DNA from: Methanomicrobia archaeon | GTDB taxonomy: Archaea; Methanobacteriota_B; Thermococci; Methanofastidiosales; NM3 | Length of the DNA stretch: 64,000 nt | Assembly: GCA_030603445.1 (NCBI GenBank) | Contig: JAUVXU010000004.1 | Span: 1 to 64,000, forward strand | Reading direction: 5' to 3' | In this document: piece after piece, positions 1 through 64,000 of the stretch | Layout of the letters: each line of letters starts with the position of its first letter | Position numbering within the stretch: the first letter of the stretch is position 1 | Translations under genes and position numbers: made by a program | The notes under the pieces: model-generated | Database searches by the model: none | What the model was told of the DNA's origin: nothing | Seen by the model: only the letters and a program-made list of their open reading frames with translations

Positions 1-26
1 TCATCATTCTCACCTAAATCCATCAT
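1..26 (-). CDS. possible 5' end of the next gene after wtpC (partial)
   Basis: On the minus strand an ATG at 26-24 overlaps the TGA stop of wtpC, and a second ATG follows at 23-21. The frame stays open to the window edge and reads MMDLGEND. ATG/TGA overlap is a common operon junction in this window. Only eight codons are visible and there is no clear Shine-Dalgarno, so this may be chance. No function can be proposed. Confidence 0.25.
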
Positions 27-1084
27 TTTTCAATCACGTGCAGAGCCGTTGCCTTAAACAACACCTCTACGTTCTTTCCTGGCTCAAGCCCTAATGAGTC
101 TACTGAGCGCCTCGTTATCGCTGCTACCACCGGAAATCCGCAATCTACGCGAACCATGTAATAAAAACCGCATTTTTCTAGAGAGACTACCTTACCTAAA
201 AAGGTGTTACGGGCGCTTGTCACTTGTCCATGACCTAAAATAATGTCTTCTGGACGTATTATCACCCTAACTTCACTGCCTTTTTGTACCTTGATAGGGG
301 GGGCTACGAGTTCCTTATCCCCTATGCGTAGCAGCATCGCCTCCTCATCTCTTGTTACAACTCTTGCTTCCCACACATTCTCGATCTTTACAAATCTTGC
401 CACGTCCACTGAGGTCGGTTTGTAAAATATTTCCTCCGGTGTGCCTACTTGCACGATGCGCCCCTCCATCATTATGCCGATGCGATCAGCAAGCAGCATG
501 GATTCCTCCTGGCTATGTGTTACATGGATTATGGTTGCCTTTTCCCTTGAATGGATATCTTTCATTTCATGAATAAGGGCATGTTTTGTATTCTCATCAA
601 GTGAGGAAAATGGTTCGTCAAGCAAGATAACGTCCGGACGATAAGCCAGCGCTCGCGCAAGCCCTACTTTTTGCTGCTCACCGCCGCTAAGCGTCTTGAC
701 ATCGCGATCCATAAGATGCTCAATTCCTATTATGTCAACAAGCTCTTTTATTCGCGAATCTATGAACTCTTTTGACATTTTGCGCACCCGAAGCCCGTAT
801 TCAATGTTCTTTCTAACATTGTAATGGGGGAACAAATTGTAATCTTGGTATAGGAAACCAACATTTCGATGTTCTGGTGATTCTGTTGTAACATCTTTTT
901 TTCCTATATCTATTCTTCCACTATCAGGTATATGGATCCCCGCGATAAGCTCAAGAAGAAGGGTCTTGCCTGAACCAGATGGCCCAAGCACCACAAAATA
1001 CTCTCCCTTTTTTATGTCGAGTGATATGTCCTTAAGGGAGAATATCCCGTCCCAATCGTTGTTGAGGTGTGTGACACTTATCAT
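23..1084 (-). CDS. wtpC: tungstate/molybdate ABC transporter ATP-binding protein
   Basis: Cytoplasmic ATPase that powers oxyanion import. From the ATG at 1084 the protein is 353 aa. Walker A GPSGSGKT is near residues 34-41, signature LSGGEQQ near 133-139, Walker B VILLDE near 153-158, and the H-loop His follows. The C-terminal ~90 residues look like the TOBE oxyanion-sensing domain of ModC/WtpC. An upstream in-frame start at 1129 would overlap wtpB, so 1084, 5 nt after the wtpB stop, is preferred. Last of three genes in wtpABC. Tungstate preference is inferred from the partner WtpA. Confidence 0.9.
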   Translation of the reverse strand: MISVTHLNNDWDGIFSLKDISLDIKKGEYFVVLGPSGSGKTLLLELIAGIHIPDSGRIDIGKKDVTTESPEHRNVGFLYQDYNLFPHYNVRKNIEYGLRVRKMSKEFIDSRIKELVDIIGIEHLMDRDVKTLSGGEQQKVGLARALAYRPDVILLDEPFSSLDENTKHALIHEMKDIHSREKATIIHVTHSQEESMLLADRIGIMMEGRIVQVGTPEEIFYKPTSVDVARFVKIENVWEARVVTRDEEAMLLRIGDKELVAPPIKVQKGSEVRVIIRPEDIILGHGQVTSARNTFLGKVVSLEKCGFYYMVRVDCGFPVVAAITRRSVDSLGLEPGKNVEVLFKATALHVIEK

Positions 1085-1088
1085 GAGA

Positions 1089-1901
1089 TTATCGCCTCCT
1101 CTTCCTTGAAAAATACCTAAATAACGCAAATGTCAAAAAGCATATCAGTATCAAAAGCACTGCTATTGGTTGGGATTCCTGCAGGCCCCCTGTGTTGAAT
1201 CTGTAAAATATCATTGTTGATGCGATCATTGGATAATACGCTATTACAACGACCGCGCCAAATTCGCTTATCCCTCTGGCCCAAGACATTATGGCGCCAG
1301 ATACTATGTGTGGTGAAGCCAGAGGAAGTGAGATGTTATAAAATGACCTCCATTGTGAAGCTCCCAGCGTCCTTGCAACACGCTCCAGATTTGGATTGAC
1401 GCTTGCAAATCCCTCCTTAGCAGCATTCACAAAAAAAGGATAGCTTACAAAAAGCATTGCGACAACTATCCCCCATAAGGAATCCTGAAAGACGATGCCT
1501 AGGTTCTCAAAAACAGAACCCACCGTTCCTTTCCTCGTCAACAATGAGAAAAGGGCAATACCGGCCACTGTATGGGGGATTATTATTGGTATATCTATAA
1601 AAGCCTCCAGTAGCTGCTTTCCAAAAAAATCATGACGGGCCATAAAATATGCAAGCGGGATGCCAAGTACCACTGCTATTAACGTTGCTAAAAAGGAGGC
1701 ATAAAGGGTCAACCATATTGATCTAAGAACCATTGAATCAGTAACTATGGAAAAGAAGTTCCCCGGGTCTAAAAGAAGCTGCTTATACAACAGATTAAAC
1801 AACGTTATGAAGACAAAAAGGACTATAACAAGCCCCATCAATATGAAAATGAAAGATAATGGATTTCTTTTAATCCATAGTTTAGAATTACACACGTTCA
1901 T
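1089..1901 (-). CDS. wtpB: tungstate/molybdate ABC transporter permease
   Basis: Integral membrane subunit of the Wtp oxyanion importer, 270 aa, with about six hydrophobic segments. The EAA cytoplasmic loop that contacts the ATPase is visible near residues 163-195 (KEGFASVNPNLERVARTLGA). The ATG at 1901 directly follows the TAA stop of wtpA with no spacer, and wtpC starts 5 nt after the stop, so the three are very likely cotranscribed. Length and topology fit ModB/WtpB permeases. Confidence 0.9.
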   Translation of the reverse strand: MNVCNSKLWIKRNPLSFIFILMGLVIVLFVFITLFNLLYKQLLLDPGNFFSIVTDSMVLRSIWLTLYASFLATLIAVVLGIPLAYFMARHDFFGKQLLEAFIDIPIIIPHTVAGIALFSLLTRKGTVGSVFENLGIVFQDSLWGIVVAMLFVSYPFFVNAAKEGFASVNPNLERVARTLGASQWRSFYNISLPLASPHIVSGAIMSWARGISEFGAVVVIAYYPMIASTMIFYRFNTGGLQESQPIAVLLILICFLTFALFRYFSRKRRR

Positions 1902-2936
1902 TTATATCATCATGACAAGTTCTCTTAGGCTTAAAGGCATTTTGTCATAGTCCATGGTTTTTGCAGGAATGATTGGCGGTTGGCCTTTTTCCTCAAATAC
2001 AGTTTGCCCCTCGCTGTTGATGACATACTTCAAAAATTCTGCTGCCATCTCCGCATTCGGGGCGTTTTTTGGGATGGTGATGCCATAGACTATTGGTTTT
2101 GCAACCTTTACATTTCCATCAAATGTCCTTATTGCAACTGTTTTGTATGCATCCTCAAAATCTATTGAGCTTAGATTTATCGCATTAGGAAGCGTGACAT
2201 AATTAAGGTCGTTTTGTTTTGCAACAGATAAGTATTCCCAGGCATAGTCGATTCCGCCTTCCTTTAGCATTGATGCTAGTTCAACAGACTTGTCGCGCAC
2301 TGTAACATGGGATGTGTTTGGCGCAAGGTCTTCTGGGCAGTCGATAACATAAACGCCATTTTCAAGTCCTACTGAGATGTTGCTTTGTGATGAAATGAGA
2401 TCCTCAAATATCATATCATCCCCATATACGGCCTCTGATAACATGATGACAAGAGTGGTCCTGTAACCACAAGGGTCTAGATTTGGATTTGAGAATGCCC
2501 AAATAACATCATCCCTCCTAAGTATATCAAACCAGTTATCTGCATTGATCTCATCTGAATATTTGCTATTATCAGAATATGCAAGCACCATCTCATTAGT
2601 AGCGAACATAACGTACCAGTCTGCATATTCTGGCATCATCATGGATGGTATTAGGCTGTAATCTGCTGATGCAAGAATATCTGCCTCAATCCCAATATCT
2701 GTTATCTTCTTTATGCAAGAAACGCTTCCGGCAGGTTCTAGCTGAACTTCCACATTAGGATATTCGGACTCAAATATTGCTTTTATGCCCTCCATTGGAG
2801 ATGTCAAGCTCCCTGCATGCAGTACTTTTAATGTGACCTGTTCATCGTTAGAATCAGAAGTTATACATCCCGAAAATAAAGAAATAAATACTACTACAAT
2901 GAAAGCTATCAATGTTTTTCTTTTGAAGCTATACAT
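1902..2936 (-). CDS. wtpA: tungstate/molybdate-binding lipoprotein
   Basis: Extracellular substrate-binding protein of the Wtp importer, 344 aa. It has an N-terminal hydrophobic segment and a lipobox-like LFSGC (Cys near residue 24), so it is probably lipid-anchored. The mature start carries the HAGSLT element typical of the ModA/WtpA family, followed by repeated Ser/Asp segments (SADYS) expected to coordinate the oxyanion. First gene of wtpABC. A ModE-like inverted repeat lies between its TATA box and the start. Separation of WtpA from ModA rests on the archaeal context and HAGSLT and is likely but not certain. Confidence 0.9.
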   Translation of the reverse strand: MYSFKRKTLIAFIVVVFISLFSGCITSDSNDEQVTLKVLHAGSLTSPMEGIKAIFESEYPNVEVQLEPAGSVSCIKKITDIGIEADILASADYSLIPSMMMPEYADWYVMFATNEMVLAYSDNSKYSDEINADNWFDILRRDDVIWAFSNPNLDPCGYRTTLVIMLSEAVYGDDMIFEDLISSQSNISVGLENGVYVIDCPEDLAPNTSHVTVRDKSVELASMLKEGGIDYAWEYLSVAKQNDLNYVTLPNAINLSSIDFEDAYKTVAIRTFDGNVKVAKPIVYGITIPKNAPNAEMAAEFLKYVINSEGQTVFEEKGQPPIIPAKTMDYDKMPLSLRELVMMI

Positions 2937-2947
2937 ATTTTCTCATC

Positions 2948-2971
2948 CGTTATATTTATTATAACATAACG
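2948..2971. promoter_or_regulatory. ModE-like operator upstream of wtpABC
   Basis: A 24-bp interrupted inverted repeat: CGTTATAT, 8-bp spacer, ACATAACG. Eight of twelve half-site positions are symmetric. This arm-spacer-arm layout closely resembles the well-known Escherichia coli modA operator bound by ModE-molybdate. It sits 12 bp before the wtpA start, about 10-35 bp downstream of the TATA box, so a bound repressor would cover the transcription start. No modE gene is in the window; the regulator is inferred. Confidence 0.7.
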
Positions 2972-2980
2972 CAAATGAGG

Positions 2981-2991
2981 ACATATAAAAA
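2981..2991 (-). promoter_or_regulatory. TATA box of wtpABC
   Basis: On the minus strand the run TTTTTATATGT lies about 50 bp before the wtpA ATG. The predicted start, ~25 bp downstream, falls inside the ModE-like repeat, leaving a leader of about 20 nt. Confidence 0.6.
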
Positions 2992-3093
2992 GTTTTTGGT
3001 TTTCAAACAATTTCATAGATGGCGGCATGTTGTATTATTATAACCAAGCTTTGATAGTTACTTGATCTATCTCCTTTTTTTTAAAACACGCTT

Positions 3094-3579
3094 TTATACC
3101 GTTTCGGGCTTGCTTGTTCTCCTATCGTCCCATATTATTATTTTCTCTATCAAGAGTCCCATGATTATCACGAAGATAATTGTCAATGTCAACCGTAATA
3201 ACATGAACGAAAATCCAAGAAATTGAAACTCTACTATCTCCTGTGGTAGTTTTATGCATGCCCATGTTGAAATAAAAATGACGATATTTGATATTTTAGC
3301 ACCTTTTTTTATCAAGGCAGCAGCTATTGGAAAAGCTATATAAAGCGGCCCTGTTGGTAATGTGCCAAGGAATATGGCAAAAATGATGCCTTTTATTCCT
3401 GATGTTTTTCCAAGATATTTTACAATCAGGTGTTTAGGCACCCATACCCCAAAAAGACCCAGCATCACCATCACGGCAGGAAGTATGTACATGACCTCAA
3501 TGAAAAAATCCCACGATATGCTAACTACCGATTCTTTTCTGTCAGGAAAAACAAACAAAAGAATTATTGCAATAAACAA
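3094..3579 (-). CDS. half-size permease (DUF318/ArsP-like), second of a tandem pair
   Basis: Membrane protein with a central KYLGKTSGIKG-IIFAIFLGTLPTGP-FPIAAALIKKGA block. The upstream neighbour has the same block (KFIGEQSGIGG ... FPLAASLLEHGA), so the two look like homologous halves of a permease related to DUF318/ArsP-type efflux carriers. The start is unclear. TTG at 3579 is the first ATG/GTG/TTG in frame but falls inside a transmembrane segment. The frame is open back to a stop near 3705, and about 22 sensible codons (IIKENVKGKQGDELLSWGLL) precede it. Translation may begin at a rare codon such as ATT at 3648, overlapping the neighbour's stop. Substrate unknown. Confidence 0.7.
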   Translation of the reverse strand: MFIAIILLFVFPDRKESVVSISWDFFIEVMYILPAVMVMLGLFGVWVPKHLIVKYLGKTSGIKGIIFAIFLGTLPTGPLYIAFPIAAALIKKGAKISNIVIFISTWACIKLPQEIVEFQFLGFSFMLLRLTLTIIFVIIMGLLIEKIIIWDDRRTSKPETV

Positions 3580-3641
3580 GATTAACGCTAAAAGGCCCCA
3601 GCTTAGTAGTTCATCTCCCTGTTTTCCTTTTACATTCTCTT

Positions 3642-4124
3642 TTATAATATCGCCCCCATTATAAGAGCGATCATTATTGCAATGACAAAACTCATCCCAT
3701 TCCTAAGAAGTGTCACTTTCTTTCCAAGTTCTTTTATTTCTAGTGGCAATGTCGATATTCCTATCATTGTTAGCGTAGTAATAAAAGCGGCAACTGCAGA
3801 GACGGATGCACCATGTTCTAGTAAAGATGCTGCCAGAGGAAATGATATGAGTGCAGGGATATGCATTACTGCGCCAACAACCCCAACAAACAAGACGCCG
3901 CCAATCCCTGATTGTTCGCCTATGAATTTTGACAATTGGGAAGGAGGCACAAAACCCAGAAGCAACCCAATAAAAACGACTATAACTAATACCATTGGAA
4001 TCATTTTGATAAACGATTTTCCCGCCATTTTAATAGACTGTATCGCTTTATTTCTATCTTTAACAAATGCTATCAAAAGACCAATTACGGCTATAAGATT
4101 TATTATAATAACAGTAACGTTCAT
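3642..4124 (-). CDS. half-size permease (DUF318/ArsP-like), first of a tandem pair
   Basis: 160-aa membrane protein with about four to five hydrophobic segments and the signature FIGEQSGIGG near residues 68-77, followed by HIPALISFPLAASLLEHGAS. It starts at ATG 4124 behind a GGTGA Shine-Dalgarno. The gene downstream encodes a homologous half, so the functional unit is probably a heterodimer equivalent to one full-length permease. Family members export metals or metalloids; the substrate here cannot be told from sequence. It is divergent from the GMC oxidoreductase gene at 4233. Confidence 0.7.
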   Translation of the reverse strand: MNVTVIIINLIAVIGLLIAFVKDRNKAIQSIKMAGKSFIKMIPMVLVIVVFIGLLLGFVPPSQLSKFIGEQSGIGGVLFVGVVGAVMHIPALISFPLAASLLEHGASVSAVAAFITTLTMIGISTLPLEIKELGKKVTLLRNGMSFVIAIMIALIMGAIL

Positions 4125-4193
4125 TTGTTCACCAAAGTAGGCTGTAATTTATAATGCTTTTTCCATTTGAAACCCAAATGTTTATTTTTATAA

Positions 4194-4203
4194 CTTTATA
4201 TAT
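4194..4203 (+). promoter_or_regulatory. TATA box for the GMC oxidoreductase gene
   Basis: TTTATATATG lies about 35 bp upstream of the ATG at 4233, in the 108-bp divergent intergenic region. A GTGATG Shine-Dalgarno-like run is at 4222-4227. Confidence 0.5.
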
Positions 4204-4232
4204 GTATATACAAATAGTCAAGTGATGCCTTT

Positions 4233-5498
4233 ATGACCCATAAACATTATGAATTTGTTGTTGTTGGTTCTGGTGCAGGCGGGGCAACCATTGCTTATGA
4301 ACTGGCAAAAAGAGAGAAGAGCGTCCTAATCATAGAAAAAGGGAGATATGAGCAGCCCATAGGAGGTGCTGCAAACTCTGTTCGGTACATCAATACTGTC
4401 CAATCGATTGGAGGCATAAGGATAATGCGCGCCATAATGGCCGGCGGTACGACCGTTATATCTGCCGGATGCTCACTGCGCTGCCTTGAGAATGAACTCG
4501 CATCCTTAGGGATAAATCTGGAAAATGAGTTTAGGGAAGCAGAATACGAAATAGGGGTAGCGCCGCTTCCCCCTTCACTTATGTCCAATAGATCGTCGGT
4601 CTTACAAAAAGCCGCCCTCAAAATCGGTCATAACTTGGAACCAATGCCAAAATGCATCATAGCCGAAGAGTGTGACAAGTGCGGGGTTTGCATGACGGGA
4701 TGCCATAGAGGGGCAAAGTGGACTGCACTAAATTACTTGGATAAAGCCATCAAGTATGGCGCAGATGCTATGTACTCGACAGCCGTGACCGAGGTGCTGC
4801 ATGAAAAAGGAAGCGTAACTGGGGTTGTTGTAAATGATAATAATTGCAAGTCTACTATAAGAACAAAAAATGTTATACTATCCGCAGGCGCTTTAGAATC
4901 TCCCGTAATTCTTCAAAATTCCAAAATACGCGCAGGCAGGAAGCTTTCAGTAGACCTGTTAAAACACGTATATGGATTTGTACATAATGCAAATTTTTCA
5001 AATGAACTTCCAATGCCATTAGTTGATATGAGCTTTCTCTCCGATAAGGATTTTATTCTTTCGCCAAACGTAAACTACTCTGCTGTTAAGAAGCATATTG
5101 CAAAAGAGGAATTGAACTCTCTTGTGTCTCCTGATAATGTTTTAGGGCTTATGATAAAAATAAAAGACGAATCTACCGGCGCTGTACACCCAGATGATTC
5201 TGTATCAAAAGAGGTAAGTGAAAGAGACTTTCGCATCTTTGATTTTGCCACAGGAGTAGCAAAGGACATACTAATTGCAGCAGGCGCAGATAGTGCCCTT
5301 CTTTTCGATACCCCAATAAACGGCGCCCATCCCGCATGCAGCGCGGCCATAAACGATGTTGTCGATATTAACCTTCAGACAGAGATTGAAGGATTATACG
5401 TATGCGACGCAAGTGTCTTTCCCACAGCCCCGGGGCTTCCCACGATCCTAACAATTGTGGCACTTGCAAAAAGGCTAGGCAAGATGTTAGGGGAATAA
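4233..5498 (+). CDS. GMC-type FAD-dependent oxidoreductase with a Cys cluster
   Basis: 421-aa flavoprotein. The FAD-binding GSGAGG is at residues 12-17, and the C-terminal GMC block is HPACSAAINDVV ... GLYVCDASVFPTAPGLPT. Between them lies a ferredoxin-like cysteine cluster (Cys141, 147, 150, 153, 157; CDKCGVCMTGCHRGAKW). A similar C-x2-C-x2-C-x3-C motif occurs in some long-chain alcohol oxidases and dehydrogenases of this superfamily and may hold an Fe-S cluster. It is short for a GMC enzyme. The substrate is probably an alcohol or polyol, but this is inference. Single gene with its own promoter. Confidence 0.75.
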   Translation: MTHKHYEFVVVGSGAGGATIAYELAKREKSVLIIEKGRYEQPIGGAANSVRYINTVQSIGGIRIMRAIMAGGTTVISAGCSLRCLENELASLGINLENEFREAEYEIGVAPLPPSLMSNRSSVLQKAALKIGHNLEPMPKCIIAEECDKCGVCMTGCHRGAKWTALNYLDKAIKYGADAMYSTAVTEVLHEKGSVTGVVVNDNNCKSTIRTKNVILSAGALESPVILQNSKIRAGRKLSVDLLKHVYGFVHNANFSNELPMPLVDMSFLSDKDFILSPNVNYSAVKKHIAKEELNSLVSPDNVLGLMIKIKDESTGAVHPDDSVSKEVSERDFRIFDFATGVAKDILIAAGADSALLFDTPINGAHPACSAAINDVVDINLQTEIEGLYVCDASVFPTAPGLPTILTIVALAKRLGKMLGE

Positions 5499-5543
5499 CA
5501 TTTGTGGATATACGAACTTTCGCATTTTCTTTATTTATCATTT

Positions 5544-5819
5544 TTATTCTTCTCTCTTTTTGCCAGTCATTCCCTCTAATATCATATTTACAAAGTTTAT
5601 AAAAAAATAAGCTACGGCATTTATTACTGTTATATAACACCTTATTATCGCCCCCGTCGTAGCTTCTCCTAATTCGTCCTTATGTTCATTATCGTCTTCA
5701 TCTTCATCATCAAAATCATAATTTCTTATTTTATGTAAACAATTTTGGCAAACGTATAAATCTTCCTTTATAAAAACAACATTAGAAGAATCGCAATTGG
5801 GACATTTAATTTTTTCCAT
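5544..5819 (-). CDS. small zinc-ribbon membrane-associated protein
   Basis: 91 aa. The N-terminal zinc ribbon has C6-x2-C9 and C24-x2-C27 (CPNC ... CQNC). An acidic stretch (DDEDEDDNEHKDE) follows, then a hydrophobic segment near residues 58-82 that could span the membrane. Function unknown. The next gene upstream on the same strand (5893-6462) begins with a very similar zinc ribbon, so the pair may be cotranscribed and related. This is a real gene: ATG start, no antisense competitor, AT-rich like its neighbour. Confidence 0.6.
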   Translation of the reverse strand: MEKIKCPNCDSSNVVFIKEDLYVCQNCLHKIRNYDFDDEDEDDNEHKDELGEATTGAIIRCYITVINAVAYFFINFVNMILEGMTGKKREE

Positions 5820-5892
5820 AATACACCAATATTAATGCATGTTTTCATACTATAAAAATAATCCGCTTAATGGACAAATAGTATTCATGTCA

Positions 5893-6462
5893 TTATTCAT
5901 CATACAATATAACGCCACAAAAAGGACAAGATACTATAGTGCGTGTTTTTCTTCGAAAAATACCTCTTTTTTCTACTTCTTCTACGTTTACACAATCTTC
6001 ACAGATATATTTCTCACAATTGTAACATAATCCCATTTTATATCCTCTAGGCAGTATGCTAGAAGACCAAATTGCATTTTTTTTACATTTACTGCAAAGG
6101 ATAATATCATCATTTTGATCTGCGGAGGCATCTGCCGAATAATTTACAAAATACAGTGATTTACTTATGCAATCAAAACACAGCGTTGATTCGGTATATT
6201 TTCCGGTGATAATTTTACGCATATGCTCTGCACAAATATTTTCTCTGCCACACCCATGACATTTATGTGTGCGTTGCCCCAATGTATCAATACCACAAAT
6301 AGGACAAAAAAGTCTTGGAATGTTATGATTATTATTGGAAATATTAGATAAGTTTGATTCGTTAGGGGGGGTAACATGAAATATTTTTTCACAATCTTTG
6401 CAAATAAATGTGTTCTCTTTTATCGATTGTGTATCAAAAGAGTTACAATATGGACATTTCAT
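5893..6462 (-). CDS. multi-zinc-ribbon protein of unknown function
   Basis: 189 aa with four or more Cys pairs: CPYC ... CKDC (residues 3-24), CPIC ... CHGC (~53-74), CSKCKK ... CYNC-x3-CEDC (~121-155) and CPFC near the C-terminus. These are stacked zinc ribbons. No catalytic domain is seen. Such proteins often mediate protein or nucleic-acid contacts, but no role can be assigned. It is followed by a second zinc-ribbon gene on the same strand. Confidence 0.6.
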   Translation of the reverse strand: MKCPYCNSFDTQSIKENTFICKDCEKIFHVTPPNESNLSNISNNNHNIPRLFCPICGIDTLGQRTHKCHGCGRENICAEHMRKIITGKYTESTLCFDCISKSLYFVNYSADASADQNDDIILCSKCKKNAIWSSSILPRGYKMGLCYNCEKYICEDCVNVEEVEKRGIFRRKTRTIVSCPFCGVILYDE

Positions 6463-6651
6463 TACAGTATCTCCATTTTATATGTAATGCTTTAATTAAC
6501 TATAAATTCTATGATTTTAACATTTCAATTATCCTACATTAATCTTTCCCCAAACTATTACAAAAAATAAAATGTTGGATAAAATCGATTTAAAAAGTGT
6601 CGGAAATAAATTAAATAAAAAATATAATATGCACATACAACTAATAGGAAG

Positions 6652-6682
6652 GCTTATAAATAGTATGCAACTACAACTATTT
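6652..6682 (+). promoter_or_regulatory. TATA box and candidate autoregulatory operator of marR-MATE
   Basis: The TATA box CTTATAAATAG is at 6653-6663. An inverted repeat AAATAGT - 11 bp - ACTATTT (6658-6682) overlaps the TATA box and extends downstream of it. That placement suits repression by the MarR protein encoded next, as is usual for MarR-efflux operons. The link is inferred from position. Confidence 0.5.
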
Positions 6683-6727
6683 ATGAAATTATGCTCCAAC
6701 AAGAAAAATTCCGATGATATTTCCAAA

Positions 6728-7165
6728 ATGCCCATTAACAGAATGATAGGCGGCATAAGCAGATACGGTCACTCTTACTTGAAAAGGGAGCTTAGAACCT
6801 ACAAGATGGGGGGGCAGCAGTACCACATACTCCACGAGCTGCTACGTGCCGGATGCTTGAACCAGGACACTTTTTACAAAAAGTACAATGTTGACAAGAC
6901 AACGATCACAAGAACACTAGCCAAACTAGAAGAAAATGGATATATAAAAAAAGAGAAAGACCTTGATGACAAAAGAGCATACAGCATATCACTAACAGAG
7001 AAAGGGCTGGATGTTTGTGCCCATACCAAGGATAAGCTTGAAGAGCTTAACAAAATACTCCTAACTGATTTTACCGATGAAGAGAAGAAAACATTTGCCG
7101 TCCTATTGGGAAAGGCATACAAAAACATCCTTGATGTACAGAAAACAACAGAGGAATCCATATGA
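6728..7165 (+). CDS. MarR-family transcriptional regulator
   Basis: From the ATG at 6728 the protein is 145 aa, the usual MarR length. Features are a winged helix with KYNVDKTTITRTLAKLEENGYI (recognition helix and start of wing) and the wing DLDDKRAYSISLTEKG. An earlier in-frame ATG at 6572 lies upstream of the TATA box at 6653 and adds an atypical extension, so it is not preferred. The gene overlaps the MATE transporter by 4 nt, so it probably represses its own operon and releases on binding a small toxic ligand. Confidence 0.85.
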   Translation: MPINRMIGGISRYGHSYLKRELRTYKMGGQQYHILHELLRAGCLNQDTFYKKYNVDKTTITRTLAKLEENGYIKKEKDLDDKRAYSISLTEKGLDVCAHTKDKLEELNKILLTDFTDEEKKTFAVLLGKAYKNILDVQKTTEESI

Positions 7166-8562
7166 GCACATCTTCTCTTGGGGATGTTCTTTCGGATCCT
7201 ATTGACAACAAGACCAAAGGCGTAAAAACGCTTCTTGGCGACCCGAAAAAAGCCATTATAAAGCTTTCGATACCCATGGTAATTGCAATGTCTGTTCATA
7301 CCATCTACAACTTCGTGGATGCAGTATGGGTATCTGGACTGGGGACCGATGCGCTTAGTGCAGTTGGTTTCTTCTTCCCTTTCATGTTCTTTTTGATGGC
7401 CATATCAAATGGCATTGGTATAGGGGGAAGTTCTGCAGTATCTAGGATGATAGGGGCAAACGACAAAAAAGGCGCAGATAATGTTGCAGAGCACTCCATG
7501 ATATTTTCTTTAGTAATAGCAATTGTAATCACAATCCCTGCCGTGATATTTGCTGAGCCTATTTTCAGTGCACTTGGGGCAGGAGAGATAGCCCCTCTTT
7601 CTGCAAGCTATGCCCGAATAATGTTTGGGGGAAGCACCATACTCTTTTTCACAAATGTTTCCAACGCCCTTTTGCGCGGTGAGGGCGATACAAAAAGGGC
7701 CATGTATGCCCTGATACTTGGATCAGTGTTAAACATTATCTTAGACCCTATTTTCATCTACACCTTCGGCCTTGGTGTCGCTGGTGCTGCCTGGGCCACC
7801 CTTATCTCCATGGCCACGTCCTCAATTTTACTCTTTTATTGGCTCTTTGTCAAAAATGATGCGTATGTTACGATAGATATACACAATTTTAAGTACGATA
7901 AGGCAATTACAAAAAATATTTTAAGGGTGGGATTGCCTGCGACAGTTCAGCATATGTCAATGTCCTTGATGATGCTTCTGATAAACGGGATTGTTGTTAC
8001 AGTTGGAGGAACTGACGGAATTGCTATATTTTCCACAGGATGGAGGGTAGTGACTCTTGCGGTCCTGCCTCTTGTTGGAATAGCCACGGCCCTTACAGCT
8101 GTTGCAGGGGCCGCGTATGGACAAAAGGCATACGACAAGCTAAACGTGTCCCATATGTATTCTGTGACAACAGGTATCAAAGTGGAGCTTATACTAGCCG
8201 CCCTGACATTCATTTTAGCCCCTCAAATAACATCTATCTTTACCTATACAGGAGACACCATAAGAATAGCTAGCCAATTGACATCATTCTTAAGGATCAT
8301 ATGTGTATTTTATCCTTTTGTTGCATTTGGTATGCTCTCCTCATCGGTTTTTCAGGGAACCGGACACGGGGAAAAGGCGCTTGTCGTGACAATTTTTCGC
8401 TCCATTTTAATGGTCGTGCCGCTGGCTTATCTTTTTAGCATACCATTAGGCATGGGTTTAACAGGGGTGTGGACAGGTATATTAGTGGGCAACATAATAG
8501 GTTCGCTTGCAACTTTCGTTTGGGTTAGGATATTTATCAAGAAACTAGAAACCAGACTTTGA
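7162..8562 (+). CDS. MATE-family multidrug/cation antiporter
   Basis: 466-aa polytopic membrane protein with about twelve hydrophobic segments in two similar halves; length and layout match MATE efflux pumps. Segments such as SIPMVIAMSVHTIYNFVDAV and GIGIGGSSAVSRMIGA fit the family, as does the internal repeat SNALLRGEGDTKRAM. It probably exports organic cations or drugs in exchange for Na+ or H+. It overlaps the marR gene by 4 nt (ATGA), so the two are cotranscribed. Substrate not determinable. Confidence 0.9.
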   Translation: MSTSSLGDVLSDPIDNKTKGVKTLLGDPKKAIIKLSIPMVIAMSVHTIYNFVDAVWVSGLGTDALSAVGFFFPFMFFLMAISNGIGIGGSSAVSRMIGANDKKGADNVAEHSMIFSLVIAIVITIPAVIFAEPIFSALGAGEIAPLSASYARIMFGGSTILFFTNVSNALLRGEGDTKRAMYALILGSVLNIILDPIFIYTFGLGVAGAAWATLISMATSSILLFYWLFVKNDAYVTIDIHNFKYDKAITKNILRVGLPATVQHMSMSLMMLLINGIVVTVGGTDGIAIFSTGWRVVTLAVLPLVGIATALTAVAGAAYGQKAYDKLNVSHMYSVTTGIKVELILAALTFILAPQITSIFTYTGDTIRIASQLTSFLRIICVFYPFVAFGMLSSSVFQGTGHGEKALVVTIFRSILMVVPLAYLFSIPLGMGLTGVWTGILVGNIIGSLATFVWVRIFIKKLETRL

Positions 8563-8661
8563 GATTTTAATATTGAAATGATGGTCTTTGATTGTTGATG
8601 TGTTTAAATGTGAGAAGAAAAGAGAAAATGTAAAAGTTAGATCATTAAAAATAAATATTCT

Positions 8662-10971
8662 CTAACTTTGTAATATTTGTAACAATAACTTCATTGCTAT
8701 GTTAAGTTCATTCGCTTTGTATATCCAATTTACACCTTTAGAAGAATTTGCTATATGCAAATTTACTTCGCCCATTATTGAATCATAATGATCCATATTT
8801 TTTCCTTCATTTTCAGCTTCTAACATTTTTTCTAAAGTTAATTTTTGAGTAGTATTAATAGACTTTAACACATTTATATATAATGGAAATGTAGATGTTG
8901 CAGCACCAGAACTTTGTCTAATTATGTAATTTACATCATAATCAACTTTAGTTTGTTGGTTGTGAGATGGAATATAATTAATTATTAATACTCCTCCATT
9001 TTCCCCAAGATTTCCTGATAAGTTGCCTAATTCATTTTTATCGTTAACATATAGTGGAACTATGGTTCCATATGAATTAGAAATATATGTTATGTCGAAG
9101 TCTACATCATGCCCAAAAATTATATCAGAACCTATCCAATTAGATAAATCATCACAACTATCAAAGAATATATTTTTGCTTCCATCATCAACAGAGATAT
9201 CATCTATAAACCATCCATCATACGTTGTGTACCAGTCTGTCATATATCTAAATGATAATAAGATTATTTCACCATTATACTCAGATAAGTCGAATGTTTC
9301 TTCCGTCCACATAATATTACTGCCTGTGAATCCAGGAAGGTTGCTAAATATATCTGGATGCAAATTAGGATTTGGTATTATTTGAGTGTGTTCATTTGAT
9401 AGAGATTGCCATGTAACCCCATTGTCTAATGAAACTTGTACAAAACCATAATCCCAACCTTCTTCTATGTTATAATATGATCCAAATGTTAGTTCTGGGG
9501 AAATTGTATCTACTAAATTTAACTCCATAGCTATAACATTGTCTGTTAAATTCAGTGTGCCTGACCAAAAGGTAGATGAATGTCCTGTAGCAGTACCATA
9601 CATCGTATCATAGTTTGCCAGTTGCCATAAATGTCCGGGCATATCCTGGCCATCAAACCATAATTGAAGTAAATCTGCTGGAAATGTTGAATCTATTTTT
9701 ATATAGTCTGTTCCCCATGGACATAATTCAAAAATTCCGGTTTGGTATCCCTCTAAAGTAATAGTTTCCCCCAATTCTATGCCCCTAAATTTTTCATTTG
9801 GGGCATTGTGTATATTTACTTGGTCTAGGAGAGACATATCAAATGAATTATAATTATATGCTCCATCCCCATTTCGAAGTAGATTTGCTATTGTCCAATT
9901 ATGAAAAAGTTCTCTAAATGATATATTATAGCCTCTATTATATAATGTATCCTGTATTCCTTCAATTCCATTTAATAGATTATTTGCTAATTCTGAAATA
10001 AAAAATGCCCCACCATAATGGTCGTTCAAATACATCATGAATAAATATGCTTGACCGTAATCTGCAAGAATATTAATATCTCCTTGATCGCCCCATATTG
10101 TCAAGGAATTGTCTGGAGTAAAAAAGAAGTGATTGGATACGCTTTCTTGAAATCCATAACCACAAAGTGTTTCTGCATACATAGAACATCCTTCATTTAT
10201 CCACGTATCCTCATCAGGATCTATATCGTTATGTATTAAATGTTGGAATTCGTGAGCGACTACTCCTTCATATACATAATTGGGGTCCCCTAATCTTTGG
10301 TCCCATTCATAACAATCAATACTAATTATATTTCTGTCGAAATAATATACAAAATCAGGAGAAAAAAATCCAGCAATATAATACGGATAACTAGAATCAT
10401 AATAATTTTCATCACGAATATTTGATACTAGAATTATATATCTCCCTGTTGAATCTACATAATAACTAGGAGGGACATCCCCCCATACTACATCAAGCCA
10501 TGAATAACTCCCGTCCCTGTAGTAGGGAGTTCCAAAATATTGTATTTCAGTAGGCAGAATGTTATTAGTAAATTCATTCAAAATATAATTGGATTGAACA
10601 TCAGTTATTATTGGTAAATTACGTGGATCTCCCGGCACCCAACTTAAATCATTTTGTACCCACACTTGTGCAACTGAATTTTCAGCTCTACATGTAAATT
10701 CATCAAAAAAATAAGATCCATAATACTCATCTAATGCGAACCAATTTGCTGTATCACCTACCGTCCAATCCACACCGATACTTGGACCCATATCTAATAA
10801 ATCTATAGGGTCCCCAACTATCGGAAAATGATTGCTCCTTATTTTAAGACCTTTATCGATGGGTATAGCATCTGCTATATTTTCATTTTGTGAATTATTG
10901 GCACTAACAATACTAGCAAATAATGATACAAATAAAATGTATAATACAATGGTCGCATATATTTTTTTCAT
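8662..10971 (-). CDS. secreted M6-like zinc metallopeptidase
   Basis: About 769 aa from the ATG at 10971, with an N-terminal signal peptide (KKIYATIVLYILFVSLFASIVSA). The zinc motif HEFQH is at residues 245-249 (numbered from a TTG five codons upstream), with a downstream Glu in TWINEG, as in immune-inhibitor-A/M6-type peptidases. The middle region (WTEETFDLSEYNGEIILLSF, YDGWFIDDISV) resembles the MAM/lectin-like beta-sandwich following such catalytic domains. Substrate unknown; likely an extracellular or surface protease. A TATA-like run TTTAAATAAC precedes it near 11001-11010. The gene is AT-rich and stands alone. Confidence 0.75.
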   Translation of the reverse strand: MKKIYATIVLYILFVSLFASIVSANNSQNENIADAIPIDKGLKIRSNHFPIVGDPIDLLDMGPSIGVDWTVGDTANWFALDEYYGSYFFDEFTCRAENSVAQVWVQNDLSWVPGDPRNLPIITDVQSNYILNEFTNNILPTEIQYFGTPYYRDGSYSWLDVVWGDVPPSYYVDSTGRYIILVSNIRDENYYDSSYPYYIAGFFSPDFVYYFDRNIISIDCYEWDQRLGDPNYVYEGVVAHEFQHLIHNDIDPDEDTWINEGCSMYAETLCGYGFQESVSNHFFFTPDNSLTIWGDQGDINILADYGQAYLFMMYLNDHYGGAFFISELANNLLNGIEGIQDTLYNRGYNISFRELFHNWTIANLLRNGDGAYNYNSFDMSLLDQVNIHNAPNEKFRGIELGETITLEGYQTGIFELCPWGTDYIKIDSTFPADLLQLWFDGQDMPGHLWQLANYDTMYGTATGHSSTFWSGTLNLTDNVIAMELNLVDTISPELTFGSYYNIEEGWDYGFVQVSLDNGVTWQSLSNEHTQIIPNPNLHPDIFSNLPGFTGSNIMWTEETFDLSEYNGEIILLSFRYMTDWYTTYDGWFIDDISVDDGSKNIFFDSCDDLSNWIGSDIIFGHDVDFDITYISNSYGTIVPLYVNDKNELGNLSGNLGENGGVLIINYIPSHNQQTKVDYDVNYIIRQSSGAATSTFPLYINVLKSINTTQKLTLEKMLEAENEGKNMDHYDSIMGEVNLHIANSSKGVNWIYKANELNIAMKLLLQILQS

Positions 10972-11071
10972 AAGCCTCTCTTCCAACTAATTCTTTATGT
11001 TATTTAAAGTTTTTTTATTAATTCAACCAATGAGATTAAGTAGATTAACAAAAAAAGAAATAAAAATAAAT

Positions 11072-11389
11072 TTATTCTACCTTTTCCACTTCTATTGTGC
11101 ACTCTGTAAGCAGTGCTGCTAAAGCGCCAAGGGCAGCAAGTGTCGGAGCAAGCAACATGCCAACAACACCGACAGAAAGAGGAATCTCAAGAAGGACCTT
11201 GTCCTTTTGTTTCACTTTGATGCTGCGTATATTTCCTTCATTCACAAGTTGTTTTACCTTGCTTACAAGCTCTTCACCATTTACCTTAAACTCTTCTTTT
11301 ATTGTCCTTTTTGTTCCTACTCCCTTCCCACAGTATGGACAATAATTAGCAGAGTCTGGCACTTCCTTACTACAATGTTGGCATTCCAT
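11072..11389 (-). CDS. zinc-ribbon DUF4342 protein
   Basis: 105 aa. The N-terminal zinc ribbon (CQHC ... CPYCG, residues 3-20) is followed by NGEELVSKVKQLVNEGNIRSIKVKQKD, LLEIPLSVGVVGMLLAPTLAALGALAAL and the ending TECTIEVEKVE, which match my memory of DUF4342. The hydrophobic stretch is probably a buried or membrane helix. A GGTGAT Shine-Dalgarno lies just before the ATG. Function unknown. Confidence 0.7.
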   Translation of the reverse strand: MECQHCSKEVPDSANYCPYCGKGVGTKRTIKEEFKVNGEELVSKVKQLVNEGNIRSIKVKQKDKVLLEIPLSVGVVGMLLAPTLAALGALAALLTECTIEVEKVE

Positions 11390-11644
11390 ATCATCACCGT
11401 AATTATACCTATATTGTATAAGTAATAAATATAAGCTTATCGTTTCTACATGTTCTAAAACTGCGATCTTAATGAATTAATGACTTGCTTGAAATCATTT
11501 TGAAAAACAAAACAACACACTATAAGTAATATACTTACCAAAAAATCTTTGTGTTTGATATATTTTAACTTCATCTATTGTTATTTTGGGGTAAATCTTT
11601 TATTCTAATACATATATTTGTTGGTACTGACGGACTGGTGTTTT

Positions 11645-12166
11645 ATGAAATCATACAATAACATCATTGAGTTGAAAAATGACCTTAACAATAAAACACA
11701 ATTTTTGATATTGATTTACATAATGCTATTTACCCCTGTGCGCCTAAAAGACCTTGCTGATTTCCTAAAATCGAACTTTGGTCTTACCAAAGGTGCAATT
11801 TATCAAAACCTAAACTTCCTCATGGAGAATAAATTCATTATGCGTATGTCTGACATAGAGGCACTTAAGTTCAGATCAGAAAACAGAAGGATAATCCCAT
11901 CCATCTTCGAGAACAGAACAGAGATAAAGGACATGGGGCCTTTTGACGATGCGCTTATGAAAAATGAGGAAAACGTAAAACTCTTAATGGAGCTTGCGTT
12001 AATCTCCCTTAACAAAGAAGAGGCACTAACGATGTGCTGGAACACATTGTGGTTCCTATCCGCCATAAAGGGAAAAATATATGATAAGGATAAGGTCGAA
12101 GATATATCACAGTACTTCAGAGACCTAAGAAGAAGCATTATAGATGAAAAAATGGTATTTGATTAA
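11645..12166 (+). CDS. winged-helix DNA-binding protein
   Basis: 173 aa from the ATG at 11645. The segment LFTPVRLKDLADFLKSNFGLTKGAIYQNLNFLMENKFI reads as a winged helix-turn-helix with recognition around TKGAIYQNLNFL. The C-terminal half is helical with no known motif. An upstream in-frame TTG at 11618 lies in the AT-rich promoter, so the ATG is preferred. It is 26 bp upstream of the V4R gene on the same strand and may regulate it or be cotranscribed. Confidence 0.65.
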   Translation: MKSYNNIIELKNDLNNKTQFLILIYIMLFTPVRLKDLADFLKSNFGLTKGAIYQNLNFLMENKFIMRMSDIEALKFRSENRRIIPSIFENRTEIKDMGPFDDALMKNEENVKLLMELALISLNKEEALTMCWNTLWFLSAIKGKIYDKDKVEDISQYFRDLRRSIIDEKMVFD

Positions 12167-12192
12167 CAAAAAATATAAAAGTTCATAAGCAT

Positions 12193-13107
12193 ATGGTGAA
12201 GCTAATGACAGATAAGAACACTAGAGAACTGCATAAGTATATTGATGATTTTTTCAAAGGCAAGGCACCTTATGTTCCACATATTAGTTTTCTTGATATT
12301 AACAAAAGTGCGGACAACAACAACAGGTACTTTGTTGTTGCGTTGCTAAAAGATAACAATAACTCACTTTTACCGCTTATTAAGGCATTTCAAGACACGA
12401 ACTTGTCCATCCTGTCGTTCCATATAGAGCAGTATACCGATAATACTATAGCGTACGTAATAGCGGAAAAATCATCGGATGATAAGAATTCACCCTACAG
12501 TTTGGATAAAGCGCTAAAGGGTGTTGATGAAATAATTGATTACCGCTACAAGAATCTCTCTTCTTTTGAGCAGAACCCATTTACTTACCCTATAACTACT
12601 AAAAAAGGCGAACAGATAAACACCGTAGATCTTGTCTACGGCCTCTACCATGCGATGACAAGGATAATTCCCAACACGCTGGGAAGTGGCGGTGATTACA
12701 TCCTGCATATGGTTGGGATAAATGCCGCACAGTTCATCTGGGACTATTATGAAGTTGCCAAAATAGACGATTCTGACGAACAGTTCGCACTTATGGAAGA
12801 CATTTTGCGCACAATAGGATTTGGGATAGTAACATTTGAAGATCTCGATCCATTGAGAAGCAAAGGGCGCGTAATAGTTGAGAACTCGCTGGAATCATGC
12901 AAAGTTGAAGGATGCCCCCATTGGAACATATGCGAAACGGGCAAGATCTATGAAGCTCGCGGCACGGCCTGCACCTTCACGAAAGGACTGCTTATTGGAA
13001 TACTTCACCGCATCTTTGAGGACAATCTCATAGGGCTTGTGGAAACGTCATGCATAACTAAAGGGGACAGATACTGCATATTCGAACTCACAAGCGCTCG
13101 CGGATGA
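12193..13107 (+). CDS. V4R-domain (4-vinyl reductase-like) protein
   Basis: 304 aa. The C-terminal half has the V4R pattern: GIVTFEDLDPLRSKGRVIVENSLES, a Cys-rich part (CKVEGCPHWNICETG, GTACTFTKGLLIGIL) and CITKGDRYCIFEL. V4R domains bind small ligands and are found in hydrocarbon sensors and chlorophyll-type reductases. The N-terminal ~110 residues are unassigned. A TATA-like AATATAAAAG at 12172-12181 predicts a start near 12205, so translation may begin at the second Met (12205) without a leader. A sensory role with the upstream winged-helix protein is plausible but inferred. Confidence 0.65.
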   Translation: MVKLMTDKNTRELHKYIDDFFKGKAPYVPHISFLDINKSADNNNRYFVVALLKDNNNSLLPLIKAFQDTNLSILSFHIEQYTDNTIAYVIAEKSSDDKNSPYSLDKALKGVDEIIDYRYKNLSSFEQNPFTYPITTKKGEQINTVDLVYGLYHAMTRIIPNTLGSGGDYILHMVGINAAQFIWDYYEVAKIDDSDEQFALMEDILRTIGFGIVTFEDLDPLRSKGRVIVENSLESCKVEGCPHWNICETGKIYEARGTACTFTKGLLIGILHRIFEDNLIGLVETSCITKGDRYCIFELTSARG

Positions 13108-13166
13108 TTTGGCCTAATTCTGTATTCATCCGCATGCTATGTTAACTCCTTTGTATTAAAGGGAAA

Positions 13167-13177
13167 AGTATAAATAG
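13167..13177 (+). promoter_or_regulatory. TATA box of the GGPP synthase gene
   Basis: AGTATAAATAG lies 25-30 bp before the ATG at 13198, so the transcript should be leaderless. Confidence 0.65.
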
Positions 13178-13197
13178 AGTTAATCTATGCTACAAAT

Positions 13198-14310
13198 ATG
13201 GCTTTTTTAGATAGTTATTTGCCTGTTATCAACCAAGTGGAAGAGGAAATAAATAGTTATCTGAATGAAAATATAGCTAAAAATAAAAATCCCATACTTG
13301 ATGAATTTTACAGATTAGTGAAAAAGAATATCCTATCCGGCGGGAAACGGTTGCGCCCACTAAGCATGATAATGGCGTACCGGTGCTTCAAGAACGATGA
13401 TAAGATAATCAAATCCTCCATATCCCCCGAACTTGTCCATGCCTCCTCCTTAATCCTTGACGACGCTATGGATGAGGACGTATTACGGCACGGAGAACCC
13501 ACATTTAATGCAGTGTATGCTGACAAGTTCCTCGATGTAGTTGGTTTTGACCTGTCAAAATATTCAAAAGGAAGATACTGGGTACAGCGCGACACCCTAA
13601 AGAGCCTCTTTTTTGCCCAAAGGGCAGTGTCTCGCTACAGCTATGCCCTTTCAGTACTTGGGTCTAATATCATATATTCAATGTCATTAGAAGCTCTGCT
13701 TAGAAGCCCCTTTGGCCCTAAGGAAAAAGCGGCTGCAATAGAGCTTCACAGCAGGATGTATCAAAAACTAAATGAAGGCCAGCTAATGGACATACTCTAC
13801 GAGTCCCATCACGCAAACGAGGAAGAGTATCTTGAGATGATACAGAAAAAAACAGGCATTCTCTTCATTTACCCCCTAAGGATAGGCCTGACGTTTTGTG
13901 GTGCTGAAGATATCCATATTCTTGACGATTATGCAAAGGCCATGGCAAAGGCATTCCAGATACATGACGATATACTCGGAACGTTCGGGTCAGAGCAGGT
14001 GACAGGCAAGCCGTCCTATTCTGACATCACGGAAGGAAAACGGACCCTCATGGTGATAAAAGCCTTTGAAAATGCGGATGCCCGGCAAAAAAAGCGCCTC
14101 GAAAGCGTGCTTGGATACGAACACGCGTCAAAGGAGGATGTCATTGAAGTACGCGATATTTTCAAAGACACCGGCGCATACGAATATTGCAACGATCTTG
14201 CCCGCTCTTTTGTTGAAAAAAGCAAGGCCTTCGTCCCAGAGGACATTCCAAAAGAACCACGGGAATTCTTTATGGGCCTATCTGATTTTGTAATATCCCG
14301 GGATTATTGA
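13198..14310 (+). CDS. geranylgeranyl diphosphate synthase (polyprenyl synthetase)
   Basis: 370-aa trans-isoprenyl diphosphate synthase making the C20 chain for archaeal ether lipids. GGKRLRP is at 48-54, the first Asp-rich motif DDAMDED at 88-94 and the second HDDILGTFG at about 256-264. The RxG-PT box appears as RHGEPT. About 30 extra residues follow it (DKFLDVVGFDLSKYSKGRYW), making the protein longer than most (~320-350). Product chain length cannot be fixed from sequence; GGPP is assumed from archaeal biology. Confidence 0.85.
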   Translation: MAFLDSYLPVINQVEEEINSYLNENIAKNKNPILDEFYRLVKKNILSGGKRLRPLSMIMAYRCFKNDDKIIKSSISPELVHASSLILDDAMDEDVLRHGEPTFNAVYADKFLDVVGFDLSKYSKGRYWVQRDTLKSLFFAQRAVSRYSYALSVLGSNIIYSMSLEALLRSPFGPKEKAAAIELHSRMYQKLNEGQLMDILYESHHANEEEYLEMIQKKTGILFIYPLRIGLTFCGAEDIHILDDYAKAMAKAFQIHDDILGTFGSEQVTGKPSYSDITEGKRTLMVIKAFENADARQKKRLESVLGYEHASKEDVIEVRDIFKDTGAYEYCNDLARSFVEKSKAFVPEDIPKEPREFFMGLSDFVISRDY

Positions 14311-14359
14311 AAGTCCTGCTAATGGCGCGATATGGTATTCCTGTGATAATCTTTATGCA

Positions 14360-17083
14360 TTAACACGTTCTAGCTTCCCTTCTCCTTAAGATATACTTTC
14401 TTCCTTCCTCCGCAACAAAGAGCAGCACGGCAAAGGGTATCAAAAAGGCCCATTCCTTTAAGCCAAGCGCCTGGGTTCCAAGTATGGACTGAACAGATGG
14501 AACATAGACCATCATTAAGATAAGCACCACTTCTATTGCTATTCCAACTAGGATCTTCTTATTTGAAAAAAATCCCTGTTCAAATATGGAGAGCCTTGGG
14601 CTCCTTACAACAAAGACATTGGCTATCTGGCATATGATAATTGAAGTAAGGCATATCGTAGTTGCCTTCTGGTAAAGCGGATCTGTAAATGGGAGATCGC
14701 CTCCCAGCCATCCGCCCTGGGTAAGGACCCAAAAGAACGCCAGTATCCCTGCCGCAGCCTCTATGGGGCCAACAAAGCCATAAGAGCGAAGAAGCGTGCT
14801 TTTCTTTAGCAGGCGTTCTGTTCGGGGGCGGGGCTTTCTCTTCATTACACCTGGTTCAGGCGGCTCGGCCCCGATGGCTATTGCGGGGGCCAGGTCCGTT
14901 CCCAGATCAACAGCCAGTATCTGTATCACCGTTAAAGGGAGGGGCACTCCTGCAAGAACGTAGATGATAAAAGGCACTATCTCGGGTATGTTCGAGGTCA
15001 GTATGTATGATATGAACTTGCGTATGTTATCAAACACCGCCCTGCCCTCCTCAATAGCGCTTACGATGGAATCGAAGTTGTCATCCACAAGTATCATGTC
15101 AGCGGCCTCTTTTGCCACATCTGTTCCTGATATCCCCATAGCAACGCCGATGTCAGCGGCCTTTAGTGCAGGGGCATCGTTGACGCCATCGCCGGTTACC
15201 GCAACGACCTCTCCTAGCTCTTTTAGCGCAAGAACAATTCGCATCTTGTGCTCAGGCGTTGCGCGCGCAAATATTATCTCTTTGTTTTGAAATACCTCTA
15301 GAAGTTCTGCCTCGCTCATCTTGTTTATCTCTTGGCCCGTAACTATCCTCACATCGTCCGTTTCCACGACCCCTGTGTCCCTTGCTATGGCAGATGCGGT
15401 CTGCGGATTGTCCCCTGTGATGATAATTACCCTTATGCCGGCCGTTTTGCACTTTTCAATAGCTCCCCTCACTTCCATGCGGGGCGGGTCCATCATGCCG
15501 ACCAGGCCGATAAACACCAGCTCAGACTCGACTTCGCTTTGGGCGTATGATCCCTCAAGTTCCCTGTAGGAGAGGGCAATTACCCTTAACGCCCTGTCTG
15601 CGAGGGATTTTATGGCACGCTCTATCTCCTCGCGGACCGTATCGGTCAGCGGCTCGGCCTTGCCATTTACCAAAATGGAGGAAGAATAAGGGAGAATCGC
15701 TTCTGGTGCGCCCTTTGTATATAGCATGCGCCCGCATGAGGATTCTACAACAACGCTCATGCGCTTTCTTTCAGAATCAAAGGGTATCTGATCTATGCGC
15801 TTCCCATCAGGGCGTATGACATCTTTCAGTTTTGCAGAAAGCACTTTTAGCGCCCCTTCTGTCGGGTCGCCTATGATTCCGGGGATTCCGTCAATATCAG
15901 ACAAGGACGAATCATTGCACATATCCGCACAGGCGATAAGATGGCTCAATTGCCCGATTCCCTGTTTGTCAAGGGGAGTTTCGTCAAACAGTATGCCGCC
16001 ATGCGGGTCGTATCCCTTGCCGCTTACGCTGTAGTTCTTGTTATTTGCATAGACTGCCTTTACGGTCATCTGATTCTGGGTAAGCGTTCCTGTCTTGTCC
16101 GTGCAGATGACTGTTGTTGAACCAAGGGTCTCAACGGAATTGAGTGATTTTATTAGGGCGTTTCGCTTTGCCATGCGCTGGCTTCCAAGGGATAGCGTGA
16201 GCGTGACTGTCGGAAGCAGGCCTTCGGGAACGTTTGCAACTATTATTCCTATAGCAAAAATAAATGAAGACCAAAACGTGTTTCCTATCACAAGGCCTGT
16301 TGTAAAGAACACTGCCCCAAGAACTATGGCAATAGCAGAGATTATCTTGATGAACTTGGAAATTTCCTTTTGCAGCGGCGTGATGGTCTCCTCTATGTCT
16401 GATGTAAGGTCGGCGATGCGGCCAAATTCCGTGGCCAACCCTGTGGCGTAGACAAATGCAGTTCCTGTCCCGGAAACGATAGTTGTCCCTGAAAAGATTA
16501 TGTTGTTAGATTCGGAAAGGTCTCCCTCGGTCGGTTGGGCCGCGCGCAGCTGTGGTTCTGATTCTCCGGTAAGGATGGAATTGTTCACTTTTAGATTATA
16601 AGCTTCTATAAGGCGGGCGTCTGCAGGCACGCGATTTCCCTCTGCAAGCTTTATGCAGTCGCCTGGAACGATGTTATCCCCGGTAACTTCCAGTTCCTTC
16701 CCGGAACGTATCACAACAGCGCTAAAGGCAAGCAGCTTTTGCAATGCCTCAACAGCTTTTTCTGCCTTGTACTCCTGATAGAATGTGAACATCCCGTTGA
16801 TGAGGATTACGGCAATTAGTGCCAGGGCCAAATTAAGCATTCCTTCTCCAGGCGACAATATGTCCCCAAGAATTGCCATAAAGGAGGCCGCCCATAGGAG
16901 AAGCGCAAAAAAATTGGTAAGCTGTTTTAGGAACTTCCTCCAAAGCGGTGTGCCTTTCTTTTTCTTGATCTCGTTCTTCCCAAACTTCTCAAGCCTTAGT
17001 GCTGCTTCACTCTCGCTTAATCCCTGTTTTGATGTTCCGAGCTCATCGCACAACTCCTTGATATCTAATCTATGAACTTCCAT
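14360..17083 (-). CDS. P-type cation ATPase, type II (Na+/K+-ATPase-like)
   Basis: 907 aa from the ATG at 17083 (GTGAAG upstream, 5 nt after the USP stop). The actuator TGES is at 172-175, the phosphorylated Asp329 sits in CTDKTGTLT, and TGDGVNDAP marks the P-domain. Ion-site helices VANVPEGLLP (282-291) and DLGTDLAPAIAIG resemble type IIC Na+/K+ pumps more than Ca2+ pumps. Ten hydrophobic helices fit. It probably exports a monovalent cation using ATP; the ion is inferred. Operon with the tandem USP gene. Confidence 0.85.
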   Translation of the reverse strand: MEVHRLDIKELCDELGTSKQGLSESEAALRLEKFGKNEIKKKKGTPLWRKFLKQLTNFFALLLWAASFMAILGDILSPGEGMLNLALALIAVILINGMFTFYQEYKAEKAVEALQKLLAFSAVVIRSGKELEVTGDNIVPGDCIKLAEGNRVPADARLIEAYNLKVNNSILTGESEPQLRAAQPTEGDLSESNNIIFSGTTIVSGTGTAFVYATGLATEFGRIADLTSDIEETITPLQKEISKFIKIISAIAIVLGAVFFTTGLVIGNTFWSSFIFAIGIIVANVPEGLLPTVTLTLSLGSQRMAKRNALIKSLNSVETLGSTTVICTDKTGTLTQNQMTVKAVYANNKNYSVSGKGYDPHGGILFDETPLDKQGIGQLSHLIACADMCNDSSLSDIDGIPGIIGDPTEGALKVLSAKLKDVIRPDGKRIDQIPFDSERKRMSVVVESSCGRMLYTKGAPEAILPYSSSILVNGKAEPLTDTVREEIERAIKSLADRALRVIALSYRELEGSYAQSEVESELVFIGLVGMMDPPRMEVRGAIEKCKTAGIRVIIITGDNPQTASAIARDTGVVETDDVRIVTGQEINKMSEAELLEVFQNKEIIFARATPEHKMRIVLALKELGEVVAVTGDGVNDAPALKAADIGVAMGISGTDVAKEAADMILVDDNFDSIVSAIEEGRAVFDNIRKFISYILTSNIPEIVPFIIYVLAGVPLPLTVIQILAVDLGTDLAPAIAIGAEPPEPGVMKRKPRPRTERLLKKSTLLRSYGFVGPIEAAAGILAFFWVLTQGGWLGGDLPFTDPLYQKATTICLTSIIICQIANVFVVRSPRLSIFEQGFFSNKKILVGIAIEVVLILMMVYVPSVQSILGTQALGLKEWAFLIPFAVLLFVAEEGRKYILRRREARTC

Positions 17084-17088
17084 ATGCT

Positions 17089-17907
17089 TCACGCTTTTTT
17101 GGGTTTCCACAATATTACATTGCACTCTGAGCTCTTCATCACTTCAATGGCAAAGTCCTTATGTATGAAGGAGGATAACCCTCCTGGCGTGATTTGCAAG
17201 AACAGCAGGTCGTGCCTGTTCCTTTTAAGAAAATCAATGACCTCTCCCTTTATAGAATAACATATCTTAGTATAGAGGCGCACCGGAATGCCGTCTTCCT
17301 CAAGCCCGCCCTTAAGCGGCGCCATGTATGCCCTCATATTTTTTTTGAATTTTATTTCCTCGTGTTCTGTTAGGAACCTGTCCGGTTGTATCTTGGTGCA
17401 GCGCAGCAAGGATACCGACAAGCCATAGAATTTGGCAATCAATCTAAGCGCATAAACCCGCTCTTCAAGAGAGGGGGTTATAACATCAACAGGATAAAGC
17501 AATTTGTGGTGCACGCGTGCTGTAGTCGCCTTTACCGACTTTATGATAAACACCGTCTGTGGCATTGTCTTTATCATTTCGTAGGCGATGTTTCTTGAGA
17601 ACAGGCCCCGCTGCTTTACCTTGCCCCCGGAAGATGCGACAACTACGTCGGCCCCGATATTTTGCGCAACAGACCGTATCTGGTCCAGGCGGTCCCCTGT
17701 AGCTGTTATGATATCATATTTGAGCCCCCGTCTCTTGGCGATCCTTTCAAGGCGGCCCAATGATTCACGGGGGATGGACGTCGCCCCGTCATTTACATTA
17801 AGGATAGAAAATTGTGCATTGGACTGAATGGCTATGCCCATGGCATACTTTGCTGCAACCTCGCTATCGTATGAACCATCCACACAAGTTAGGACATGGA
17901 AATACAT
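17089..17907 (-). CDS. tandem universal stress protein (two UspA domains)
   Basis: 272 aa. Domain 1 (about 1-125) starts with FHVLTCVDGSYDSEVAAKYA and has GADVVVASSGGKVKQRGLFS, the G-x2-G-x9-G(S/T)-type nucleotide loop. Domain 2 (about 135-270) has KLLYPVDVITPSLEERVYAL and a degenerate loop ITPGGLSSFIHKD. USPs bind ATP or AMP and act in stress signalling. The gene lies directly upstream of the P-type ATPase in one operon, suggesting a regulatory role on the pump. A TATA-like run near 17930 predicts a nearly leaderless mRNA. Confidence 0.85.
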   Translation of the reverse strand: MYFHVLTCVDGSYDSEVAAKYAMGIAIQSNAQFSILNVNDGATSIPRESLGRLERIAKRRGLKYDIITATGDRLDQIRSVAQNIGADVVVASSGGKVKQRGLFSRNIAYEMIKTMPQTVFIIKSVKATTARVHHKLLYPVDVITPSLEERVYALRLIAKFYGLSVSLLRCTKIQPDRFLTEHEEIKFKKNMRAYMAPLKGGLEEDGIPVRLYTKICYSIKGEVIDFLKRNRHDLLFLQITPGGLSSFIHKDFAIEVMKSSECNVILWKPKKA

Positions 17908-17965
17908 AGTGTGGTATCTGCAGGAGGATTAAAATTCTTTTCTGAAATATTCATGCGGTCGATGG

Positions 17966-19999
17966 TCATATTATCACGTAGGCATACTCCTGGCCAGGAG
18001 GCACGCTTCCAAAACAATATGTTACAAATGAATAGTGCCCATCATAGGCTGCGCCCACTATGTTGAAGTTGGTGGTGCTGCCATTTTCCCACTCCACATA
18101 TATGGGGCTGTTTTGGTGTATGTGGCCGCTAAAGACGTAAGGGACGTCGTATGCCATGCAGAGCTCCAGGAAAGGGCCTATATTATATGACACAGTATCA
18201 TAAGCATATACGACGGGATAGTGGCAGTAAATGAGATTTGTTGTATTATTCCATGCCCTGAAAAACGCATCCAGCTCTTCTATCTGGCTAGTGTAAAAAC
18301 CAGAACCATAGGCAGATTTTCCAATGCTCTCTATTATTGAGGAATAGAGGGGTGCATTTCCCAAAGCCGCATATATCTCATCATAGTTTTTTGTGTTTTT
18401 TATAAGAAATGGCAGTATCTGGTTTTCAAGGGGGTTTGTATTTATGGGGTTGTCATGTCCTGTGTTTAAGAGCACGATATTTATTGGATCTACGCATTGC
18501 ATGCCCAGTGCTTCTGAAAGGTCTATTGTTGTTAGGGGCGAATAGTTCATAGCTTCTATAAATTGCTGCCCTATGCCTTCATCATCCAGCCACGTCCACA
18601 GATAGAATGGGTGTTCACGATAGTCGTGATTGCCTACAGTATCATAAATCGGGACATTGCCAAATTCAGTTTGCAGCAATGACTTGAACGCCTCGTAACC
18701 AAGATATGTCCTTTCCCATTCCGGGTGCACTTCCTCCTGCCACAGGATTGTCTTGTAGCTGTCGCTCTCCGTTGCCCAGTTGACCATATCCCCGGTTACC
18801 ACTATGGCGTCTGTTACTAGGCCCAAACCCATAATATGGCCATTTATGCCTTCCACGAACCCGGCGGCATTATCCCAGATGTAAGTGTCATAGGCCTTTC
18901 CATAAAGGATGTCATCCCCTAATGGTGCCAGAAGGTGTAGATCTGAAAGCTGCAGTATAGTTACCCTGCCAGACTCATAAGCGCCGCAGTCAAATTCCTT
19001 TCCCTGCGGGCGCGGCACGCCGTTGCAATCGTTTACGACCTGCCCCGGGTAACGGGTCGTGGCGTCTATGCCGGCATCGATGCACGGGGAGTATATTGTG
19101 AGCCTATAGTCCCCATTTCCTGCAAATAGCGGGTCCTTGGACATATTTCCATCTGTTTTGGTAAGGTCGGCATAAGCATAGTTCCCTAAACTGTTGCCCC
19201 ATACGTTGTTATGTGAGAATATGTTGTTAATGCCATAACCATCAATGCCATGCCCCTCATTTGATGTAATTATATTGTTTGTTGCCATCATGTCAAGGGA
19301 GGCGCCAAATAAGGTGCGCCACACTATCCCCGTTCCGCTGTTATTTGAGATGGTGTTGTTTGTCGCAACGACTATCGTCTCAGATTTTTGCAGGGAAAAA
19401 GAGCTAATGCCATTTCCGCTGCCAGATATCAATGTGTTTGTGCATGTAACAGCAAGCGATGTTTTGCAAATCGACATTGTGATTATGCCGTTGCCATTGT
19501 CCAGCAGCTTAGCTGACGCAATGTCTGCCCTGGCGTCCCCAAAGACGCTTCTTGCGATGATCCCTACGTAGGAGTTGCCCGCTATCGTAACATGCGAAAA
19601 TAAGGCAGCAGCATCCATTATGTGCACACCAACAATCCCCCCTGTAATAGTGCAGCTATCCAGATGCATAATTGCGCCGCTTTTAACCACAAAAACTGCA
19701 CTATCGCTCCCTGTGGCATCGATAGTTACGCCACCTTCAATGAACATCTCCTTTTCCCTTACATATATTGGGAACTCTTGTGTGCTACAATCATAAATCC
19801 CTGAAAGAAGATGAATTGTGCAAAGTTCACCTGCACTATCTATGGCATCCTGGACAGATGAGAAGTGTGTAGTTCCCCACCCGCTTACGGACGGATCAAA
19901 CATTGGATTTACATACAGGTCTTGGGGTTGGGCAAATGACGTGGTGGGCATTAAAGTAATTACCAGCAGCAGGGACAGTGCAATTAAAAGCAGACGCAT
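17966..19999 (-). CDS. secreted beta-helix/calcineurin-like phosphoesterase fusion
   Basis: 677 aa. A signal peptide (residues 1-23) is followed by a right-handed parallel beta-helix (~45-300) rich in short N/G turns such as SGSGNGISS and TNNTISNNSGTG. A DPLFAGNGDYRL/SPCIDAGID capping segment follows. From ~347 there is a complete metallophosphoesterase: SDLH (352-355), GD (403-404), GNHD (456-459), H593 in CHYP and GHIH (625-628). All metal ligands are present, so an active extracellular phosphatase or nuclease is likely. A TATA box at about 20023-20033 predicts a leaderless start at 19999. Substrate unknown. Confidence 0.8.
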   Translation of the reverse strand: MRLLLIALSLLLVITLMPTTSFAQPQDLYVNPMFDPSVSGWGTTHFSSVQDAIDSAGELCTIHLLSGIYDCSTQEFPIYVREKEMFIEGGVTIDATGSDSAVFVVKSGAIMHLDSCTITGGIVGVHIMDAAALFSHVTIAGNSYVGIIARSVFGDARADIASAKLLDNGNGIITMSICKTSLAVTCTNTLISGSGNGISSFSLQKSETIVVATNNTISNNSGTGIVWRTLFGASLDMMATNNIITSNEGHGIDGYGINNIFSHNNVWGNSLGNYAYADLTKTDGNMSKDPLFAGNGDYRLTIYSPCIDAGIDATTRYPGQVVNDCNGVPRPQGKEFDCGAYESGRVTILQLSDLHLLAPLGDDILYGKAYDTYIWDNAAGFVEGINGHIMGLGLVTDAIVVTGDMVNWATESDSYKTILWQEEVHPEWERTYLGYEAFKSLLQTEFGNVPIYDTVGNHDYREHPFYLWTWLDDEGIGQQFIEAMNYSPLTTIDLSEALGMQCVDPINIVLLNTGHDNPINTNPLENQILPFLIKNTKNYDEIYAALGNAPLYSSIIESIGKSAYGSGFYTSQIEELDAFFRAWNNTTNLIYCHYPVVYAYDTVSYNIGPFLELCMAYDVPYVFSGHIHQNSPIYVEWENGSTTNFNIVGAAYDGHYSFVTYCFGSVPPGQEYAYVII

Positions 20000-20101
20000 T
20001 ACGTACAGATAATAATCTAAAAGGATATATAATTTGTTATATCAAAAAACAAAGGAAAAATGAGAATGGCAATCTAAAAAAAAACGGCATTCTCGATAAT
20101 C

Positions 20102-21190
20102 TTACTTCCTAAGAGCATCCAAGGTCTTTTTCAGGCATTCCAATGTGGCGTATATCTCTTTTTCCCCAACAATTCCCATGTGCCCTATGCGGATAATGCT
20201 TTTCTTGAGGTGCGCCTGCCCCCCTGCAATCACTATGCCGTACGTGTCAAGCATTGTTTTTCTTATTGCCGCAGGATCGATGCCATCAGGGACCTTTAGT
20301 GCAGTAACAGTGGCTGAGCAAACTTCCTCTGATGCAGGGAAAATCTCTAGTCCCATTGATTTGGCCTCCTTTCTGACAATTGTCGCCAGGCGCCTGTGCC
20401 TCTCATTACGCTTTTCAAGCCCCTCTTCCTCTATTATGTCTAGTGATTCCTTTAGTCCGTATATAAGCGATACAGGGGGCGTGTATGGCGCATGCGCCTT
20501 ATCATCCTTATACTGCTTCAGATTAAGGTAGTAGGTAATGCTATCTGTACTATCTATAGCTTTCCACGCCTTCTTGCTTACGGATATAAAAGCAAGTCCC
20601 GGGGGCATGGCAAAGCATTTCTGGGAACCTGCTGCACATATATCCACATTCCAGCCGTCCGTATCAAACTCATCTCCTGCCAGGGCGGATATTGTATCAA
20701 CTATAAAAATAGCATTTGTGTTCTTTACTATCTCGCCTATCTCTTTCACAGGATTTCTAACACCAGTAGATGTCTCGTTGAAGACCATTGTGACGGCCTT
20801 TATGTCCGGATGCTCCAAGAACGCTTCCCTCACTTTTATGGGGTCGATTGCTTTTCCCCATTCAAACTCTAGAACTATTGCCTTCGCCCTAAAGTTATCT
20901 GCGATCTCCTTGAACCTTTCTGAAAACTTCCCATTTACAAGGCAAAGGACCTTCTCGCCTTCCCCTACAACGTTTGCAAGCCCGGCTTCCATAGCTGCAG
21001 TGCCTGACCCGCAGAGTATAAAGACATCATTTGATGTGCGAAATACTTTTTTGAGTCGCTCTATCTGCTGCATGTACATCTCCGAGAACACCTTTCCTCT
21101 ATGGGGAAGTATAGGCGCGCTCATCGCACGTACAACACGTGAAGGCACTATTGTGGGACCGGGTATCATAAGTAACAGTTCGCCAGTCAT
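20102..21190 (-). CDS. class V aminotransferase (serine/alanine-glyoxylate type)
   Basis: 362 aa from the ATG at 21190. It is preceded by GGTGA at ideal spacing and lies ~35 bp after a TATA-like run at 21221-21240, so upstream in-frame Mets are unlikely. MIPGPTIVPSRVVRAM opens the family fold; GSGTAAMEAGLAN binds the PLP phosphate; FIVDTISALAGDEFD holds the PLP ring Asp; the Schiff-base Lys is in GSQKCFAMPPG. The C-terminus KKSIIRIGHMG fits. It probably interconverts alanine or serine with glyoxylate or pyruvate; the exact substrates are unresolved. Confidence 0.85.
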   Translation of the reverse strand: MTGELLLMIPGPTIVPSRVVRAMSAPILPHRGKVFSEMYMQQIERLKKVFRTSNDVFILCGSGTAAMEAGLANVVGEGEKVLCLVNGKFSERFKEIADNFRAKAIVLEFEWGKAIDPIKVREAFLEHPDIKAVTMVFNETSTGVRNPVKEIGEIVKNTNAIFIVDTISALAGDEFDTDGWNVDICAAGSQKCFAMPPGLAFISVSKKAWKAIDSTDSITYYLNLKQYKDDKAHAPYTPPVSLIYGLKESLDIIEEEGLEKRNERHRRLATIVRKEAKSMGLEIFPASEEVCSATVTALKVPDGIDPAAIRKTMLDTYGIVIAGGQAHLKKSIIRIGHMGIVGEKEIYATLECLKKTLDALRK

Positions 21191-21371
21191 GTGATTCACC
21201 ATAAAAATACCTTGTCGATGCATTATAAATCTTTTTATAGCCACCTCTTACTCAGCTCTAAAGTTAACTTTTTAACTTTATAAAAATGACAATGGCTTTA
21301 TAACACTTCTTTTCACGTGTTTTTGTCAAATTCAGGTTATTATTCTTTTATCAATCTATTTTTGATTTTTA

Positions 21372-21422
21372 TTTTGAAAAATGAAAGAGGGGAATTAAAG
21401 AGGTGAACTTCATTTTTCAAAA
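21372..21422. repeat. perfect 14-bp inverted repeat (hairpin) after the HNH gene
   Basis: TTTTGAAAAATGAA (21372-21385) and its exact reverse complement (21409-21422) flank a 23-nt purine-rich loop containing GAGGGG and AGAGGTGA. It begins 7 nt after the stop of the small HNH gene (minus strand). It could be a terminator, an mRNA-protecting hairpin or a recognition structure for the HNH protein. Confidence 0.6.
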
Positions 21423-21429
21423 CTCCTTA

Positions 21430-21666
21430 TTATATTTTTCCTTTCTTTGCTCTGTTTTTATGGATTTGTTTATGTTTAGCCTTTGTTACAACTCTAGTAT
21501 TTTTCTTTGTAGTTTTCCCGCCTTCGGCAACTGGTTTTACATGATGTAACTCTTTACCTTTCGGAAGTTTACCTTTGGCATATCCTTTTTGTTCAATTAC
21601 TTTTGCAACCTTTTTAGGATTACGCTCTTTTTTGACGGCTGTTTTTGATACTGTTCTTTTTTTCAT
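21430..21666 (-). CDS. minimal HNH-like basic protein
   Basis: 78 aa, highly basic. The C-terminal part, KELHHVKPVAEGGKTTKKNTRVVTKAKHKQIHK, has the spacing of an HNH nuclease core: HH, then GG, then N, then H-x3-H (K-H-K-Q-I-H). The N-terminal 30 residues are Lys-rich and may bind nucleic acid. The Shine-Dalgarno GGGGAGAG is strong. Its promoter and leader are nearly the same as those of the beta-helix gene at 57697, and a 14-bp hairpin follows the stop. A nuclease, or a nucleic-acid-binding relict of a mobile element, is possible. Confidence 0.6.
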   Translation of the reverse strand: MKKRTVSKTAVKKERNPKKVAKVIEQKGYAKGKLPKGKELHHVKPVAEGGKTTKKNTRVVTKAKHKQIHKNRAKKGKI

Positions 21667-21733
21667 ACTACTCTCTCCCCGTTTTTGGTGTTGTATTAAA
21701 ATAAAATAAATGTTTCTGTGAAAAGGAGAGATT
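21664..21733 (-). repeat. promoter/leader repeat, copy A
   Basis: This 70-bp segment from the HNH start upstream is closely similar to 57695-57763. Conserved blocks are TCTCCTTTTCA, AGAAACATTTATTT, ATACAA, CCAAAAA and GGGGAGAGAGTA just before ATGAAA. It contains the likely TATA box (within ACATTTATTTTA) and the Shine-Dalgarno, and similarity stretches upstream of the TATA box. The two downstream genes are unrelated. Confidence 0.75.
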
Positions 21734-21953
21734 AAGAAAATGCGCTCTGGAATTCTAGTTTACTTAATTCCATATTTATCTTTCTCATTTTGTGTTTATG
21801 ATATTAACTTTTTCCATCCGCCTTTTCTTGCATGAAAAATGTGTGACCCCAAATTGCTTTGATCTTACAAACGGAGTAATATACTGATTTAGAAGTATGA
21901 TATACATTTTGTTAGAAGATTATACACAAATATTATAAAGTATCGTTTTTTCT
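21734..21953. other. AT-rich intergenic segment
   Basis: I see no gene here. A TATA-like TATTATAAAG at 21931-21940 precedes the S-component gene. Its predicted start is near 21962, so the second in-frame ATG (21963) could be the true start. Confidence 0.4.
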
Positions 21954-22436
21954 ATGAAAATTATGAAAAGAACACTTCAAATAACTATAGCCGCAGTGTT
22001 TGCAGCATTGGCTTTTATTTCGCGAGCCTATCTTCCTGCAATACCTATAATCCCTCCGATAGTATTTGATTTCAGAGGTTTCTTTGTGTTCTCTGGTGCA
22101 GCACTTGTGTCACCGCCTTTTGCTCTTCTTATAGGCCTTTTCTCTGGCATCCCCGCAGCACTGCCCTATGTCGACATGACTGCATTCGGGCTTGCGGCAG
22201 TTACTGTAAGCATACTGGCGATTAAACTCAAATGGTGGGCAATACCTTTTGGACCAGTTGTTGGGGTCTTAGCAGCAGCCGCCATATTGAGCTACAACGG
22301 CTTAATGCCATTTAAGGTTGCCATCACAGCGCTTGCGCCAAGGGTTGCCATAAATACTGCTCTTTCGATCGCATTTGTGTGGTATATGCATAAAAATAAG
22401 CAGATATCATCGATGCTTGAACTGCGCCACAAATAA
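21954..22436 (+). CDS. ECF transporter S-component-like membrane protein
   Basis: 160 aa with about five hydrophobic segments. The N-terminal KRTLQITIAAVFAALAFISRAYLPAIPI followed by FDFRGFFVFSGAALVSPPFALLIGLFSGI matches the fold of energy-coupling-factor S components, which bind a vitamin or metal and pair with a shared EcfAT module. No EcfA or EcfT gene is in the window. Substrate unknown. The start is either 21954 or 21963. Confidence 0.6.
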   Translation: MKIMKRTLQITIAAVFAALAFISRAYLPAIPIIPPIVFDFRGFFVFSGAALVSPPFALLIGLFSGIPAALPYVDMTAFGLAAVTVSILAIKLKWWAIPFGPVVGVLAAAAILSYNGLMPFKVAITALAPRVAINTALSIAFVWYMHKNKQISSMLELRHK

Positions 22437-22560
22437 TAAAAGAAAATATCTGACTTTAAAATTATTTCTTTTTTTTCATATTATCTATTTATACCCCTAA
22501 TTTCCATTCTGCATACAGGCATTTAACGCCTCTTCATGAATAAAAACGCATATACCATAA

Positions 22561-22598
22561 GATTTATAAACATACTACAAAATTGGAAAACTGGAGGG
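22561..22598 (+). promoter_or_regulatory. TATA box and Shine-Dalgarno of the aIF1A gene
   Basis: The TATA-like GATTTATAAA is at 22561-22570 and a strong Shine-Dalgarno GGAGGG at 22593-22598. They place initiation just after 22598. They rule out the in-frame ATG at 22536, which lies upstream of the promoter. Six nt after GGAGGG comes an in-frame ATA (22605); eleven nt after it comes an out-of-frame ATG (22610). Confidence 0.6.
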
Positions 22599-22604
22599 AA
22601 TTTC

Positions 22605-22928
22605 ATAGCATGGACATCAAGGAAATTCATACCGATAAGTGAAGAGGAACAAATTTCGCGAATAAGAATGCCAAAGAACGACGAGGTCATCGGCGTTATC
22701 GAGCAACGAATGGGCTTTGGAAAGATGAGTGTACAATGTCTTGACAATAATACGCGCCTATGCAGGGTTAGAACAAAAAAGAAAGGCAAGACATGGATAA
22801 TAGAGGGCGACGTGGTCCTTGTCAAACCATGGGAACTACAAAGCCACATACGCGGCGACATAATATTCAAGTACACAAAAGCACAAAGCAACTGGTTGCG
22901 CAGGAAAGGAATTTTAGATTTTGAATGA
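22605..22928 (+). CDS. eif1A: translation initiation factor aIF1A with a non-standard start
   Basis: Binds the ribosomal A site during initiation. The OB-fold is clear: SRIRMPKNDEVIGVIEQRMG, CLDNNTRLCRVRTKKKGKTWI, EGDVVLVKPWELQ, and the C-terminal YTKAQSNWLRRKGIL. Family alignment needs residues before the first usable ATG (22668), including EEEQISRIR. The best-spaced codon after GGAGGG is ATA at 22605, giving 107 aa, the usual length. The alternative is ATG 22610 (MDIKEIHTDK, then TGA) with a +1 shift at AAG-TGA into the main frame, giving about 105 aa. An indel error is also possible. Confidence 0.85.
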   Translation: MAWTSRKFIPISEEEQISRIRMPKNDEVIGVIEQRMGFGKMSVQCLDNNTRLCRVRTKKKGKTWIIEGDVVLVKPWELQSHIRGDIIFKYTKAQSNWLRRKGILDFE

Positions 22929-22975
22929 ATTTCACAATTAATTTATTATATCTAATTTTATTTTGTGTTTGTTAT

Positions 22976-23049
22976 GCCTCGGTGGCTTAGCCTGGTATAG
23001 CGGCCGCCTCGTAAGCGGCAGGTCGGGGGTTCAAAGCCCCCCCGGGGCT
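22976..23049 (+). tRNA. tRNA-Thr (anticodon CGU)
   Basis: A 74-nt cloverleaf. The acceptor GCCTCGG pairs with CCGGGGC (23042-23048). The anticodon stem GCCGC/GCGGC encloses loop CTCGTAA (anticodon CGT). The T-stem GGGGG/CCCCC has loop TTCAAAG, and the discriminator is T, as expected for archaeal tRNA-Thr. No intron and no encoded CCA. The gene ends about 2.2 kb before the AT-rich island. Confidence 0.95.
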
Positions 23050-23090
23050 CTAACTATAAGATCCTCATGACATTTTACAGAGACTTGACT

Positions 23091-23312
23091 TTATTTGCAT
23101 GTGCAATCAGCATTCTCGACAAGTTTTGCAAGAGAGTTCTTGTTCCCGCAAGAAAGGCATATCAGGTAGTAGTGATGGGGGCAGCCTTTCTTGTGCATGG
23201 TTTCCTCATATATTGTGGCATCTGAAAAAGTTTCCTTACAATATATGCAAAATCTGCTTTTAAGAGTAAAATCCTCTATACGCTTTTTTGATACTATCGG
23301 GGAGAGGGCCAT
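23091..23312 (-). CDS. small Cys/His-rich (zinc-finger) protein
   Basis: 73 aa with CIYC (~22-25), KKGCPHHYYLICLSCGN (~42-57) and a final CTC, consistent with one or two zinc sites. The TATA-like AGATATATAATTA near 23333-23345 lies about 25 bp upstream of the ATG at 23312, so the message is nearly leaderless. This supports a real gene. Function unknown. Confidence 0.55.
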   Translation of the reverse strand: MALSPIVSKKRIEDFTLKSRFCIYCKETFSDATIYEETMHKKGCPHHYYLICLSCGNKNSLAKLVENADCTCK

Positions 23313-23461
23313 AAATAATAATGGTGCCTTTGTAATTATATATCTTTACTATTTGATAGAGCAGTCATGGAACATGAAAAAGAAAAATAAACATTTTGCT
23401 TTATAAAATATACAAAATATTATATGGGTTAAAAACATGACAGACATAAGGTGTTTAGGAT

Positions 23462-24721
23462 ATGAATGAGAAAGAACAGTTCACACTACTTAAGAAAAAT
23501 TTAACATATTGCTACAAACATGCCCCCCATTATAAAAGATCCTTTAACGAGGCGGGCGTTTGTCCTGATGATCTAAAAAGCCTAGAAGATCTCTCAAAAG
23601 TTCCTTTTCTACTCAAAAAAGACCTGCGTTCATACTACCCGACAGGCATCCTGGCAGTAAACAAGAGAAGCGTGGTGCGCTACCATGCCTCATCCGGCAC
23701 AACAGGCAGGCCAACTGTTGTGTCCTACACAAAGGCTGACATAGATATATGGGCGGATATGGTGGCGGATTGCCTCAAAATAGCAGGCGTACATGACGGG
23801 GATATTATACAAAACTCATATGGATACGGCCTTTTCACGGGGGGTCTTGGGCTCCATTACGGGGCTGAAAAGCTTGGTGCTTCTGTAGTGCCCACAAGCG
23901 GCGGCAATACAGCAAGGCAAGTGCAGATAATGAAAGACTTCAAAGTGGATGTTTTGTGCTGCACCCCCTCTTATGCGCTTTATCTGTCTGAAGTCGTAGA
24001 ACAGTCCGGCACGGACCCAAAGGAGCTTCCGCTAAGGACAGGGATATTCGGGGCAGAACCCTGGTCCGATAGTATGAGAAAAAAAATAGAGGATGCATTT
24101 GATATCAAAGCTTATGACATATACGGCATGAGCGAGCTAGGCGGGCCTGGTGCAGGAATGGAGTGCACATTGCAAAACGGGCTTCATATCTGGGATGATA
24201 AATACATTGTTGAGGTCATAGACCCGAAAACTGGTGAAACGCTTCCTCCAGGGAAAAAAGGCGAATTGGTGTTCACATCATTATGGAAAGAGGCATCGCC
24301 TGTCATAAGATTCAGGACAGGGGACATATCATATATGTATGAGGACGAATGTTCCTGCAAAAGCAGCGTACAACGCATTGGAAGATTGTTAGGAAGAACG
24401 GATGATATGCTTATCATACGCGGCGTCAACGTCTTCCCGAGCCAGATAGAGCACGTTCTCTCAAACATAAAAGGCGTTAGCGGGCACTACCAAATCTATG
24501 TGGAAAGAAAAGGCATGCTGGATGAAATGGAAGTATTCGTTGAGGTAACAGAGGAAATATTTAACGATTCGATGGGCGACATACTAGAACTGCGCCATGC
24601 CATCGAGGATAAGATGTACGCCGTGCTCAACATACATGTCAAAGTAACGGTTGTAGAGCCAAGCACCATTCCCCGAAGCGAGGGAAAGGCAAAACGAATA
24701 ATAGACAAGAGGTTGATGTAA
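23462..24721 (+). CDS. phenylacetate-CoA ligase family AMP-forming ligase
   Basis: 419 aa of the ANL (acyl/aryl-CoA ligase) superfamily, PaaK branch. The P-loop is SSGTTGRPTVVSYT near 78-91; YGMSELGGPG near 221-230 is the A5 motif; FRTGDIS and RIGRLLGRTDDMLIIRGVNVFPSQIE are the A7/A8 hinge; the catalytic Lys is in the final RSEGKAKRI. It activates an aryl acid with ATP and CoA. Paired with an ACT-domain gene 1 nt downstream. In archaea such pairs often lie near indolepyruvate oxidoreductase, which is not seen here. True substrate unknown. Confidence 0.9.
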   Translation: MNEKEQFTLLKKNLTYCYKHAPHYKRSFNEAGVCPDDLKSLEDLSKVPFLLKKDLRSYYPTGILAVNKRSVVRYHASSGTTGRPTVVSYTKADIDIWADMVADCLKIAGVHDGDIIQNSYGYGLFTGGLGLHYGAEKLGASVVPTSGGNTARQVQIMKDFKVDVLCCTPSYALYLSEVVEQSGTDPKELPLRTGIFGAEPWSDSMRKKIEDAFDIKAYDIYGMSELGGPGAGMECTLQNGLHIWDDKYIVEVIDPKTGETLPPGKKGELVFTSLWKEASPVIRFRTGDISYMYEDECSCKSSVQRIGRLLGRTDDMLIIRGVNVFPSQIEHVLSNIKGVSGHYQIYVERKGMLDEMEVFVEVTEEIFNDSMGDILELRHAIEDKMYAVLNIHVKVTVVEPSTIPRSEGKAKRIIDKRLM

Positions 24722-24722
24722 A

Positions 24723-25154
24723 ATGGTCTTTCAGATCTCAGTATTTTTGGAGAACAAGCCAAACAGGCTGTATAGCTTTACGAAAGTATTGAATGAGGCA
24801 GATATAAATCTCCGCGCAGCAATGATAGCCGAAACAGGCGAATTTGGAATAGTGCGCGCAATAGTTGACGATCCTGATGCAGCATATGATGTGCTAAAGA
24901 AAAACAACTTCACAGTGAAAAAAACACAGGTCGTGGGTGTGGAAGTAGATGATGCCCCCGGCAACTTGTCAGAAATAGCGCGCGTGTTGGGCGATGATGG
25001 AATAAACATAATATATATCTACGCGTTTAGTATATCCGGGCAGAACAAGGCATTCCTCATACTAAAAACAGACAACATAACCCGCAGCAGAGATGTGCTT
25101 GCAGACAAGCTGGGACTTCGGATAATAACACAAGAGGATATTATCAAACTGTGA
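24723..25154 (+). CDS. tandem ACT-domain protein
   Basis: 143 aa with two ACT domains: residues 2-67 (QISVFLENKPNRLYSFTKVLNEADINLRA) and 70-139 (GVEVDDAPGNLSEIARVLGDDGINIIYIYA). ACT domains bind amino acids for allosteric control. The start is 1 nt after the stop of the aryl-CoA ligase, so the two are cotranscribed, and the protein probably senses an aromatic or branched amino acid for that enzyme. The partnership is inferred from position. Confidence 0.85.
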   Translation: MVFQISVFLENKPNRLYSFTKVLNEADINLRAAMIAETGEFGIVRAIVDDPDAAYDVLKKNNFTVKKTQVVGVEVDDAPGNLSEIARVLGDDGINIIYIYAFSISGQNKAFLILKTDNITRSRDVLADKLGLRIITQEDIIKL

Positions 25155-25256
25155 ATGTGAAAAATAACTATTTGGATAAAGTAAGTTCATAGGCCTAGAA
25201 ATGCAACGTTAAGTAACCAAGGGACTTTGCACATGATAATATTGCCTAAAAAAATA

Positions 25257-25386
25257 TTATCTCATACAAATACCTGATAATATTCCGCCTGTCATAAGTC
25301 CAAACATCAAGGCGAAGTTGTACATTCCCATCAAAGTCCCTGATGAGCGTTGTGTTGATGCCTTGGACACGAACGACAAGTTCAGT
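25257..25386 (-). pseudogene. remnant of an MFS transporter C-terminus
   Basis: A minus-strand frame between two stops reads LNLSFVSKASTQRSSGTLMG followed by MYNFALMFGLMTGGILSGIC. This resembles an MFS helix pair (RG-x2-MG-x-YN ... G-x3-GP/G-x2-SG). It has no start, is only about 43 codons long, and the rest of the transporter is missing, so it looks like decayed debris at the left edge of the AT-rich island. Confidence 0.45.
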
Positions 25387-25436
25387 TAAGCAAGAGAATA
25401 TACCATGCACACTTACTGCACATTTAAATATGTTTT

Positions 25437-25586
25437 TCACAAACCTAATTTGTACATTATGCTCAAATTGAAGAGTTGTAATTTGTCTATTACACGGGCT
25501 TTTTTTATGCTTTTCTCAATAGCTTCATCTGCTAACTCAACAAAATCAATTAGCTTATCTAAAACCTTTCTGAGTGATGAATCCAT
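25437..25586 (-). CDS. 49-aa leaderless helical small protein
   Basis: ATG at 25586, stop TGA at 25437. The protein begins MDSSLRKVLDKLIDFVEL, continues ADEAIEKSIKKARVID and ends MYKLGL. It is amphipathic, highly charged and probably all-helical. A TATA-like ATATATTAAAAA centred near 25615 lies about 29 bp upstream, the spacing of a leaderless archaeal transcript. No homology is recognised. It is divergent from the nuclease gene at 25826 and could be an antitoxin- or regulator-like partner; that is conjecture. Confidence 0.5.
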   Translation of the reverse strand: MDSSLRKVLDKLIDFVELADEAIEKSIKKARVIDKLQLFNLSIMYKLGL

Positions 25587-25825
25587 TAATTATTTTTTTA
25601 TCTTGATTTTTAATATATTTTTTCTCGAATTTTCTGAACACGTATTTTTTGTGCAAAGTCTGAAAAAAGGGAATAAATTTAAGAATATTTAATCTGTATT
25701 TATATTAATTTTTAAAAATAATTAAAATAAAGCAAAGAAATATGTATTATGGCCCATTAGAATCTTTCAAAAGGGATGATTCTAATTAAAGAAATTTTCC
25801 TTAAAATAAGAGGGTGGAATACTAA
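25587..25825. other. AT-rich divergent promoter region of the nuclease island
   Basis: 239 bp between the divergent 49-aa gene and the nuclease gene. It holds the TATA box of the small gene (about 25605-25620). A purine-rich GAGGGTGG at about 25811-25818 lies 7 nt before the nuclease ATG. Nothing else is recognised. Confidence 0.4.
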
Positions 25826-27616
25826 ATGAAAAATTTTGAAATATTGAGTCAATATAATAGAAGAGATTTAAGAAAATTGGCCAAAGGAAAAATATCAGAA
25901 ATCGTTGGCATAAATTCTGAAAAAGTATTAATCAACCTCAGTAAAATATTGGGCAACTATGAGAGCATTAGAAATAATATTGAATTTAGAAAACCTCCGG
26001 CGCATACAATTCTCGAAGTCTTATTTGATGCCCCAAATCGTCTTGTAAAGTTTGAGGATTTGAAGCCAATAGTTATAAAAAAAATCAAAGAATACCAAAA
26101 ATTATCAAAAGATATGGATTTTGATGACTCAGCTAAAAATTATCATTTGTATGCTAAAGTATTGAATACTGCTTGGGAGTATGAAGGAGATTTATTGCCT
26201 GCCGAGGCAAATATATTAAGAGTGCTTAGAAAAGAATTGAATATTTCAAAAAAAGATCATCAGTATATTATGGCTCATCCCAAAATCAATAGACTAATTT
26301 TTAACGAAGATATGTATAGGAATGAAATAGAATATTTATCAAGAGAAGGCATAATTCTGATTTACAAAAAAGATAATGATGATTATTTTGTTTTATCTGA
26401 AGAGACAGTAGAGAGTCTCAATGAATTATGGGGAATAGAACTTGAACCTGATCAATTTTTAAGATTATTAAATATATTTAACAATATCCAATTGTCTAAA
26501 ATATTGAAATCATTTGAGTTACCTTGTTATGGTAAACAAGAAGAGAGGATTAATCGAATTTTTTCTAATGAATTAAAACCCAGCAAGATATTATACTCCT
26601 TATCTAATGAGAACTTATCCTCTTACTTGAAAATAATTAATCTTCCCCCATATGGAAAGAAAGAGGAAAGAGTATTAAAAATAATTGACCATTTCAAATC
26701 CAACAAAGATTTAGAAAAACCAGAACCAGAGAAGAAAAAAGAAGTAGTAGTTGAAGAGAAATTATTATCCGAGGAAAAGCGAATAGACTTGTTGTCAAAC
26801 TTAAACGTTGAACAACTGTACACAATAGTAGAAAAACTAGATCTCCCAAAATCGGGTCCAAAAAAAGTTCGCATTGATAAATTAGTTAACAGTCGATACA
26901 ATATAAGGACTATTTTAAATTGTCTTAAGATAGATGATATAAAAGATATATCCAATAAAATAGAAGCAAAATCTTATGGACCTAAATCGGATCAAATTAA
27001 TAACTTGATTTCTTACTACCGAGAGATAATCACTAAAGAAAGTACGTTGCCTACCAAACAATTATTTAATCATTACGACGAATTAAGCTGTCAAGACAAA
27101 CGAATATATCCTAAAGAAGACAATTTGGGGGAAATAAATACAGCGACAATTGCAATAGACTTTGAAAGAGTGACTAAGTATATATTCAAAAACATTTTCA
27201 AATTAGAAACGAAAACCCAAAGGTTTGGAAAGGAAGAACCTGATGGTACTATCATAGATGATGAAGGAAATATTTTTTTCTATGAGTGCAAAACGGTGTT
27301 AAATCCACCCTACACTCTGCCAATCGCTCACAGATTACAAATTAGGAATTATATTCAGAAAATTTCAGGAACAAAATATGAAGAAAATTTCAAGGGTTAC
27401 ATTATAATTTCGCATAGTTTTTCAGATAATATCAGAAAAAAACTTCAAGAAATAGAATCCCCCATAGATGTTCCAATAAGTGTTATTGAAGCAAATGATT
27501 TGGCTGCTTTTGCTTCTAAATGGAAAATAGATTATCCAACAGATACATTTCCAATTAAACAAATCGTAAAAAATTGGAAAATTGCCACTAGAGATTTTGA
27601 AAAGGTTTTACGATAA
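25826..27616 (+). CDS. SAP-repeat protein with C-terminal PD-(D/E)XK nuclease domain
   Basis: 596 aa, not a family I can name. Residues ~120-200 (EGDLLPAEANILRVLRKELNISKKDHQYIM) recall TerB-like helical domains. Four SAP-like helix-turn-helix repeats follow (about 222-248, 262-289, 327-354, 369-397), each with LP-x2-G-x-K or YG-x-K near its middle; these usually bind DNA. The C-terminal nuclease has E447 in DFERV, D473 in EPDG, and E487-C-K489 in FYECKT, the restriction-endonuclease-like metal site. The codons are much richer in A+T than in flanking housekeeping genes, suggesting transfer. Defence or DNA processing is plausible. Confidence 0.75.
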   Translation: MKNFEILSQYNRRDLRKLAKGKISEIVGINSEKVLINLSKILGNYESIRNNIEFRKPPAHTILEVLFDAPNRLVKFEDLKPIVIKKIKEYQKLSKDMDFDDSAKNYHLYAKVLNTAWEYEGDLLPAEANILRVLRKELNISKKDHQYIMAHPKINRLIFNEDMYRNEIEYLSREGIILIYKKDNDDYFVLSEETVESLNELWGIELEPDQFLRLLNIFNNIQLSKILKSFELPCYGKQEERINRIFSNELKPSKILYSLSNENLSSYLKIINLPPYGKKEERVLKIIDHFKSNKDLEKPEPEKKKEVVVEEKLLSEEKRIDLLSNLNVEQLYTIVEKLDLPKSGPKKVRIDKLVNSRYNIRTILNCLKIDDIKDISNKIEAKSYGPKSDQINNLISYYREIITKESTLPTKQLFNHYDELSCQDKRIYPKEDNLGEINTATIAIDFERVTKYIFKNIFKLETKTQRFGKEEPDGTIIDDEGNIFFYECKTVLNPPYTLPIAHRLQIRNYIQKISGTKYEENFKGYIIISHSFSDNIRKKLQEIESPIDVPISVIEANDLAAFASKWKIDYPTDTFPIKQIVKNWKIATRDFEKVLR

Positions 27617-27827
27617 GAAACAATCCATGAAAAATATTAAGAAATTCAATTTATTCACACTTTTTACTGCATTAGCTAAGATAAGCACTTCTTAGTTTTA
27701 TGAAGCTCTTACATTTTTTCATATTTTCAATGCATTGTGATATCCTCTACCCACAGCAGTTAACAATGTTTACTTGTATTACATTTTTAATTATTCCGGA
27801 GAATATAACGAGTTATTTCCGGGGGTA

Positions 27828-28358
27828 ATGATGGCTTTCGTTGTCGCTATTTTCTTTTATGTATTTAAGGAATATATTAATGCACCAGATATATTATTAA
27901 GAAAAGATTTTATTTATTTACTAAATAATGGCAAATATGCTATAAAATTGGAGGCATTGCCTATTAGAGATATTATTCTCCTAGATGTAAAAATATATTG
28001 TTTTAAAAACATTAATCAAGAAAAATCTTTTAAAAAAAGAATTAATTCAATCTTAAAAAAAGACACATATCATACAGACCAGATTTATCAAATCCCAGTA
28101 ATACTACAAGATAAATACATAGTCTTAGATAGAGAATCTGTATATTATGAACATTACTTAATTATTGATATTAATATTAGTAGTAAAATTGATTTAATAT
28201 CTTATTTAAAAGAAAAAAAGAATATTGATACCTTAAAAATTACAATTATTTTCACTAATAACAACAGTAATATATGCCATAAATCATATTTTATAAATTT
28301 AAATGACACTGAAATTAAAAAAATAGCTAAAGATATTAAATCAATACATTTAATGTGA
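27828..28358 (+). CDS. single-pass membrane protein of unknown function
   Basis: 176 aa from ATG 27828 (or 176 minus one from 27831, behind GGGGG). An in-frame TTG at 27774 would add 18 residues. One N-terminal transmembrane helix (AFVVAIFFYVFKEYI) anchors a soluble domain rich in beta-type Ile/Leu/Tyr segments with no recognised motif. It is AT-rich like the nuclease gene 211 bp upstream. It could be a membrane effector or partner of the nuclease, but nothing in the sequence proves this. Confidence 0.5.
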   Translation: MMAFVVAIFFYVFKEYINAPDILLRKDFIYLLNNGKYAIKLEALPIRDIILLDVKIYCFKNINQEKSFKKRINSILKKDTYHTDQIYQIPVILQDKYIVLDRESVYYEHYLIIDINISSKIDLISYLKEKKNIDTLKITIIFTNNNSNICHKSYFINLNDTEIKKIAKDIKSIHLM

Positions 28359-28487
28359 TAGTAATATTAGCTATTTTTTAAATAAAGATTTTTTGTTCAA
28401 ACTTTCCAATTAAATGCACGAGATGTAATTAATGTGTAAAACTCAATCAAAGATTAAATTTTTATTTATTAGAGATATAAAAAACTA

Positions 28488-28494
28488 GGAGGGG
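28488..28494 (+). promoter_or_regulatory. Shine-Dalgarno GGAGGGG before an ATT start
   Basis: GGAGGGG, then 5 nt, then ATT (28500) in frame with the lipoprotein. The frame has no ATG, GTG or TTG between the stop at 28470 and TTG at 28539, and the latter falls inside the signal peptide. Confidence 0.6.
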
Positions 28495-28499
28495 ATAAA

Positions 28500-29420
28500 A
28501 TTAAGAAAAATACCACCATAATAATAATTATTATAATATTGTGCCTTTCTGCTGTTTGTATCGGTACAGATAGCGATAACGATAATGAGACCACTACAAC
28601 TACACCCCCAACGACGACGATTGTTCCAACTACGCCTTCTGAACATATGTATTACTCTCAATTAGATATAACAAGTGTAACATCTAATAATAACAAAATA
28701 ACTATTGAAGGAACAACAGACCTTCCTTCAGGTTCAACTTTGATTGTAGGTGTAAAACTAGCAAATCTCGAACCAGAGGACACCTGGGTTGGTGTAGATG
28801 CACATGCAGAAGTTTCCAATGGAAAGTTTTCTGTAACTATGGATACCATCACAAACCCTGCTTTTGCAAAAGGCCCCTATGTTGCTTCAGCATTTTTTAC
28901 TCCAAAGAATCAGGAGCAAAATGTTATTGACTGCGTTGGAGAAAATGGAGAATATTTGACTGGTGAGCATCTTCTTTTTGGAAATTGGAATATGTTGGAA
29001 GTAGAAGTTACTGTAGATTCACTAAACCTAAATATTCAAACTGAATACCCTATGGTAAAAGCTATAAATTATCCTTCTCACTCTGCGGAACGTGCTTTAG
29101 CCGAGTTTTTAATTTCGTGGCAAAATGAAGATTGGGAAAGAATGGCATCTTTCACTCAAAAAACGTGGAAACATGGTGAAGACGATCCCAATGATATAAT
29201 GTGGGCATGGTTTGGATTCATGGAGTTACAAGGAGTTGAGATAAATAGTGTGGTTCATACTAGTGAATGCGTAACTGATATTTCATTCACAATGTATTAT
29301 ATAATATTTAATGATGTAAAATCTGAAACGAGAGTAGCTCGGGTGATATGCGAAACAGAACCATATACACCAGACCCCTCTGGTGAATGGGGTGTTAATC
29401 CAATCTCAATATTGTCATAG
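28500..29420 (+). CDS. Thr-rich-linker surface lipoprotein
   Basis: About 306 aa if translated from ATT 28500: KKNTTIIIIIIIL forms a signal peptide ending in the lipobox LSAVC. After the Cys comes a Thr/Pro linker (TTTTTPPTTTIVPTTP) typical of archaeal surface proteins. A beta-rich domain follows (ITSVTSNNNKITIEGTTDLP ... GKFSVTMDT), which may be a carboxypeptidase-regulatory or CARDB-like fold. The C-terminal domain (AERALAEFLISWQNEDWERM ... FTQKTW) resembles NTF2/DUF4878-like cone folds. Function unknown. A strong hairpin terminator follows. Confidence 0.6.
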   Translation: MKKNTTIIIIIIILCLSAVCIGTDSDNDNETTTTTPPTTTIVPTTPSEHMYYSQLDITSVTSNNNKITIEGTTDLPSGSTLIVGVKLANLEPEDTWVGVDAHAEVSNGKFSVTMDTITNPAFAKGPYVASAFFTPKNQEQNVIDCVGENGEYLTGEHLLFGNWNMLEVEVTVDSLNLNIQTEYPMVKAINYPSHSAERALAEFLISWQNEDWERMASFTQKTWKHGEDDPNDIMWAWFGFMELQGVEINSVVHTSECVTDISFTMYYIIFNDVKSETRVARVICETEPYTPDPSGEWGVNPISILS

Positions 29421-29431
29421 AATGAACAAAA

Positions 29432-29464
29432 AAATATTGGGATTATCCCAATATTTCTTTTTTT
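29432..29464 (+). terminator. intrinsic-type hairpin terminator
   Basis: A perfect 11-bp stem, AAATATTGGGA (29432-29442) and TCCCAATATTT (29446-29456), with a TTA loop. A T-tract (29458-29464) follows, beginning 11 nt after the lipoprotein stop. This is bacterial-style; archaeal terminators are usually plain U-tracts. Confidence 0.8.
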
Positions 29465-29778
29465 CCGTGTCATTAATACAAAGGTCATAAGTAATTTTTT
29501 TAAATAGATCCCCAGAATCATGATGGATTTTCACAAAAATTAGATATAATACTTCTATTCCTAAAAATGTTTTTTTATATGGGTAATTGTTTATATTACA
29601 TTTTTTATTGTCTCCAAATGTTAATATGCGGGTTCTAATGCAGTTGATCTACTAACCAACTTTTAATTTCTATCTATTTTTCGTAAATTAGATTTTAGAA
29701 AAACAAATATATTACTAGCGCCCTTCATAAAACATTTCTATAGGCAGATTTAATAAGAATGCCCACAGTCATTTTCAT
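29465..29778. other. intergenic region without a recognised gene
   Basis: AT-rich, with only tiny open frames. The TATA-like GATTTAATAAG at 29746-29756 is the likely promoter of sppA, about 25 bp before its ATG, so that mRNA should be leaderless. Confidence 0.45.
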
Positions 29779-30732
29779 ATGAAAATTCAAAATATTTTGG
29801 CAATAGCAGTCGTCTGCTCACTGCTTCTTATCTCAGGATGTATTATAGAAGGGGACGCTGCAGAAGAGTGCGCTCCGTGTGATGTTGAAGTAAAGATACT
29901 TGAATCCTCCGCCTTTGACAAGCAGACCATAGCAGAGCTAGAATCACAAATTGAAGCCCTTAGAACACAATCACTTGACCCTGACGGCAATATAGCCCTA
30001 GTGCGCCTCTACGGCGTTCTTGGGCAAGAGGACGTCGGCACTTTCAGAGAGTTATTAGTCCATATCGGTGATAGCAATAAGTATTCTGCTGTTGTTCTCT
30101 GGATAGACTCCCCCGGAGGAGGGGTCGGCACTACATCTGAGATGTACAAGGAAATACTAAAGCTAAAATCAAAGAAACCTGTGGTCATATTCTCAGGGGA
30201 TATGATAGCATCAGGCGGCTACTATCTGGCATGCGCAGGCGATGTTATAATCGCTGATGCAGACTGCCTTGTAGGAAACATTAGTGTCATCTATACGCAC
30301 ACAGACGCATCACAATACTATAGGGACTTCGGTCTAAAGATAACTGTCATAAAAACAGGTGAGTACAAGGACATAGGCGCCGACTGGCGGGCACTTACCC
30401 AAGAAGAGTACGACTGGATAGAAGGGATGGTGTATGACGAATACAACAGATTCGTTCGCGTTGTTGCAATGGGGCGAAACATTACCCTCGAAGAAGCGCT
30501 AAAGCTATCTGACGGGAAGATATGGACCGCAGAAAATGCGCTTAATGAAAGCTTGATCGATAGTGTCGGCGATCTTGAGGCAGCAATAAAAATGGCAGAG
30601 GATCTAGCGGGGCTTATAAAAGCAGAAGTGGTACCGTTCGAAATGTGGGACGAAGGCTCAGTAAAGTCAGCCGAGTACTACAATCCTCTTCGGTACCAGT
30701 GGGAAGCAACGCTGAATAACCCATTTAACTAG
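29779..30732 (+). CDS. sppA: signal peptide peptidase SppA (S49 family)
   Basis: 317-aa membrane-anchored serine protease that degrades cleaved signal peptides. A lipobox-like LLISGC (Cys21) suggests lipid anchoring in place of the usual transmembrane helix. The short N-terminal coiled coil (FDKQTIAELESQIEALRTQ) is common in archaeal SppA. The catalytic Ser145 is in IASGGYY and the Lys197 general base in TGEYKDIG; WIDSPGGGVGTT is the oxyanion region. Its 3' end overlaps the convergent FKBP gene by 8 bp. Confidence 0.9.
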   Translation: MKIQNILAIAVVCSLLLISGCIIEGDAAEECAPCDVEVKILESSAFDKQTIAELESQIEALRTQSLDPDGNIALVRLYGVLGQEDVGTFRELLVHIGDSNKYSAVVLWIDSPGGGVGTTSEMYKEILKLKSKKPVVIFSGDMIASGGYYLACAGDVIIADADCLVGNISVIYTHTDASQYYRDFGLKITVIKTGEYKDIGADWRALTQEEYDWIEGMVYDEYNRFVRVVAMGRNITLEEALKLSDGKIWTAENALNESLIDSVGDLEAAIKMAEDLAGLIKAEVVPFEMWDEGSVKSAEYYNPLRYQWEATLNNPFN

Positions 30733-31381
30733 AAAATTCTACTTCCTCGAGTTCGGGGAAGTACTTCCCTACTTCCTCTTTCAATATTGTTCGTATGGCT
30801 TCCTCAAGCTCCTTCTTGATGCCGGGCACCTTTAAGACAGCCTTGCCTTCCTCTATTGTTATGGTGGTCTTCGGGTTATAATATCCCATGTGCAGCTCAA
30901 GGAGTGCCTTAAGCTTGTTTTCGGTCCCTTCTATAACGGACAATATCTTCACAGTGTACTCAAGTGTTCTTCCTGCCAGAGAATGGTTAAAGTCTATTGT
31001 AACACGGCCAGAGGATACGCTCTTTACAGTTGCCCATTTTCCCCCTATGTCCATGCTTAGGCCAGGGCGCGGCATTACGCCTTGTCGTGAGAATTCCCTC
31101 ATAGGGACTGTTGTTACTAGTTTTGGGTCACGCTTTCCAAATCCAAGGTCAGGAGTCACTCCTATAACCCTTTCCTCTCCGATCTCCATCTCCAGAAGCG
31201 CCATGTCAAGGCCTTCTATTACATGCCTTGCCCCGACAATGACCTTGACGGGCTTGTAAATCCTATTCTTCTCATACAGGCCGTATTCCTTTGCCTTCTC
31301 TTCGTTTGTAACATCGAAGTACTTTCCTGTGTTCTTGTTCTTTGAGATATAATCAATCTCGACAAAATCTCCTTCTTTCAT
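30725..31381 (-). CDS. FKBP-type peptidyl-prolyl isomerase (archaeal long type)
   Basis: 218 aa from ATG 31381, with AGGTGA at 5-nt spacing and a TATA-like run at about 31411-31424. An upstream frame extension would cross that promoter. The FKBP core is EGDFVEIDYISKNKNTGKYFD, VIVGARHVIEGLDMALLEMEIGE, followed by an IF/flap insert (LVTTVPMREFSRQG ... VTIDFNHSLAGRTLEYTVKI). A C-terminal ~70-residue domain (LELHMGYYNPKTTITIEEGK) is typical of archaeal 26-30 kDa FKBPs. It assists folding through proline isomerisation and chaperone activity. Confidence 0.9.
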   Translation of the reverse strand: MKEGDFVEIDYISKNKNTGKYFDVTNEEKAKEYGLYEKNRIYKPVKVIVGARHVIEGLDMALLEMEIGEERVIGVTPDLGFGKRDPKLVTTVPMREFSRQGVMPRPGLSMDIGGKWATVKSVSSGRVTIDFNHSLAGRTLEYTVKILSVIEGTENKLKALLELHMGYYNPKTTITIEEGKAVLKVPGIKKELEEAIRTILKEEVGKYFPELEEVEFSS

Positions 31382-31428
31382 CAATTCACCTGCATGAAGT
31401 TTATGGATGCAGTTTAAAAATATAACGC

Positions 31429-31908
31429 TCATTCATATTTTCGCAGATATGCGCCCTTATCAATGATATTTGCAAGCAGTTTTCCATTGAATACGGCAAA
31501 TCCAAGGAACTCACCATCAGACGATCCAACTAGCTTTCTGCCCAGCGATTCGCCTTTCGGGAGGTTCTCTTTGAATATGTCGCGCCCGTACAAAAAGAGC
31601 TGCGAAAGCTTTTCGTCAAGAACTATCGTATTTTTTTGTGCAGCGGGGTAAATTATCGTCCCAAATTCCAGGGATGATCGAAAAGCCCCCTTTACAAGCT
31701 CACCTATCTTTATGCCCTCATAAATGGGCAAAAGGTGTAAATCCCCCAATATCTCCTCCATTAGTTCTCCTGGCAAAAAGACCTCTCTAAAGCGGCCTTC
31801 CAAAACAATGGCACCTCCAAATGGCAGGATGTCATTTGGCACCATAAAATAATCAAGTACTGCATATAGTTTCTGCAGCTCATGTTCTGTTATTTTCCTT
31901 ACCTTCAT
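31429..31908 (-). CDS. Nip7-like PUA-domain ribosome biogenesis protein
   Basis: 159 aa from ATG 31908. The N-terminal pre-PUA domain (KITEHELQKLYAVLDYFM) leads to VLDEKLSQLFLYGRDIFKENL, the link typical of Nip7 (compare SFLYGNHVLKSGL), and a PUA domain ending GFAVFNGKLLANIIDKGAYLRK. Nip7 acts in pre-rRNA maturation. The gene overlaps the YkgJ-like gene by 29 nt and is probably cotranscribed with it and the FKBP gene. Confidence 0.7.
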   Translation of the reverse strand: MKVRKITEHELQKLYAVLDYFMVPNDILPFGGAIVLEGRFREVFLPGELMEEILGDLHLLPIYEGIKIGELVKGAFRSSLEFGTIIYPAAQKNTIVLDEKLSQLFLYGRDIFKENLPKGESLGRKLVGSSDGEFLGFAVFNGKLLANIIDKGAYLRKYE

Positions 31909-32368
31909 AGAAAAACCGTGTGAGTGCCATTTCAAGGCGGATGCGCTGTATCAAGGGGATAAGCCATGCTGGCATCGGTGCCTTTTCTGTAGTTTCTACC
32001 CCCGGGCACGCAGTATCGATATAGATGTAAACTATGGTGCCGTCCGGAAGCTTATATGCGTTATTCGTGCTCCCATCAAATGGTTTTGGGTATGATGCAA
32101 ATGGGAACAATCTGCACACGACAGGTTTTTGGTCGTGTATGCTGCATTTCATGTCGTTTTGCAAAACGCATCCGCCGTCCCACTCGCGATGGGAAAGCAC
32201 AAAGCTCTGAATGTTAATAAGATACTCTGCAAAGTCCATGTCCCCGACAATACGCTGCAAACGGTCCAGATCGTTTTTTGTAAGCGGAATAATCCTGTTA
32301 TGGCAGCATTCTCCGCAAACCTTGCATTCATACTTTTGGCCAGTATAGGGCACAAGATGTTCTTTCAC
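31880..32368 (-). CDS. YkgJ-family Cys-cluster protein
   Basis: 162 aa, GTG start. The YkgJ/UPF0153 signature is clear: CKVCGECCHNRIIPLT (residues 15-30), then GGCVLQNDMKCSIHDQKPVVCRLFPF (~65-90), with later CPG. These cysteines are expected to bind zinc or an Fe-S cluster. Function is not established for the family. It follows the POR/VOR cluster on the same strand, 39 nt after porB. Confidence 0.8.
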   Translation of the reverse strand: MKEHLVPYTGQKYECKVCGECCHNRIIPLTKNDLDRLQRIVGDMDFAEYLINIQSFVLSHREWDGGCVLQNDMKCSIHDQKPVVCRLFPFASYPKPFDGSTNNAYKLPDGTIVYIYIDTACPGVETTEKAPMPAWLIPLIQRIRLEMALTRFFYEGKENNRT

Positions 32369-32372
32369 AATA

Positions 32373-32400
32373 AATAATAGAAAAGAAAAAGATAAAAAAG
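32373..32400 (-). terminator. oligo-T terminator after porB
   Basis: On the minus strand, CTTTTTTATCTTTTTCTTTTC begins about 7 nt after the porB stop. Plain T-rich runs are the standard archaeal terminator. Partial readthrough into the YkgJ-like gene is possible since no separate promoter is clear. Confidence 0.5.
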
Positions 32401-32407
32401 GTTTTGT

Positions 32408-33355
32408 TTAAAGCTCCGAAAGTTTTACAAGGCGTTCCCAGCGCTTGTCAAGCTCTGTTTGGATGCTGTCAAGGAATTCCTTGTTCTTTGGTGCCAGCAA
32501 GTGCTTGAATCTTCCCTGTGTCTTAATATAGTCTACTAAGGGTATCTTCTCCTTCTTGCCTGCTGCAATGAGCTTCGACTGCCCGGTAAGCGAGTATTTG
32601 TCATCAACGACCTCATATAACGGCCAGAAACAACAGTCCACTGCAAGCTTGGCAACTTTTATGGCCGCATCGTTAGGATGCCTCCACCCTCTAGGGCACG
32701 GAGCCAGCGTGTTCATGAACTTTGGGCCCTCTATCTCCATTGCTTTTTCTACCTTTTTTATTAGGTCCATGTAGTAGCCAGGGGATGCCTGTGCCACGTA
32801 TGGCAAGTGGTGTGCCGCCATTACCTCTGTTAGGTCTTTTGGATACTCCTTCTTACCAGGAATGACCGTCCCTGCAGGAGACGTCGTGGTAGCCGCACCC
32901 ATGGATGTTGCGGATGACCGCTGGATACCTGTGTTCATGTATGCCTCGTTGTTGTAGCACACGTAAAGCATGTCATGGCCTCTTTCCATTGCTCCGGAAA
33001 GCGACTGTATGCCTATGTCGTACGTACCGCCATCGCCGCCAAATGCTATGAACTTTATCTTCTTGTCAGCAGGGATCTCGCCGGTGCGCTTACGTGCTCG
33101 AAACATTGCTTCAGCACCGCTTATCGTCACAGCCGAGTTCTCGAACGCGTTGTGTATGAACGGATTCTTCCATGCAGTGTATGGGTAAAGCGTCGTTGAC
33201 ACCTCAAGACATCCTGTGGAGCAAGATGCTACAACAGGGTAGTTGGTCGCCAGCAGTATCTGCCTGACTATTATAGACGCCCCGCATCCTGCGCAAAGCC
33301 TGTGTCCGCCGGTGAGGCGCTCCTCTCTTTCTGAAAGCTGTTTTAGATTTGCCAT
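32408..33355 (-). CDS. porB: pyruvate:ferredoxin oxidoreductase beta subunit
   Basis: 315 aa from ATG 33355 behind GGGGTGA. This is the TPP-binding subunit: CAGCGAS and STGCLEV near the N-terminus and the late Cys in APCPRGWRHP provide Fe-S ligands. GGDGGTYDIGIQSLSGAMER with NNEAYMNTGIQRS is the TPP/Mg2+ motif. The pattern (HRLCAGCGASI, YPYTAWKNPFIHNAFEN) matches PorB and differs from the second beta subunit in the window. Overlaps the porA stop region; last gene of porGDAB. Confidence 0.92.
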   Translation of the reverse strand: MANLKQLSEREERLTGGHRLCAGCGASIIVRQILLATNYPVVASCSTGCLEVSTTLYPYTAWKNPFIHNAFENSAVTISGAEAMFRARKRTGEIPADKKIKFIAFGGDGGTYDIGIQSLSGAMERGHDMLYVCYNNEAYMNTGIQRSSATSMGAATTTSPAGTVIPGKKEYPKDLTEVMAAHHLPYVAQASPGYYMDLIKKVEKAMEIEGPKFMNTLAPCPRGWRHPNDAAIKVAKLAVDCCFWPLYEVVDDKYSLTGQSKLIAAGKKEKIPLVDYIKTQGRFKHLLAPKNKEFLDSIQTELDKRWERLVKLSEL

Positions 33356-33356
33356 A

Positions 33357-34535
33357 TCAATCACCCCTCACTCCAAGGTACTGTATGTCACCAATCATCT
33401 TGTCAGGTGCACTGATCAGTTTGTTAAATACTCCTTCTATTTGGTCTGCGCTAATATCTCTTCCGCCAAGGCCGTATACATAACCAGTTATGCCTGGCTT
33501 GTCGTTAACATCGTAAAGCGCGTTGCGCACTTCTGTGAACAGCGGCCCGCCAAAGGCCCCGAATGATTCCGACCTGTCCAGGACGGCTATCCTCTTGACT
33601 CCGGCAAGCTGCTCTGCTATCTGCTTTGCAGGGAAAGGCCTAAACAGCCTAAGCTTAAGAAGGCCCACTTTCTTGCCTTGTGCACGCATCCTGTCCACAA
33701 CGAACTTTGTGGTTCCTGCAGTGCTTGACATACAGATGATAACATAGTCTGCATCATCAAGATGATAAGATTCCATTATGCCATATTCGCGTCCAGACAC
33801 TTTGCCATATGCCTTCATTTCCTTTTCTATGATAGGCAGCGCCTTTTGCATCGCATCCACTTGCTGCCTCTTGTGCTCGAAGTAGTAGTCGAATAGGTCA
33901 AGCGGACCGTAGGTAAGCGGATTGTCAACATCAAGGAGCGGATACATCGGCTCGAACTTGCCTATATAATCCTGCACGACATCATCATCCAGAACATCTA
34001 CGCGCTCTACCTTATGTGATGTAATAAATCCATCAAAGTTCACCATCACCGGGAGTTTGATGTCCTTGTGCTCTCCTATCCTGCATGCCTGGAACATCGT
34101 ATCATAGACCTCTTGGGCGTTCTCATTGAACACTTGTATCCATCCGGAGTCCCTGACGCCCATCGCATCAGAGTGGTCGCAATGTATATTTATCGGTCCT
34201 GAAAGTGCCCTGTTCATGACGCACATCGTCATTGGAAGTCTTAGTGATGCTGCGATGTACACTACCTCGAACATGAGGGCCAGGCCGTTTGCGGCTGTGG
34301 ATGTTATTACCCTTCCTCCTGCTGCGGCAGCGCCGATGCAAGCACTCATTGCAGAGTGTTCCGACTCCACACAAATAAGCTCGGTGTCGACCTCGCCATT
34401 TGCAACATACTCGCTGAACTTCTCCATCATCAATGTCTGCGGGGTTATTGGATAGGCTGCAACAATGTGTGGGTTTATCTGTTTTGTAGAGTATGCGGCC
34501 GCGAAGTTTCCTGAAATTGCCATTGGTTTTGCCAT
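33357..34535 (-). CDS. porA: pyruvate:ferredoxin oxidoreductase alpha subunit
   Basis: 392 aa. It carries VAAYPITPQT (TPP pyrimidine-side domain I), ESEHSAMSACIGAAAAGGR, and domain II LFRPFPAKQIAEQL followed by AVLDRSESFGAFGGPLF. It binds pyruvate with PorB. The ATG is directly next to the porD stop, without a gap. Forms POR with the G, D and B subunits: pyruvate + CoA to acetyl-CoA + CO2 with ferredoxin. Confidence 0.92.
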   Translation of the reverse strand: MAKPMAISGNFAAAYSTKQINPHIVAAYPITPQTLMMEKFSEYVANGEVDTELICVESEHSAMSACIGAAAAGGRVITSTAANGLALMFEVVYIAASLRLPMTMCVMNRALSGPINIHCDHSDAMGVRDSGWIQVFNENAQEVYDTMFQACRIGEHKDIKLPVMVNFDGFITSHKVERVDVLDDDVVQDYIGKFEPMYPLLDVDNPLTYGPLDLFDYYFEHKRQQVDAMQKALPIIEKEMKAYGKVSGREYGIMESYHLDDADYVIICMSSTAGTTKFVVDRMRAQGKKVGLLKLRLFRPFPAKQIAEQLAGVKRIAVLDRSESFGAFGGPLFTEVRNALYDVNDKPGITGYVYGLGGRDISADQIEGVFNKLISAPDKMIGDIQYLGVRGD

Positions 34536-34823
34536 TTATTCATCCCCTCCTTCCTGCACCATCTCTATTGCATCAAAAGGACAGACCTCCATGCAGATGC
34601 CGCATCCCTTGCAATAATCGTAATCTATCCCTATTACCTTCTTGTCTTTGATTATCATAGATGTGTCAGGGCAGCATATCCAGCAGAAGAGGCATTGCTT
34701 GCACTTGTCCTCATGAAATATTGGTCGCTCTGTACGCCAATCTCCTGTAAGGTACTCTGCCGCATTGCCTGCCTCAAGGATAAGACCGCCCATAGGCACC
34801 TCTTTCCATGTCTTCTCACTCAT
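34536..34823 (-). CDS. porD: pyruvate:ferredoxin oxidoreductase delta subunit (2x[4Fe-4S])
   Basis: 95-aa ferredoxin-like subunit with two clusters: CKQCLFCWICCPDTSMI and CKGCGICMEVCPFDAI. It passes electrons from the TPP site to ferredoxin. ATG overlaps the porG stop by 4 nt. Confidence 0.92.
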   Translation of the reverse strand: MSEKTWKEVPMGGLILEAGNAAEYLTGDWRTERPIFHEDKCKQCLFCWICCPDTSMIIKDKKVIGIDYDYCKGCGICMEVCPFDAIEMVQEGGDE

Positions 34824-35383
34824 TGTTCCACCCCATTGTAAGCGGCCATAATTGCTTCCTTATTTGCCAAAACGGCCTTTTCTGGAAGCTTTTCCTTAAA
34901 CTTCTCCACTGTAGCAGCAAGGAAATTGTCAATTCCAACTAGTCCTGTGATCTTTACCAGTGCGCCAGCACATGATGTGTTTGCAACAGGCCTGCCTATC
35001 TTCTCAAGTGCCAGCTTAGTGGCATCTAGAGCATAGACCTTTCCCTTGAATTTTAGTATCTTTTTTAGGGATTCTAGATCCTTGGAATAGTTTACAAGAA
35101 TTATCCCGTCATCTGACAATCCTTCTGTAACGTTTACCTGCCCCAGCAACGTCGGGTCTAGCACGACCACGATATCGGGGGTGTATACATGACTGTGGAT
35201 TGTTATTGGTGCTTCGCTTATCCTGGTAAATGCCTTAATCGGCGCACCCATTCTCTCTGGGCCAAACTCAGGGAATGCCTGTATATAGTTTCCTTCAAGC
35301 ATCGAAGCTTCAGCAAAAAGCTCTGATGCAGTAACTACACCCTGGCCCCCTCGTCCGTGCCACCTAATTTCAATAAGTCCCAT
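34820..35383 (-). CDS. porG: pyruvate:ferredoxin oxidoreductase gamma subunit
   Basis: 187 aa. IEIRWHGRGGQGVVTASELFAEA at the N-terminus and AFPEFGPERMGAPIKAFTRIS are gamma-subunit hallmarks (CoA-binding domain). A GGAG Shine-Dalgarno lies 7 nt before the ATG. Starts 1 nt after the vorB stop, linking the two enzyme sets into one transcription unit. Confidence 0.92.
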   Translation of the reverse strand: MGLIEIRWHGRGGQGVVTASELFAEASMLEGNYIQAFPEFGPERMGAPIKAFTRISEAPITIHSHVYTPDIVVVLDPTLLGQVNVTEGLSDDGIILVNYSKDLESLKKILKFKGKVYALDATKLALEKIGRPVANTSCAGALVKITGLVGIDNFLAATVEKFKEKLPEKAVLANKEAIMAAYNGVEQ

Positions 35384-36292
35384 TTATATCTCCTCTCCAA
35401 AGCATTTTTCCTTCTTCTTCAAAAGCTCCCATTCAGCATCCACAGATGATTGTATCTGCTGAATAGTTGTTTCATCGAGTTTTCTGAATCTGCCTTGTGT
35501 TCTAAAGTAATCTATTATATTCTTCTTTTTATCATCACGAATTCGTTTGTTTATTTTATATTTTCCGTCCGTTACTTCGTATATCGGGAAAATACACGTC
35601 TCAGTTGCAAGACGAGCAATTTCTATTGTTTTCTCTGGAGGGTATTTCCAGCCTGTAGGACATGGGGCCAAAATCTGCATATAGCAGGGGCCCTCAATCT
35701 CTTTCATCTTCACTGCTTTTCGTATAATGTCTTCAGGGTATGCCACTGAAGCAGTGCAAGTATAGGGTATCTCATGAGCTACCATGATCTCGACAATATT
35801 TTTCTTTGGCGTCTGTTTCCAGGCCTTTGTTGAGCCAACAGGTGTTGTTGTTGTCCATGCGCCACGGGGTGTTGCAGATGACCGCTGGATGCCAGTGTTC
35901 ATATATGCTTCGTTGTCATAGCAGACATATTTGACATCATGGCCCCTCTCAACTGCTCCTGATAGAGCCTGAATACCTATATCCGCCGTTCCTCCGTCGC
36001 CGGCCCATCCGACAACTGTTGTCCCATCTTTTTTTCCTTTTGCCTTTAGGGCCGCTTCAATGCCGGATATTGCGGCACCGGTAACCTCAAATGCAACATA
36101 TTGCAAGGGAATATCCATGCATGAATAAGGATATACGCCAGGTATTACTGCCCAGCAGCATGCAGGCAAGGCTATTATCGTTTTCTCGCCAAGGCCCTTT
36201 AGAAGGTATCGCATTGCATGGGCGCCACCACATCCCAGGCACGCCATATGCCCTCGCTCCATATATTCTTCCTGGGGAATTGTATGTTTCAT
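35384..36292 (-). CDS. vorB: 2-oxoisovalerate (VOR-type) ferredoxin oxidoreductase beta subunit
   Basis: 302 aa from ATG 36292 (GAGGTG upstream, 2 nt after the vorA stop). It has CLGCGGAHAMRYLLKGLGEKTI, ALPACCWAVIPGVYPYS, WAGDGGTADIGIQALSGAVER and NEAYMNTGIQRSSATPRGAW. The CC motif and WAGDGGTAD pattern match VorB of Thermococcales rather than PorB. The expected reaction is oxidative decarboxylation of branched-chain 2-oxoacids. Specificity is a family-level inference. Confidence 0.85.
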   Translation of the reverse strand: MKHTIPQEEYMERGHMACLGCGGAHAMRYLLKGLGEKTIIALPACCWAVIPGVYPYSCMDIPLQYVAFEVTGAAISGIEAALKAKGKKDGTTVVGWAGDGGTADIGIQALSGAVERGHDVKYVCYDNEAYMNTGIQRSSATPRGAWTTTTPVGSTKAWKQTPKKNIVEIMVAHEIPYTCTASVAYPEDIIRKAVKMKEIEGPCYMQILAPCPTGWKYPPEKTIEIARLATETCIFPIYEVTDGKYKINKRIRDDKKKNIIDYFRTQGRFRKLDETTIQQIQSSVDAEWELLKKKEKCFGEEI

Positions 36293-36294
36293 AT

Positions 36295-37464
36295 TCAGCA
36301 CCTCTTCAAATCCACCCAAGTGTCAACTGGGCCTTTTATTTCTGGGTTATTGGAATCATTTATTATATTTATTAGGGAATTTCTGGTAACGTCGCGTCCT
36401 CCAATGCCAATCACATATCCCCTGACTAAAGGGGGATTGTCAATGCCATACAATGCCGCTTTTATCTCGGTAAAGAATGCACCTTCATACCCGAAGCAAA
36501 AGCTTCTGTCAAGCACGCAAATTGTTCCAACTTTCGCAGCAAGGGAGCGAAACTCCTCAGCAGGGAACGGCCTAAACACGCGCAAACGCGCAAAGCCGAC
36601 CTTTGCCCCGTTCTCCCTTAGTTCGTCCACTACAACGCGTATCGTGGATGACATTGAGCCGGCAGCGACAAGCACGATATCTGCATCATCACACCTGTAC
36701 AAATCAAGCATCCCGCCATACGAGCGCCCAAATATCTTTCCATACTCTCTGTCCACCTCGACGATCTTCTTTCTTGCCTCCTCCATTGCCAAGGCTATCT
36801 TGTACCTGAACTCCATATACCACTGGTGCGGCATGGACAACGAACCGAAGCTGTGCGGGTTCTCTACATCCAGCTTATAAGGGGGATCAAACTTCCCAAG
36901 AAAAGTGTCTACGGCGTCTTGGTCGGGCATGTCTACTGGCTCTGACGTATGGGAGAGATAAAATGCATCCTCAGATAGCATTGCAGGCAACAAAACGTCA
37001 TTATCTTCACATATCTTATACAACTGTATCGTTGTATCCATGACCTCCTGGCAGGACTCACAGTAAAACTGTATCCATCCAGTGTCGCGCTGTGCTATCG
37101 AATCGCTTTGATCCGCCCATACGTTCCATGGGGGAGCTATCGCCCGATTTATATTCACCATAACTACAGGTGTACGGGAACCAGAAGCCCAATGAAGCAT
37201 TTCATGCATCAACAGCAGGCCCTGGGACGATGTCGCCGTAAACGTTCTTGCGCCCACAAGCGAAGCGGATATGGCTGCAGCCATTGCCGAGTGCTCAGAC
37301 TCCATCTTTATAAATTGTGTATTAAACTTGCCATCTGCGATAAGGTCTGCTATCTTTTCCACTATCTTGGTCTGCGGCGTTATGGGATATGCAGGTATGA
37401 CCTCTGCGCGAGCTATCATAGAAGCGTATGCCGCCGCCTCGTTGCCTGAAAGTACCATCTTCAT
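36295..37464 (-). CDS. vorA: 2-oxoacid (VOR-type) ferredoxin oxidoreductase alpha subunit
   Basis: 389 aa, with VIPAYPITPQTKIVEKIADL, ESEHSAMAAAISASLVGAR and FRPFPAEEFRSL then VLDRSFCFGYEGAFF. Close in plan to the PorA downstream but clearly divergent (HEMLHWASGSRTPVVMVNIN). It overlaps the vorD stop by 4 nt. Pairs with VorB for 2-oxoacid oxidation. Confidence 0.85.
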   Translation of the reverse strand: MKMVLSGNEAAAYASMIARAEVIPAYPITPQTKIVEKIADLIADGKFNTQFIKMESEHSAMAAAISASLVGARTFTATSSQGLLLMHEMLHWASGSRTPVVMVNINRAIAPPWNVWADQSDSIAQRDTGWIQFYCESCQEVMDTTIQLYKICEDNDVLLPAMLSEDAFYLSHTSEPVDMPDQDAVDTFLGKFDPPYKLDVENPHSFGSLSMPHQWYMEFRYKIALAMEEARKKIVEVDREYGKIFGRSYGGMLDLYRCDDADIVLVAAGSMSSTIRVVVDELRENGAKVGFARLRVFRPFPAEEFRSLAAKVGTICVLDRSFCFGYEGAFFTEIKAALYGIDNPPLVRGYVIGIGGRDVTRNSLINIINDSNNPEIKGPVDTWVDLKRC

Positions 37465-37763
37465 TCCAAGTCCTCCTCAAGCATAGTTATCGCATCAAAA
37501 GGACACTCGTTGGCGCATATGCCGCAACCTTTGCAATAATCATAATCAATCACAGGGTATTCATCAACCTCATAAATGGACATGTCAGGACAAAATTTCC
37601 AACAAAAGCCGCACTTCTTGCATTTCTCCAAGTCTATCTTGGGTTTCATCGTCCTCCAACTGCCGGTCTTGAACACAAGCGACTTGCCCATCGTCACGGG
37701 TGCTGGCTGCAAATCATCATAACAGGTTATCTTTATTTCATGCTCATCTGACAAGTCACTCAC
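37461..37763 (-). CDS. vorD: 2-oxoacid ferredoxin oxidoreductase delta subunit (2x[4Fe-4S])
   Basis: 100 aa with CKKCGFCWKFCPDMSIY and CKGCGICANECPFDAI. The start is GTG at 37763, overlapping the vorG stop by 8 nt. Equivalent of porD in the same cluster. Confidence 0.87.
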   Translation of the reverse strand: MSDLSDEHEIKITCYDDLQPAPVTMGKSLVFKTGSWRTMKPKIDLEKCKKCGFCWKFCPDMSIYEVDEYPVIDYDYCKGCGICANECPFDAITMLEEDLE

Positions 37764-38307
37764 CTGCCTTTAATGAATCATAGGCTTCTTGGGCAGCTTT
37801 TGCATTTTCCTCAGCCTTTGCTGGAGCTTTGTAGCGAATTGATTTAAGCAAATCCTTAATTGCCACAACACTTGTGGCACGCACTACTGCTCCTAATATT
37901 GCAGTATTCACGATAGGTGCATTCTTTGAGCCCAGGCCATACTTACGGGCTATATGGGTGGCATCGACAGTACCGATATGCGGGTGTTTAATTTCAAGTT
38001 CAGATGGATGTTTCATCGTGTTGACTATAAGCCAACCATCATCCCTTAATCCTTCGGTCACATCAACGACGTCAATCAATGTCGGGTCCATGACGACAAC
38101 GTGATTTGGGTTGTATATGTTAGTTCTCATGCGTATGGGTGTAGAGGATATTCTTGTGTATGCAGTAACGGGTGCACCCCTACGTTCCACTCCAAAATAA
38201 GGAAATGCTTGTACATGCTTTCCTTCACAAAAGGCGGCTTCAGCAAGTAGTTGTGCACCAACTACAGACCCTTGGCCCCCTCTTCCATGGAATCGAATCT
38301 CTATCAA
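37756..38307 (-). CDS. vorG: 2-oxoacid ferredoxin oxidoreductase gamma subunit
   Basis: 183 aa from a TTG at 38307, chosen because GGAGGAG lies 6 nt upstream and the protein then begins MIEIRFHGRGGQGSVVGAQLL exactly as in the porG product. A longer frame upstream crosses the leader. AFPYFGVERRGAPVTAYTRIS is the family hallmark. First gene of an eight-gene cluster vorGDAB-porGDAB. Confidence 0.87.
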   Translation of the reverse strand: MIEIRFHGRGGQGSVVGAQLLAEAAFCEGKHVQAFPYFGVERRGAPVTAYTRISSTPIRMRTNIYNPNHVVVMDPTLIDVVDVTEGLRDDGWLIVNTMKHPSELEIKHPHIGTVDATHIARKYGLGSKNAPIVNTAILGAVVRATSVVAIKDLLKSIRYKAPAKAEENAKAAQEAYDSLKAGE

Positions 38308-38329
38308 TAAATCTCCTCCTATCCGGCAC

Positions 38330-38356
38330 AAGGCACAAAAGGGTAACAGGTGCCTT
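38330..38356. promoter_or_regulatory. 7-bp inverted repeat in the vorG leader
   Basis: AAGGCAC and GTGCCTT (perfect) with a 13-nt spacer, lying between the TATA box and the Shine-Dalgarno of vorG. It could be an operator or an mRNA hairpin controlling the POR/VOR cluster. Confidence 0.4.
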
Positions 38357-38383
38357 TTGCCTGCAAACAAACATGAAAACATC

Positions 38384-38396
38384 GATTTATAAATGT
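38384..38396 (-). promoter_or_regulatory. TATA box of the vor-por cluster
   Basis: CATTTATAAATCG on the minus strand, about 80 bp before the vorG start; a leader of about 60 nt is expected. The remaining DNA from 38397 to about 38617 is AT-rich with no recognised gene. Confidence 0.5.
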
Positions 38397-38617
38397 TTCT
38401 CTATAATTATAATTCTACATGTTTAAATAGTTTAATAAAATAACATTTATTACTATTTTTTGTCATAATGAACAACTATTTTAATCATATATGAAAGAGA
38501 CTGCTAAATTTTAAGACATAAAATAATTATAAGAAAATATCAACTGCATTGAAAAAAAGAGAAAAAATAAAAAATATGGGTAAAAGCGAATAATATTCCG
38601 TATAATAAACTAATAGA

Positions 38618-38818
38618 TTAATACCGTTTATCCGCTTGCTTTTTATCCAGTACAAAAAACGATGACTTTCTTACGGTCCTCAGGACTGGGACCATTATAA
38701 CGGCAGATGCCAACCCAAGAACGATCCTCTCAATAGGATATATAAAAAGCACGCTCTTGTACATACCGGCCGAAAGATCAAATATGGGGTTGAGGTATAA
38801 GCAAGATAAAGATGTCAA
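38618..38818 (-). pseudogene. 3' fragment of an ECF S-component gene
   Basis: The minus-strand frame reads PIFDLSAGMYKSVLFIYPIE and onward to SSFFVLDKK, identical to the C-terminal ~45 residues of the intact gene at 41492-42184, then ends differently (QADKRY). It lacks the rest of the protein and a credible start. It is a duplicated gene end, not a working gene. Confidence 0.8.
38637..38789. repeat. direct repeat copy 1 (3' end of ECF S-component gene)
   Basis: About 153 bp nearly identical to 41502-41654 in the same orientation; I count four mismatches, at 38765, 38780, 38786 and 38789. The two copies bracket the 38888-41182 secreted-protein gene with a 2,865-bp period. Confidence 0.9.
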
Positions 38819-38887
38819 AAATAGATTAAATAAATAAAAAATAAATAAAAAAAAAGAGAATTTATTTTGGCTATTTGCATAGAAGCC

Positions 38888-41182
38888 TTATGCTAATCCT
38901 GGATTGTTTATCCATGCTTCTGCCAAGTGTATGAGCAATCTTGCCATGTCCTCTCCGATATCGTCCTCTCTGTCTTCAACATTGTTGATAAATGCATTTA
39001 GGATATTTTCGAATGGCTTTATCTTTCCTTTTTCAAGCAGCATTTTGGCATTTTCTAGCTTTACTAAGAGACTTTTCTCTAACCCCTTGTTATCCAACGT
39101 ATCGATAAGATCCTCAAGCGTATCGGATACAGGTGGTAAGATTGTCCATGGATTAAAGTCAACGTTGTCACTTACTGCGTCTCCCATACCTAAAGGATTT
39201 AAGGATAGGTTATACGGCCCAGTATTGTGGCCCCACCAATTATTGGTGGCGTCAATCGAAACACCAGTATAATTGTAGCAACCGTAGCCAGTGTTTCCAT
39301 AAATACTATTATTGTGCAAAGTGATGTTGGAAGGTGTGCCATTCCATATTCCAACACCGTTACCGGTTCCGTTGTATCCATTCCATGTGCCACTATTGTT
39401 ATAAATTATGTTGTTGGTGGCGATGACATTAGAACAATTGCCTGTTAGACTGAGAGCTCCTGCACTATATCCTTCGCCGGCTACATTAGTTATAACATTA
39501 CCTGAAATTATAGCGGTATCGCTAGCAACAAAGCTGATTCCGCCTTCACGAGCGCCATCAACAGTGTTATTTGTGATGGTAGCGTTTGGACAAGAAGGTC
39601 CGCACCAACCGCTGCCACCCACCCATATGCCGTGGTCTCCTGAGTTAAGGACTGTGTTTCCCATAATTATCGCGTCGCTAGATCCCTTAGCAATGAACAT
39701 GCCATCGCTGAGGTTGTTTTGAATGAGGCAGTTCTGAACGGTCAAGTGTGTGTTGCAGAGCGCATACATCGGGTAGCAGTTGTTCTGTGACTTGACATTC
39801 TCCACCATGCAACCTGTGTAGTAGACAAAGCCTTCACTTTCGGCGTCATGAGCATAGTCGCGAAATACAATTCCGTATCCCCAATAGCCTGGCGCGCCGA
39901 AGTTCTGAACAGTAAGATTCTTTATGGTAACATTGTTGGCTGTAACGTGGATGCCTTTGGCCCAGCCAATGGTGCTAGTGCCTGTGCCATCGAGAATAAC
40001 GCTATCACGGCCTTCACCAATCAGAGTCAAATTATCAGTGGTGATTCTGACAAAAGGGCTGCTGGTAGCGTTATAAGTTCCTGCCGCCACACTAATGGTG
40101 TCGCCAGGACTGGCAGAATCAATAGCGGACTGAATTGAGGGGAATGGGCCATCTGCGGTGGCATAGCCTATAGCATAGTTACCACTTGCATCTTTTCCTG
40201 AGAACCACATCTTATAGATATTTCCATCTTTAATTACTCTTGGCGTATAGGCTCTATTAGTTCTCCATGATACGCCGTCATCCTTATGGAATAGAGGATT
40301 ATTGGCATCTTTAGTCCATGATAGGCCATCAGCCGAATAGGCATAACCTATCCCATAATTGGCGTTTGGCCCGCCACAAAACCACATATGCCAGATCCCC
40401 TCAGCATCTTTTATCACTGTGGGATAACCGACAGACCTATAATCCCACCCCACCATTGGATCGTTTGCTTCTGTACATGGGTTCAACACAGGATCATTGC
40501 CATATCTTTTCCAGTGCGTGCCATTTGCTGAATAGCCAATGCCAATATATTCATTATTACCATTAGTTGCCATGTAGTACATAACGTATTTATTATTCCA
40601 AATATCGCCATCATCCAGAATCTCAGCCCCGCCGGGGTTATAGATTAAATCACCCGGGCCATAAGAGCCACGATTCCAGCCAGTACCAGCACCTGTGACC
40701 AACTTATAAGAATCATCTTGTGTGAGGGCCTGGTCCTCACTCCAATTGATGCCATCGGTAGATTCAGCATACCTTATCGCCCCGACGGAATATATGCTCG
40801 TGCCGGAATTCCAGTACCATATTTTGAATTTGCCATCCATATACTGAACGAGGGAGTGATTTGCATTTGTCAGGCCATTGACCGGATTGGATATTTCACT
40901 CCATACCAGGCCATCTGACGATGTGGCATACCCAACCCCCGAACTTGAGCCGTACCACATTCTATAGTCGTTATCAGAAACCTTAACAATTGTTGGGTAA
41001 TATGCTTTTAAAGCTGAAGCACTTCCAAATATTGGATTCCCTACACCCTCTGTCCATTTGCTTACATGTAGGGTTGCCGGACTTTGTGCCTCCACCACTT
41101 CCCCAATTGGCATTATCACTAACAAAGACATCAAAAACATCGTTGCTATCGTTAAGCTTGTTAATTTTTTCTTTTTGTTCAG
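38888..41182 (-). CDS. large secreted beta-propeller/beta-helix surface protein
   Basis: About 764 aa. Signal peptide, then ~300 residues of repeats of the form MWYGSSSGVGYATSSDGLVW, FKIWYW, WHMWFCGGPNANYGIGYAYSADG, like the five-bladed propeller of GH43/GH130-type proteins. A right-handed beta-helix follows (IQSAIDSASPGDTISVAAG ... NNTVDGAREGGISF). The C-terminus, SLLVKLENAKMLLEKGKIKP then LNAFINNVED, resembles the FIMAH helical domain. GGAGGTG (41189-41195) is followed by a CTG at 41182 six nt later; a GTG overlapping the Shine-Dalgarno is the alternative. TATA near 41231-41242. Confidence 0.75.
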   Translation of the reverse strand: MNKKKKLTSLTIATMFLMSLLVIMPIGEVVEAQSPATLHVSKWTEGVGNPIFGSASALKAYYPTIVKVSDNDYRMWYGSSSGVGYATSSDGLVWSEISNPVNGLTNANHSLVQYMDGKFKIWYWNSGTSIYSVGAIRYAESTDGINWSEDQALTQDDSYKLVTGAGTGWNRGSYGPGDLIYNPGGAEILDDGDIWNNKYVMYYMATNGNNEYIGIGYSANGTHWKRYGNDPVLNPCTEANDPMVGWDYRSVGYPTVIKDAEGIWHMWFCGGPNANYGIGYAYSADGLSWTKDANNPLFHKDDGVSWRTNRAYTPRVIKDGNIYKMWFSGKDASGNYAIGYATADGPFPSIQSAIDSASPGDTISVAAGTYNATSSPFVRITTDNLTLIGEGRDSVILDGTGTSTIGWAKGIHVTANNVTIKNLTVQNFGAPGYWGYGIVFRDYAHDAESEGFVYYTGCMVENVKSQNNCYPMYALCNTHLTVQNCLIQNNLSDGMFIAKGSSDAIIMGNTVLNSGDHGIWVGGSGWCGPSCPNATITNNTVDGAREGGISFVASDTAIISGNVITNVAGEGYSAGALSLTGNCSNVIATNNIIYNNSGTWNGYNGTGNGVGIWNGTPSNITLHNNSIYGNTGYGCYNYTGVSIDATNNWWGHNTGPYNLSLNPLGMGDAVSDNVDFNPWTILPPVSDTLEDLIDTLDNKGLEKSLLVKLENAKMLLEKGKIKPFENILNAFINNVEDREDDIGEDMARLLIHLAEAWINNPGLA

Positions 41183-41262
41183 TTTTTCCACCTCCCAATA
41201 AAAATAAGCATAAACAATTTGTCGTTTTTTGTTATAAATATTGTGCCGGAACCGACAAAATA

Positions 41263-41409
41263 TCAAAATAAAAAGAATAAAAAGTTATAAAATGCCGTAT
41301 TTGCATGATATTTCCCTTTTACAGATTTTTCTGTGCACCCTATGCCAAATATAGCCTTGTAAACCTCTCGTGCAGCGTGCTTAGCGTTGCTATCTTCAGC
41401 ATCCTTCAT
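41263..41409 (-). other. unassigned 48-codon open frame between the repeats
   Basis: A minus-strand frame beginning MKDAEDSNAKHAAREVYKAI and containing FGIGCTEKSVKGKYHAN. It lies just upstream of the secreted-protein promoter, with no Shine-Dalgarno or TATA box of its own. It may be a relict that came with the inserted unit. The 41183-41491 region otherwise holds only promoter elements. Confidence 0.25.
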
Positions 41410-41491
41410 ATCCAGAAAGAGGCATTTTTATCAAAAAACCATTTTCTTGCGCAACGTTCTGCTCTGTGGTGAAATGCCCCAAATTTCACAC

Positions 41492-42184
41492 TTACTTATC
41501 ATGCTTTTTATCCAGTACAAAAAACGATGACTTTCTTACGGTCCTCAGGACTGGGACCATTATAACGGCAGATGCCAACCCAAGAACGATCCTCTCAATA
41601 GGATATATAAAAAGCACGCTCTTGTACATCCCGGCCGAAAGATCGAATATAGGAATAGCAATAATTGACCCAACTAGCTGATCGCAAAGCAATCCGGAAA
41701 TACAACAAATTGCAACAGCAGCAAAATGCTCCTTTCCGTCACCATCCAACCATCTTTTCATATATGGGGAGACAATTACCAATAATACAACTACTATTAA
41801 ATGAACATAAGGGTAGTACCAAACAGCACGCCCCACCGGAAACATGTACCATGCGCAGATTACAATAGCAAAGAAAGCCAGACCCTCTCGCAACCTGCCC
41901 CATGCAAGAAGTCCCGTCACTATTGCACCTGCAGTCGCAGGTACGAACATCGGAAATGAACCACCCTGTCCAGTAAGGAACTGGCCGGCAAACGAGCCTA
42001 CCAGTGTGGTGATCCCCCCAAGGATGGGGCCGAGTATGAACGCCACCACATGTATGGCCACAGATCCCATTGAGAATTGGTATGTTGTCCCTATAATCGA
42101 ATATGGGAGTTTGATATAACCTGCCACGATGATAACCGCCGACAGGACCCCAATAATTGCTACATCGCTACCACGAAGTTTCAT
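41492..42184 (-). CDS. ECF transporter S-component-like membrane protein with regulated promoter
   Basis: 230 aa from ATG 42184 (GAGGT 8 nt upstream). MKLRGSDVAIIGVLSAVIIVAGY opens six hydrophobic segments; GSVAIHVVAFILGPILGGITTLVGSFAGQFLTG matches ECF/BioY-like S components. Substrate unknown. Divergent from a winged-helix gene, with stacked palindromes between them. Its last ~150 bp are duplicated at 38637-38789. No EcfA or EcfT gene is nearby. Confidence 0.65.
   Translation of the reverse strand: MKLRGSDVAIIGVLSAVIIVAGYIKLPYSIIGTTYQFSMGSVAIHVVAFILGPILGGITTLVGSFAGQFLTGQGGSFPMFVPATAGAIVTGLLAWGRLREGLAFFAIVICAWYMFPVGRAVWYYPYVHLIVVVLLVIVSPYMKRWLDGDGKEHFAAVAICCISGLLCDQLVGSIIAIPIFDLSAGMYKSVLFIYPIERIVLGLASAVIMVPVLRTVRKSSFFVLDKKHDK
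41502..41654. repeat. direct repeat copy 2 (within the intact ECF S-component gene)
   Basis: Parental copy of the 38637-38789 repeat, same orientation. It lies in the 3' end of the intact coding sequence. Confidence 0.9.
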
Positions 42185-42197
42185 TTTAAATACCTCA

Positions 42198-42247
42198 ATG
42201 TAACTTATTACATTCCTATGTAAATAAGTACATTCGATATGAATGTA
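42198..42247. promoter_or_regulatory. stacked ATGTA/TACAT operators between ECF gene and regulator
   Basis: Site 1: ATGTAA-4 bp-TTACAT (42198-42213). Site 2: ATGTA-6 bp-TACAT (42218-42233), exactly 20 bp on. Site 3: TACATTC-5 bp-GAATGTA (42229-42247). They cover the predicted start and leader of the ECF gene. The spacing of about two helical turns suggests dimers side by side on one DNA face. Confidence 0.65.
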
Positions 42248-42252
42248 GAATA

Positions 42253-42263
42253 GATATTTAAAT
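42253..42263. promoter_or_regulatory. shared bidirectional TATA box
   Basis: GATATTTAAAT, with a palindromic ATTTAAAT core, lies about 25 bp before the ATG of the rightward regulator (leaderless) and about 25 bp before the operator cluster of the leftward transporter gene. It could serve both directions. Confidence 0.45.
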
Positions 42264-42283
42264 CTTTCCTCCAACTAATAACC

Positions 42284-42778
42284 ATGGTTGAACAATCTAT
42301 TGTGTTTGACAAAATAGATGGAGAGGTGTTCCCATATGTCTTGTTCCTGCCTACAAACAGGGAGCAGTTGGTGGCCATGCTAAATGGTGTTTTCGGAAGC
42401 GAAGTGAAGATAACAATTCTTAAGCACATACCTGCATGCGAAGACGCTAGGATATATCAAAAAGACCTTGTCGAGGCCCTGCCATACTCCAACAAGACCG
42501 TTCTTAAGAATCTAAAGGAGCTTTGTCGCTATAAGGTACTACACGAAGGCATGGAGAAGCAGACCGGGAAAAAGGACGTATGGGTGAAATACTATACAGT
42601 CGACGACAAGATGGCATGGTTGATACTCCTGTTCAAGGACCCATCCGAGCTTGACAACATGCGAAGCATCATTTTACAACTGGCAAGATTATACTACACA
42701 AGCCTTGTTGATATAGCAGGCAAGTACGGCGTGTCAGAAAATGACATAAATAAGGAAATAGGCCTAACGGGCAGCTGA
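42284..42778 (+). CDS. winged-helix (ArsR-like) regulator, divergent from ECF gene
   Basis: 164 aa. The segment FGSEVKITILKHIPACEDARIYQKDLVEALPYSNKTVLKNLKELCRYKVLHEG reads as a winged helix with recognition near SNKTVLKNLKEL. The C-terminal part (KMAWLILLFKDPSELDNMRSIILQLARLYY) may dimerise or bind ligand. It probably controls the divergent S-component gene through the ATGTA palindromes. Its 3' end overlaps the convergent ychF gene by 15 bp. Confidence 0.7.
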   Translation: MVEQSIVFDKIDGEVFPYVLFLPTNREQLVAMLNGVFGSEVKITILKHIPACEDARIYQKDLVEALPYSNKTVLKNLKELCRYKVLHEGMEKQTGKKDVWVKYYTVDDKMAWLILLFKDPSELDNMRSIILQLARLYYTSLVDIAGKYGVSENDINKEIGLTGS

Positions 42779-43951
42779 GGCAATCTTGATTATATCGCCG
42801 GACTTGATCTCATAATCCTCAGATATCCTTCGGCCGGTTCTCACATTTAGCGCATATATGTAGTTATTTGCAATATCTGAGTGTATCTTTTTAGCAAGAT
42901 CCATCGGTGTAGAGCCTCGTTTTAACAAGTATGCATCAGGAAGTACAGCACCCTTTCCATCGCAAAACTTCTTCTCGTTTTCCACAGGATAGACAACAAT
43001 GCGATCAAGTATATCAAAGATTGCGGTGTTGATGCAGCGCTGCACCCCTGTTGCCCCGTATTTTTGTATAATGTGCCTCACGCGCTCAAGGGCATCAAGC
43101 TGCTTTGGGGACAAGTCCCCCACAACATCGAAGTCCGCTGCCCCTGGTATATATGATATCAAGTTCGCAGAAGCTGCCTTTTTTAGGAGAAACTCCGCCT
43201 CAGCACTTACAGGAAACACGTTAGGCACCTCTTTTACCAATCTCTTCACCAAATCATCGTCGGCAACGTCTATCTTGTTTGCTGCAACAACAATAGGGCG
43301 CGTGTTCCTTCGAAGCTCCATGGAAAATTCACAAATGTCATCCAAAGACCATTTTTTAGGTTTTTCAGAATCCAGGCCAAGCTTGCGAACAGCAACATAC
43401 ACGTCATCCTCCCCGATACCTATGCCGGAGAAATGGTCTGCTATCACGTGATAGATGTTCTTATTGGTAAGGGCTATCTTGCGCGAGAACTTCTCCCAGT
43501 TCTTTGAAAATAGGCCTGTAAACCACATATCTATCTCCTTTTCCAAAAAAGCAACGTCAAGGAGGGGATCATGGCTGCCTCTTTTCACAGGATTGCCGCT
43601 ATCATCCACAGACCCAGAGGCATCCACCACATGGATAAGAACGTTTGCCCTGCGAATATCGTCCAGGAACTGGTTGCCCAATCCTTTTCCCATATGCGCA
43701 CCCGGGACTATGCCGGCAACATCTATTATCGTTGTCGGGACAAGCCTTGTGCCATGGTCGCATTTAGCGTTTTTTGGGTTGCAGGTAAGAGAGTACTCTT
43801 TACAGGGGCAAGGCACGGTAACGTAAGTGACGCCAGTGTTTGACTCTATTGTTGTGAAAGGATAATTAGCAACTTCGGCAGCGCCATGCGTGCAGGCGTT
43901 AAAGAAGGTAGATTTACCAACATTGGGTTTTCCAACAATTCCTATCTCCAT
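42764..43951 (-). CDS. OBG-family GTPase/ATPase YchF-like
   Basis: 395 aa. G1 is GKPNVGKST (6-14); G3 is IDVAGIVPGAHMGKGLGNQFLDDIR; G4 appears as VVAANKID, so GTP rather than ATP is likely in this archaeal branch. The TGS domain at the C-terminus ends DYEIKSGDIIKIASAAR. A Cys run (CPCKEYSLTCNPKNAKC) inserted after G2 is characteristic of the archaeal group. It binds ribosomes. GAGGT precedes the ATG. Confidence 0.9.
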   Translation of the reverse strand: MEIGIVGKPNVGKSTFFNACTHGAAEVANYPFTTIESNTGVTYVTVPCPCKEYSLTCNPKNAKCDHGTRLVPTTIIDVAGIVPGAHMGKGLGNQFLDDIRRANVLIHVVDASGSVDDSGNPVKRGSHDPLLDVAFLEKEIDMWFTGLFSKNWEKFSRKIALTNKNIYHVIADHFSGIGIGEDDVYVAVRKLGLDSEKPKKWSLDDICEFSMELRRNTRPIVVAANKIDVADDDLVKRLVKEVPNVFPVSAEAEFLLKKAASANLISYIPGAADFDVVGDLSPKQLDALERVRHIIQKYGATGVQRCINTAIFDILDRIVVYPVENEKKFCDGKGAVLPDAYLLKRGSTPMDLAKKIHSDIANNYIYALNVRTGRRISEDYEIKSGDIIKIASAAR

Positions 43952-44080
43952 ACAGATACCTCTATTTTCAACTACTCAGGTATTCTTTAAATACATTATC
44001 TTTTTATAAACAAACCGTTAAATGAGATATACATGATTTTAGCATGTAAAATCTTAAAGATTATAAAAATAGATATATAC

Positions 44081-44095
44081 TAGGATATAATCCTA
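44081..44095. promoter_or_regulatory. 15-bp palindrome at the gcvT promoter
   Basis: TAGGATATAATCCTA, perfect except for the central base. It lies just after the TATA-like runs at 44061-44080 and covers the predicted start region. Candidate operator. The ~60-nt leader downstream is GC-rich (GGCTGCCGG ... GGTGGCGCC) and could fold, but I recognise no riboswitch. Confidence 0.45.
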
Positions 44096-44166
44096 CTTAT
44101 AGTTGAGAGGGCTGCCGGATAAGTGAAGCATGCCCTTGGTGGCGCCAATATATATGAGGTGAAGTG

Positions 44167-45327
44167 ATGAAAAAGCTACCTGTTGATGCATGGCATCAAA
44201 AACATGGAAAGATGGTGGAGTTTGCAGGATGGGAAATGCCATTATGGTATGAAGGGATACGTGAAGAACACTTGGCCGTAAGAAACGGTATCGGGGCGTT
44301 TGATGTTTCCCATATGGGGGAAATAATTGTATCTGGAAAGGACGCTTTGTCGTTCCTGCAGTGGACCACTACAAACGATATCAAAAAGCCGCCCCCAATA
44401 TCGGGAACATACGCCCTAGTGCTTAATGAGAGGGGAGCAATAAAAGATGAGACCCTTGTGTACAACATGGGGGATGACACTTACATGGTGGTGTGTGATG
44501 CAGTTGCAGTTCCAAAGCTTGTTGCACACTTCACTACACTAAAAAATACAATTGAACAGTTCTCAACAGTAGATCTAACTATCACTGATAAAACAGAACA
44601 TATGTGCCTATTTTCCATCCAGGGCCCCAAGGCCCAGCAGCTCTGCATCAGCTTATTTGGTGTAGACATAATGGATATGTGGTGGTTTCAGGCCAAAAAG
44701 ATAAAGCACAACGGCGCCTCAATAATACTTTCAAAATCAGGCTATACGGGAGAGAACGGTTTTGAACTCTTCTTCGATGTAATTAAGGATAAAAGCGATG
44801 TGGCAACTTCGCTATGGGAAGAGATCCTAAAGAAGGGTGAGCCATACGGCATAAAACCTTGCGGCCTTGGTGCAAGGGACACGCTACGTATAGAGTCTGG
44901 ATACACCCTCTATGGACATGAAACCCAAGAAAAGCAGGTGTTATCAGAAGATGTGGATGAAGTAACACCACTTGAAGCCGGGCTTGATTTTGCAATATCC
45001 TTTGACAAGGATTTTATCGGAAAACAAGCACTGCTAATACAAAAAGAAAGAGGTGTGACCTACCATCTAGCACATTTCACCCTTCTGGACAAGGCAATAC
45101 CCAGGGAAGGGGACAAAATAATAAAACATGGGAACGTGATCGGAGAGATCACAAGCGGCACTAAGTCTCCCCTAACAGGATCTGCAATAGCAATAGGCAG
45201 GATAAAATCCGGTGTGACGGGAATGGTATCTATAGAAGTAAGGGGAACCCCGCGCAAGGCACGTATAGTATCCCCCCCGTTCTATGATCCAAAGAAGTAC
45301 GGTGCATGTAGGGAAGTGGAAATATGA
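44167..45327 (+). CDS. gcvT: glycine cleavage system T protein (aminomethyltransferase)
   Basis: 386 aa from ATG 44167 (GAGGTGA upstream; a GTG one codon earlier is the alternative). The N-terminus ([34 protein letters not shown]) and [34 protein letters not shown] match GcvT. It transfers the aminomethyl carbon from lipoyl-GcvH to tetrahydrofolate or tetrahydromethanopterin. It overlaps gcvH by 4 nt. GcvP is not in the window. Confidence 0.92.
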
Positions 45328-45719
45328 GCAAAGGAAAATATGAGGTACGAGAAGGTCTTATGTATACCAAAGACCACGAATGGATAATGATTAAAGATGA
45401 TGTCTTTACAGTGGGTATCACAGATTATGCCTCCCGTGAAATGGGCGATATCGCATTTGTAGAGCTCCCTGAAGTGGGAAAGGCCATGAAAAAAGGGGAC
45501 CTACTATGCGAGATAGAATCCGTAAAAGCGGTTTCGGAGATAAGAAGCCCCTTTGATTGTACCATCAAAGAAGTTAATAAAGAAGTTGAGGATGCTCCAG
45601 AGGCGCTTAGTGAAGACCCATTCGGGACCTGGATAGTGCGCCTTGAGAACGTAGTAGATCAGATGAATCTGCTAAATGACAAAGAGTATGCAAAGCTTTT
45701 AGATTCCCTGGATGACTGA
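45324..45719 (+). CDS. gcvH: glycine cleavage system H protein
   Basis: 131 aa. [13 protein letters not shown] near the N-terminus and the lipoylation site Lys68 in [10 protein letters not shown] define GcvH. It shuttles the aminomethyl group between GcvP, GcvT and GcvL on lipoate. ATG overlaps the gcvT stop. Confidence 0.95.
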
Positions 45720-45742
45720 CGCCCAATTTTCCTGGTGCTCTC

Positions 45743-47932
45743 ATGACATACGTCTCACACCCCCTGATACGTGAAAGATCAATAGAGCAGCGCGCTTACC
45801 AGGAAAAGATATTTGCTGCAATATCCTCCAAAAGCTCGATGGTCGTTCTCCCGACCGGCCTTGGAAAGACTTACATAGCCGCCATGCTTACTGCACACAC
45901 AATTGCAAATCTTGGGGGAAAAGTATTATTCATGGCCCCAACAAAACCCCTTGTCCTTCAACACAAAGACACATTTGATGCTGTCATGAAAATTGATAGG
46001 TCTAAGATGGTCTGTTTTACAGGGGCAACCCCCCCGTCCAAAAGGGAAGCGGGATACGAGGATGCCACGATAATATTTGCAACACCCCAGGTCATAGAAA
46101 ATGACATCATATCTAAAAGGCTGAAGCTTGATGACATCAATCTGCTAATCTTTGATGAGGCGCATCGCGCAACAGGTGATTATGCATACGTCTACATCGC
46201 ACAGACGTACAACTCTGCTAAAAAAGATGGAATGGTGCTAGGCATCACAGCATCCCCCGGATACGATAGGTCCCGCATAAAGGACATAATAAAAAATCTG
46301 GGCATAACGAATCTTCATATAGAGAACGAGGACTCGCATGACGTCGCCCCGTATGTGCATGACATAAAAACAGAGTGGATAAGGCTAACATTTCCGCCTG
46401 AGCTTGAACAAAGCAGGGCACTGCTTAGGAAAGTATACGATGAAAAACTAGAAATTGTGCTTAGATTCCGTCTAACTACAAAACCCAAGAAGTACATAAA
46501 CAAGCGGGACCTGCTTGGTTTTGGTGAACAGCTTAGAAAAATGCTTTTCAAAAAACCTGTTGCAGGGGAGATATACACAGGCATAAAGGCCCAATCAATA
46601 GCAATCAAGGTATCCCATGCCATCGAACTGCTCGAGACGCAGGGGCCCCATGCAATGCTATCTTATTTTGAGAAAGTAAAAAAGCAAAAATCCAAATCTG
46701 CAAGGGAAATGCTACTTGATGTGCGCATTAGCCGCGCCGTTTCCTTGGCCAGAAAATATGAAAACGAGCACCCAAAGATAATCAAGCTAAAAGAGATATT
46801 ACAAACGATAGGAGAAGGGCAAAACGCCATTGTGTTTTCGCAGTACCGCGATAGCGTAATGCAGATTGCTAAATCTCTTGAAACTATAGAAGGCATACGC
46901 CCTGTTAGATTCGTTGGGCAGTCTAGCAGAGAAAATGATGAGGGGCTAACCCAAAAGAAGCAAAAAGAGCTCCTGGATGCCTTCAAGAAAGGGACATACA
47001 ACGTACTAGTTGCAACATCTGTTGCAGAGGAGGGGCTAGACATACCTAACGTAGATCTGGTCGTGTTCTTTGAACCAATACCTTCTGAGATTCGCACGAT
47101 ACAGCGAAGGGGAAGAACAGGAAGGCGCCGTACAGGGCGCCTGGTAGTGCTAATTATGGAAGACACAATTGACGAGGCATACTACAATGTTGCAAAAGGG
47201 AAGGAAAAGAAGATGCATAGCGTCCTATCTAAGATGGGGACGAAAACCTCTGTAAAAAATGACGGGCAAATCAAGCTGGATAGCTTCGATTCCCCGAACA
47301 TAAAGATAATCTGTGACGGGCGCGAGAATCCTTCCATTATAAAACAGCTTGCCCAAAAGGCTGCAATAGAGATGAGGACGCTTGAGGTAGGGGACTATAT
47401 CCTCTCAGAGCGAATAGGCATAGAGCGCAAATCCACAGAGGACTTTTTGCGTTCGCTGTTTGACAATAAATTATTTGAACAGGTGCGCAATCTGCGTGAC
47501 AGCTTCGAGATACCCCTCCTGTTAATAGAAGGGGAAAATATATTCACAAAACACGATGCCAACTCAGCTGCGGTGCGTAGCGCTCTTTTAGCCATACTCG
47601 TTGACTTCAATGTTGGGATCATCTTCTCACATGACATTTCTGAATCAGCAGAGTACCTGTACCATCTGGCAAGAAGGGAGCAGACAGAACAAAAAGGCAT
47701 CCCAAAACTAAGGGGCGATAAGAGGGCAATGACGCTGCAGGAGACGCAGATATACTTACTTGAGGGGCTTCCAAACATCTCCGCAACCCTTGCCAGGCGC
47801 CTGCTATCGCATTTCGATTCTGTAGAACGCGTCATTGCGGCATCAGAAGAAGAACTAAAAGAAGTAGAAGGAATAGGAGAAAAAACAGCGAAAAAAATAA
47901 AGGAGATAGTTAGCGCAAAATATGTTCACTAA
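45743..47932 (+). CDS. hef: Hef helicase/nuclease (FANCM/XPF-like)
   Basis: 729 aa. SF2 helicase: Walker A PTGLGKT (37-43), DEAH (138-141), VFSQYRD, and the Q-RRGRTGR motif VI. XPF nuclease: CDGRENPSIIKQLAQKA and GDYILSERIGIERKSTEDF, with the ERK at about residues 561-563. The C-terminal tandem HhH (LEGLPNISATLARRLL ... VEGIGEKTAKKI) binds DNA. It restarts stalled replication forks. The start is preceded by GGTG. Length matches euryarchaeal Hef, and its 3' end overlaps the convergent pepQ gene by 4 bp. Confidence 0.93.
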   Translation: MTYVSHPLIRERSIEQRAYQEKIFAAISSKSSMVVLPTGLGKTYIAAMLTAHTIANLGGKVLFMAPTKPLVLQHKDTFDAVMKIDRSKMVCFTGATPPSKREAGYEDATIIFATPQVIENDIISKRLKLDDINLLIFDEAHRATGDYAYVYIAQTYNSAKKDGMVLGITASPGYDRSRIKDIIKNLGITNLHIENEDSHDVAPYVHDIKTEWIRLTFPPELEQSRALLRKVYDEKLEIVLRFRLTTKPKKYINKRDLLGFGEQLRKMLFKKPVAGEIYTGIKAQSIAIKVSHAIELLETQGPHAMLSYFEKVKKQKSKSAREMLLDVRISRAVSLARKYENEHPKIIKLKEILQTIGEGQNAIVFSQYRDSVMQIAKSLETIEGIRPVRFVGQSSRENDEGLTQKKQKELLDAFKKGTYNVLVATSVAEEGLDIPNVDLVVFFEPIPSEIRTIQRRGRTGRRRTGRLVVLIMEDTIDEAYYNVAKGKEKKMHSVLSKMGTKTSVKNDGQIKLDSFDSPNIKIICDGRENPSIIKQLAQKAAIEMRTLEVGDYILSERIGIERKSTEDFLRSLFDNKLFEQVRNLRDSFEIPLLLIEGENIFTKHDANSAAVRSALLAILVDFNVGIIFSHDISESAEYLYHLARREQTEQKGIPKLRGDKRAMTLQETQIYLLEGLPNISATLARRLLSHFDSVERVIAASEEELKEVEGIGEKTAKKIKEIVSAKYVH

Positions 47933-49017
47933 ATTTCCAAGAACTCTTTGTTAGCAGTTGTTAAAATCTCTATGCCATTCTTTTTCACAAGCACATCATC
48001 CTCTATGCGAACGCCGCCATAACCTGGGAGGTATATTCCCGGCTCCACCGTAAGCACCATCCCTGGTTCAATTGCCCCCTCTTCCAAGGGGGACAAGCGA
48101 AGCATCTCATGAACAGATAATCCTATGCCATGCCCCAAGCTGTGGATAAATCTGCCCTTATATGGCGTGTCGTTTATGAACTTTGCAACCTTGATATGCG
48201 GCTCATTTAACGGGATGCCTGCCTGGATGGTATCAAAACCTAGTTGTTGTGCCTCAAAAACGGTCTCATAAATTGCCTTGTCCTTCTTGGACGCCTTTCC
48301 AAAAAAGAATGTACGGGTAATGTCCGAGACGTACCTGCTGTAAATTGCCCCAAAATCAAATAGTGTGAACACGTTGTCAGTAAGCGTGTCCTTTCCTCCA
48401 ATATAATGCGGCTCAGCAGAGTTCTTTCCAAATGATGAGATGGTGGTAAAAGAGGGGCCGTCTGCACCAAGCTTCTTCATATTGTACTCTATCTCTGCTG
48501 CAACCTCATCTTCACGCACGCCGTCATGCAGCATTTCAGGTATCATGTCCGCCACCTTCGATGCTATGTTGCACGATTTCCTTATACGTTCTATCTCATT
48601 TTTATCCTTTATGGAGCGAGCAGATATTATAGCCTTTGAACAATCTACGAAAGTGGAGTTTGGCGCAATCTTTTGTAAAAGTTCGAACTTCTTGTAGACG
48701 AGCTCCTCTGCATTGATCCCGATGCGCTTTTTGTCATTTAGCCTTTCAGAGATAATAGAGTTGTACTCATCGCGCGATCTGAACACTATAAACTCATCGC
48801 TGCCCTTACACGCGCTAGTCTCCTCTAACAATGATACCAGCACCACGCAGCTTCCATCTGGATACAAGAATGCTACGCTGCCCTCAAAAAGGCCAGTTTC
48901 ATACCCTGTAACATAAAAAAAAGAGGAGTCTATCATAGGATCGATATGATTTGCAATCACTATAACATCCACATCCCTGGAAATAGAATCAAATATCTTT
49001 TTTACACGCCCTTTCAT
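47929..49017 (-). CDS. pepQ: Xaa-Pro dipeptidase/aminopeptidase (M24)
   Basis: 362 aa from ATG 49017. The M24 pita-bread metal ligands are visible: LFDFGAIYSRYVSDITRTFFF (Asp, Asp), HSLGHGIGLSVHE (His), LTVEPGIYLPGYGGVRIEDD (Glu, Glu). The N-terminal creatinase-like domain is present. It cleaves X-Pro bonds with Mn or Co. Divergent from the archease gene. Confidence 0.9.
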   Translation of the reverse strand: MKGRVKKIFDSISRDVDVIVIANHIDPMIDSSFFYVTGYETGLFEGSVAFLYPDGSCVVLVSLLEETSACKGSDEFIVFRSRDEYNSIISERLNDKKRIGINAEELVYKKFELLQKIAPNSTFVDCSKAIISARSIKDKNEIERIRKSCNIASKVADMIPEMLHDGVREDEVAAEIEYNMKKLGADGPSFTTISSFGKNSAEPHYIGGKDTLTDNVFTLFDFGAIYSRYVSDITRTFFFGKASKKDKAIYETVFEAQQLGFDTIQAGIPLNEPHIKVAKFINDTPYKGRFIHSLGHGIGLSVHEMLRLSPLEEGAIEPGMVLTVEPGIYLPGYGGVRIEDDVLVKKNGIEILTTANKEFLEI

Positions 49018-49084
49018 AAATACCACTTTTATAAGAATTAGTCAACAAACTTTTTTAACCTTTTGTAATGCAAATAGTATCACG

Positions 49085-49507
49085 ATGCACATGGAAATTA
49101 TTGATCATCCTGCAGACATAGGGTTTAAGGTAGTTGGATCGAGCCTGGAAGAGACTTATAGGAACGCCGGAAAAGCGTTATATAGTCTCCTAGTTACCTC
49201 ACCTAAAAGAGATTCGGATACTGAATTAAATCTCGAGATAAGGTCTGAAGACCTCCTGTCGCTGACCTATGACTATCTCGAACAGCTTCTTATCCTATTT
49301 GAGACCGACTGCTTTGTACCAAACAAGATACATATTGGCCTTAAAGAAGAGGAAGAAGGATACCTGATGCATGTACGATTAGAAGGATTTACTGTCAATC
49401 TGGTTGAGGCAGAACTCAATTACAAAATAAAGGCCGTTACATATCACCAGATGGAAGTAGAACCCTGTGACAAGGGATGGTACATAAAGGTTATATTAGA
49501 TATATAA
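49085..49507 (+). CDS. archease (tRNA ligase cofactor)
   Basis: 140 aa: EIIDHPADIGFKVVGSSLEETYRNAGKALYSLL, then DLLSLTYDYLEQLLILFET and the end IKAVTYHQMEVEP, the known archease pattern with acidic metal ligands. It activates the RtcB RNA ligase for tRNA splicing and repair. A second Met lies at residue 3. Confidence 0.92.
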   Translation: MHMEIIDHPADIGFKVVGSSLEETYRNAGKALYSLLVTSPKRDSDTELNLEIRSEDLLSLTYDYLEQLLILFETDCFVPNKIHIGLKEEEEGYLMHVRLEGFTVNLVEAELNYKIKAVTYHQMEVEPCDKGWYIKVILDI

Positions 49508-49557
49508 AATCAATATCTTTAAAAATCAATCTTACCATGGAATGCAAAGGTGTGACG

Positions 49558-50808
49558 ATGGACAGCAAGACAAGACATCATTTCAAGAAGCAACTAGACT
49601 TCCTAAAAAAGATAAGAGGAAGACATACAGAGCTAGTGTCAGTTTACATTCCGGCAGGATATGAGATATCAAAGGTGGCACAGCAGCTGCGCGATGAACA
49701 GGGCACTGCTACGAACATCAAGTCTAAATCGACTAAAAAAAATGTGCTTGGGGCACTTGAGAAAGTCATGTCCCACTTAAGATTATTCCCGCGAACTCCA
49801 GAAAAGGGGCTTGTCATATTTTCTGGCAATGTCTCACAAAAAGATGGTGTTTCAGACCTGCAGCTCTTCTCCATAGAAACCCCTGAACCGATCAATATAC
49901 GGATTTATCGCTGTGACCAGGAATTCGTGCTCGATCCGCTTTACGATATGATAGAGGAAAAGGATGTGTACGGCCTCCTCATAGTAGAAAGGAACGAGGC
50001 CACAATAGGCATGCTGCGCGGCAAGCATATTGAGGTACTTGAGCACTTAACGTCCGGTGTTCCGGGTAAAACCCGTGCAGGAGGACAATCGTCTGTGCGT
50101 TTCGCACGATTAAGAGAAGAGGCTGCAAAACAGTTCAATGAAAGGATAGGGGAACACTTCAACAGGCACTTTATTGGAATAGAAAACCTAAAAGGCATAA
50201 TAGTGGGTGGGCCTGGTATGACAAAACAGGTCTTTGTTGACGGTGAGTATCTCCATTATGAACTTCAGAAAAAGATACTTGGGACACTAGATACTGTATA
50301 TACAGAAGAATATGGGTTAAGGGAGCTTATAGAAAAAGCGGAGGATCTCCTGTCAAACCTTGAAATAATCGCCGAGAAGCGCATCATGGCAAGATTTTTC
50401 AATGAGCTTATCCATGAAACAGGCCTTGCTTCATATGGGGAAAAAGAAGTTCGCCACCAGTTGATGATGGGAAGCGTGGATACGCTGCTGCTCTCAGACG
50501 ACCTAGACAAAAGCAGAGTGAAGGTAGAATGCGGGAACTGTGAATACGTAAAAGGGGTCACACTAGACTCCCTCTCCGTTCTCAAGCTGCGTGAAGAGCT
50601 TTCCACAGGAAAATGCCCCGGCTGCAGCAACATACGCCTTAAAATCGTGGAAGAGGTAGACCTCGTGGATGAGCTGTCTGCACTGGCAGAGTCCATGAAC
50701 TCAAATGTCTACATAGTCTCAGGCGAGACGGAAGAAGGCGCTCAGCTCATACAGGCCTTTGGCGGCCTTGCAGCGATCTTACGCTATGCAGGAGAGAAGT
50801 CCGCATGA
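49558..50808 (+). CDS. prf1: peptide chain release factor aRF1
   Basis: 416 aa from ATG 49558, with GGTG at 5 nt and a TATA-like CTTTAAAAATC near 49516. Earlier in-frame starts overlap archease and are unlikely. NIKS (53-56) reads stop codons, and GGQ (175-177, in TRAGGQSSVRF) triggers release. A zinc ribbon (CGNCEY ... CPGCSN) is in the C-terminal domain. Overlaps argS by 4 nt. Confidence 0.93.
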   Translation: MDSKTRHHFKKQLDFLKKIRGRHTELVSVYIPAGYEISKVAQQLRDEQGTATNIKSKSTKKNVLGALEKVMSHLRLFPRTPEKGLVIFSGNVSQKDGVSDLQLFSIETPEPINIRIYRCDQEFVLDPLYDMIEEKDVYGLLIVERNEATIGMLRGKHIEVLEHLTSGVPGKTRAGGQSSVRFARLREEAAKQFNERIGEHFNRHFIGIENLKGIIVGGPGMTKQVFVDGEYLHYELQKKILGTLDTVYTEEYGLRELIEKAEDLLSNLEIIAEKRIMARFFNELIHETGLASYGEKEVRHQLMMGSVDTLLLSDDLDKSRVKVECGNCEYVKGVTLDSLSVLKLREELSTGKCPGCSNIRLKIVEEVDLVDELSALAESMNSNVYIVSGETEEGAQLIQAFGGLAAILRYAGEKSA

Positions 50809-52589
50809 TGAAGAAGTACCTTAAAGATTATTTGAAAAAAATAACAGGGCGCGACGACATAATAATTGATATGCCTCCAAATCCCAATATGGGGGACTAC
50901 TCATCAGCAGTAGCGTTCCAGATAGCTAAAGAAAGAGGGGATAATCCAGTTAACGTTGCAAAAGGCATTGTCGCAGAATGCAACAAATGCCTGCCAGAGA
51001 GAATAGACAAGATCACTACCATGGGCCCATATATCAACTTCTTTATTAACACAGAACTCTATGCCAAATCTGTTTTACAGATGATATTTGAACAAGACGA
51101 AAGTTATGGCATGTTAGAATCAAAGAATCAAAGGGTAATAGTTGAGCACACATCGGTAAATCCAAATAAGCCCCTGCATATGGGCGCAGCCCGAAACTCG
51201 ATCCTCGGTGACTGTATTGCTCGCGTGCTACGCGTGGCCGGGTACGAGGTGGAGGTGGAAAACTACATCGACGACCTCGGCATCCAGTTCGCTGAAGTAT
51301 TCTGGGGAATTATAAAAGAGGGCGACAATGCCGATGAAAAATATGACCATTTTCTTGGGAAGCTCTATATCCGCGTGCATGAGCAGATGAATCCTGAAAT
51401 TGAGGAAGATATCAAAAAGTTAAACAAAGAACTCGAGGACCCTTCTTCTAAGAATGCGAAGCTTGCACGAAGTGTTGTTGAGCGCTGCGTGGCAAGCCAT
51501 CTTGAGTCTTTAAATGCGCTAAACATCGGCTACGATGTTTTGGTGTGGGAAAGCGGCATCGTGCATGCAGGGCTTTTTGATGAGACGTTTAGGCGCCTTC
51601 GCAAAAGCAAAGACATAGTTCTTGAAAAGGACGGGCCGCTAGAAGGATGCCTTGTTATGAAGCTTGGGAGGATATTCCCGAATATGAAAAACCCAGACAA
51701 GGTGCTTATCCGCTCAGATGGCACCCCCACCTACACCGCCAAGGACATAGCGCTGCAGATGTGGAAGTTCGGCCTCCTTGACAAAGACCTAAAATACAGG
51801 AAATGGGACGAGAACACCATGACATCCAGCCTAGACGGAGAGGCATTTGACTTTGGCAATGCGGATATTGTTATCAATGTTATCGGTTCAGAACAGTCAT
51901 ACCCGCAAGAGGTCGTGAAACTCTCACTAAAGCTTCTTGGATACGATAAGCAGTCCGAGAACTCGTTTCATATGGCCTATGAGTTCGTCACGCTGCCAAA
52001 CGACTCATTCTCAGGAAGAAGGGGCACATGGATTGGTTACACGCTTGATGATGTCATAAATGCAGGGAGAGAAAAAGCAATAGATGAGCTAGATCGCCGA
52101 AGACCAGAACTTTCTGATATCATGAAACAGAAGATAGGAAATGCACTGGCCATTGGATCCATTCGCTACAACATAGTACGATACGCACCAGAGAAAAAGA
52201 TAGTATTTCGCTGGGAAGACGCCCTCAACTTCGAGGGGGACTCGTGCCCATATATTGAATATGCGCATGCGCGCTGCTGCTCCATATTAAAACGTGCAAA
52301 GGGAAAGAGAACACCTTCATACAGGTACGAACACCAAAAGGAAAGGGAGCTTATCAAAACACTATCCCAGCTGTCAGGTGTTGTGGAGCTTGCCGCACGG
52401 GACAAAAGGCCGCATTACATAACAAAATATGCCAATGAGACCGCCATAGCATTCAACTCGTTTTACAACGAGCTTCCTGTCTTAAAATCTGAGCAGGTGG
52501 ATGACAGGTTAGCCTTAGTTGATGCAACAAGGATAGTCCTTGCAAACTGCATGCGGCTTATCGGTATAGAACCACTTGAAGAGATGTGA
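50805..52589 (+). CDS. argS: arginyl-tRNA synthetase
   Basis: 594 aa, class I. HIGH appears as LHMGAARNS near residue 124; the KMSKS loop is SFSGRRGTW; the DALR anticodon domain is at the C-terminus, with an Arg-tRNA-specific N-terminal domain at the start. Charges tRNA-Arg. ATG overlaps the aRF1 stop; the second codon is also ATG. Confidence 0.93.
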   Translation: MMKKYLKDYLKKITGRDDIIIDMPPNPNMGDYSSAVAFQIAKERGDNPVNVAKGIVAECNKCLPERIDKITTMGPYINFFINTELYAKSVLQMIFEQDESYGMLESKNQRVIVEHTSVNPNKPLHMGAARNSILGDCIARVLRVAGYEVEVENYIDDLGIQFAEVFWGIIKEGDNADEKYDHFLGKLYIRVHEQMNPEIEEDIKKLNKELEDPSSKNAKLARSVVERCVASHLESLNALNIGYDVLVWESGIVHAGLFDETFRRLRKSKDIVLEKDGPLEGCLVMKLGRIFPNMKNPDKVLIRSDGTPTYTAKDIALQMWKFGLLDKDLKYRKWDENTMTSSLDGEAFDFGNADIVINVIGSEQSYPQEVVKLSLKLLGYDKQSENSFHMAYEFVTLPNDSFSGRRGTWIGYTLDDVINAGREKAIDELDRRRPELSDIMKQKIGNALAIGSIRYNIVRYAPEKKIVFRWEDALNFEGDSCPYIEYAHARCCSILKRAKGKRTPSYRYEHQKERELIKTLSQLSGVVELAARDKRPHYITKYANETAIAFNSFYNELPVLKSEQVDDRLALVDATRIVLANCMRLIGIEPLEEM

Positions 52590-52639
52590 TGGCATTAAAA
52601 GCGATTTCTCTGAGAGGATAAAATAAAAAAAACTAAAGA

Positions 52640-52876
52640 ATGAAAACGTTCTTTTTAAAACAAGAAGGTGAGATCATAAGCAAAGAAAGTGACCTGTATA
52701 AAAAGATAAAGGACCCTTACCAAGAAGACGAAGATAGACTAAGCGCAGTTGATGAACTCGGAAAAATGAACACAAAGAACGCGAAGGAGTATCTCTACAA
52801 GCTTGCTAATGACGGGTATCTTAGAGAGACCTTCAGGCTCCGGGCATATGATCATGTTGCAGAGCAGCCAAAGTAA
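52640..52876 (+). CDS. small HEAT-like hypothetical protein
   Basis: 78 aa. RLSAVDELGKMNTKNAKEYLYKLANDGYLRETFRLRAYDHV resembles one HEAT/PBS-lyase helical repeat. It follows argS on the same strand by 50 nt. Function unknown; it could be a protein-contact module. Confidence 0.55.
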   Translation: MKTFFLKQEGEIISKESDLYKKIKDPYQEDEDRLSAVDELGKMNTKNAKEYLYKLANDGYLRETFRLRAYDHVAEQPK

Positions 52877-52900
52877 AATTCCAGCGCCCAGTAAAAGGCG

Positions 52901-53539
52901 CTAGCGCATGCCTTGACGCAGTATATGCGTCCTTACCCATTTTTCCATTATGTCTTTAGGAGAAACGCTGTGCCCTTTAACAACAGTGCGATTTGATATA
53001 ATCTCGTCCTTGAAGTTGTCAATATCGCTAAATAGTGTGTAGCATGACCCCACCTCTTTTGCCATATGGGCATCACTTCCCGCAATCATTGGCACATTTC
53101 GCTCTTTGCATAGCGCCTCGGTTTTCCCATTGCTATAGATGTTATGCCCGTTCCTGGCCTCTACTGCATCAAACGGCAATGAAAATGCAAGTTCCCCGAT
53201 GCCTTTTCGAAATCTATCAAGAGGGTGGGCAGCCACTGCTATTCCCCCTTGCTTATGTATAAGCCCTATTGTTTGGGATGCTGGTAGCCCCCGTGATACG
53301 GGCCCCTCTATGCCATAAGCTAGTATGTGCCCCTCCTTTGATGATATCTCGCATCCTTTGATTATGAGTATGCTGCTTTTTACTGCAAGCGCCTCTTCTA
53401 TGCCATCCATGTTGTTGTGATCTGTTATAGCTATACCGCTAAGCCCAATGCGTTCTGCAGCGCGTATCATGGCCTTCGGGCTGTCTAGGCCATCGCTATA
53501 GGAATAATAGGTATGGATATGCATGTCTACCTTGAACAT
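52901..53539 (-). CDS. PHP-domain metal-dependent phosphoesterase
   Basis: 212 aa from ATG 53539. Metal-binding motifs in order are DMHIHTYYSYSD, TDHNNMDG, GCEISS, AAHPLDRFRKG, NGHN and GSDAHMAKEVG. This is a complete PHP active site like the archaeal and TrpH-type phosphatases. The substrate is probably a phosphoester of a nucleotide or nucleic acid; unassigned. Confidence 0.85.
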   Translation of the reverse strand: MFKVDMHIHTYYSYSDGLDSPKAMIRAAERIGLSGIAITDHNNMDGIEEALAVKSSILIIKGCEISSKEGHILAYGIEGPVSRGLPASQTIGLIHKQGGIAVAAHPLDRFRKGIGELAFSLPFDAVEARNGHNIYSNGKTEALCKERNVPMIAGSDAHMAKEVGSCYTLFSDIDNFKDEIISNRTVVKGHSVSPKDIMEKWVRTHILRQGMR

Positions 53540-53702
53540 AACAAACATCTAGGAGAAAAGAGTTAAAAAGCATTGCTGTTTTCAACCCATACCAGCAGCA
53601 TCGCAAAAATATACATGACAATATCTGGGGAAAATATGCCACAAAATTTTTATGTAGTATTTTATTACTGTAAAACACTTAGTTTAAGGAATTGGTGTAA
53701 TT

Positions 53703-54818
53703 ATGGAAGAAAAAATCACTGTATCAATAATCAAGGCAGATGTAGGCGGATGGCCAGGACACGCACTAGTCCATCCGGAACTTATGTCTGTTGCCCGAAA
53801 AGAACTAGAAAAAGTAAAGGGCAAGCTACTTATTGACTATCACGTGGCCAACTGCGGTGACGACCTCGAGCTCATAATGACGCACCGCAGGGGTACTGAT
53901 GACGAGGAGGTCCACCGACTTGCATGGGAAACATTTGAGACGGCCACTAAAAAAGCAGAAGAATTAAAATTATACGGTGCAGGACAGGACCTGTTATCTG
54001 ATGCATTTTCCGGCAACATAAAAGGGATGGGGCCAGGAGTTGCAGAACTTGAGTTTATCGAGAGAAGGGGCGAACCCATCGTGGCTTTTCTCATGGACAA
54101 GACCGAGCCAGGGGCATTTAATCTCCCTATATTCAAAATGTTTGGCGACCCTTTCAATACCATCGGCCTCGTGATAGACCCAAGTGCCCATGCAGGATTC
54201 AGATTCGAGGTATGGGACATCTATGAGCACAAGCGAGTCTTTATGGACTGCCCAGAGGAGATGTACTCACTTCTTGCATTAATAGGGGCAAAATCCCGTT
54301 ATGTCATAAAGAGGATATTCCCAAAACCGGGAGGAAGTCTCCCAGACAACGAAGCAGTTGCGGCCATCTCAACTGAGAAGCTCTATGAGATAGCTGGCGA
54401 TTATGTTGGAAAGGATGATCCCGTGGCACTCGTACGTGCACAATCCGGTCTGCCGGCTCTTGGTGAGGTCCTAGAACCATTCTCATTCCCGCACCTTGTT
54501 TCAGGGTGGATGAGGGGAAGCCACAACGGACCGATAATGCCTGTTGCACAGCGTAATGCCGTATGCACAAGATTCGACGGGCCGCCACGCGTGGTAGCTC
54601 TTGGATTCCAGATTGCAAACGGCAGGCTTGTAGGGCCAGTAGACCTATTTGACGACCCGGGATTTGACAATGCCAGGAGTTTAGCAAAGGATGCAGCAGA
54701 CTACATGCGCCGACACGGCCCATTTGAACCCCACAGGCTTCCGCTCTCTGAGATGGAATACACCACCATGCCAAAAGTGCTTGGAAAACTAAAAAATAGG
54801 TTCAAGTCTGTAAAGTAG
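53703..54818 (+). CDS. fbp: fructose-1,6-bisphosphate aldolase/phosphatase
   Basis: 371 aa, the archaeal bifunctional type V FBPase. ITVSIIKADVGGWPGHALVHPEL opens the protein; CGDDLELIMTHRRG and GNIKGMGPGVAELEF carry the metal and catalytic residues; AHAGFRFEVWD and MEYTTMPKVL fit the family. It condenses triose phosphates and dephosphorylates FBP to F6P in gluconeogenesis. GGTG precedes the ATG. Next to the TPI gene, 10 nt downstream. Confidence 0.94.
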   Translation: MEEKITVSIIKADVGGWPGHALVHPELMSVARKELEKVKGKLLIDYHVANCGDDLELIMTHRRGTDDEEVHRLAWETFETATKKAEELKLYGAGQDLLSDAFSGNIKGMGPGVAELEFIERRGEPIVAFLMDKTEPGAFNLPIFKMFGDPFNTIGLVIDPSAHAGFRFEVWDIYEHKRVFMDCPEEMYSLLALIGAKSRYVIKRIFPKPGGSLPDNEAVAAISTEKLYEIAGDYVGKDDPVALVRAQSGLPALGEVLEPFSFPHLVSGWMRGSHNGPIMPVAQRNAVCTRFDGPPRVVALGFQIANGRLVGPVDLFDDPGFDNARSLAKDAADYMRRHGPFEPHRLPLSEMEYTTMPKVLGKLKNRFKSVK

Positions 54819-54828
54819 GTGAATTTAC

Positions 54829-55497
54829 TTGAAAGGGCCTCTTATCATAGTGAACTTCAAGGCATACGAAAATGTATGCGGTGCACAAGGGCTCGCCCTT
54901 GCCGCAACTTGCGAGAAGGTAGGAAAAGAGACAGGGATAACAATAGTTGCCTGTCCGCAGATGGTTGATCTCGCCCTTACCGTAACGCACGTCACATCTC
55001 CGGTATGGGCGCAGGGATTAAATTCTGTTTCCCCGGGAGGACGCACAGGCCACACCACCATAGAAGCACTAGTAGGTGCAGGGGCAAAAGGCACGCTAAT
55101 AAATCACAGCGAGAATCGGGAAATGCTCTTTGACATAGACGCAATCGTAAAATCCTGCAAAAAAAACAATATCGCCTCTTGTGTATGCACAAACAACATT
55201 GACGTATCATGCTCCGCTGCCATGCTGGGCCCAGATTTTGTTGCAATAGAACCGCCGGAGCTTATAGGGGGCGACATTTCCGTAACAACAGCCGACCCGA
55301 AGATAGTATCTGCCACAGTAAAACGTGTAAAAGAGATAAACAAGAATGTGGAAGTGCTTTGTGGTGCTGGTGTCAAGAACGCCCAGGACGTTAAAGCTGC
55401 TCTCGAACTTGGGGCAAAAGGCGTGCTGCTCGCATCTGGTGTTGTAAAAGCAAAAGACCCCAAAACCGTGCTGCGTGACCTAGCCTCAGCGATGTAA
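54829..55497 (+). CDS. tpiA: triosephosphate isomerase (archaeal type)
   Basis: 222 aa, starting with TTG behind AGGTGA (6-nt spacing). LIIVNFKAYENVCG holds the Asn/Lys; NHSENR gives the catalytic His; AIEPPELIGG holds the catalytic Glu; GAGVKNAQDVKAALELGAKGVLLASG binds phosphate. Archaeal TPIs are short, as here. Coupled with fbp. Its 3' end overlaps the convergent DUF531 gene by 12 bp. Confidence 0.94.
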   Translation: MKGPLIIVNFKAYENVCGAQGLALAATCEKVGKETGITIVACPQMVDLALTVTHVTSPVWAQGLNSVSPGGRTGHTTIEALVGAGAKGTLINHSENREMLFDIDAIVKSCKKNNIASCVCTNNIDVSCSAAMLGPDFVAIEPPELIGGDISVTTADPKIVSATVKRVKEINKNVEVLCGAGVKNAQDVKAALELGAKGVLLASGVVKAKDPKTVLRDLASAM

Positions 55498-55989
55498 GCA
55501 CGAATAGATCGTTGCAGGAATAAAGCCAATTGCACTGCATGTTTCAAATGGTATCCCTTGGCCGGTTATGTCAAGATGGTACCTGCCCTTTTTCTTTATC
55601 TTATTTGGAAGGCCCTTTCTCCCAAGGCCAACGATAAAGTTAGCCTTTAGCCTCCCATTCCTTATCATTTCTATAAGTTCCCCTACCTCGATACGCTTGT
55701 CGCTATCTGGTTTGGATGTTGTTATGATGGTCTCCTGGGGAAGCGTGATATCATTACTATAGAAGAATTCCTGGCGGGAAGCTAAAATCTCAAGAAAACG
55801 CCCTCCCTCACCTATAGTGGTGTTTCCCACGACCTCTTTTAGCGGGTCCTTAAAAGGAAATCCAAGAAGGCACAGATTAAAGCCTGTGGCATAGCACACT
55901 GGTGCTGCGCGAGCAATGCTTCTTAGGTGTATATCATGGGGCCTGTTCTTATCATAAGAATTGTACAATGACAAAGTAAAATTTTTCAT
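55486..55989 (-). CDS. DUF531 archaeal conserved protein
   Basis: 167 aa. LSLYNSYDKNRPHDIHLRSIARAAPVCYATGFNLCLLGFPF and the C-terminal NFIVGLGRKGLPNKIKKKGRYHLDITGQGI match my memory of DUF531, thought to resemble SPOUT-type knot methyltransferases. Function not established. Single gene. Confidence 0.7.
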   Translation of the reverse strand: MKNFTLSLYNSYDKNRPHDIHLRSIARAAPVCYATGFNLCLLGFPFKDPLKEVVGNTTIGEGGRFLEILASRQEFFYSNDITLPQETIITTSKPDSDKRIEVGELIEMIRNGRLKANFIVGLGRKGLPNKIKKKGRYHLDITGQGIPFETCSAIGFIPATIYSCLHR

Positions 55990-56158
55990 AACAATATTCC
56001 ATTTATCTCATATTTATATAATAATGGGTAACGTATAAAGGGACAATGACAAATATTACGGAAGAAAATAGATAATTTATCTTCTCCAAAACAAATGGGT
56101 TCTGTGTTCAGCAATCAAAAAAATAGAGAAGTAAAAAAGAATAGAAAGTAAAGCTAGA

Positions 56159-57697
56159 TCAGACGCATTCGCATCCTAATGCTTCGCTTATGTTCTCCAT
56201 TAGTTTTATTGCCTTTACAAGCTCGCCGTTAGAGTAGATCGGGTTTGAAAGAGATGCTGCGTTTGCCATGTGTTCTTGTGCTTGCCCAATCATTTCCTGG
56301 ACGTCTTCAGGTATCTCTTCGGGGAGGTTTTCAGCAATGCAGCTCCATATTGTGTTTGCCTGTATCAGATGATAGTTCATTAATGGTTTGAATGTCATTA
56401 CCGAGACACCTGCACTTCTCACCTCATCAACGCCCATGTCAAATCCCCCTCTCAAGGGCCTTATGTCTCCTTCCATGTCTGTGTAGACCCCTGCATCCGT
56501 GCCAGTATCGATGCACGGGGAGCCTTTCTGAAGATGGACATCTCCAGTCGCCGCATCAACGAACAGAGGATCAGCGTCGATGTTGCCTGTCCCAATGTAA
56601 CCTCCCTCTACGTCGGAGTAAGTGACATTTGGAGAAGAGTAGTAGTCGTAAAATTCATTAGATAAATCCCCCCACAGGATGCAGTTGGTGACTATTGGCG
56701 ATGAGTAGTCGTTGAACATTCCGCCGCCGGCATTAGCTGAATTGCCGGTGAAAGTGCAGTTGGTGAGGGTTGGGGAGGACATGGCAGCGTTGTACATTCC
56801 GCCGCCGGTGTAGGCTAAATTATCGCTGAAGATGCAGTTGGTGAGGGTTGGGGAGGAGTCCCCGTTGTACATTCCGCCGCCGTTGTAGGCTGAATTGCCG
56901 CTGAAGATGCAGTTGGTGAGGGTTGGGGAAGATTCGTAGTTGCGCATTCCGCCGCCTTCATAAATGGCTGTATTGCCTGTGAAGGTGCAGTTGGTGAGGG
57001 TTGTGGATGAGTCATCGTCGTTGCGCATTCCGCCGCCTTCATCAAAGGCTTCATTGCCTGTGAAGGTGCAGTTGGTGAGGGTTGTGGATGAGTCATCGTC
57101 ATTGTACATTCCGCCGCCATCGTCATAAGCTGTATTACTGCTGAAAGTGCAGTTGGTGAGGGTTGTGGATGAGTCATTGTCATTGTACATTCCGCCGCCA
57201 TCTTCATAGGCTTCATTGCCTGTGAAGGTGCAGTTGGTGAGGGTTGGGGAGGAGTAGTTGTTGTTGTACATTCCGCCGCCATGACCATCAGCCTCATTAC
57301 CGCTGAAAGTGCAGTTAGTGATTGTTGGAGATGAATTGTCGTTGTACATTCCGCCGCCGTCGCTGATAGTGACTGATCCGTTTGTGATTTTAAAGCCGCT
57401 TAGCACCGTCGTGCTGCCTACGCCAGTAGCTGTCACCACAGTACCGCTTCCGCCGCCGTCAATTGTAGTTACGGACGCGCCATCTCCTATAAGCGCCACT
57501 CCGTCCTCAAGCTCGATGTTCTCATAGTACGTTCCTGCATGCACATAGATTGTATCTCCACTAGAAGCTGCATCTATTGCATCTTGGATGGAACCACCTG
57601 AATATACATGGTAGTCTACTGCACTCACAGTATTGACTGCAGATAGTAAAGAGAACAAAAACATGATTGCTATAATTAGAACTTTAATTTTTTTCAT
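56159..57697 (-). CDS. secreted right-handed beta-helix repeat protein
   Basis: 512 aa. A signal peptide (KIKVLIIAIMFLFSLLSAVNTVSA) is followed by the SIQDAIDAASSGDTIYVHAGTY opener of beta-helix surface proteins. Nine near-identical ~24-residue repeats follow, of the form GGGMYNDDSSTTLTNCTFTGN (about 115-355), each a helical turn. Then ADPLFVDAATGDVHLQKGSPCIDTG and a helical C-terminus with Cys (CECV). A surface adhesin-like or cell-envelope role is likely; the ligand is unknown. Its promoter/leader matches that of the small HNH gene at 21666. Confidence 0.8.
   Translation of the reverse strand: MKKIKVLIIAIMFLFSLLSAVNTVSAVDYHVYSGGSIQDAIDAASSGDTIYVHAGTYYENIELEDGVALIGDGASVTTIDGGGSGTVVTATGVGSTTVLSGFKITNGSVTISDGGGMYNDNSSPTITNCTFSGNEADGHGGGMYNNNYSSPTLTNCTFTGNEAYEDGGGMYNDNDSSTTLTNCTFSSNTAYDDGGGMYNDDDSSTTLTNCTFTGNEAFDEGGGMRNDDDSSTTLTNCTFTGNTAIYEGGGMRNYESSPTLTNCIFSGNSAYNGGGMYNGDSSPTLTNCIFSDNLAYTGGGMYNAAMSSPTLTNCTFTGNSANAGGGMFNDYSSPIVTNCILWGDLSNEFYDYYSSPNVTYSDVEGGYIGTGNIDADPLFVDAATGDVHLQKGSPCIDTGTDAGVYTDMEGDIRPLRGGFDMGVDEVRSAGVSVMTFKPLMNYHLIQANTIWSCIAENLPEEIPEDVQEMIGQAQEHMANAASLSNPIYSNGELVKAIKLMENISEALGCECV
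56690..57360. repeat. tandem coding repeats (~72 bp, about nine copies)
   Basis: Nearly identical units such as GCAGTTGGTGAGGGTTG and CATTCCGCCGCC recur every 69-78 bp on the plus strand, in frame with the beta-helix gene. High DNA identity between copies suggests recent expansion; copy number may vary between strains or be collapsed in assembly. Confidence 0.85.
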
Positions 57698-57763
57698 ATT
57701 ACTCTCTCCCCATTTTTGGATTTGTATAACATTAAATAAATGTTTCTAATGAAAAGGAGAATT
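57695..57763 (-). repeat. promoter/leader repeat, copy B
   Basis: Upstream region of the beta-helix gene, closely similar to 21664-21733. It shares the TATA region (ACATTTATTTAA) and GGGGAGAGAGTA Shine-Dalgarno block, including identical stretches upstream of the TATA box. The rest of 57764-57948 is AT-rich intergenic DNA with no gene. Confidence 0.75.
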
Positions 57764-57948
57764 TGTACAATATAGTATGTGATATCTTTAATATAAAATT
57801 CATGTTTAAATAAGAATATATGGTTTAAAAGAACTATATTTATTATTTATCGCTTTGAATCCTTTATACAATATTCAAAAAAGGAATTACAAAAATTATT
57901 TAAATAACAGTTCCCCGCTAAAACTAATGATATATAGGAGAATTTCTA

Positions 57949-59511
57949 ATGCCAGAAGTGAAGAACGCCGATGAGCTTTTTAAAGATTTCAAAGCACAAA
58001 GCGTCTCGGAATTTTTTAAGAAAAACGCCGCGATGTTAGGTTACACTGGAAAAATCCGCAGCCTTACCACAATAGTCCATGAAGGCATTACAAACGCCCT
58101 TGACGCATGCGAGGAAGCAGGGATACTGCCAGACCTATACGTAAAGATAGACGAACTCGGACAAGAGCATTACAAAGTTACCATAGAAGACAATGCATCC
58201 GGGATACCCCTGGTGTATATCCCTCAGGTGTTTGGACGCATGCTTGCAGGTTCAAAAGCGCACCGTAACGTCCAATCGAGAGGACAGCAGGGAATTGGCG
58301 TTTCCGGTGCAGTTATGTTTTCCCAAGTCACTACTGGAAAATCAACCAAGGTGCTAACATCCACAGGAAATAAATATATCTTTAAAGGGCGCGTTCAGCT
58401 TAACGTCAAGCAAAATGTGGGGGAAATAGTAGAGAAGGAAAAGATCCAAAACAAATGGAAATGGACCGGCACGATAATCTCATTAGAGGCAAAGAGAGTC
58501 TTGTATAACAAGTCACGCTATTCGCCATTTAATTATTTGCGCATGACTTCTATAGCAAATCCGCATGCACGAATCACCTTTATAGAACCAGACGGAACAC
58601 GCATCGTGTTTGATAGGGGTACGGACATTATGCCAAAACCCCCTCAGCCAATCAAACCCCACCCCTATGGCATCACTCCTGATGACTTAATAACAATGTC
58701 TGAAAATTCCAGCAAAGCCAATCTATCACAATTCTTGGAGAAGGATTTTGTTCGCATCTCCTCTGGAAAAGTGGCAGAAATAGGGCGCCAATCCGGCATA
58801 TCCATGAAAACGAGCACAAAGCGCCTCTCATGGGGCGATGCAGAAAAAATAGTAAATGCATTTAACAATATCAAGTTCTTCGCACCACCAACAGGGGGCC
58901 TTTGCCCAATAGGTGGCGATGAAATAAGAAAAGGACTGGAAACAACCCTTGTCCCGGAGTTTTGCTATACGATTACTCGGCCCCCCCAAACGTATCATGG
59001 AGGGATACTCTTCATAGCAGAGGTGGGGATAGCCTACGGGGGAAATGCTGGCAGGCAGGGCATAGAGATAATACGCTATGCGAACAGGGCCCCGCTCATA
59101 TTTGACCAGGGAGGATGCGGAATAACCGAGGCAATAAAAAGCATCGACTGGAAAAGATATGGCATACGCGACCTTGAAAAAGTTCCCCTGACGATCTTTA
59201 TCAACATAGTCTCAACACACGTGCCGTATACCTCTGCAGGAAAGCAGGCCATAGCTTACAAAGAGGAGATATACAATGAAATCCGCAATGCACTAATGGA
59301 TGGGGGAAGGGCACTTTCCCGGCACTTGGCCGGAAAAAGAAGGCTTTATGAGAAAAAATCCAAGATGAACACCTTGCTTAAGTATGTGCCAGAGACCGCA
59401 GCGGCACTAGCCCACCTAACAACTGGCGATAAAGCCCGTATAGAGGAAAAATTAGCATCCATCATCACAGAAAAATATGTGGTGCCTGAAGTGGAGGAAG
59501 AAGATGAATAA
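57949..59511 (+). CDS. top6B: DNA topoisomerase VI subunit B
   Basis: 520-aa GHKL ATPase. N-box [15 protein letters not shown]1 EDNASGIP, G2 [11 protein letters not shown]; the transducer Lys loop is near [10 protein letters not shown]. It dimerises on ATP to drive strand passage by subunit A. GGAG precedes the ATG. Overlaps top6A by 8 nt. Confidence 0.95.
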
Positions 59512-60577
59512 GACTGACAAAAAGCTGCAGAATATGGCCAAAAAAGTGGTGAAGCAGATAGAAAACAAGAACGCCCCTTCAATAGATATACCCCAGCGAG
59601 GCTTATCAAACGTCTTCTTCGATGAAAATGAACGCATCCTGAAAATAGGGGATAAGACATCAAAACGGACGTTTATCAACATCGCCCACACTAAAAAGTT
59701 TATGCAGACCATGCTTGTAAGCTCATACGCACAGCGCCTGGTGCGCGACGAGAAGCATGCAGGAATAAGGGAGCTGTACTATGCACTCAAACACTCCGTA
59801 GGGACAGGAAAGGAGAACACATTTGAGGACCAGTCAGAATCCAACATGGTAATAGAGGACCTGGAGCGTATGCTTGATGTTTTACGCGAACAGCTTAACC
59901 TCACGGCCGACAGGAGGGGGTTTATCTACGGCGATATAGTGATAGTTGATAACGGCGACAGATTCAACGCATCGAAACTTGGAAGAGGGGGCTGGTCGGT
60001 CCCTGGAAACATAGAAGACATAAAGTTCAAGAAATCAAACGTTGACTACATTTTGTGTGTAGAAACGGCGGCCATGTCCGATCGCCTAATAGAAGAAAAA
60101 TTCCCGACAAAAAACAACTGCCTGTTGATTGCCTGTCAGGGGCAGGCACCGCGCGGCATACGCAGATTACTATCGCGACTTCATACAGAAAACGACCTGC
60201 CGGTAGTGGTATTCACAGATGGCGACCCATATGGTTGGTACATCTACTCCACAATCAAGCAAGGCTCCATAAATCTCGCATACTTATCAAACACCCTTAG
60301 CGTGCCTAAAGCCAAGTTCGTGGGCATGACAATGGATGATATAGAAACGTATGATTTAAGAGGAGTGACGGAAAAATTAAAAGACCTTGACAAGAAGAGA
60401 ATCGAGGAAGAATTAAAATATCCGTGGTTTAAGCATAAGAAATGGCAAAAACAGCTCAATAAATGCAAGAAGATGGGCGTAAGGATCGAACAGCAGGCAC
60501 TTGCAAATAAATCACTCGATTTTGTTGCAAGAGAGTACCTGCCAGAAAAAATAGAAGCAAAGGACTTCCTTCCATAA
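59504..60577 (+). CDS. top6A: DNA topoisomerase VI subunit A
   Basis: 357 aa from ATG 59504, inside the 3' end of top6B. The active-site Tyr lies in [10 protein letters not shown]; the Toprim metal site is CVETAAM and [12 protein letters not shown] Spo11 relative that makes transient double-strand breaks. A longer frame from 59477 adds an atypical leader and is not preferred. Confidence 0.95.
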
Positions 60578-60586
60578 GGTGTAAAC

Positions 60587-63500
60587 ATGAAGCAGATCAA
60601 AGAAGGCTACAATTCAGATACCGTTGAGAAAAACGTTATGACCTATTGGGAAGACCATGACATCATTAACAAGTACATGGCCAAGAAAGGCAAGACCTGG
60701 TATTGGTGCGACGGGCCGCCCTATGTTACAGGGGCCATACACCTAGGCACGGCATGGAACAAGATGATAAAGGACACGGTGCTAAGATACAAGACCATGA
60801 AGGGGTACTCCCCCACGCTGCAACCAGGTTTTGATATGCATGGGCTTCCAATAGAAGTAAAAGTAGAAGAAATGCTAAATCTTGAAACAAAAAAAGACAT
60901 TGAGGACAAGATAGGCACCGACGCGTTTATTAAAAAATGCAAAGAGTTCGCAATAGAAAACATGAATAGGATGATTACGCAGTTCAAGGACATTGGCTGC
61001 TGGATGGAATGGGACAGGCCGTACATGCCCATCAAGGATGAGTATATAGAATCCGGATGGTACACCCTTAAGAAAGCATGGGAAAAAGACCTCTTCTTTA
61101 GGGACAAGCGTGTGACGCACTGGTGCCCCCGTTGTGAGACCGCACTTGCCGAACACGAGGTGCGAGGCGAACACAAGATGGTTGAAGACCCGTCCATATT
61201 CGTGAAGTTCAAGCTTTATGACAGAGAGAACGAATACCTGCTGATATGGACCACCACCCCATGGACGCTTCCTGCAAACCTGGCAGTTGCGGTTCATCCG
61301 GACTTTGACTATGTGGAGGTCATGGTAGAAGACGAAACATGGATTGTTGCAGAAAGCCTTCTAAAGCAAGTTTTCTCCCAGCTTAAACTAGACTATACTG
61401 TCGTAGGCTACCTCAAAGGAAAAGATATGGAAGGGTGGCGCTACGAACACCCCTTACTGGATGAGAATCCCACACAAAAGAAGTTCTTTGATGAAAACAA
61501 AGCGTACCACTCTGTGATACTTGGCGAGCATGTGACTCTAGAAGATGGTACAGGGTGTGTGCATACTGCACCTGGTTTTGGTGCTGAAGACCACGAGATG
61601 GGTAAAAAGTACGGCTTGACGGCCTACTCGCCCATAGATGACCTCGGAAAGCTTACAGACTCCAAGTACGAGGGACTGTTCATAAAGGATGCAGACCCCC
61701 TCATAATTACAGACTTAACAAAGAAAGGACTTATGGTAAGGTCATCAACAATTACCCACAAATACCCATTCTGCTGGCGCTGCAAAAGCCCGCTTATATT
61801 CAAGGCAACTAAACAGTGGTTTTTGGATATAACAAAGATAAAGCCCCAAATAATAGAAAAGAACAAGAAAGTTGAGTGGATCCCTGGCTGGGTGCACAAG
61901 CGCTACGAGAACGGCGTGGACAACGTAGGCGACTGGTGCATCTCAAGACAGCGTTACTGGGGCATGCCCCTGCCTATATGGATGTGTGAGAAAGGGCACT
62001 ACATATGTGTTGGTTCAAGGGAGGAAATGGAAGAGCGGACGATAAACGACGCCAAGGTACCTGAGCTTCACCGCCCATATGTGGATGAGGTGATCATGGC
62101 CTGTCCAGAATGCGGCAAAGATATGCACCGCGTAAAGGACATAGTCGATGTCTGGTTTGACTCCTCGATTGCATCCTGGGCCTCGCTCCACTATCCCCAT
62201 GACAAAAAGCTTTTTGAAAAAATATGGCCTGCAGAATATATTGTGGAAGGAAACGATCAGGTGACCAAGTGGTTCTATGCACAGCAGGCGGCATCTGTGA
62301 TAACGTTTGGGGAAGTTCCATACAAACGCGTTCAGATGCATGGATTTGTCTATGATGCATGCGGGGACGCAATGCACAAGTCCACAGGAAACGCAATAGC
62401 GCCAGAAGATGCAGTTGAGAGGGAAGGCAGGGACATATTCAGATTCTTCTCGCTCTGGCACCAGCAGCCTTCTGACGACCTTAAATTTTCATGGGAGGAT
62501 ATTTCCAGCGTGCGCAGGATGGCAACAATCCTTTGGAACGTTTACAAATTCACAACAACGTACATGGCCCTTGACAACTATGATGTCTCGACCAAGTATG
62601 ATGCGATAAAAGGTGCGCTGCGCATGGAGGACAGATGGCTGATATCACGCATTAACAGCGTTAATGCCCAGGTTGGGTCTGCCATGGAGGAATACATGTT
62701 CCACAAAGCGGCAAGACCGATAATGGACTTCATCGTAGAGGACCTCTCCAGGTGGTATGTACGCTTGGTCCGATCACGCACATGGAAGGAGGGAGACGAT
62801 TCGGACAAGCTGGCAGCATACTTCACGCTCCACTATGCACTTGTAAAACTTTCAAAGATCGGGGCCCCGCTCATGCCCTACTTAAGCGAGGAGATATACC
62901 GGAATTTTTCCAGTGAAAAGGAATCCGTGCATCTTGAGTCTTTTCCTATAGAGGATGCGACGCTTATCAACACGCAGCTTGAAGAAGAGATGGCCTATGC
63001 AAGGAAGATAGTTGATGCATGCGCCAACGCCCGCCAAAAAGGCGAGATAAAACAGCGCTGGCCTGTCTCAGAGATAATAGTTGAAAGCGATAACGTCGTT
63101 GTTGAGAAAGCGATAAACGATTTGGGGAATGTGCTAAAGGAGCAGATAAACACCAAGATAATAAAAATAGGGCACGTGAAACGCGCATTTGACGCAAAGC
63201 CAAACTACAAGAAACTTGGCCCAAAGTTCAAGGGCGATGCAAAGAACGTGGCAGATGCCATAATAGCTGCCGACCAGAACGCCATGATAAGGGACATTCA
63301 GACCGCAGGCACATCAACTGTAGGGAAGTTTACCATCGATTCTGATGACATTACTTTGGAGGAGTGCGTCCCTAGCGGATGGCAGGCTTCAGAGACGGAC
63401 TTTGGAACGGTGTTTATAAATACTGTGATAACAGATGATCTTCGCTCCGAAGCAATGGCAAGAGAGCTCATAAGAAGGATACAGGAAATGCGAAAAGAAC

Positions 63501-63697
63501 AAAATCTCAACGTCGAGGATATGATAACTACTCATATTGATTGCGACTTCGCAGATATGGTGCGCACGCAGATAGACCACATGGCAAACGAAACACGCTC
63601 AAGCACCATCACACTTGGAGAAGGCAACAATGGCTACTTCAAGGAGTGGAGCATCGATAAAAACATCGCAAGGATATGGATTGAAAAGAGAGCATGA
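60587..63697 (+). CDS. ileS: isoleucyl-tRNA synthetase
   Basis: 1036 aa, class I. HIGH appears as HLGT in YVTGAIHLGTAWNK (about residue 51); KMSKS appears as MHKSTGNAI (about 598). The CP1 editing domain has WTTTPWTLPANLAVAVHPD, and zinc-ligand Cys pairs (CPRC, CRW-C, CPEC) are present. AAGGTG precedes the ATG. Length fits archaeal/eukaryotic-type IleRS. Confidence 0.95.
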   Translation: MKQIKEGYNSDTVEKNVMTYWEDHDIINKYMAKKGKTWYWCDGPPYVTGAIHLGTAWNKMIKDTVLRYKTMKGYSPTLQPGFDMHGLPIEVKVEEMLNLETKKDIEDKIGTDAFIKKCKEFAIENMNRMITQFKDIGCWMEWDRPYMPIKDEYIESGWYTLKKAWEKDLFFRDKRVTHWCPRCETALAEHEVRGEHKMVEDPSIFVKFKLYDRENEYLLIWTTTPWTLPANLAVAVHPDFDYVEVMVEDETWIVAESLLKQVFSQLKLDYTVVGYLKGKDMEGWRYEHPLLDENPTQKKFFDENKAYHSVILGEHVTLEDGTGCVHTAPGFGAEDHEMGKKYGLTAYSPIDDLGKLTDSKYEGLFIKDADPLIITDLTKKGLMVRSSTITHKYPFCWRCKSPLIFKATKQWFLDITKIKPQIIEKNKKVEWIPGWVHKRYENGVDNVGDWCISRQRYWGMPLPIWMCEKGHYICVGSREEMEERTINDAKVPELHRPYVDEVIMACPECGKDMHRVKDIVDVWFDSSIASWASLHYPHDKKLFEKIWPAEYIVEGNDQVTKWFYAQQAASVITFGEVPYKRVQMHGFVYDACGDAMHKSTGNAIAPEDAVEREGRDIFRFFSLWHQQPSDDLKFSWEDISSVRRMATILWNVYKFTTTYMALDNYDVSTKYDAIKGALRMEDRWLISRINSVNAQVGSAMEEYMFHKAARPIMDFIVEDLSRWYVRLVRSRTWKEGDDSDKLAAYFTLHYALVKLSKIGAPLMPYLSEEIYRNFSSEKESVHLESFPIEDATLINTQLEEEMAYARKIVDACANARQKGEIKQRWPVSEIIVESDNVVVEKAINDLGNVLKEQINTKIIKIGHVKRAFDAKPNYKKLGPKFKGDAKNVADAIIAADQNAMIRDIQTAGTSTVGKFTIDSDDITLEECVPSGWQASETDFGTVFINTVITDDLRSEAMARELIRRIQEMRKEQNLNVEDMITTHIDCDFADMVRTQIDHMANETRSSTITLGEGNNGYFKEWSIDKNIARIWIEKRA

Positions 63698-63704
63698 TCT
63701 TTTT

Positions 63705-64000
63705 TCATCTTTTTCTTCTTTTATCCCCTGATTTAGAGGGAGGATTAAATATTTTCTCATCGACCGCCACCCCCAACCCAGGTTCGTAAGCTGGCTGGAT
63801 AATACCTTTTTTTATCTTTATGCCTGTTGCAGGCTGATGCTTAAGGAATATAAACGTGTCAAGGTCGGCAAACTTCACGTTGCTGCATGCAAGTGCGACA
63901 TGAAGCGATGCTGCTATTGATATGGCGGTCTCGGCCATGCAACCCATCATGCATGGTACGCCATATGCCTGTGCCATTGCGACCATCTTAATAGCAGAGG
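63705..64000 (-). CDS. enolase-superfamily epimerase, C-terminal part (runs off the window)
   Basis: About 98 codons visible; the frame is open past the right edge. SAIKMVAMAQAYGVPCMMGCMAETAISIAASLHVALA and DLDTFIFLKHQPATG ... PGLGVAVDEK match the end of the barrel of L-Ala-D/L-Glu-type dipeptide epimerases (MLE subgroup). It races substrates through enolate chemistry with Mg2+; the exact substrate is unclear without the rest. Convergent with ileS. Confidence 0.75.
   Translation of the reverse strand, partial: SAIKMVAMAQAYGVPCMMGCMAETAISIAASLHVALACSNVKFADLDTFIFLKHQPATGIKIKKGIIQPAYEPGLGVAVDEKIFNPPSKSGDKRRKR

Follow-up and report, generated by a model that had tools for sequence, protein, structure and literature searches.

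Unusual start sites in genes for factors that select start codons have been described in bacteria and eukaryotes. The bacterial infC gene, which encodes IF3, starts with ATT in E. coli and with ATC in Streptomyces, and IF3 represses this non-canonical start of its own gene (PMC5472188). In Streptomyces, IF3 also represses the GTC start of sigR, and here the repression was experimentally shown (PMC5472188). Eukaryotic eIF1 (SUI1) is translated from an AUG in poor context and is negatively autoregulated (PMC5756025). Among the archaeal factors, aIF1 is the one that selects against non-canonical starts, and the initiator tRNA is stabilised by aIF1A (PMC6237735). By sequence comparison, we show here that an archaeal aIF1A gene starts with AUA, that the gene lacks an AUG start throughout the order, and that this is specific when compared to two control genes. 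The locus resembles infC in that an initiation-factor gene with a good ribosome-binding site keeps a non-canonical start, with the codon varying by clade. It differs in its codons, which are AUA, CUG, UUG and sometimes GUG, and in that aIF1A is the homologue of IF1 and not a known discriminator, its autoregulation being something we only infer. Like eIF1, aIF1A is a start-selection factor with a suboptimal start site of its own; however, the weak site there lies at eIF1, whereas archaeal aIF1 has ATG and its partner aIF1A the weak start. The likeness to sigR is a conserved rare start codon that holds expression down and is overlooked by gene finders, although sigR is not an initiation factor and its repression is experimental, while that of aIF1A is presumed.

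The start site of aIF1A in the window

The window, the whole stretch of 64,000 nucleotides that was analysed, is part of contig C45; the assembly totals 1.62 Mb in 48 contigs. Its aIF1A gene, (M)AWTSRKFIPISEEEQISRIRMPKNDEV..., occupies 22605-22928 (+) with 107 codons plus stop, as judged from frame translation together with family and structure matches, and tRNA-Thr(CGT) follows downstream at 22976-23050 (+). The frame matches Pfam PF01176 (eIF-1a; E 9.5e-15, 54.4 bits against a cut-off of 30.2) and NCBIfam NF003084 (118.2 bits, cut-off 91), lies slightly below the cut-off of the equivalog TIGR00523 (101.0 vs 102.9), and has 1jt8 as nearest solved chain (E 1.9e-27). The leader is very short and carries a strong Shine-Dalgarno sequence. 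The TATA box at 22563-22570, TTTATAAA on the plus strand, is preceded by CCATAAG, and this promoter is conserved in the two relatives of a three-genus alignment. The Shine-Dalgarno GGAGGG (22593-22598, +) reads GGAGG(G/T) at an identical position in the three genera; no 16S of the host was detected, so the anti-Shine-Dalgarno was assumed. An earlier sequence-only reading had placed GGAGGG correctly and had recognised the TATA box, the latter at 22561, which we correct to 22563. It had also remarked that the gene lacks a normal start, and indeed no ATG, GTG or TTG was found in frame between Shine-Dalgarno and conserved core in the window, the next ATG being at 22668. Six nucleotides past GGAGGG and in frame stands ATA (22605-22607, +), just as that reading had described.

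The sample of the family (f1) comprised five genomes, including two of the host's genus and two of other genera. The two same-genus genomes, which are incomplete assemblies, yielded no full aIF1A, while those of the other two genera (G003, locus L002; G004, locus L003) encode an aIF1A with 81% and 76% identity, respectively. Comparison of the locus in these relatives, which had been proposed as a check, gave GGAGG, the same spacing and ATA as in the window, and not an ordinary in-frame ATG. Neither relative has an in-frame NTG between Shine-Dalgarno and core; in G004, the only start-like in-frame codons between the upstream stop and the core are an ATT inside the Shine-Dalgarno and the ATA, with no NTG at all. 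The spacing of seven nucleotides from the end of GGAGG is also that of the CTG and TTG starts in other families, and the three genera of the family all have ATA as the in-frame codon at this position, while 18/18 genomes of the order have ATA, CTG or TTG there, which is more than chance. Since ATA and its spacing are kept and no other start is possible in three genera, AUA 22605 is, from this alignment, very likely the start of aIF1A.

Other starts fit the locus poorly. The only upstream in-frame ATG, at 22536-22538 (+), was tried and rejected; it lies upstream of the TATA box, and the relatives have stops between it and the Shine-Dalgarno. Translation from the internal ATG (22668-22670, +) would use the first ordinary in-frame start codon past the promoter in this genome and would yield a factor that lacks both the N-terminal tail and the RIR motif. 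This ATG, however, is part of the conserved RxRxP core, has no Shine-Dalgarno at proper distance, and aligns with CTC in G003 and TTG in G004, while the conserved RIR residues lie upstream of it and would be dropped, so that we consider such a start very unlikely.

The sequence-only reading had offered two further ways out. The first was a programmed +1 frameshift of the kind described for prfB (RF2), starting from an ATG at 22610. The letters are as it described them: an out-of-frame mini-ORF, MDIKEIHTDK (22610-22642, +), ends at AAG-TGA (TGA at 22640-22642), and omission of T22640 leads into the main frame at GAA 22641, so that the product would read MDIKEIHTDK-EEEQISRIR. On paper, this resembles prfB, in that a +1 shift could get past the in-frame stop closing a short ORF. 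However, an AUG-initiated zero-frame ORF conserved up to the shift site is not present in G003 or G004, nor was the mini-ORF or its ATG seen in any other member of the order, and the main frame of both relatives is nonetheless open from the Shine-Dalgarno. Furthermore, ATG 22610 sits 12 nt from the Shine-Dalgarno. With neither ATG nor mini-ORF in the relatives, and short ORF and shift site thus not conserved, we reject the frameshift as highly improbable; ATG 22610 is simply what GCA TGG gives by chance when read out of frame. The second was an indel from assembly or sequencing that conceals an ordinary ATG, a concern to which the fragmentation into 48 contigs gives some ground. Two genomes that were assembled independently show the identical arrangement around ATA. 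This takes the concern away, because the error would need to have happened three times, and aIF1A starts are non-AUG in all four families of the order. An indel is hence just as improbable as the frameshift.

Start codons of aIF1A and of control genes across archaea

The order was recognised as Methanofastidiosales by way of named relatives, which belong to Candidatus Methanofastidiosia and Theionarchaea. Within the order, aIF1A was found in 18 genomes, and in every one of them its start is non-AUG (3 ATA, 11 CTG, 4 TTG), distributed by family as ATA in f1 (three genomes), TTG in f2 (four), and CTG in f3 (two) and f4 (nine). Because these genomes are related, 18/18 stands for fewer than 18 independent events. 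Thus, the AUA start that had been suggested for this initiation-factor gene is not only conserved in three genera, but part of a wider avoidance of AUG.

The genomic context of aIF1A varies. In other families and orders, the gene heads a cluster with genes for what we take to be a RIO1-like kinase and a KH protein. In family f1, aIF1A has left this cluster and stands alone before tRNA-Thr, and a divergent aIF1A-like paralogue with an ATG start precedes the RIO1-like gene. This paralogue is located at G000:C45:94161-94421 (-) (L302) in the host and is also found in G002:C43 and G003:C1, with the N-termini MARKKSK, MTKKRSK and MGKKKSK. As the aIF1A of f1 lies outside the cluster and is non-AUG all the same, the non-AUG start is independent of the aIF1A-RIO1-KH operon.

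The control genes behave differently. The start of aIF1 is ATG in 20/20 genomes of the order and in 8/8 genomes outside it; aIF6 starts with ATG in 19/19 genomes of the order, and 28 of 30 genomes from the wider sample have an in-frame ATG where its start normally lies. The ATG start of the divergent aIF1A-like paralogue serves as a further control. As in infC, we therefore find an initiation-factor gene with a non-canonical start behind a good Shine-Dalgarno, conserved across relatives, and the other initiation-factor genes that served as controls keep AUG. Judged from these alignments, one initiation-factor gene shuns AUG across many archaea and the two others tested do not.

A wider survey covered 198 further archaeal genomes together with named ones. 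When the in-frame codon 6-8 nt after the best Shine-Dalgarno was tallied at 151 loci, with start codons not favoured, TTG (46), ATG (31), CTG (17), ATA (4) and GTG (2) were obtained, every other codon occurring at most seven times and mostly derived from chance Shine-Dalgarno-like strings inside the gene. After such strings had been resolved, there were 135 Shine-Dalgarno-led loci, of which 102 are non-AUG (TTG 68, CTG 28, ATA 3, GTG 3) and 33 are ATG; about three dozen of these labels were set by eye, where an intragenic string outscored the real Shine-Dalgarno or the latter was short. In a tree of the 135 loci, from which the ambiguous L185 (ATA then GTG) was omitted, the ATA loci group together in one well supported clade. 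For CTG, at least 4-9 changes of the label are required, a count to be read in light of the short alignment and its many weak forks. Those Methanobacteria that were read have TTG, save one GTG in the clade, Hydrothermarchaeum has CTG, Thermococcales have ATG, and DPANN have ATG, often without a Shine-Dalgarno. Four genomes (G161, G241, G259, G276) carry two aIF1A copies, both with CTG behind GAGG (L177-L181, L170, L172, L175). In most sampled Shine-Dalgarno-using archaea outside Thermococcales, aIF1A avoids AUG, and the data indicate that translation of essential archaeal genes starts at AUA and CUG as well. A search of an open-access library turned up no description of an AUA or CUG start for aIF1A.

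Non-AUG starts elsewhere in the genome

The sequence-only reading had called AUA a codon that the cell's own machinery should reject. This is too strong, as two further genes of the host genome have ATA exactly where 4/4 family relatives have ATG. One presumably encodes a gamma-carbonic-anhydrase-like protein (L311:727-1269, +), the other, by our own reading of the sequence, a YdjM-like protein (L322:14902-15411, -), and both are private changes from ATG to ATA. ATA in place of the relatives' ATG indicates that AUA is a usable start and initiates in this organism. AUA by itself is hence not unique to aIF1A; the comparison indicates, however, that the ATA starts outside aIF1A are private changes, unlike that of aIF1A.

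Further candidates were noticed in the window. A lipoprotein-like ORF (28500-29417, +) likely uses a Shine-Dalgarno-matched ATT start at 28500, GGAGGGGATAAA-ATT-AAG-AAA..., its first in-frame ATG being 49 codons further on, and the signal peptide of a secreted protein (38891-41182, -) likely starts from CTG 41182 behind GGGAGGTGGAAAAA. In another archaeal lineage, two genes of genome G272 likely have non-NTG or rare starts too, namely CTG for a shikimate-dehydrogenase-like gene (L343:13714-14559, -) and ATA for a TatD-like one (L343:1927-2679, +).

It could be argued that the lineage simply tolerates AUA, AUU and CUG, and that aIF1A is just a case of drift with no regulatory significance. The private ATA starts of the two host genes, the convincing ATT and CTG starts of the lipoprotein and signal-peptide genes, and comparable isolated cases from other archaeal genomes would all agree with such relaxed start use. 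However, the two ATA genes have ATG in all relatives, while none of the order's 18 aIF1A genes has it, and aIF1 and aIF6 remain ATG. In addition, background counts with a simple ORF caller on 372 kb of the host genome and 200 kb of each of four others gave no genome-wide support: in the 372 kb, neither ATA nor CTG is in detectable excess over coding background seven nucleotides past the Shine-Dalgarno (ATA 9/182 vs 8/127), so that such starts are rare in the genome. Relaxed start use is thus an unlikely explanation of the aIF1A start.

Possible roles of a weak aIF1A start

Start codons drift toward AUG, since switches from UUG to AUG are about ten times more frequent than the reverse, per ancestral codon (PMC5622118), and prolonged avoidance of AUG therefore needs a reason. 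We consider it probable, from the distribution of start codons, that the non-AUG start of aIF1A is kept by selection. The weak start is dispensable, as ATG is found in Thermococcales and in certain other genomes. The combination of a strong Shine-Dalgarno and a weak codon suggests a throttle, with aIF1A output held down or tied to start-codon stringency. Initiator Met-tRNA would read AUA 22605 despite a mismatch at the third position. The strong Shine-Dalgarno would render the weak codon usable, and the weak start would reduce the output of aIF1A. This output would follow the stringency of the initiation complex, which is set by aIF1, aIF2 and aIF1A itself, in a homeostatic arrangement that would work like bacterial infC or eukaryotic eIF1. 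We put at roughly 0.7 the probability that selection keeps a weak start specifically at this gene, and that this start limits aIF1A synthesis and lets it respond to initiation stringency, much as in infC; lower output, selection as its cause and any feedback loop are what we infer from the codons.

The strongest competing explanation is that the weak start is conserved for low dosage only, keeping aIF1A scarce relative to 30S subunits and involving no feedback. It draws on the same sequence evidence, and CTG at both copies in the four two-copy genomes fits it. A weaker Shine-Dalgarno or promoter would be a simpler way to set dosage, yet the Shine-Dalgarno is strong, and we regard dosage alone as plausible but somewhat short of even odds. 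A true feedback loop on aIF1A is more tentative still. A direct copy of infC is doubtful because the known archaeal discriminator is aIF1 and not aIF1A; the likely repressor would be aIF1, which would make the arrangement a cross-control within the initiation complex. The N-terminal tail of yeast eIF1A favours suboptimal starts (PMC5756025), and together with the role of aIF1 this makes the sign of any self-feedback ambiguous. Ribo-seq data exist for Methanosarcina (PMC11456600).

Gene finders limited to ATG, GTG and TTG would miss or truncate genes with AUA or CUG starts. It is conceivable, though we would not yet favour it, that many archaea other than Thermococcales and DPANN keep aIF1A synthesis under homeostatic control at the level of translation, via a UUG, CUG or AUA start. 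With the same reserve, such control might be a third case after bacterial IF3 and eukaryotic eIF1, but exerted on the IF1/eIF1A partner. Should the weak start be both selected and regulatory, each of the three domains of life would control a start-selection factor via its own start site, and they would have reached such control through different factors.
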